Shown here: positions 1 through 23,226 of the stretch, piece by piece
Layout: every line of letters starts with the position of its first letter
Numbering within the stretch: position 1 is the first letter of the stretch
The notes under the pieces: model-generated
Databases searched by the model: none
What the model saw: the letters and a program-made list of their open reading frames with translations, nothing else
Told to the model about the DNA's origin: nothing
Program-made: the position numbers and the translations under genes
IMG/VR virus record: IMGVR_UViG_3300046462_000143
Coordinates: 1-23,226 of that record
Reading direction: 5' to 3' (one strand)
Origin: a virus
Length of the DNA stretch: 23,226 nt

Positions 1-436
1 ACGCCACAAGACCGAACCCGAAGTACACAGCGAGACTGAGCCGCAATCGTTCGGAAAGTTCTGGACGACTCCACACGATCCCCACGACAGCGAGCCACGC
101 CACGGATCGCAACACAGCATCAGGCCCTTCGACGCCATGCCACAGCGCGGCGACGATACCCACACCGACGAGCACGCCGAGTAGGGCAAACGCCGATCGC
201 CGCGTGAGCAGAACCGCACCGACGACCGCCGTCTGACTGACAGGATACACGAGGCTGATCCACGCATTGTGTGATTGCGGAATGAGATGGGCCGCGCCAT
301 CAGCGAGCCACGATATGGCGAAGGCGACGGCGAGCCACCACCACACTATGTCGCGCGAATACCCACGGATCGAGAGCACAACCAGCCATGCAAGCGGCAG
401 GAGTGCCATCTGATGCGCGACTTCGGCAATCCACAT
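1..436 (-). CDS. Polytopic membrane protein, partial (runs off the left edge)
   Basis: An open frame runs from an ATG at 436 to the left edge without a stop (about 145 residues), so the C-terminus is missing. The protein begins MWIAEVAHQMALLPLAWLVV and has about six hydrophobic stretches, near residues 11-23, 30-44, 57-76, 84-100, 110-122 and 133-145, separated by short polar loops. It is therefore an integral inner-membrane protein. The start overlaps the stop of the upstream 70-residue gene as TGATG, the coupling arrangement used throughout this operon, which supports this frame over the Arg-rich alternatives. I do not recognise the family. Its place next to two single-span coiled-coil proteins at the end of the late region would suit lysis, superinfection exclusion or another envelope role, but that is inference from position only. 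Confidence 0.75.
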   Translation of the reverse strand, partial: MWIAEVAHQMALLPLAWLVVLSIRGYSRDIVWWWLAVAFAISWLADGAAHLIPQSHNAWISLVYPVSQTAVVGAVLLTRRSAFALLGVLVGVGIVAALWHGVEGPDAVLRSVAWLAVVGIVWSRPELSERLRLSLAVYFGFGLVA

Positions 437-648
437 CAGGGACACCCTGGACTACCGGGGCAGAGATGGGAATCATTGATCGGATCACCATCGCCCCCCA
501 CTTCGCATACGACGAGCTCGTACTTGGCGCCGTGCTGTACGATGCTGAGTTGCGTCGCGGGGCCAGGGTACTCGGCCAAGGCCGCCCGTAAGGCGTCGAT
601 GCTCGGGCCGTCGAAGTAGCAGAGGGTGCGGCGCTGATCGTCAGACAT
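436..648 (-). CDS. Hypothetical protein, 70 aa
   Basis: This small soluble protein starts MSDDQRRTLCYFDGPSIDAL and ends with a Cys/Gly/Pro-rich tail (HLCPGSPGCP). The middle alternates predicted helix (residues 16-26) and beta strand (residues 33-38 and 43-49), as in a compact alpha/beta fold. It has no signal peptide or membrane span. It begins 3 nt after the stop of the upstream coiled-coil membrane protein, and its stop overlaps the start of the downstream membrane protein (TGATG), so the three are probably translated together. I do not recognise it, and no function is assigned. Confidence 0.6.
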   Translation of the reverse strand: MSDDQRRTLCYFDGPSIDALRAALAEYPGPATQLSIVQHGAKYELVVCEVGGDGDPINDSHLCPGSPGCP

Positions 649-651
649 GGT

Positions 652-900
652 TCAGGCGCTCCGTTCGAGGTCTTCTTTGAGTTGCATCACATGCTTCAAG
701 ATATACAGATTCTCCTCTTGCGTCCGTTCCAACTCATGCCACAATCGTTCGTTTGACCGTCGCGTGAGGGCGTTCGACTGCTTGATCCGCTCAGCGTATG
801 TCCCGAACGATCGCAAGCTGACCAGCAGAATCGCCATCGTTAATCCCGACAAGAGAATGCCGAGGACTGCGAGCCCGAGATCGATCTGGAAGATACTCAT
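652..900 (-). CDS. Small membrane-anchored coiled-coil protein, 82 aa
   Basis: The protein has one N-terminal transmembrane segment (about residues 8-28, rich in Leu, Gly, Val and Ile) followed by a charged helical region (residues 38-80) with heptad-like spacing of hydrophobics, typical of a coiled coil. No cleavable signal peptide is obvious, so it is probably a signal-anchor protein. The ATG overlaps the stop of the upstream gene as ATGA. The upstream neighbour (897-1232) has the same layout, a membrane anchor then a coiled coil, so the two may act as a pair. Small anchored coiled-coil proteins at the end of phage late operons include holins and i-spanins. The size would suit either, but there is no diagnostic motif and no recognisable endolysin in the window, so the lysis role is only a possibility. 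Confidence 0.6.
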   Translation of the reverse strand: MSIFQIDLGLAVLGILLSGLTMAILLVSLRSFGTYAERIKQSNALTRRSNERLWHELERTQEENLYILKHVMQLKEDLERSA

Positions 901-1232
901 AGGTCATGTTCGTCAGCGTCCCGGTCTCGAATGCGTGGCCCGCGCGCGCGACGTTCCACGTCCGTCAATCGTCGCTCGTGATCGACGTGCGTGCCTTCCG
1001 TGCCGATAATTCGCTTTTCGTGGTCGAGCAGTCCGTCCCGTACCTCTTTGGCGAAATTCTCAAATCGGAGACCCGCTTCCTTGACGACGATGCCGAGGTT
1101 CTTGTTGGCTTCGATCGCTCCACCGAAGAAGATGAACGCCCGAACACACGCGAGAATGATGGCGCTGCTCAAGACCAGACTCAGCACGCGAAGCAACAGC
1201 ACCATCACGGGGTCGTTGATCGCGGGCGTCAT
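897..1232 (-). CDS. Membrane-anchored coiled-coil protein, 111 aa (possible lysis or envelope protein)
   Basis: The protein starts MTPAINDPVMVLLL. It has a long hydrophobic region at about residues 9-38, one long or two short membrane spans, ending FIFFGG. A helical, charged C-terminal half (residues 40-105) follows, ending in a highly charged tail (RRARGPRIRDRDADEHDL). The stop overlaps the next gene as ATGA. No clear Shine-Dalgarno precedes the ATG, since the upstream sequence on this strand is C-rich. An internal ATG at residue 10 (start at 1205) is possible but has no better ribosome site. The topology resembles holins or spanin-like proteins, but I see no family-specific motif. Its neighbours are the tail adhesin gene upstream, with a plus-strand mini-ORF between, and a second anchored coiled-coil protein downstream. 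Confidence 0.6.
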   Translation of the reverse strand: MTPAINDPVMVLLLRVLSLVLSSAIILACVRAFIFFGGAIEANKNLGIVVKEAGLRFENFAKEVRDGLLDHEKRIIGTEGTHVDHERRLTDVERRARGPRIRDRDADEHDL

Positions 1233-1272
1233 GGGCTAGAAGGGGAGGGGGGTCGGTGGTAGGATTGATGGC

Positions 1273-1392
1273 ATGAAGCGCATCGTTCTGTGGCTACTCC
1301 TCTGCGTGCTTGTCGCGTTGAACGCGCGGTATCTCTACCAACACGTCGTACACGGTGCGCCGATCGAATATCACGGGCCGAGACTGCCATAG
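1273..1392 (+). CDS. 39-aa candidate membrane peptide on the opposite strand
   Basis: ATG at 1273 to TAG at 1390-1392 encodes a peptide starting MKRIVLWLLLCVLVAL and ending APIEYHGPRLP. It has a Lys-Arg start, about 13 hydrophobic residues and a polar His/Tyr/Pro-containing tail, which is the layout of a small type II membrane peptide or an uncleaved signal. GGTAGGA at 1257-1263 gives a possible ribosome site, and a purine tract lies just upstream (1240-1252). Third codon positions are about 70% G or C by hand count, consistent with coding. It occupies the 165-bp gap between two minus-strand genes and converges on the adhesin gene, whose stop ends 6 bp away. No promoter was recognised. The competing minus-strand frames here are Arg/Ser-rich or very short. 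It may still be a chance ORF. Confidence 0.45.
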   Translation: MKRIVLWLLLCVLVALNARYLYQHVVHGAPIEYHGPRLP

Positions 1393-1397
1393 GCATA

Positions 1398-2498
1398 TCA
1401 GATCGCGACCTCGCCACCCAGTGTAGAAAACGAACCCGGCGCGTTCTGGTTGTTCCATTCGGCCGTGATCCAATCGGGACCGCGCGTTGAATGCGACCAA
1501 CGGAACTCATCGTATTTGGCCGTCGTGAACCCGTTGAACCCGATGCCGAGACAGAGATTCGCCGTAGAGCCGGGCGGATGGTTCAGGTCTCCTGGCGTTG
1601 CCGTATAGGTGCTTAAAAGTGATGCGTTTTTATAGAACTTCCATGTCGACGTTCCACCCGACTTTGACCAGGTGACGTGGAGCAAGCATGGCGTGCCGAC
1701 ACTCAGCGTTTGGCTGGTGTCGCGGTAATTGCCATCGGCATAGAATTGCAGCGTCCCCGCGTTGTTCTGGATGAGCATGAATGGAAACGTGTCCGTCACA
1801 TTCGGCGGAGTCCCAGTCGTGGTCTCGAATAGACCTTTCTGGCCACTATTTGAACCCGGAGTCACCCAAAAAGACGCCGTGAGGTTGCTGGCTGGAAACG
1901 CGCCCTCAACGACATAGAGGTATTCATTCGCTGTGATGTCCATGCCACCATCGATCACGCCCGTTGTGGCGGTCGGTGAGCCGGTCGCACTATCCACCCC
2001 ATTGGTCGACTTGACGCCGTTGGCGCCGCTTGACGTTGAATCGGCAACAGATAGCGTGGAACCATCCGTGTAGTGGTGAACGACCTTAAAATTCGTATCC
2101 CAGACGTTCGGCGCATCAGAGACGTCCGTCGTGTCGGCGGTAGCACCATACTTGAGATAGAACACCGTATCAGAGGTGTGCGAGACGGTCGGCACCTTGA
2201 TGTGCATAATGACGTTGCCGGTCGTCGCACCGTACACTTCCCATTCGAATTTCAGGAGCGTGGTGAGGCCGACATCTGAATAGGGCCGAATGCTATTTTT
2301 GCCAGCCGTGTTGTCGACATGACCACCATTCGCGACAGTTTTGAATGTCGTATCGGTGAAACTGAGTAGCACGGGGAAATCGGTCGCATCGGAGGCGCCG
2401 ACCTTTGTATGATCGATGGTAACCGTACGATAGAATCCATTCGCGCCACCACCGCCGGCAACCGCGAACTCATACGGATTCACCAGCATCGGACTCAT
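1398..2498 (-). CDS. Tail adhesin with DUF2341-like and LamG/ConA-like domains, 366 aa
   Basis: After a short N-terminus with a Gly run (residues 15-18), residues 22-130 match the DUF2341 pattern: 'TVTIDHTKV', 'FPVLLSF', and a strand-rich stretch ending 'TVFYLKYG'. Residues 138-335 look like a LamG/concanavalin A-like jelly roll ('LTASFWV', 'LLHVTWSKSGGTSTWKFYKN', 'YDEFRWS'). The terminal 'RGPDWITAEWNNQN' is typical of DUF2341-LamG proteins. The likely role is a virion receptor-binding or glycan-binding protein at the tail tip. The start overlaps the stop of the upstream tail fibre gene as ATGA, so the two are probably made together. The ligand cannot be deduced. Domain assignment is from recalled sequence patterns, not a search. 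Confidence 0.8.
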   Translation of the reverse strand: MSPMLVNPYEFAVAGGGGANGFYRTVTIDHTKVGASDATDFPVLLSFTDTTFKTVANGGHVDNTAGKNSIRPYSDVGLTTLLKFEWEVYGATTGNVIMHIKVPTVSHTSDTVFYLKYGATADTTDVSDAPNVWDTNFKVVHHYTDGSTLSVADSTSSGANGVKSTNGVDSATGSPTATTGVIDGGMDITANEYLYVVEGAFPASNLTASFWVTPGSNSGQKGLFETTTGTPPNVTDTFPFMLIQNNAGTLQFYADGNYRDTSQTLSVGTPCLLHVTWSKSGGTSTWKFYKNASLLSTYTATPGDLNHPPGSTANLCLGIGFNGFTTAKYDEFRWSHSTRGPDWITAEWNNQNAPGSFSTLGGEVAI

Positions 2499-3679
2499 GT
2501 TCGCACAACGTTCATCGTGATTTTCGCACCCTTGGTCCCGGTGCCCGCTGTGCCAATGTCGATCGTGATCTCATCGTCATCCGCGAACGTCGTCGGGCTG
2601 GATGTGAGCACGGCCGGTGTGGCCGCCGTCACGCTCGTCTTCTCGCTCGCGTCGATCGTCAACGTCGTCGAGAAGATCGTCGTGCCGTTCTTCTTGATGT
2701 CGAAGGTCGGTGTACCGGAACTGGAGACTGTGTTCACGTTCGCGCGCGGGAGAGCGGTCATGCTGCACGCGAACGGCATCCGGAACGTCAACTTCGCGGT
2801 ACCCGTCGTCAGCGCCGTCGTCTCGTCCGAAATCGCGAACATGAAGACTTCTGGTTGCTTCGCGACGGCGTTGTCGGTGTAGGCTGTGCTGGCACCCTTC
2901 GTCGAATTGTCGCCGGCCGTTTGCGTGCCGACGACGGGGTTGGTGAGTGTCGGCCCCGACGCAAAGACCGCCGCGCCGGTTCCAGTCTCATCGCTCAAGA
3001 CACCCGCGAGCTGCGCGCTTGTCGTCGCGGCGAACTGCGATAAGGGATTCGCGACCAACGCGTCGCCACTACCGACACTCGACCATTTTACCCCTGTGGT
3101 CTGTGTTGAGTCAGCGACCAGCGCTTGTCCATTCGTACCGACGGGCAGTTTGTTCAGCGTACTCGCAGCTGAACCAACCAACAGGTCGCCCTTCGCGACT
3201 GTGGCCGGAACACTATTCCCGTTGATCTTCGCGACCGTGGGGTTCGGATAGGTGTTCGAGAGGTCGCCGCCCGCAGCACCCGTGGGCGATGCGCCGGTGG
3301 TCGCCGCATCCACACCGCGCCAATCTTGGAGGACCGTAATCAGTCCGGCCGACGTCGTGACCTTGGCCATCGGGAGAGAGCCGGTCGTAAACCCGGTTCC
3401 ATTCCGAGAGACGACACCGACTGCCGTTCGCTCGACGTAGTTGACTGAGTTGTCCGCGAGAATCACCGAGCCATCGGCGATCTTCGAGAAGACACCCGAG
3501 CCGAAGATCACACCGCCGTAGTAGTGGTAACCGAGCGCTGACGATGCGTCAGGATTAAACGCCCAATCGATGCGCGCCCAGGCGTCCAAGCGGTGGAGGT
3601 CTGCGTTGACGTCCGCACCCCATCCGTTCTGCCCGGTCGTGAAATCGAGGACCGTGCCCTTGTCCGTCGTGTTGCTCAT
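2495..3679 (-). CDS. Tail fibre protein, 394 aa
   Basis: The protein has modular fibre architecture. The N-terminal region (residues 1-125) includes 'GQNGWGADVNADLHRLDAWA' and is the likely virion-attachment part. Residues 137-160 carry the common fibre motif 'GGDLSNTYPNPTVAKINGN', and residues 163-200 the 'LLVGSAASTLNKLPVGTNG' collar-type motif. Residues 208-262 carry 'LAGVLSDETGTGAAVFASGP', also widespread in phage fibres. Residues 278-394 form a Thr/Ala-rich beta domain ('LTFRMPFACSMTALPRANV', 'FDIKKNGTTIF') like the C-terminal sandwich of many fibre proteins. It is probably a trimeric short-tail fibre. The ATG at 3679 is preceded by GGGAG at 3684-3688 and by a stem-loop at 3690-3703. The 3' end overlaps the LamG-type adhesin gene. 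Confidence 0.8.
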   Translation of the reverse strand: MSNTTDKGTVLDFTTGQNGWGADVNADLHRLDAWARIDWAFNPDASSALGYHYYGGVIFGSGVFSKIADGSVILADNSVNYVERTAVGVVSRNGTGFTTGSLPMAKVTTSAGLITVLQDWRGVDAATTGASPTGAAGGDLSNTYPNPTVAKINGNSVPATVAKGDLLVGSAASTLNKLPVGTNGQALVADSTQTTGVKWSSVGSGDALVANPLSQFAATTSAQLAGVLSDETGTGAAVFASGPTLTNPVVGTQTAGDNSTKGASTAYTDNAVAKQPEVFMFAISDETTALTTGTAKLTFRMPFACSMTALPRANVNTVSSSGTPTFDIKKNGTTIFSTTLTIDASEKTSVTAATPAVLTSSPTTFADDDEITIDIGTAGTGTKGAKITMNVVRT

Positions 3680-3689
3680 CGCGCTCCCG

Positions 3690-3703
3690 TCGCTTCACAG
3701 CGA
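3690..3703 (-). promoter_or_regulatory. Stem-loop abutting the Shine-Dalgarno of the tail fibre gene
   Basis: Read on the minus strand, the sequence is TCGCT-GTGA-AGCGA followed at once by CGGGAG, four nucleotides and the ATG. This is a perfect 5-bp stem closed by a GUGA (GNRA-type) tetraloop in RNA. It is one of four near-identical elements in this window and lies in the 66-bp gap after the 121-residue tail protein. The base changes in the last stem pair compared with the other copies keep pairing. The function is inferred: ribosome-site presentation, mRNA processing or stability, or a protein-binding site. Confidence 0.6.
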
Positions 3704-3745
3704 TGGTATGAGGAACCTTAGATTGTAATGTACCGCACAGATCGA

Positions 3746-4111
3746 CTACGAGCCAGAATAATTATTGCCCCAGTTGAAGCCCCAGCCGATCGCCAATACC
3801 CCGTCCGCCGTCGGTACCCACGCGGGGAATCCTGCCGCGATCCCCAGTGCATACCGTTGCGTGGCCCAGTCTGCGGGGATGTCCAACGCGATCCAGTCCG
3901 CTCCGCTCCGATAGATCAACTCCCCGTCGACGGGCGTGATACTCACATCCGTTAAGGTTTCGAGCGTTCCCGGCCCTGAGTTGCCGTTGCCGGTATTCCC
4001 CGAACCGGCCCCGAGCTCGCCATTCGCGGCCATGAGCTTAATGCGCCGGATCGTTTCGACGATGATCCGCTCATTCTCGATGTCGGGGAGTCGGTTCTGA
4101 GGATGCGCCAT
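3746..4111 (-). CDS. Small tail-associated protein, 121 aa
   Basis: The N-terminal third (residues 8-32) is a predicted helix (RLPDIENERIIVETIRRIKLM). It is followed by a Gly/Asn/Ser linker (residues 34-48) and a beta-rich domain (residues 50-121) with 'LTDVSITPVDGELIYRSGADWIAL', a pattern common in phage fibre segments. The start overlaps the stop of the upstream internal virion protein as TAATG. A helix-linker-beta layout next to a fibre gene suggests a small fibre, adaptor or fibre-associated subunit. I do not recognise a specific family. A 66-bp non-coding gap with a stem-loop follows it. Confidence 0.55.
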   Translation of the reverse strand: MAHPQNRLPDIENERIIVETIRRIKLMAANGELGAGSGNTGNGNSGPGTLETLTDVSITPVDGELIYRSGADWIALDIPADWATQRYALGIAAGFPAWVPTADGVLAIGWGFNWGNNYSGS

Positions 4112-5799
4112 TACTTGCGCTTCGGCTTGGCGTTGCTGTACGTGTTCGTCGACATCCCGAGTGCGTCGGCAATCACCGCGATCGCCGCCGTCGCTGGTGC
4201 GGTCGCCGGATCGGACAAGAGTTCTTGCGCGTTGCTGATCGGTAACGGCATGAACAGATTCGAGCCTTCCTGTGCCAGTGACTTTGGCGTGAGGTGCAAC
4301 TTGTTGTGTTGGAAATCTTCACCCTTGAGGATGTCTTTGACGACGGATGCGGCCGGCGACAACTTGCCTTCAAAGAAATTGTAGACGAGATCCGTTCCGG
4401 TCTGTGACCCGAACTTCCCGCTATTGATCGGCGAGATTTTGTCGGTCGTCGAACTCTTGGTCGACCGCATGACCAACCGCGCCGCGAGGATCGGGATCGA
4501 CCCGATGCCGCCCGTCACGTCGAAGCGGGTATTCCCTACGCGGATCTTGCCGAAGTTCGCTGAGCGCGGATCGAAGTCCACACTTCCGGGGTTCACCGCA
4601 TGCGCGATGGCGAGCAGACCCGCCGTCCCACTGACGACCTTCACGAGATTGACCGCCGCCTGCTTCCGCACGAACGGTGTAACGCCAGCGTCCAACTGGT
4701 GCGCGGTCAAGAGGTCGAAATCGCTCTTGAGCTTTCGCGCTGAGAACATCAGCACATTGAGCGTATTCGCCGCCGGCTCGACCGGTCCGAGATGTCCGCG
4801 TGCCGTCAACGAATTAACCAGTCGTCCGATACTCTCCAACTGCGCGCGGTCAGACAAATCGACGCCTGACCGTTCGCCGATCTCCATGTACTTATCGAAC
4901 ACGTCGGCACGCATCCGATACTGAAACGCCGTGAATGCGGCTTCACTCGCCTTATAGGCGCGTCCGACGAGCGGGATTTTTTCGGGGAGCGTCGTCGGGA
5001 ACATTTCTTCGACGTTCGCCAGTGCTAACTTCGCCTTGTCGTATCGTCCATTGAGCGCATTCGGCCGCGATCCGATTTCGGCGTTCACCTCGTCCATGAC
5101 TTCCTTGCCGCCGAACTGCTGCGCGAGATCCTTGAAGGACTGCACGGCGTTCTTCGCCCAGACGTCGGGATGTGTGAACAGTGTTTTCCAGCCCTGTCGG
5201 AGGAGCGCGCTGTTATCGAATGCTGCCTTGAACGCTTTGGCGAAGCTCGCAGTATTCGAGATCGCTTTCCCGACCGTCGTTGGTTGCTTGATGTTGTTCT
5301 TGAGTTCCGAGACGTACTTCCCGAACTCGACTTTCGCGCGACCGTAAGCCATCCGGTCCCCACCGGCCAGCATCGCTGCCTTGGCGTCAGACGCCTCTTT
5401 GGCGAGCGCTGTGATGTGCGCCGCCTCCTCCATCGTCACTCCGAACCCCAATCGCTGCTTCGCTAAGTCCGACAGGAAGGCGTCAGCGTTTTTGGGCGTG
5501 AGCACCTTGGCGTCCATGCGCTCGACGCGGGACAGGAGATCGCGCTTCGCTGCGGGCGTGAGATTCTTCGCACTCTCGATCCACTTCGTAATCCCGGCCT
5601 GCTGGTTCTTGAGCAGCAACTTCGACTCAAACGAGGCGTTGACATGCGCCGCGTTGGTTTCGCCCATGAACGACGCGAAGGCCGCATGACGTTCCTCGCT
5701 CGTCATCTTCGACAGCGCCGCGGCGTTCAGTTCCCCGGATTTCACTTTCTCGAGGAATTGGTCGGCGTACTTCGGCAAGAGACAAAAGGGGTTCGCCAT
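4111..5799 (-). CDS. Internal virion (ejection) protein with large-polyvalent-protein-like C-terminal domain, 562 aa
   Basis: The start is taken at the ATG at 5799 (MANPFCLLPKYADQFLEKVK), just after the previous stop at 5802. A 12-codon upstream extension to 5835 would only overlap that gene. The protein is mostly helical. The C-terminal half carries 'RADVFDKYMEI', 'GRLVNSLTARGHLG', 'NVLMFSARKLKSDFDLL', a hydrophobic segment 'VKVVSGTAGLLAIAHAV' and 'DPRSANFGKIRVGNTRFDV'. These are hallmarks I associate with the domain found at the C-terminus of giant 'large polyvalent' phage proteins and of podovirus internal proteins. The likely role is a capsid-internal protein ejected with the DNA, in which the hydrophobic stretch could contact the host membrane. 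It is the third of three consecutive internal proteins. The exact domain number is uncertain. Confidence 0.7.
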   Translation of the reverse strand: MANPFCLLPKYADQFLEKVKSGELNAAALSKMTSEERHAAFASFMGETNAAHVNASFESKLLLKNQQAGITKWIESAKNLTPAAKRDLLSRVERMDAKVLTPKNADAFLSDLAKQRLGFGVTMEEAAHITALAKEASDAKAAMLAGGDRMAYGRAKVEFGKYVSELKNNIKQPTTVGKAISNTASFAKAFKAAFDNSALLRQGWKTLFTHPDVWAKNAVQSFKDLAQQFGGKEVMDEVNAEIGSRPNALNGRYDKAKLALANVEEMFPTTLPEKIPLVGRAYKASEAAFTAFQYRMRADVFDKYMEIGERSGVDLSDRAQLESIGRLVNSLTARGHLGPVEPAANTLNVLMFSARKLKSDFDLLTAHQLDAGVTPFVRKQAAVNLVKVVSGTAGLLAIAHAVNPGSVDFDPRSANFGKIRVGNTRFDVTGGIGSIPILAARLVMRSTKSSTTDKISPINSGKFGSQTGTDLVYNFFEGKLSPAASVVKDILKGEDFQHNKLHLTPKSLAQEGSNLFMPLPISNAQELLSDPATAPATAAIAVIADALGMSTNTYSNAKPKRK

Positions 5800-5801
5800 G
5801 A

Positions 5802-7703
5802 TCAGCACCGAATCGAGTTGATGAACTGCTCCCACGCATCGGGCGCGACCTTCGTCGCCTCCTCAATATGGGTCTTCAACTCCGCGATTGCATCAGCAAT
5901 CGATTCGGGGGTCTGCGCCTTCCCTCGTGCCTCAGTAATCCGCTGAATCGCCGCGACCGGGGAATCCGGGTTGCGTTCACCCAGCGCCCGGATCCGTTGA
6001 CCCATCGTCGTCGCCTGTTCAGTCAGTTTCCCCGACGCGAGATCGCGGATCGTCGCGACGTCGCCTTCGGCAATCGCTTTGTTCTCGACGGCGACGAACA
6101 CACTTTCCGGCAACAGCCCGTGCGGTGCGTCGACTTCACCCAACGCCACTCGCCGTGCCAGGTCCGGGTTCTCGTCAATGAGTCGCGTCGCGTGGTCGGC
6201 CTGCTCGGCCATGTTGACGGTGCGATACTCGGGCAGATCGCCCAAGTAGTCGGTCAACTCCTTCGCGATGGCCTTCTGCTCGACGCCGAGCGCGAGGCCA
6301 CGTGTTTTGACGTCGCCCGTGCCTTCGACTGGTGGAAGCGTCCCCTCACCACCGACCGATGGCACTTGCATCGCGTCTGCGGGGTTGAGTCCGCGATTCT
6401 GGAACTCGGTTTCAATCGCGGTGATGTGCTTCGTCATATCGGTCACACGACGCTCAGCCGCCGCGCTTTCAGGCGTATGACGACCGACGTAATAGTCCTC
6501 ACCTTGCGCGGCCTGGAGTGCGTCGAGCTGTCGTTTGTCAGCCGCAGCAAGCGACCCGTCAGGTCGACGGCGATTCTCGATCTGACTCACCGCTTCGGCT
6601 TCACGTTCAGGAGTCCATAGCGGTGCCTCGGCGTTCGGCTGTTCTGCCGTGCGCTTTTCAATCAGTGACCGATATTCAGCCCCGAGCGCATCGTTTGACA
6701 ACCGTTTGTATAGCCCAGCCGGATTCTTGTAGCTCGGACCACCGGCGACCGGTTCAGGCGACGGCGTGACCGTTGGTTCGGTCGGTGCGGCTTGGGCGGG
6801 CGCTGTCTGTGCTGTGGGCTCAGCGCGAGACGGTTGCGCTACCTCTGGCGTCGCCGAGGCGTGGCCTGTTTTCCATGCCGCGTCGAGTGGAGAATCGGGC
6901 GGGTATGGGCTGGCTGTTTCGGGCAATCCGTGCGCCGCCGCTGTTGCCCCGAGCACTTCTGCGCCCTGTGGCAATCGTAGTAACGGACGATTGTTCTCGA
7001 ACGTGGATTCCAGGCGAACGCCTTGCATTCCCGCTTCCACGACGCCTTGGCTGACGTCTGCCGCCTTCGCTACGGCATGAACACCGGCCAGCGTACCCAG
7101 ACCGAGCATCACCGCTTGCACGGCTGCCGCTTCGCCTGAGACGCGATTGGGGTCCGCTTCCGACCGCGCCCGGTCCTCTGACGACATCATGGCTTCATGC
7201 GCCTTCTGCCAGCCGTATTGCGCAATCGTTTTGACGGCCAGGCCAGTGCCAACCACCGCGCCCACGGGATTCGCCAACGCCGCCGTCAGGAGTGGATGTT
7301 CGACTGCCGGTGCCACGGCTTGACGTCCGAGCGCCGCGACGACGCGCGCGCTCGCTGCGGTCACCGGATCGAGCCCTTGCGCCGCGAGGTCAAAGCCAGC
7401 GGCGACATTTCGAACGCCAGCACCCATCTGCTCAGGCACCGACCGATCGGCTGGCCCCGCGTTCGGATTGAGTCGACTCGTCGCGTCGGCGGCGAACTTC
7501 GGCATGGCAGGGAAGGTGAGCGACCGAAAGCTCGCGGCAGACGACGCCTGCTCCCATTCATCGCCCGTCAGGATGCGACCGCCCGGCATTGGCGTCGTTG
7601 GATCTTGCCCGAGTCGATGCGGCGCGTACTGCGCCTGCTCCCACTCGTCACCACTCAGAATGTGGGGCGGTTTCGGCGTCTCCGGCTTGACCGAGATTCC
7701 CAT
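5802..7703 (-). CDS. Internal virion / polyvalent-type protein, 633 aa
   Basis: The N-terminus has a duplicated motif, 'HILSGDEWEQA' (residues 14-24) and 'RILTGDEWEQA' (residues 43-53). Two small-residue-rich hydrophobic helices follow (about residues 137-165 and 191-212), then a Pro/Ala-rich linker (residues 285-330). The C-terminal helical region has 'GLLPESVFVAVENKAIAEGD' and 'ATTMGQRIRALGERNPDSPV', which I know from large polyvalent-type phage proteins. It ends 'WEQFINSIRC', a common ending in such proteins. The likely role is an internal ejection protein that crosses or coats the host envelope during DNA delivery. The start overlaps the previous stop as TAATG. The next gene carries the domain that in fused polyvalent proteins can follow this region, so the two may work as one unit. 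Confidence 0.65.
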   Translation of the reverse strand: MGISVKPETPKPPHILSGDEWEQAQYAPHRLGQDPTTPMPGGRILTGDEWEQASSAASFRSLTFPAMPKFAADATSRLNPNAGPADRSVPEQMGAGVRNVAAGFDLAAQGLDPVTAASARVVAALGRQAVAPAVEHPLLTAALANPVGAVVGTGLAVKTIAQYGWQKAHEAMMSSEDRARSEADPNRVSGEAAAVQAVMLGLGTLAGVHAVAKAADVSQGVVEAGMQGVRLESTFENNRPLLRLPQGAEVLGATAAAHGLPETASPYPPDSPLDAAWKTGHASATPEVAQPSRAEPTAQTAPAQAAPTEPTVTPSPEPVAGGPSYKNPAGLYKRLSNDALGAEYRSLIEKRTAEQPNAEAPLWTPEREAEAVSQIENRRRPDGSLAAADKRQLDALQAAQGEDYYVGRHTPESAAAERRVTDMTKHITAIETEFQNRGLNPADAMQVPSVGGEGTLPPVEGTGDVKTRGLALGVEQKAIAKELTDYLGDLPEYRTVNMAEQADHATRLIDENPDLARRVALGEVDAPHGLLPESVFVAVENKAIAEGDVATIRDLASGKLTEQATTMGQRIRALGERNPDSPVAAIQRITEARGKAQTPESIADAIAELKTHIEEATKVAPDAWEQFINSIRC

Positions 7704-9463
7704 TACGGAACCTTCGGGGGCGCGATGACGAGCGGCGCGTCGATGTGCATGCTGCGCAGGTACTCGGCATACCGTGGCCCCTTGCGAGCGACGTCAATCA
7801 ACATTTGAGGGGTCGGCTTGATCATGGGGACTGCGGCGGCCGAACCCGTGGACGTCCTGAGGTCGATGTCTCCCGTGCTGGCCGGCGGTGTGACCGTCGG
7901 CGGCGTCAGTGGTGCCGACGGTGACGGGATGCCGGTCGGGAGCGGAGTCGTCGGCGTATGGTGCAGCTTCCGGTGTTCCGTCAATGCGTCATTGGCACGA
8001 ATGAGCTCGAGGTCGGCTCTGGTCGCCAGCGCCTCGTTCGCTGCTTGTCCTTCTTTGTCACCCGCGAGTCCTGCCGCTTCTGCCTTCCGAGTGTAGAAGC
8101 GCGAATCGGCCTGGGCATGTGTCACGTCACGCTGCAACGTGACTTCGTCCTGTCGTACTGCTCGGCCGCCTACAGTGCGCTGGAGACCCATGAGACGCGT
8201 CTTTTGGGCCGTGCTCAGTCCATCGGCACCCGGAATGTCTTCTTGTGCGAACTGGTCAGGGTTGAAGTACGCTTGGTTCAGAAGCGACAGAAACTTTTCC
8301 GGGTCGCCTGGATCTTTGACCGTTTGAATACGATGCGCTTCGGATGTCAGATTCTCATCGTGCATCGCGCCCATCGCTGTGCGGACGGTCAACGGAACGG
8401 CGCTCAAATCGCCGTCGTGCGCGCGAAGGATCTGATAGCCTTTCTCAAATGCATCTTGCTCTGACTGGCGCGTCGATGCCGCCTTCCGATTGAAAAATAG
8501 ACTAATCCGCTGCTCGGTCTTCTCGCGAACCAATGGCTCCTGAATCTTGGCCGCTTCCCGCATCGCCGCGTCTTCGGTGGTCGCGGCCTGCACTGGACTG
8601 CCCTGCGGCGTTGGCGCCATGCCGGTGATGATGTCACCGTACCTGATGCCTTCCCCTTCGATGGAGCCCCGATTCACCAACGCTTCCGCTTGCGTCAGGT
8701 TCCGGCCCACGAACTCGTCGTGATACTTCGCGAGATACGCCGACGCCGCCAAGTCCTGATGGTTGTCGACCATCTGTTGCAGGACTTGAAATCGGGTATT
8801 GCTCGCGACCTCGGCCTTCTTGTTCGCAATCAGGTCTTCGGGCGCCCCGTTCCGTCGAAGATGGTCCGCGACCGCAGCCTGCTGTGCTTCGACCGCGGCG
8901 TCCACCACATCCGGGTTCTGGTAGCCCTTGACCGCCTCGACGCCTTTGGCTTCGATGAGCGCATCGGTGCCCTGCGCATCGTAGATTTGCCGCTGTTGCG
9001 CAACGTGCTGCTGCGTTTGCTCGTTGACGCGACTCCACTCGTTCTGGACCGCCTTGTCGAAGATTTCGCGCTGCGTGTCGTTCCCCAATCTGTCGCGGAT
9101 GCCTTTGGCCATTTCGGCATACTGGTCCTGCACATCTTCGGGCGCGGTAAACGAATCCGAGCCCTTCTTGTCCAAGACGCCATTCGGACCGTGTAGCAGA
9201 TCCGTCACGCCATTCGTCAGCGCACCATACGCATGCGTGAACGCGACCTGATCGGCTTCCTGCTTAGCCTGGAGCGCGATGCGATGCGATTCGTCCGCGA
9301 TCCGCTGTGCGCCACTCGTCAGTCCTGAGAGATCGCCCAACGTGCCCTTCTCAGCCGCGATGCCGCCGCCGAACGCCTCCTGTGGCGCGGCCGGCGAGAG
9401 CCGAGGCACCTGGAGCGGCGTCGGATTCACATGCGGGACGGAGGAGTACGGCACGACGGGCAT
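7703..9463 (-). CDS. Internal virion protein (T7 gp15-like position), 586 aa
   Basis: This is a long helical protein with a Pro-rich N-terminal 30 residues. It has a region (about residues 85-150) with 'LLHGPNGVLDKKGSDSF' and 'GIRDRLGNDTQREIFDKAV', a pattern common to podovirus internal core proteins. Extended Gln/Ala/Glu-rich helices follow. It ends in a Pro/Thr-rich stretch (residues 510-545) and a short helical tail. There is no lytic transglycosylase signature and no membrane span. It follows the gp14-like gene, as gp15 does in T7, and precedes two further internal proteins, so a role in the ejectosome is the best inference. The start at 9463 lies just after tandem stops (TAA TAG) of the upstream gene, with GGGAG serving as its ribosome site. 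Confidence 0.7.
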   Translation of the reverse strand: MPVVPYSSVPHVNPTPLQVPRLSPAAPQEAFGGGIAAEKGTLGDLSGLTSGAQRIADESHRIALQAKQEADQVAFTHAYGALTNGVTDLLHGPNGVLDKKGSDSFTAPEDVQDQYAEMAKGIRDRLGNDTQREIFDKAVQNEWSRVNEQTQQHVAQQRQIYDAQGTDALIEAKGVEAVKGYQNPDVVDAAVEAQQAAVADHLRRNGAPEDLIANKKAEVASNTRFQVLQQMVDNHQDLAASAYLAKYHDEFVGRNLTQAEALVNRGSIEGEGIRYGDIITGMAPTPQGSPVQAATTEDAAMREAAKIQEPLVREKTEQRISLFFNRKAASTRQSEQDAFEKGYQILRAHDGDLSAVPLTVRTAMGAMHDENLTSEAHRIQTVKDPGDPEKFLSLLNQAYFNPDQFAQEDIPGADGLSTAQKTRLMGLQRTVGGRAVRQDEVTLQRDVTHAQADSRFYTRKAEAAGLAGDKEGQAANEALATRADLELIRANDALTEHRKLHHTPTTPLPTGIPSPSAPLTPPTVTPPASTGDIDLRTSTGSAAAVPMIKPTPQMLIDVARKGPRYAEYLRSMHIDAPLVIAPPKVP

Positions 9464-9466
9464 CTA

Positions 9467-10024
9467 TTATCTCCCGGTGCTGGTTCGGTACTGCGTGTTT
9501 CTCATGTCGGTGCGGTCGTTGGAGTTGCGCTGGTAGATCCCGTACGTCTGCGCCGCACCAGACAGCAAACTGGAATAGCTATTCGCCGTGTAGCCCGCCG
9601 CGGCCTGCTGTCCACCGAACTTCGCCAGCTTCCCTTGCTGCCGGTAATTGATGCCTTCGACCGTGTAACCCCACGCTTCACGGGCTGCGTTGTTCCGGAT
9701 CGTCAGCGCGTCGAGCTCGCCCAACCCCGCCTCACTCGCTTGCACGTCGGCCGCAGACCCGGACGAGATGTCCACGCCCTGTGCTGCGAGTGCCGCGCGG
9801 CTCGAGCCGATGTTTTGCCGCGTGGCCATCCGTTGCCGCGATTCGTCGACTTGCCCGCGCTGTAATGCGTCCTGCGCTTGCGCGTCGGCCAGTGACGCAT
9901 TCTGGTTGTCGATGTTCGACTCGTATTCGCCTTGGGCCTTCGCGGCGGCGGCTTGGCGTTGGTTGCCGATGAAACTTGTCGCGGTCTGCCCAACACTCGC
10001 GACTAAGGCGATCGTGGCACCCAT
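9467..10024 (-). CDS. T7 gp14-like internal virion core protein, 185 aa
   Basis: The N-terminal hydrophobic stretch 'MGATIALVASVGQTATSFIG' is followed by a long Gln/Ala/Asp-rich helix with 'ALQRGQVDESRQRMATRQNIG'. Next comes the signature-like 'SRAALAAQGVDISSGSAADV', which is highly typical of the T7 gp14 / virion core protein family in podoviruses and relatives. The C-terminus is Tyr/Gln/Asn-rich. In T7, gp14 is ejected first and forms a channel in the outer membrane. The same role is inferred here from family and gene order (nozzle, gp14, larger internal proteins). The ATG overlaps the stop of the upstream gene (TAATG), with a good GGAGGTG ribosome site inside that gene. Confidence 0.82.
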   Translation of the reverse strand: MGATIALVASVGQTATSFIGNQRQAAAAKAQGEYESNIDNQNASLADAQAQDALQRGQVDESRQRMATRQNIGSSRAALAAQGVDISSGSAADVQASEAGLGELDALTIRNNAAREAWGYTVEGINYRQQGKLAKFGGQQAAAGYTANSYSSLLSGAAQTYGIYQRNSNDRTDMRNTQYRTSTGR

Positions 10025-11091
10025 TAGGCACCTCCAGGGAGATAGCCCTGCGGCACGACCGCGAGGACGGTATGCGGCGTCGGGTCGACCGACCGGATGA
10101 AGATGCGACCGTGTGAGTTCCAGTCGAGCGACAGAATGTTCACGTCCGAATAGTCCGAAGTGAGCACTTCATAGTTAGGGTCCGTGGGGATCGGCATTTC
10201 GCGCAAGTCCTCGAGCGGATCGACCGCGTCATTGGTCGGCGGCTGACGACCATAGAATGCCGGGCGGGATTGCAGCAGCATGACGCCGATCTTCGTGATG
10301 TCGATCTTGTTGATTTTCAAGCTCGGGCCTTGCGGCCGATCGATGTCGAGCGTTTCGAGATCGCTCAGATACGGCAGACCCACAAAGACGTGGGTATAGA
10401 AGTCGCCGAGCTGCACAACGCCCGAAATGACCTGCCGGAGTGTGATGCGCGCATTATACGGTGAGCCGACGACGTGATCGTCGCCCATGATCGCCACGAA
10501 CTCGCCCTCGAGATGATCGACGCCCGCGACCTGATCGATCGCTTTATCCCAGACCGTGATGTCACCGCTCTGCATCCCGGTCGGGATCGCAACATTCCCA
10601 ACGCCCGTCACAACCGTACTCGACGTAAACCCCGTGATCGTGAACCGGACCTCGCTCCCGTGAAGAATCAGCACGTTCCCTACGTCGCCACTGACGAAGA
10701 CCGGCTCCGAGGCGGTGAGGGTCAACGTTTCGCCTGCGGCCCACGTACTCCCGCCGCTTAGCGCGAGACTGACGCCGGGGGACAATCCATCGTTCGTCGA
10801 GACGTGCCGCCCGTCATATTCAAGCGTCGAATCCATGTAGAACGCCCCACCGCGCGCGGCGGCACTGTTGGGCGCGCCGATCGTGGGCGGCGTGACGGGC
10901 GGCGGCGGAGGGGGCGGCGGCGGGGCGGCGGCGGCCATCGTCCAGACCACTTGCTTGCCGATCGCCGAGACGCGCATCCCGTTGTGGACCGGGAACGTGA
11001 CCTGTTTCCCGATCGCAGAGGCACGATCCCCCTGGACCACAGTAAAGACGACCTGTTTTCCAACGGAGGAGACGCGATCGGCGCCAGCCAT
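10024..11091 (-). CDS. C-terminal half of a split tail nozzle, with N-terminal repeats and polyproline linker, 355 aa
   Basis: Residues 5-52 are three copies of a 17-residue repeat built on 'RVSxxGKQVxF', followed by a run of nine prolines (57-65). From about residue 82 the sequence reads like the C-terminal third of phage tail nozzle (P22 gp10 / T7 gp12-type) proteins: 'AFYMDSTLEYDG', 'VDHLEGEFVAIMGD', 'HVFVGLPYLSDLETLDI', 'LREMPIPTDPNYE', 'WNSHGRIFIRSVDPTPHTVLAVVP'. In related phages this region is continuous with the nozzle N-terminal part, which here sits in a separate gene at 12294-14549. The likely role is the distal tail nozzle, assembled from two chains. The start is ATG at 11091, 16 nt after the previous stop, with no strong Shine-Dalgarno. 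Confidence 0.75.
   Translation of the reverse strand: MAGADRVSSVGKQVVFTVVQGDRASAIGKQVTFPVHNGMRVSAIGKQVVWTMAAAAPPPPPPPPPVTPPTIGAPNSAAARGGAFYMDSTLEYDGRHVSTNDGLSPGVSLALSGGSTWAAGETLTLTASEPVFVSGDVGNVLILHGSEVRFTITGFTSSTVVTGVGNVAIPTGMQSGDITVWDKAIDQVAGVDHLEGEFVAIMGDDHVVGSPYNARITLRQVISGVVQLGDFYTHVFVGLPYLSDLETLDIDRPQGPSLKINKIDITKIGVMLLQSRPAFYGRQPPTNDAVDPLEDLREMPIPTDPNYEVLTSDYSDVNILSLDWNSHGRIFIRSVDPTPHTVLAVVPQGYLPGGA
10936..11079 (-). repeat. Tandem 51-bp coding repeat (three units, last one partial)
   Basis: At the 5' end of the 355-residue nozzle-half gene three units encode DRVSSVGKQVVFTVVQG (11029-11079), DRASAIGKQVTFPVHNG (10978-11028) and MRVSAIGKQVVWTM (10936-10977). Units 1 and 2 are each exactly 17 codons. 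Short RVSQ-type beta repeats of this kind occur near the ends of phage tail proteins. They could form a small beta stack at the tail tip. Confidence 0.75.
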
Positions 11092-11107
11092 GCTAGTTCA
11101 CCATTGG

Positions 11108-12283
11108 CTACGCGATCCGGCGCGCGCCGACTTCTGCGGCGTCGCAGTTCGCAATCGTCCAGGCCGCCGAGGTATGCGGGTCGACCTGGTATCCCGGTGC
11201 GGGACCGACGAGCGTCGAGACGTTATAGCCGGCCGGTGTGGCGCGATCAGCCCCATTGTCGACCTCTGTGGCATTCGAGATGAGCACCGTTCGATTCGTA
11301 TCCGCGCTCGCGTCCGATTTTCGGAGAATGACAAGCGGCGTCACCTCATCAATCGACGATGTTTCCGCTGGCATCGCTTGACAGGTGAACGAGGCGGCTT
11401 TGGGCAAGCTCGTATCGTCGAAGTTGATATACGTCGTATCGCCGTCGCACGCCTGATCATCAACGCATAGGACTCTCGTCGAGTCGCCGACCGCTGTGCC
11501 TGCCGTGTACGTGCCTGCGGCGGTCGCGTGACGATAACTCACGCGCTTGTCGCCGATACGACCAGTGCCAGAGCAATCGTGAATGACGAGATCCGTAAAA
11601 ATGCGGGCCGGGAAGGCGAGGGGCTGCACATAGCCGACCTTCCCACTCCCACCGAGACTATTCCGTGTCGACACGCCAGACAGATCGAGGACGAGCGTGC
11701 CATCGGCGTAGACCCGTACCCCACCGTTCGACGCATGAATCAACTGCCCACTGGCCGGTGGAACGATTTCGATATGGGTGAAGTTCCCGTTGGCACCATT
11801 CAACCCGACCGGCAGGACCGTCGTTGATATGCCGATGATCGTTCCTGGCCCCCCACTGCCTGATCCGGTGCCATTCTTCGCGCAGATCCGCCCATCGGCC
11901 AGCGTTTCGATTGAGAGATGAAGCAACGGGACGTCAAACGTGCCGTTACCGTGCCCGTCATCATCCCAGAACTCGCAGAGGACTGATCCGCCGACATTGC
12001 CAGCTTGTTGAAACGCGAACGCCACGCCGATCGAATGCGCCGAGGTATCCACGGCATCAGCAAACCCCAGTGTCGTCGCACGGAGGCCAGCATAGCCACC
12101 TTTCGAGGCGTAGCCCATATCGGCGCCGGATCCCCGACCCCATTGCGCGAGCGATCCTTCGAACCCAACCTGGACCGAGCCAAAGTTGTTATTCGTCGAC
12201 CGCACGACTGAGAGATAGACCTGTGACCAGGCGATGCTCCCATACCCGAACGACTCGCGCCAGAGAATGACTGGGGCCGTCAT
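11108..12283 (-). CDS. Lectin-like tail protein lying between the two nozzle halves, 391 aa
   Basis: The protein is beta-rich and Gly/Asp/Asn-rich. Residues 5-245 look like a concanavalin A/LamG-type jelly roll ('AHSIGVAFAFQQAG', 'THIEIVPP', 'VRVYADGTLVLDLSGV'), ending in 'ARIFTDLVIHDCSGTGRIGDKRV'. This closing motif is shared by many phage minor tail proteins. Residues 250-391 form a second domain with 'TRVLCVDDQACDGDTTYINFDD', also typical of that tail-protein group. The likely role is a structural and glycan-binding tail component. GAGGA 8 nt upstream of the ATG gives a clear ribosome site, and the gene starts 10 nt after the N-half nozzle stop. It has no endonuclease motif, so it does not look like an intron or intein cargo gene. 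Confidence 0.65.
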   Translation of the reverse strand: MTAPVILWRESFGYGSIAWSQVYLSVVRSTNNNFGSVQVGFEGSLAQWGRGSGADMGYASKGGYAGLRATTLGFADAVDTSAHSIGVAFAFQQAGNVGGSVLCEFWDDDGHGNGTFDVPLLHLSIETLADGRICAKNGTGSGSGGPGTIIGISTTVLPVGLNGANGNFTHIEIVPPASGQLIHASNGGVRVYADGTLVLDLSGVSTRNSLGGSGKVGYVQPLAFPARIFTDLVIHDCSGTGRIGDKRVSYRHATAAGTYTAGTAVGDSTRVLCVDDQACDGDTTYINFDDTSLPKAASFTCQAMPAETSSIDEVTPLVILRKSDASADTNRTVLISNATEVDNGADRATPAGYNVSTLVGPAPGYQVDPHTSAAWTIANCDAAEVGARRIA

Positions 12284-12293
12284 TGTATGATCC

Positions 12294-14549
12294 TCATGTT
12301 ACGGTGACCGCCCATGAGCTCACCGCGCTCCAGGCAGAGATAGTTCCATCCGAGAACTCGTAGCGCACGCGCAACCAATACGTGCCGGTCGTAAGCACTC
12401 TGGTGACGGCACTCGTGATGACGAACGTTCCGACATCCGCGAACTCGCCATCGGTCGGCGTGATTGATTGCGGGCCGGCGATCTGTAGCCGACTCACCGG
12501 AATGTCGGTCAACGCCGTCGAATCGGTCGACGCCGGCCACGTAATCGTGAGATCGGTTGATCCTGTATTGGCGGTCTGCGCCGTCACGGTCGGCGCCGCG
12601 CTCGGCGGGTCACGAGTCGGCGTCACGCCAATCGTCGTAAACCGCGTCGCCGTCACTGGCCCCAAATAATCGGAGAAGACCGTCCCGAGTTGATGGCGTG
12701 CGCGCCACTCGTACGCGACCCCAGACAGGAGACCCGTCATCACCTTGCTTTGCGCACCAGCGGTCACGTCGCTCAAGACGGTCCATGTCGCCGCGACAAT
12801 CTCACGTACCTCGACCGATGTCACCGCAAGCACGTCGCCCGCGATCCAGTTGGCCGTTGCACCCGTCGAGAGAATCGCCGTGGTGCTCGGTGTGGTCGGT
12901 GGCGAGAGCGGGGACGTCGACGGAGGCGGAGGCGGAGGCGGAGGCGGAGGTGTGACGATCGGACCGGCTGCGCCTTCCTCAGGCGTCGCGAAGACGGGCA
13001 ACACGATGCTCGTCGTCTGCCGTTCGATGTACCGAACGTATGCACCGTTGATCAACCGCTTGACGCACCAGTAGACCCAGTGGCTCTTGTCCTCGGGGAC
13101 GACACACACGTTCTCGAGGAAGCCCTTGGTATCGTGCCGATGCCACGCCAGCACTTCTTGCTCAGGGATGTACGTCAGTCCGAGCAACACGCCATCCGAT
13201 CGCACGGCCCAGACCAGATGCGGCGGCTCTTGCTGGAACGTCCAATCGATGATCTTGAAGCCGTCGACCAGATGACTCGAGAAGATCGTGATGTCGCCGC
13301 CGATGAACGTGTACGTGCCGAGCTGGAAATTGGCTTGGAGCTCGCGCACCGCGGCACCGAGCGCCTGCACATAGAGCATCCGCTGCCCGGCTTTGATTGG
13401 TCTGAGCGACGACATGCCGTCGTAACTGGCGATGCGCGAGTTGACCGAGGTCGGCGTCAAGACGCCGTTCCCGTCGCCGTCGACAATCCAGTCCGGCCCT
13501 TCGGTGCCGATCACCAACCGACCGAGCGTCAGAATCTGTCGAATCGCGTCGACCTCGTCCGAGACCAAGCGGAACGTGATCGCGTCGTCATCTTGGACGT
13601 AGACCGAGACGTTGAAGTTGTGATAGAATCCGGTGCGCGAGCACCAGACCGTGTCAGGATTGTTGTTGCTATTCGCGAAGATGAGCCGTTGCTGGTAGTA
13701 GGCGACGACTGAGGGATAGTTGTTGAGGCTCGAAAAGAGATCTTTGACGACAGGCGGTTGCAGTGTGATGTCTGGGACGACGCCGACATCCTGAAACCCT
13801 GTGGTGCTCGTCTGCCCAATGAAGGCGTAGACCCCATCGGTCCCGGTATCCGGCACGCGCTTGTAGACGTTGTACGAATCGGCCCCTGTGACGGCGGTCC
13901 ACGTCAGCGCAATCGGGAATTTCGACGTCGCAGCCCGCGGTAAGGTGTTGGGCGTGCCGAGGATTGATTCCTCACCAGCAATCGAGACAGCCGTCAACGC
14001 ATACGTCGAGAAGTTAGTCGGCGGGCCAGCGGGGACGAGTCCGCCAGACAGCACCGGTTGCCCAGGAGCGGCGATGCCCGACCCAAAGGCAATCGGAGTC
14101 AGTGTCCAGTTCTGGTTTCCGAACCGCTTCAATTCGTGCGGCGGATACCCAGGATGCACCAGCGTGACGACATCGCCCGACTGGATGTACTGAATGTCGG
14201 GCAAGTCCGTTTCGATGTACGGGCTTACGATCTCGTAGGCGTTCGCAGGCGTCACCGGATCAGTGACCACGCCGCCGTTCTGCAGAAAGCGAACGTAGTG
14301 CTCGCCGAACTCCAGCACGAACGACTGCCGGATGTTGAACACGAACGGGATCAGCCGGACTTTCTTGCTCGAGTCCTTGACGGGCGTGATGAACTCGGTC
14401 CCCGGTCGCTTGGTCGCGCCGCCTTGCCGCATCACGACGTAGTTCCGACAGGTGCGCAACCCGATCTCGTACGCGGCAGCATCAGTCCGCGCATGCAAGG
14501 CCGGGGCGATTTCACCCTTGGCGAAACTCCGTTGCGTGGTCGACGCCAC
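12294..14549 (-). CDS. N-terminal part of a split tail nozzle fused to Fn3-like domains, 751 aa
   Basis: Residues 1-150 carry the nozzle N-terminal signature ('FAKGEIAPALHARTDAAAYE', 'CRNYVVMRQGGATKRPGTEF', 'SFVLEFGEHYVRF', 'GDVVTLVHPGYPPHELKR'). Residues 165-262 form the Fn3-like insert usual in these nozzles. Residues 280-510 include 'YYQQRLIFANSNNNPDTVW' and end at 'YVRYIERQ'. Normal nozzles would continue into a 'FFVDSGLTYDG'-type strand here. Instead there is a linker, ten prolines (534-543) and about 200 residues of two Fn3-like modules ('WTVLSDVTAG', 'YEWRARHQLG'; 'LTITWPASTDS', 'YWLRVRYEFSDG'). The missing C-terminal part is in the gene at 10024-11091. The protein is the tail nozzle that extends the portal channel. 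The start is GTG, overlapping the adaptor stop (TAGTG). Confidence 0.82.
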   Translation of the reverse strand: MASTTQRSFAKGEIAPALHARTDAAAYEIGLRTCRNYVVMRQGGATKRPGTEFITPVKDSSKKVRLIPFVFNIRQSFVLEFGEHYVRFLQNGGVVTDPVTPANAYEIVSPYIETDLPDIQYIQSGDVVTLVHPGYPPHELKRFGNQNWTLTPIAFGSGIAAPGQPVLSGGLVPAGPPTNFSTYALTAVSIAGEESILGTPNTLPRAATSKFPIALTWTAVTGADSYNVYKRVPDTGTDGVYAFIGQTSTTGFQDVGVVPDITLQPPVVKDLFSSLNNYPSVVAYYQQRLIFANSNNNPDTVWCSRTGFYHNFNVSVYVQDDDAITFRLVSDEVDAIRQILTLGRLVIGTEGPDWIVDGDGNGVLTPTSVNSRIASYDGMSSLRPIKAGQRMLYVQALGAAVRELQANFQLGTYTFIGGDITIFSSHLVDGFKIIDWTFQQEPPHLVWAVRSDGVLLGLTYIPEQEVLAWHRHDTKGFLENVCVVPEDKSHWVYWCVKRLINGAYVRYIERQTTSIVLPVFATPEEGAAGPIVTPPPPPPPPPPSTSPLSPPTTPSTTAILSTGATANWIAGDVLAVTSVEVREIVAATWTVLSDVTAGAQSKVMTGLLSGVAYEWRARHQLGTVFSDYLGPVTATRFTTIGVTPTRDPPSAAPTVTAQTANTGSTDLTITWPASTDSTALTDIPVSRLQIAGPQSITPTDGEFADVGTFVITSAVTRVLTTGTYWLRVRYEFSDGTISAWSAVSSWAVTVT
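12922..12951 (+). repeat. Hexanucleotide microsatellite (GGAGGC)4 GGAGGT encoding polyproline
   Basis: Five perfect or near-perfect 6-bp units lie inside the 751-residue nozzle gene and encode its proline run (residues 534-543) on the minus strand. Slippage would change linker length by two prolines per unit without shifting the frame. A related GGC-rich stretch at 10897-10923 encodes the proline run in the other nozzle half. Confidence 0.85.
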
Positions 14550-15208
14550 TATCGGGTCCGGATGAAGGACGACTCGGCCGGCTGGTCCGGTTGGCGTTCA
14601 TTCCACGCCGTGTCCTGCGCGTTCGCGATCGCCATTTGATACAACTGGAACGCCCGCTGTCCCAGCTTGTTCGGATCACCCCCGGTCAGGGACGGCGCCA
14701 TGTAGAACGCGAGCTTGAGCGAGAACGCTTGCGCGAAGTCGGCAGGGAAGCGCGCTTCGGCCGTGATCGCCGCCGTGTATTCGAGTTGGGGGATCTCAGG
14801 CGTCGTCGCTGTCGCGGCCACATGGGCCAGATCAGTGAACAGCAGTGCGCCCGTCGCATCCGAACCCAACGCGAATGGAATCCGCGTCTCAGGGACATCA
14901 AGCCGGGTCCCAGTCAACAACCGCCGGCAGTACAACGCATCCGCCGGCACTCGGTAACTGAATTGCCAATCGAGATTGACCGGAATCGTATCGGTTCCAC
15001 CGACGACCGCGCCGAGCGTCGCGAACCGCTTCGCGAACGGCCATTGGAAGTCGGCCAGGATCTCGTCGCGTGTCTGGTCATAGAACGCGGCGCACGCTTG
15101 GGCGTTCTCCGTCGTCTCGGTGAGATTGGCAATGGGCTTCCCAATCGCCAAATGACGAAGGGCCGCGTTGCAAATGCTCGCGGTCGTCGGCGCGAACTGG
15201 ATTGGCAC
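14549..15208 (-). CDS. Head-tail adaptor (T7 gp11 / P22 gp4-like), 219 aa
   Basis: The N-terminal helical part contains 'ICNAALRHLAIGKPIANLTE' and 'ACAAFYDQTRDEILADFQWPFAKR', the classic pattern of podovirus tail tubular A / adaptor proteins. A strand 'WQFSYRVPADALYCRRLL' follows, with C-terminal helices 'FAQAFSLKLAFYMAPSLTG' and 'LYQMAIANAQDTAWNERQPD'. The protein would form a ring of twelve subunits under the portal and hold the nozzle. Position agrees: it comes directly before the nozzle gene, which it overlaps as TAGTG. The start is GTG at 15208, just after the upstream stop at 15212, and the length is normal for the family. Confidence 0.85.
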   Translation of the reverse strand: MPIQFAPTTASICNAALRHLAIGKPIANLTETTENAQACAAFYDQTRDEILADFQWPFAKRFATLGAVVGGTDTIPVNLDWQFSYRVPADALYCRRLLTGTRLDVPETRIPFALGSDATGALLFTDLAHVAATATTPEIPQLEYTAAITAEARFPADFAQAFSLKLAFYMAPSLTGGDPNKLGQRAFQLYQMAIANAQDTAWNERQPDQPAESSFIRTR

Positions 15209-15211
15209 GGG

Positions 15212-15652
15212 CTAGACCCGCTTCGACAGCCAGAGCGTGATGGCGTACGCACTTCCCGATGCGCCGGCACTCGTCAACAGCAGATCGCCCGTCGAGTCAG
15301 CCGTCTTCGGGTCTTGCAGTCCCGGGGTCCGTTGCGCATCGCGGAGGATGTGCGCAGCGCCGTAGCGACTGCCGAGGCCCGTGAAGTCGAGCGAATTGGC
15401 GCCCGTCAGCAAGAGACCGGGGCTATCCGTCGCGTGGTCCCACGTGATCTTGACCGAGGTAAACCCGGTGATCGTGTAGTCGACACGCTCGATGTCCAAG
15501 GCGGTCGGCTCGGCCCCGCCCACAGCCGTGAGCGTCGATTTGTCGACCTTGACCACGTTGGTCTCGCCAGTGCCATCGGAGAGGCTAGTGAGATGGACGA
15601 CGTATTGCTTGGCGTCTTGGTAGATGACGTTGGAGGTAACGGTATCGGCCAT
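15212..15652 (-). CDS. Conserved phage structural protein, 146 aa
   Basis: The start 'MADTVTSNVIYQDAKQYVVH' is followed by 'LTSLSDGTGETNVVKVDKS', 'DYTITGFTSVKITWDH', 'SLDFTGLGSRYGAAH' and a C-terminal 'GDLLLTSAGASGSAYAITLW'. I recognise this beta-rich pattern from a widespread phage protein found between the capsid and adaptor genes of podo- and myoviruses. It is usually annotated as hypothetical or as a virion structural protein. It is possibly a decoration, head-completion or neck-associated protein, but the exact role is not known to me. ATG at 15652 has GAGGA 8 nt upstream and a stem-loop directly before that. Confidence 0.65.
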   Translation of the reverse strand: MADTVTSNVIYQDAKQYVVHLTSLSDGTGETNVVKVDKSTLTAVGGAEPTALDIERVDYTITGFTSVKITWDHATDSPGLLLTGANSLDFTGLGSRYGAAHILRDAQRTPGLQDPKTADSTGDLLLTSAGASGSAYAITLWLSKRV

Positions 15653-15665
15653 CGGATCAATCCTC

Positions 15666-15679
15666 TCGCGTCACCGCGA
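15666..15679 (-). promoter_or_regulatory. Stem-loop abutting the Shine-Dalgarno of the 146-aa structural gene
   Basis: The minus strand reads TCGCG-GTGA-CGCGA followed directly by GAGGA, eight nucleotides and the ATG at 15652. It is a perfect 5-bp GC-rich stem with a GUGA tetraloop. It is the same design as the elements at 3690, 17699 and 22778, and fills most of the 44-bp gap after the upstream gene. Confidence 0.6.
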
Positions 15680-15696
15680 TAGTGGTGTGGGTACAG

Positions 15697-16110
15697 CTAG
15701 ATCACGTCGTCGTCGCTCTGCTTGGTGTTCACGTTATCGCCGCCGAACGTCGTCGTATGCCCCGCGGCCACCGTCTCACGATCGCGCTTCGTGGCCGCCG
15801 TCACCCAGCGCGGTAACGCGAACTCGCCGCGTGCCGTCTTCACCATCTCGCGCTCGTCCTGCTGCTGCGCGGTCAGACTCGCCCACTTCGGCATGTCGAC
15901 CGTGTCGTACTGGAAGACCTCGCCCTCGTTCCGGATCACGTCGTTTCGTCCGAGCTCGTGCCGTTTCGTGCCGTCGAACTGTTTGATGTCGATCACTTCC
16001 ATGACTTCGTAGTAGCCGCGATGGAGCGCCTTGACCAACACCAGATCAGGCGTCAACCGCTCCTGCGCCTTCTTCTCGGCCTTCTTTTCTTTCACGGTGA
16101 GTTTTGCCAT
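15697..16110 (-). CDS. Hypothetical protein in the head-neck region, 137 aa
   Basis: The first 18 residues are a Lys/Glu-rich helix (KLTVKEKKAEKKAQERL). A probable small beta domain follows (residues 23-75) with 'VKALHRGYYEVMEVIDIKQF' and 'NEGEVFQYDTVDMPKWASL', then a polar C-terminal tail. Phages of this type often have a small gene here whose protein contains a 'VKAL..GYY..' core and a 'W' near the end. The present protein fits that loosely, but I do not recognise a named family. It lies between the Bbp16-like gene and the 146-residue structural gene and is probably virion-associated. ATG at 16110 is preceded by TGGAG and a large hairpin. Confidence 0.55.
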   Translation of the reverse strand: MAKLTVKEKKAEKKAQERLTPDLVLVKALHRGYYEVMEVIDIKQFDGTKRHELGRNDVIRNEGEVFQYDTVDMPKWASLTAQQQDEREMVKTARGEFALPRWVTAATKRDRETVAAGHTTTFGGDNVNTKQSDDDVI

Positions 16111-16127
16111 GTGCGTCTCCAGATGGC

Positions 16128-16164
16128 TGAGCCCGAGCGAGCGTTGATCGTGCGCCCGGGCTCA
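16128..16164 (-). promoter_or_regulatory. Long inverted repeat in the gap after the Bbp16-like gene
   Basis: TGAGCCCG (16128-16135) and CGGGCTCA (16157-16164) form a perfect 8-bp stem. The 21-nt interior can pair further through GCG/CGC steps (16137-16139 with 16153-16155). The hairpin starts 13 bp beyond the stop of the Bbp16-like gene and ends 18 nt before the next ATG. There is no U-run after it on the minus strand, so it is not a standard intrinsic terminator. An mRNA 3'-end stabiliser for the abundant capsid messages, or a partial terminator, is more likely. Confidence 0.55.
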
Positions 16165-16177
16165 ACACGTGAATGGA

Positions 16178-16645
16178 TCAGGAAATCGTGAAGCCGCTCG
16201 GGTAGTACTTGACGTTCTGGAGCATGTTGACCGGCCGAATCTCACCCGAGACGGTGATCGCGGCCGAATTGGCGCTGACGATCTTGGCCCCGAGATAGCG
16301 GAGCGTTGCAACGCCCGGCGGGATCGGGAGCACCAACAGCACGCCCGCCGCGAGTTTGGCCGCAACATCGGCAGTGGCGATCGTGCCCGTCGTCGCCAGC
16401 ACGACCTGACCCGTCGTCAGGTCCGTCGCGCTCGCGTTGATGACTTGGAACTCGTACGTCTCGGTGCCGGCATGCGCCCCGGCGACTTCGACGTTGATGA
16501 CGAGCGCCAACAGACTGCCGGCGGTCGGATCGGGCTGCGTTGCGCCGGAGCGAAACAGCGCGTGAAGATCGTACGTATTGGCGGACACCGCCGTGGTCGT
16601 CAGTGCCGCCGACGTCCACAGCCGATCCTGTGAATCAATGAACAT
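16178..16645 (-). CDS. Bbp16-like capsid-associated protein, 155 aa
   Basis: 'MFIDSQDRLWTSAALTTTAV' opens the protein. 'GSLLALVINVEVAGAHAGTE' and 'YEFQVINASATD' follow, and then a strand 'AAGVLLVLPIPPGVATLRYLG' with a short C-terminal beta segment. This is the pattern of the Bbp16 family, named from Bordetella phage BPP-1, whose members directly follow the major capsid gene. In BPP-1 a small protein encoded at this position cements the capsid. A decoration role is inferred from family and position. The start at 16645 is unusual, since its GAGGA ribosome site is paired inside a hairpin that ends at the start codon. Confidence 0.75.
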   Translation of the reverse strand: MFIDSQDRLWTSAALTTTAVSANTYDLHALFRSGATQPDPTAGSLLALVINVEVAGAHAGTETYEFQVINASATDLTTGQVVLATTGTIATADVAAKLAAGVLLVLPIPPGVATLRYLGAKIVSANSAAITVSGEIRPVNMLQNVKYYPSGFTIS

Positions 16646-16659
16646 GAGGACTGTTCCTC
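16646..16659 (-). promoter_or_regulatory. Hairpin sequestering the Shine-Dalgarno of the Bbp16-like gene
   Basis: On the minus strand GAGGA-ACAG-TCCTC is followed immediately by the ATG at 16645. The 5' arm is the ribosome-binding sequence itself (GAGGA, 9 nt from the ATG) and the 3' arm is its exact complement. The site is therefore hidden when folded and would open when ribosomes finish the capsid gene 33 nt upstream or when a factor intervenes. The stem is short (5 bp), so the effect may be modest. Confidence 0.55.
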
Positions 16660-16678
16660 TGAGGTTGAAGGCGGTGGA

Positions 16679-17683
16679 TTACGAGACGAGCGATTCGGTA
16701 TTGAGGATCGCGTCGACGCGACGGATCGGGATCTGCTTGTACATCGGGGTCGTCACGCCGTCGACAACGCCGTAGTTCAACTGGCCGCCCGTGCGCACGT
16801 CTTCGCGCCGCTGGATGTCCAGCATCTCGAACACGGTGCGGTTCATGTACCACGCGGCGCGCCCCGCGCTGATGTTCGGGATGCGGTGATACGCGCGGTT
16901 CATCTTGTTCTGGAGGTCGGCGTTCGACGACTCGGCCACCAAGTTCGAGACGTCGATGTTGCAAATGCGGACGGCGTAGCGCCAATCGCGCACCGCAATG
17001 CCATTCTCCCACACGAATTGCTCCTGATACGCGAGCATGCGTCCACCACCGACCGTGGCTGACGTCTGGACGACTTGCTCGCCCAGATCCTTGTGCTGCA
17101 AGCCAGCGGTCGAGCCTTTGGGAAAAATCCCGGTGATCGTGCGCGGGCCCCAGACGATGAGCCAGATCGACGTGTTGTCGGTGTCCGAGGAGCCACCGGT
17201 AATGACGTTCTGCGCATTGCCGCCCGTCGTCGAGCCGTAGCGCACCGACAGACCGGTGAACTTCTCGGGGTTCAACCCCGAGTTGCCATAGAACAAGGTC
17301 GACGCCATTTCCTGCGACATCGCTTCGATGAACGCCGTGGCTTCGGAGAGTCGGAAGGCGCCAACGTTACCGTTCAGGGCCGCGACTTTGCAATCGACTT
17401 CGGACCACGCCTCGAGCAGACCGCATTGCTCGTCGATCTGCGCGGAGGTCGACTTGGACGGATTGACGCCGCCGTTGAGCAAGCGCCACGAGACGGTGGG
17501 GAGTCCGGTGCGGACGGTGGTGCGGTGTCCGGTTGGAAGGTTGCCCTCCAGGAAGGGCATGTCCAACAGGACTTCGTTCGTTTGGGTGAGGATTTCCGCG
17601 ATGTCCGCGATTTTGCCATCAGGGTCCGTGCGCTTCGCAACATCAATGAGCGTCGGAACCGTGGCGCCTACGACGGTTGGCAT
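16679..17683 (-). CDS. Major capsid protein (GP7/BPP-1-like), 334 aa
   Basis: Residues 1-60 contain 'TLIDVAKRTDPDGKIADIAE', 'TNEVLLDMPFLEGNLPTGH' and 'TTVRTGLPTVSWRLLNGGV'. The middle has 'FIEAMSQEMASTLFYGNSGL' and 'KFTGLSVRYG', followed by 'WLIVWGPRTITGIFPKGSTA' and 'VWENGIAVRDWRYAVRICNI'. This is the signature of the podovirus/siphovirus GP7-type major capsid protein with an HK97-like fold. It would form the icosahedral shell. It follows a scaffold-like gene after a 114-bp gap. The start ATG at 17683 has AGGAG 9 nt upstream and a stem-loop abutting that, as expected for a strongly expressed gene. Confidence 0.92.
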   Translation of the reverse strand: MPTVVGATVPTLIDVAKRTDPDGKIADIAEILTQTNEVLLDMPFLEGNLPTGHRTTVRTGLPTVSWRLLNGGVNPSKSTSAQIDEQCGLLEAWSEVDCKVAALNGNVGAFRLSEATAFIEAMSQEMASTLFYGNSGLNPEKFTGLSVRYGSTTGGNAQNVITGGSSDTDNTSIWLIVWGPRTITGIFPKGSTAGLQHKDLGEQVVQTSATVGGGRMLAYQEQFVWENGIAVRDWRYAVRICNIDVSNLVAESSNADLQNKMNRAYHRIPNISAGRAAWYMNRTVFEMLDIQRREDVRTGGQLNYGVVDGVTTPMYKQIPIRRVDAILNTESLVS

Positions 17684-17698
17684 TGTTTCGTACTCCTG

Positions 17699-17713
17699 TC
17701 GCCATCACGGCGA
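17699..17713 (-). promoter_or_regulatory. Stem-loop abutting the Shine-Dalgarno of the major capsid gene
   Basis: The minus strand reads CTA-TCGCC-GTGAT-GGCGA-CAGGAG, then nine nucleotides and the capsid ATG. The perfect 5-bp stem is closed by a five-base loop. It belongs to the same recurring element as 3690, 15666 and 22778. The rest of the 114-bp gap (17714-17797) contains a TTGACA word at 17746-17751 but no matching -10 box, and no terminator. Confidence 0.6.
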
Positions 17714-17797
17714 TAGAAAGACCTTCGTGGAGTCCCTTACCTGACTGTCAACAGACGTTAGTTGGGGGACGAGCGTTGTCGTTTCAGAGTGTGCATA

Positions 17798-18451
17798 TCA
17801 TTCAGGCTCGGGCGTGGTCTTCCCGTAGAACTTGTTGACCGTGGACTTCTGGCCAGTGCCGGTCGGAATCCCTCCGTTGGCCATCGTCGACTCCGACATC
17901 GCGCCGCCGATCTTGGCGAGAAACTTGAGCACTGTTGGATGCCGGCCGTAGCCGGTGTCATCCAGAAATTGCCTGAGTTCGTCGCCACCGAACCGCGTGA
18001 CGGCTTTGCCGGACAGCTCAACGGACTGGCTGAACTTCTCACCGCCGATGTCAGGATCCGCCTTCGCGGCCTTGGTCCACGTGTCCTGCTGCTTCTTCCA
18101 TTCCTCCCCGGTGCCGGGCGTCCACGCGTCGAGCAATGCCGTCTGGGCTTTCGTCGCTGCATCGGTCGTGGCAGCGGTGAGAGCTTTCTCGCGGTCGACG
18201 GCGTCCGCGACCTCGGAGTCGAGGAGTCTCTGTCCCGCGTCGTTTGTGAGTCCCAGCGCGCGCGCTTTGGCGGCTGTCCTCTCGACGATCGCCGGATCAA
18301 CGGTCGACCCTTGAGGCAACTTCAATTCGTACTTCTCAGGTACGACAGGAACCGCCGTGACGGGCGGTACCGTGTCAGTCGGTGAAACGGTCGTGTCGGC
18401 CGGCGGTGTCGCTGGAGGCGTGACCGCGGGCGCGTCAAGCACTTCACTCAT
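17798..18451 (-). CDS. Scaffold / head assembly protein, 217 aa
   Basis: ATG at 18451 is chosen because GAGGAG lies 7 nt upstream; the GTG nine codons earlier (18478) has no such site. A Pro/Thr/Val-rich disordered N-terminus (about residues 5-38) leads into 'YELKLPQGSTVDPAIVE' and a helical, charged, Ala-rich body. This ends in 'LRQFLDDTGYGRHPTVLKFL' and 'KIGGAMSE'. That pattern is typical of proteins encoded directly before the capsid gene in BPP-1-like phages, annotated as scaffold or head assembly proteins. No protease triad is evident. The gene overlaps the end of the Bbp19-like gene by 8 nt, and the capsid gene follows after 114 bp. Confidence 0.75.
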   Translation of the reverse strand: MSEVLDAPAVTPPATPPADTTVSPTDTVPPVTAVPVVPEKYELKLPQGSTVDPAIVERTAAKARALGLTNDAGQRLLDSEVADAVDREKALTAATTDAATKAQTALLDAWTPGTGEEWKKQQDTWTKAAKADPDIGGEKFSQSVELSGKAVTRFGGDELRQFLDDTGYGRHPTVLKFLAKIGGAMSESTMANGGIPTGTGQKSTVNKFYGKTTPEPE

Positions 18452-18821
18452 TGTCCAACTCCTCGAATGGTTCGTCACTACGTGGTGCTGGCTCGTCGAT
18501 GTTCTCCGCTAGCCGTTTCGCGTCCTGCTGCATCAGGATGTAGGCGTTCGCATCAGCCTTTCCGATCTCGCCCAACAGGTAGTGCCCGAGATCCTGCTTG
18601 CCCGCGTTGTAGTAGATCCGTGCACTCGTCTCCATGATCGACTCGAACACGCCGCACTTTTCCAAGAAGCGCCACAACACGCGCCGCCCTTCGATCGTCC
18701 GCAAGACGTCGCGGAGTTCGGCCACCTCGCGTTCCTGTCGACGCGCTTCCGACTCCTTCCCGCGTTTGACTTGCTTGGCATCCGAGGCGTTGCGGACGAG
18801 GGCGCGTTGCGCGGTGCCCAT
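18444..18821 (-). CDS. Bbp19-like phage protein, 125 aa
   Basis: 'RALVRNASDAKQVKRGKESE' leads to a charged helix and then the conserved core 'LRDVLRTIEGRRVLWRFLEK', 'CGVFE', 'NAGKQDLGHYLLGEI', 'ADANAYILMQQDA'. This matches the Bbp19 family pattern (small protein between portal and scaffold in BPP-1 and many other phages). The molecular role of the family is not established, though position suggests head assembly. An acidic C-terminal tail (PRSDEPFEELDNE) overlaps the start and ribosome site of the scaffold gene. The ATG follows directly after the portal stop (TAAATG). Confidence 0.85.
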   Translation of the reverse strand: MGTAQRALVRNASDAKQVKRGKESEARRQEREVAELRDVLRTIEGRRVLWRFLEKCGVFESIMETSARIYYNAGKQDLGHYLLGEIGKADANAYILMQQDAKRLAENIDEPAPRSDEPFEELDNE

Positions 18822-20663
18822 TTAGGCCACCAGCGATTGAGGGGGGCGTGATGTCGCGTTCAACGTCGCACTCGCGTTCTTCTTGCCGAGCAACGCCGCC
18901 AGTGCACTATTCCCATCGGTCGGCGACTGCGAGAGATCTTTGACCGCACCAGCGACACCCGGCGCATTGGCCGCGGCCTGCTGCATCTGCTGTTGCTGGG
19001 CGCGCTGTTGCCGGAGCTGGTCGATTTGGTCCTGCGGCTTCAAGATCTTGGGCGGCGTACCCATCGAGTCGGCGTGCTGACGGATCAACTCGTCGAAGTC
19101 CACGCCGTCGCCCGAATCCGGGCTCACCTGCATGGCTTGCCCGACAAAGCTCAACGTGCGCTCGAGCCCTTCGATGCCGACCCGTTTCTGCGCGAGCGCC
19201 ATGATCGACACATACTCGACCCGTAATGCCTGGCCTTGCAACGCATCAGGGGCCGGAGGGATCAATCCTTTCCGCGCCGCGATGTTGAACGTGCGGTCGA
19301 TCAGCGGAGACAGGCCGTCCTTGTCGATCCGTTGCAGCATCGGACCCAGCGCCAACAGCTTTTCCTCTTTCCGCTCGTCGATCTCCGTTGCCGTCACCTG
19401 TCGCCGGTCGCTTTCCGAGATCATCAGGAACAGGTCGGCATAGAACACCCGCTTGATGCGATTCCGGATCTGTTCGCTTTTGGCCTCGTTCCCTGCGATG
19501 TCGTACTTGATTTGATACGTCGGACGGAACCCCGCCTGCCCGTCCCGCGCGTCGTCATACGTGATGTCGCCGGGGATGGTCGAGACCTTGACGTTCATCA
19601 ACCGAGATGGGCCCGTCATCGGCGGATTGATCAGTTTCTCATTGGCCTGCGCGCTACGCTTCTCCTGAAGCTGCAACTGGCGAATGTCACCCAGCGCTCG
19701 CATGCCGGGGCAGTTCGTGCCGTAGACGTCCTCTGAGTTTACTTCCCAGCGGAGGCACAGGACCGGGAACTCGTCAAAGCCGCCGTGCTCGAGCAGCCCG
19801 TAATTGTTCGCTTCGCCCTGGTTCGCTTGGTTCCCCATCTCGTAGTAGATCGACTCGTATTTCTTGTACTTGGCGTCAATCTTGTTGCCGTCATACGAGG
19901 CGTTCGGACGGATCACGTGCACAACGTCAATCCATGCGGCCAAGCTATTCGCGATCCACATTTGCTGGACCGACTTGGACAAGGTCGACGGTCGGCCGGC
20001 CTGGAAGTCCGCAAGGCCATTCTTGTCGATGTTGCCCCAGCGGTCGACCATCTGTGCGACGGAATAGCGGAAGGTCCGAACCCACGTGCGCACGCGCAGC
20101 TTCGAGTCGTTGCCGACCGCGTATGAGCCGATCGGATACTCATAGCAGCGAATCACGTCCTCGTCGTCTTCCATGACGGCCATCGCCGACGTGCCGAAGA
20201 CGGCCATATCGGCGTAGATCACTGGGAGGATGTCGTAGAGGTTCGAGCGCAAGAAGATCGTCCCCAAGATCTGCTCGACGTCGTGCAGCCACTCCTTGAC
20301 GTCTTCTTGCTCGCTGATCTCCGGATTGGGCACCGTGAGCTTGAACCACGGACGGGCCGGACTCGTGACGCTCGACATGATGCCAGCGCTACAAGTGCCG
20401 ACCGCTTCGGTCGCGGTCGAGTCGATGATCTTCTGCGTCCGCCGATCGCCTTTGTTGACGTCGGTCAACTGGAAGCGCGCGCGACGAGGTAGGATGTGGT
20501 CGGCCAGTTCCTTCCAGTGCGACAAGAATGTCGCCTTTTCGAGATCGAGTTGACCCCGCAGGCGTTCGCACTGTTTGCGGATTGTGATACCCGACTTCGT
20601 GGCGCCTTGAGCGAGTGAGGTGTCGGGGAACGAGCCGGATTCGGGTGCGATCGAGACGGCCAT
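18822..20663 (-). CDS. Portal (head-tail connector) protein, 613 aa
   Basis: Residues 30-170 carry the head-tail connecting protein signature: 'CERLRGQLDLEKATFLSHWK', 'ILPRRARF', 'TCSAGIMSSVTSPARPWFKL', 'LPVIYADMAVFGTSAMAVME'. A central region follows with 'PVLCLRWEVNSEDVYGTNCP', 'ALGDIRQLQLQEKRSAQANE' and 'TATEIDERKEEKLLALGPML'. The C-terminus is Gln-rich (residues 544-564, possible coiled coil or barrel) and ends in a flexible tail. It forms the dodecameric ring at the capsid vertex through which terminase packages DNA. The length is close to other podovirus portals. ATG at 20663 directly follows the TAA of the upstream small gene. Confidence 0.93.
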   Translation of the reverse strand: MAVSIAPESGSFPDTSLAQGATKSGITIRKQCERLRGQLDLEKATFLSHWKELADHILPRRARFQLTDVNKGDRRTQKIIDSTATEAVGTCSAGIMSSVTSPARPWFKLTVPNPEISEQEDVKEWLHDVEQILGTIFLRSNLYDILPVIYADMAVFGTSAMAVMEDDEDVIRCYEYPIGSYAVGNDSKLRVRTWVRTFRYSVAQMVDRWGNIDKNGLADFQAGRPSTLSKSVQQMWIANSLAAWIDVVHVIRPNASYDGNKIDAKYKKYESIYYEMGNQANQGEANNYGLLEHGGFDEFPVLCLRWEVNSEDVYGTNCPGMRALGDIRQLQLQEKRSAQANEKLINPPMTGPSRLMNVKVSTIPGDITYDDARDGQAGFRPTYQIKYDIAGNEAKSEQIRNRIKRVFYADLFLMISESDRRQVTATEIDERKEEKLLALGPMLQRIDKDGLSPLIDRTFNIAARKGLIPPAPDALQGQALRVEYVSIMALAQKRVGIEGLERTLSFVGQAMQVSPDSGDGVDFDELIRQHADSMGTPPKILKPQDQIDQLRQQRAQQQQMQQAAANAPGVAGAVKDLSQSPTDGNSALAALLGKKNASATLNATSRPPQSLVA

Positions 20664-20981
20664 TTATTGCCCGAGCAGTTGTTTCCGAGCGGTCGGCGCC
20701 TGGCCGATCGTCGGCGGCGTCAAGATCGTCGACGCGAACCCACCGGCATTCGCGGCCCGTCGTCGTGCGATCGACGCGGCACTCGCGGCCGCAATCGCCG
20801 CATCGCTGTTGTTTGTGGCCGTACTCGGCGGGGTGGGAATGACGGGCGGTGATGTCGCCGCCGCTAACTGATCCTTGAACGCCCGCCCCGTCTGCATGAC
20901 CTTGTTGCGGATGCCGGCCGCGGGAATGGGATTGCCCAGGAAGTGGTTCGATAGGTAGGAGATCGCCGCCGTTGCGCCCAT
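20664..20981 (-). CDS. Small phage protein with conserved '..TARKQLLGQ' tail, 105 aa
   Basis: A short hydrophobic N-terminus (MGATAAISYLSNHFLGN) is followed by a helix, a Pro/Thr-rich linker (residues 43-56), an Ala-rich helix 'AAIAAASAASIARRRAANAG' and the tail 'GFASTILTPPTIGQAPTARK'. Many phages have a small gene beside the portal whose product ends in such a 'G.A.TILT...(K/R)(K/Q).LLG' motif, and this protein matches that ending. Its role is not known to me. The ATG overlaps the previous stop (TGATG), and the portal gene follows with no spacer. Confidence 0.7.
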   Translation of the reverse strand: MGATAAISYLSNHFLGNPIPAAGIRNKVMQTGRAFKDQLAAATSPPVIPTPPSTATNNSDAAIAAASAASIARRRAANAGGFASTILTPPTIGQAPTARKQLLGQ

Positions 20982-21232
20982 CAGCCGGTACTCCGGCCAA
21001 GTTGGCGACGTCTCTCGATCTGCGCTCGACGTTTCCGATACTCAGCGATGCGCTTTGGGTTGTGACCAAAGCCTCGGATCATCGACCGACAGATGGACGC
21101 AACGCGACGCGCGCGCGCCTGTTGGCCAGCGGAACGCCAAATACGAGCCGTGTCCACGAGCTCGATCCATGCGAAGGCGAGCGCCTTGCTCTGCCGGCCG
21201 GTCAGGTGAACCCCTTTGCGCATTTCGACCAT
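20981..21232 (-). CDS. Small very basic protein, 83 aa
   Basis: The start is at 21232, where ATG overlaps the upstream stop (TGATG). A longer frame from 21346 exists but would bury the upstream gene. The protein starts MVEMRKGVHLTGRQSKALAF and ends with 'KRIAEYRKRRAQIERRRQLG', giving a strongly positive helical C-terminus that might bind nucleic acid or pack against DNA. I do not recognise the family. The overlaps on both sides mark it as part of the coupled chain leading to the portal. Confidence 0.6.
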   Translation of the reverse strand: MVEMRKGVHLTGRQSKALAFAWIELVDTARIWRSAGQQARARRVASICRSMIRGFGHNPKRIAEYRKRRAQIERRRQLGRSTG

Positions 21233-21543
21233 CAGCCGACTCCGGGCGGAAGGACGAGACTCGAATGGCCATTGCCGTTCCCGATCGCTTCGCGGCGCGC
21301 GTGCCGGCGTTCGATGTCCTGCAACGTCGCCGACTGCTCCGCCCAACGCTGCATCATCACCGTATTGCGGTTGAGTTGCGCGACGGTCGCCTGCAAGGCT
21401 GTAGCGAGCCCGTGGTTCGTTTTCGCCATCGACTCCATCTGGAACGCCAACGCCGCGCGCTGTTCTCGCTCAAGCCGCAGCGCGTCGTCGAACCCGAGCC
21501 AGAGGATGACGCGCTCGCGGATCCATTCGGGGAATCGGCGCAT
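21232..21543 (-). CDS. Hypothetical helical protein, 103 aa
   Basis: An N-terminal amphipathic/aromatic helix (RRFPEWIRERVILWLGF) is followed by a long predicted helix (residues 18-88) rich in Ala, Gln, Glu and Arg with coiled-coil character. The tail is Gly/Asn/Pro-rich. There is no classical membrane span, although residues 11-18 (RVILWLGF) could touch a membrane. Start and stop overlap both neighbours as TGATG. I do not recognise it. A role in the packaging or portal module is inferred from position only. Confidence 0.6.
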   Translation of the reverse strand: MRRFPEWIRERVILWLGFDDALRLEREQRAALAFQMESMAKTNHGLATALQATVAQLNRNTVMMQRWAEQSATLQDIERRHARREAIGNGNGHSSLVLPPGVG

Positions 21544-22109
21544 CAGAACGCGGCTCCCATCGGCTCGGCGTGATTACTCGCCACAACCGAATCAGCGGGC
21601 GTGTCTAGCCGCTTGGCGTAAATCAGGTCGACGAGTTCGTAGCCCTGTCGCTCGAGCAGTCGTCCGAAGTCGTGCTTCGCCTTGATGTGGTGGTATGTGA
21701 TCTGCACGCCCTCAGCGGCCAACTGCGCGTCACACCACGCGATGAACTTATAGCCCGTGCCGCCGCGTACGGACGGATCGAGATAGATCACGTCCTGCGC
21801 GGCTTGCACACTCGACTTGTAGTGGGGATTGGGCCGAACGAAGTAGAGCGCGTAGCCGACGAGCGGACGATGCTCAGAGTCGTGACCACCCCACGCAACA
21901 CCTGATCGCGCGGCGATCTCATACTCGCTGTCTGCGCGCGCCGTGAAGCAGCGAAGCATACCGGCCTTCTGATTCGCAGCGTACAGTTCGAAGTCCGGCT
22001 CAAGCGGGATGTCCTGAAACGCCGCGATCTCTCGCCAGTGCGCTTCAAGCAAGGGCATTGCCTCATCCCAGAGCGCATCCGTCAGCGGTTCACGCGCGAA
22101 GTGAATCAC
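21543..22109 (-). CDS. GNAT-like N-acetyltransferase, 188 aa
   Basis: The GNAT core is visible. After an N-terminal helical region (ALWDEAMPLLEAHWREIAAF) there are strands 'RPLVGYALYFVRPNPHY' and 'AAQDVIYLDPSVRGGTGYKF'. The latter is motif A, with Arg115-Gly116-Gly117-Thr118-Gly119 in the acetyl-CoA pyrophosphate position. It ends with 'LLERQGYELVDLIYAKRL'. GNAT-like genes sit between terminase and portal in many tailed phages, but the substrate and purpose are not established. The start is GTG, overlapping the stop of the 30-residue membrane peptide (GTGA), and no Shine-Dalgarno is seen, so translation is probably coupled. Confidence 0.8.
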   Translation of the reverse strand: MIHFAREPLTDALWDEAMPLLEAHWREIAAFQDIPLEPDFELYAANQKAGMLRCFTARADSEYEIAARSGVAWGGHDSEHRPLVGYALYFVRPNPHYKSSVQAAQDVIYLDPSVRGGTGYKFIAWCDAQLAAEGVQITYHHIKAKHDFGRLLERQGYELVDLIYAKRLDTPADSVVASNHAEPMGAAF

Positions 22110-22198
22110 GGTCTATCTCGCGACGCGAACACGCTGAGCCACAGCCCAGCAACAACGCCCGCCAGCACGTAGACGAGAATACTGTGAACGTCTCTCAC
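22106..22198 (-). CDS. 30-residue membrane peptide, GTG start
   Basis: GTG at 22198 opens 30 codons ending TGA at 22106-22108. After a short start (MRDVHS) comes a single hydrophobic span 'ILVYVLAGVVAGLWLSVFA' and a basic tail (SRDRP). Both ends use the same GTGA overlap: the GTG overlaps the TGA of the upstream gene, and the TGA overlaps the GTG of the GNAT-like gene. The frame exactly fills an otherwise unexplained 85-bp gap and encodes a clean transmembrane helix, which supports it being real. The function is unknown. It may serve mainly to carry ribosomes to the next gene. Confidence 0.65.
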   Translation of the reverse strand: MRDVHSILVYVLAGVVAGLWLSVFASRDRP

Positions 22199-22422
22199 GA
22201 CTTGCCGTGCTTCGCGATCGCCGACTTAACTGCGTGCCCGTGGCTGTGGTCGAAGTGCTTGGCGTTCTCAGCGAACTGCGCGCGCTTGGCCACCGCTGGA
22301 TTACTCGAATGTGTCGCCGCTTCGAGTTTGCCCGCTGGAATCGGCTGTCCCTGCGGCACGCCAAGGTCGCGGTGCAGTTCGCCCTTGTGCGCCGGGTTGA
22401 GATGGATCTTGCCTTTGCTCAC
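22195..22422 (-). CDS. Small His/Lys/Ala-rich conserved phage protein, 75 aa
   Basis: The protein starts 'MSKGKIHLNPAHKGELHRDL' and continues 'VPQGQPIPAGKLEAATHSSN', 'AVAKRAQFAENAKHF', ending His/Lys-rich. I recognise the 'I.LNPAHKG.LH..LG.P.G..IP..KL..A..S.N....KRA.FA.NA..F' pattern from small proteins in many phage genomes, generally of unknown function. It is soluble, basic and without a membrane segment. The start is GTG, overlapping the previous stop (GTGA), and its own stop overlaps the GTG of the 30-residue membrane peptide. Position suggests a structural or packaging accessory, but that is inference. Confidence 0.75.
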   Translation of the reverse strand: MSKGKIHLNPAHKGELHRDLGVPQGQPIPAGKLEAATHSSNPAVAKRAQFAENAKHFDHSHGHAVKSAIAKHGKS

Positions 22423-22601
22423 AGGATCGCCCCACCAGGGCCGCCGGCCATCTTGTGGCTCGGCATCGTTGCGGGTGCGTGCTGCATTGCGGGATGGCCC
22501 ACCGGATGCTTCGCGTCCTCCATCGCTTCCTTCACCGCTTGCGCATGGCCTTTCGGCTGAGACTCGGATTTCTCCGTGGCCTTGTCGTAGTCGGCGCTCA
22601 T
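22419..22601 (-). CDS. Small His/Pro/Met-rich hypothetical protein, 60 aa
   Basis: The first half (residues 1-32) is a charged helix, 'MSADYDKATEKSESQPKGHA'. The second half is His/Pro/Met/Gly-rich ('GHPAMQHAPATMPSHKMAGG') and likely disordered. It could bind metal through its histidines, but no defined site is visible. The ATG overlaps the stop of the DUF6496-like gene (ATGA), and the TGA overlaps the next GTG start (GTGA). I do not recognise the family. It shares a His/Lys/Ala-rich character with both neighbours, so the three may be related in role. Confidence 0.6.
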   Translation of the reverse strand: MSADYDKATEKSESQPKGHAQAVKEAMEDAKHPVGHPAMQHAPATMPSHKMAGGPGGAIL

Positions 22602-22762
22602 TTGCCCTTCGGCTTTGGGGTAGGCTTGCCCTGCTGGCGCTGCTCAGAGAGCGCGATCGCGACGGCTTGCGCGTGCGAAGTCACCACCGGCCCGTGTTTC
22701 GAGCCTGAATGGAGCTCGCCATGCTTGTACTCGTGCATGACGCCGGCGACTGATTTGGGCAT
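22598..22762 (-). CDS. DUF6496-like small phage protein, 54 aa
   Basis: The product begins MPKSVAGVMHEYKHGELHSG and goes on with 'SKHGPVVTSHAQAVAIALSE' and a Lys/Pro-rich tail. The pattern 'V..VM.E(F/Y)K.G.L.SGS..GP.V....QA.AIALSE' is that of the DUF6496 family, common in phages and bacteria and of unknown function. The gene has the strongest ribosome site in the window (AGGAGG at 22771-22776, 8 nt from the ATG) and a stem-loop directly upstream (22778-22791). It is the first gene after the 207-bp gap, so it probably heads the coupled chain of small genes. Confidence 0.82.
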   Translation of the reverse strand: MPKSVAGVMHEYKHGELHSGSKHGPVVTSHAQAVAIALSEQRQQGKPTPKPKGK

Positions 22763-22777
22763 GGGGTCGACCTCCTG

Positions 22778-22791
22778 ACGCTCGTCAGCGT
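22778..22791 (-). promoter_or_regulatory. Stem-loop abutting the Shine-Dalgarno of the DUF6496-like gene
   Basis: The minus strand reads ACGCT-GACG-AGCGT followed by CAGGAGG, eight nucleotides and the ATG. It has a 5-bp stem with a four-base loop and the same position relative to the ribosome site as the elements at 3690, 15666 and 17699, although the outer pair and loop differ (A-U instead of U-A; GACG instead of GUGA). Confidence 0.55.
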
Positions 22792-22830
22792 TAGAGTCGG
22801 ACTGGCAGGGGCTTTTCGATACTCGTCAAT

Positions 22831-22849
22831 ATGACGCTGATTGCGTCAT
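22831..22849. repeat. Inverted repeat ATGACGC-N5-GCGTCAT
   Basis: Perfect 7-bp arms at 22831-22837 and 22843-22849 are separated by TGATT in the gap between the terminase and the DUF6496-like gene. Such a short, tight dyad could be a protein-binding site or a weak transcript hairpin. There is no U-run on either side, so it is not an intrinsic terminator. Confidence 0.55.
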
Positions 22850-22949
22850 GCGCAAGGGGAAATGTGCAAAACTCTGTGGAAAGGTTCGCCCGATTGCGCA
22901 TAGCCTCGGTGTGATACTTTTCCGTGTTTTCGGAGACTTCTAGACAGTT

Positions 22950-22969
22950 TTATGCAGAATTGTGCATAA
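22950..22969. promoter_or_regulatory. 20-bp near-perfect dyad, operator-like
   Basis: TTATGCA (22950-22956) and TGCATAA (22963-22969) flank GAATTG. The whole 20 bp is a palindrome except for one mismatched pair per arm. It directly touches the terminase stop codon and is AT-rich in a GC-rich genome. Size and symmetry are those of a dimeric regulator site, but no partner protein is known. The same word core (TGYGCA) recurs at 22849, 22863 and 22895. Confidence 0.5.
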
Positions 22970-23226
22970 TCAGCGGTCATCAGCAAGCGGATCCCACTCC
23001 GACTGTACCTTGCCGCGCGGCCCGACGCCAGCAAACAGGGCTTCCGGACTCGATGCTGACGGCATCTCCGCCAGCGCGAACGTCAACACGAACGCGTCCC
23101 AGTAGTCCGGCGACTTGCCCAACTCCTTCTTGATCTGGTCTTTCTCTGTGACGCGCAGCTTACCCTGATCGAACCAGTACGTGGGCGCCGCCGCCTCACG
23201 GATCAGCCCCGGCACGTCCGGCAATG
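22970..23226 (-). CDS. Terminase large subunit, C-terminal part (runs off the right edge)
   Basis: Only the last 85 or so residues are present. 'GLIREAAAPTYWFDQGKLRV' and 'EKDQIKKELGKSPDYWDAFV' followed by 'LTFALAEMP' match the end of the RNase H-like nuclease domain of phage terminases. The Asp in 'SPDYWDA' corresponds to the last conserved acidic residue of the nuclease centre. The protein cuts concatemeric DNA and drives it through the portal. The methionine at 23224 is internal, and the true start lies outside the window. The stop is TGA at 22970-22972, and a 207-bp non-coding gap with dyad repeats follows. Confidence 0.88.
   Translation of the reverse strand, partial: LPDVPGLIREAAAPTYWFDQGKLRVTEKDQIKKELGKSPDYWDAFVLTFALAEMPSASSPEALFAGVGPRGKVQSEWDPLADDR

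Follow-up and report, generated by a model that had tools for sequence, protein, structure and literature searches.

The nozzle, a hexamer seated on a dodecameric adaptor, is highly conserved among podovirus proteins and holds the pressurised genome, and a break in its chain is therefore unexpected. In T7 gp12 (PDB 6r21 and 7ey7), a single chain forms propeller, tip, fibre dock and platform in this order. A loop of propeller blade 3 carries the tip as an insertion, after which the propeller closes (disulfide C504-C554). Next comes the fibre dock, which lies on the outer surface and links the propeller with the platform, and the first 45 residues of the chain also contribute to the platform barrel (PMC6702177). 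T7 has its fibres as separate proteins, trimers of gp17 that are clasped between gp11 and gp12. The closest solved relative of the nozzle described here, that of the Cobetia phage Carin-1 (PDB 8ck1), is likewise one chain, of 830 aa, with only a short, module-free loop at the junction. Bbp13 of Bordetella phage BPP-1 and gp12 of epsilon15, which belong to the same nozzle family, are encoded by unbroken genes (681 and 825 aa, respectively). The muzzle protein gp44 of phi-crAss001 is a propeller nozzle with large extra domains in propeller loops (PMC10172136); it is one chain from an unsplit gene, with the insertions in or beside blade 3. In SU10, a short-tail-fibre dock loop extending off the propeller serves the nozzle for fibre docking (PMC9509320); this nozzle is again one chain, the fibre being a separate gp16 trimer. 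We found no published split nozzle in the open-access literature. Here we describe a nozzle encoded by two genes, split at the fibre-dock junction and conserved among relatives, which is a real, new form of a known protein, its halves agreeing with T7 gp12 in the succession of propeller, tip, fibre dock and platform.

The window, that is, the whole stretch of DNA analysed, is a virus record of 23,226 bases, in which the structural genes all lie on the minus strand, in the order portal (Head-tail_con), protease, major capsid protein (GP7), adaptor-like protein (phrog_394), the 751-, 391- and 355-aa proteins, gp14-like protein and larger internal proteins (Table 1). The three ORFs in the middle of this order were found on the minus strand where a first-pass annotation had placed them; each has a reading frame different from those of the other two, and gaps of 10 and 16 nt separate them. 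The outer two, hereafter the N-half (751 aa) and the C-half (355 aa), occupy the nozzle slot, with the phrog_394 gene upstream and the phrog_418 gene downstream of the C-half, and the fused nozzle of a related virus, L119, is flanked by the same adaptor and gp14-like order. BPP-1, epsilon15 and Carin-1 also share the structural gene order, the one nozzle gene of BPP-1 and Carin-1 corresponding to three genes in the window. Elsewhere in the window, the protease-like protein (17798-18478, minus strand) matches phrog_30010; nozzle segments match this family too, and it may hold a fused or mis-assembled protein.

Table 1. Features of the split nozzle locus and other tail genes in the window.
Feature	Position	Strand	Evidence or remark
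Protein with a Laminin_G_3 (ConA-like) domain (366 aa) and tail-fibre-like protein (394 aa), respectively	1398-3679 (1398-2498, 2495-3679)	-	side by side, away from nozzle
gp14-like internal virion protein, directly downstream of C-half	9467..10024	-	phrog_418, E 2e-32; Pfam T7_gp14
355-aa protein (nozzle C-half)	10024-11091	-	ORF
C-half core, residues 84-355: putative fibre-dock barrel and C-terminal platform	10027..10842	-	phrog_376, 8ck1_A, LME-1, T7 gp12, Foldseek
Polyproline linker of C-half	10852..10926	-	sequence; pLDDT <50 at residues 68-80
Three 17-residue repeats (RVSAIGKQVVW type), C-half N-terminus	10927..11076	-	repeat profile
391-aa protein (middle gene)	11108-12283	-	ORF, between nozzle halves
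10-nt gap with GAGG before ATG of middle gene	12284..12293	-	sequence
751-aa protein (nozzle N-half)	12294-14549	-	ORF
Second Fn3-like domain, residues ~654-748	12306..12590	-	predicted strands; conserved in L003, L023
First Fn3-like domain after break, residues ~555-627	12669..12887	-	PDB profile search, Fn3 constructs E 8e-11; strands in model
Break point and linker: VLPVFATPEE motif followed by polyproline, with predicted disorder	12873..13010	-	pLDDT <50 at residues 515-559
N-half core, residues 1-513, comprising N-terminal strands and the whole seven-bladed beta-propeller with its internal tip domain	13011..14549	-	phrog_376, 8ck1_A, 6r21
Tip domain (Fn3-like insertion, residues ~158-275), intact within N-half; boundaries approximate	13725..14078	-	matches T7 gp12 blade-3 insertion position (PMC6702177); Fn3-like sequence YALTAV...YNVYK
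Adaptor (gp11-like) gene, directly upstream of N-half	14549..15208	-	phrog_394, E 3e-36

We found that the N-half matches positions 4-532 of the 712 in phrog_376 (PHROG profile, E 9e-149) and the C-half positions 540-706 of 712 (E 4e-21), without overlap, and the two ranges were non-overlapping in four records. In a PDB sequence search, the Carin-1 nozzle (8ck1_A) was the only strong match for both halves, covering 328-562 (best stretch) for the N-half and 575-827 for the C-half. AlphaFold models were built for each half alone, from 61 natural relatives of the N-half and 57 of the C-half, with mean pLDDT values of 80 and 81, respectively. Residues 1-522 of the N-half model aligned to 8ck1_A 7-572 (Z 37.7) and to T7 gp12 (6r21) 15-589 (Z 22.9), and its alignments with the T7, P22 and Carin-1 nozzles and with WD40 propellers indicate a seven-bladed propeller core. 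Residues 81-355 of the C-half model aligned to 8ck1_A 567-830 (Z 14.2), and the model also aligned to the LME-1 nozzle 646-818 (Z 10.1); the alignment to T7 gp12 586-791 was modest (Z 6.4), not above those to unrelated barrels. All 13 Foldseek matches of the C-half with E <= 1e-3 were podovirus nozzles. Full-length nozzle homology (phrog_376 / 8ck1 family) was thus reached by both genes jointly and not by either, and in place of the single chain of this family, four records contain two genes with a third between them. Since the profile, PDB and structure ranges are complementary, the two genes jointly represent one complete nozzle. The first-pass annotation had proposed such a split, asking whether the nozzle alignments of the halves complement each other without overlap, which they do on phrog_376, 8ck1 and T7 gp12. 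It had also named findings that would speak against the proposal, none of which was made: the halves do not match the same region, the 355-aa protein does not belong to another family, and a search of whole records, which are metagenome fragments of 5-32 kb, gave one N and one C match each in the window and three relatives and no second nozzle in any split record. The split of the nozzle into two genes is almost certainly real. Recoding that fuses both chains was considered and rejected, given the 1.2-kb gene, the stop codons and the frame changes between the halves.

The position of the break was assessed by three methods, namely structure alignment ranges (VIA), hhalign and the Pfam PF25675 register, and all placed it at approximately T7 gp12 575-591, after propeller closure and at the start of the fibre dock. 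The ranges of the two models on T7 gp12 meet at 586-589. The hhalign comparison of the fused family, which was made in local mode with low probability and used only alongside the structure ranges, placed the junction at T7 574-603, with the family motif FFVDsGltY opposite AFMDMKIRY of T7. The break is at the junction of propeller and fibre dock, not at the tip; the designation of the C-half barrel as a putative fibre dock rests on T7 topology. The segments on either side were said by the first-pass annotation to be adjacent in one chain in other nozzles, and this was borne out by a junction of 8-21 residues (median 9) in 110 measurable one-ORF nozzles; therefore, no measured unbroken nozzle bears a module at this site. 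The survey of relatives that it had suggested revealed one unbroken ORF with both halves at 196 loci (187 distinct sequences) among about 200 related nozzles, with the present split confined to one clade; the loci were chosen by similarity to the N-half, and the counts are therefore not frequencies in nature.

The order of N-half, middle gene and C-half is kept in three relatives, L003 (751, 397 and 352 aa), L023 (753, 361 and 340 aa) and L002 (an N-half with an added module of ~600 aa, then 332 and 349 aa), and a fifth virus, L192, has an N-half with the same post-break motif, running to the contig end. A tree built from 90 N-halves grouped all five split viruses in one clade (SH-aLRT 100) with one change of state, and the nearest neighbour of this clade was L119 with its fused nozzle, showing that a single break occurred in the ancestor of the clade. 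Among 395 genomes of the phylum of L119, we found no other split nozzle and no indication of a host. When the window was compared with L003, dN/dS was ~0.18-0.28 for the cores of both halves, the N-half extension and the middle gene, similar to the values for the neighbouring adaptor (0.20) and gp14 (0.24) genes. All parts are under similar purifying selection.

The proline runs, the two Fn3-like domains and the three 17-residue repeats are present as first described, and these added modules sit exactly at the break on both halves. The motif VLPVFATPEE after the break is kept in five viruses, and a proline linker with two Fn3-like domains follows in the window, L003 and L023. The Fn3 identity of this extension comes from a 3-sequence profile that matches PDB Fn3 constructs (E 8e-11); a Pfam fn3 match in L023, at 8e-4, falls short of the Pfam cut-off. 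In L002, the break is followed by the unrelated ~600-aa module, which gave a beta-helix match and a weak Ig-like match and has no similarity to the window extension apart from the break motif, whereas the nozzle cores of both halves are still 60-63% identical despite the swapped module. These data show that the modules past the break have been exchanged between relatives (Fn3 pair versus Ig-like and beta-helix), while the cores are stable. When a repeat profile was run on all ORFs of the fetched loci, the 17-residue repeats were found, in 2-3 copies, only in split C-halves, and a tblastn search with the L002 repeats found nothing in cultured phages.

The middle gene is present in all three relatives having both halves (dN/dS ~0.21) and is more variable, with 67, 37 and 21% identity. 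The first-pass annotation was right about an intervening gene; its ConA-like label was not confirmed, as the 391-aa protein gave no Pfam or PDB match above noise, lectin and ConA-like families included. A tblastn search found distant relatives in Brevundimonas phage Delta and Tetraselmis virus S20, located in siphophage tail-tip clusters. At L184:4611-7415 (Tetraselmis viridis virus S20), the middle-gene relative adjoins a gene with several RASQVVIQAL repeats; these resemble the 17-residue repeats of the window C-half, with a repeat profile match below significance, and we suspect a tail cassette common to S20 and the window.

We consider it likely that the window encodes a podovirus nozzle of two chains, broken once at the junction of propeller and fibre dock, that has gained modules and a tail-type gene there. 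The N-half would supply the strands at the N-terminus, the whole of the DNA-gating beta-propeller and the tip, its ring forming the gate and tip. The C-half would supply the fibre-dock barrel and the platform sitting on the adaptor, and, as suggested by T7, would join the first strands of the N-half to complete the platform barrel. Because the T7 platform barrel uses strands from both gp12 ends, the halves would very probably co-assemble into one ring, presumably with a 6:6 stoichiometry. Model certainty was lowest at residues 1-30 of the N-half and ~301-330 of the C-half, where the partner chain would complete the fold; the fit of these regions to a missing partner chain is suggestive only. 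Both new chain ends appear to have gained proline stalks and extra modules, an Fn3 pair or Ig and beta-helix on the N-half and short beta-repeats on the C-half, and a tail-type gene would have been inserted between them. By comparison with T7, the new ends should lie on the outer surface at the fibre-docking place, with the modules projecting sideways. A large folded module is easier to accommodate on a free end than in a tight loop of 9 residues, and this would account for the restriction of modules at this site to split nozzles. The modules may attach to glycans on the cell surface or serve to hold a fibre, of which the middle protein may be a part; it is plausible that receptors would be bound on the fibre-dock side, and that the modules display host contacts is, in our judgement, an evenly balanced question. 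The locus shows that the chain can be cut at this junction, and at which place large modules can be hung with the DNA channel still open. It also offers a testable claim, that two chains rebuild one hexamer through a shared platform barrel, and annotation pipelines expecting one nozzle gene would miss or mislabel such tails.

One alternative is a two-chain nozzle whose modules are purely structural, stabilising the tail or anchoring a fibre encoded elsewhere, with no host contact. Structural proteins of phages are often decorated with Fn3 domains, and this explanation also accommodates a break on the fibre-dock side and the other fibre-like genes at 1398-3679, which are probable receptor-binding genes; given these separate genes, the chief part in receptor binding need not fall to the nozzle modules. 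However, the modules are wholly different between close relatives, and the beta-helix of L002 is a fold typical of glycan-degrading tailspikes, which together look like host-driven exchange. We therefore regard a purely structural role as rather unlikely.

It is very unlikely that the C-half has left the nozzle to become a stand-alone carrier of repeats or fibre. It is indeed a separate chain that has acquired a module of its own, but its platform and adaptor-facing parts are 53-69% conserved across the clade, and no other platform-bearing protein occurs in the records.

The first-pass annotation had suggested that the tip of the nozzle has been opened to display receptor-binding domains. Such an architecture does exist in another virus, L011, in which the nozzle is split at the tip domain (L011:4948-8792; five identical contigs, L011-L015). 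Gene 1 of L011 matches phrog_376 5-158, followed by a GGGGGGIVVPPP linker that bears a module of ~450 aa; gene 2 matches 231-711, its GTG start overlapping the TAG stop of gene 1. In the window, however, the Fn3-like tip domain is continuous within the N-half and the break lies well beyond the tip insertion, making this model extremely improbable here. An assembly error, a frameshift or a decaying pseudogene has a negligible chance of accounting for the locus, for although the interrupted nozzles of L004, L141 and L209 do resemble frameshifts or sequence errors, the window has a whole gene between the halves, a layout shared by three diverged contigs, and purifying selection. In L004 (L004:3483-5967; Pseudomonas phage UFJF_PfDIW6), the nozzle annotation consists of two overlapping genes for tail tubular B, and the second gene repeats ~35 residues of the first, suggesting duplication or assembly error.

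The tip split of L011 is a fission independent of that in the window, at a different loop. A further nozzle, L019:5923-8432 (the same in L020 and L021; three contigs), is split early in the propeller, gene 1 matching phrog_376 5-108 with a long proline-threonine and glycine tail and gene 2 matching 105-708. Both resemble the window in having a two-gene nozzle with a proline-rich stretch at the break, but differ from it in breaking at other loops, with no gene between. We tentatively suggest, as a possibility that is still somewhat doubtful, a recurrent fission of podovirus nozzles in loops on the surface (three or more sites, among them early propeller, tip, and propeller/fibre dock), with two-chain assembly and free ends that would carry exchangeable host-contact modules on proline-rich stalks.

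Two further families, phrog_20269 and phrog_15566, were also matched by the 751-aa protein (window 12294-14549). The former, a 374-aa family, covers nozzle positions 4-158 and the latter, a 552-aa family, the nozzle from about residue 230; these ranges suggest that the two families represent complementary parts of nozzles split at the tip in phages already catalogued. Finally, Limnohabitans phage DC33 (L008, PQ492659) is filed under Inoviridae, yet has a podovirus nozzle and adaptor-type gene order, and its taxonomy looks wrong.
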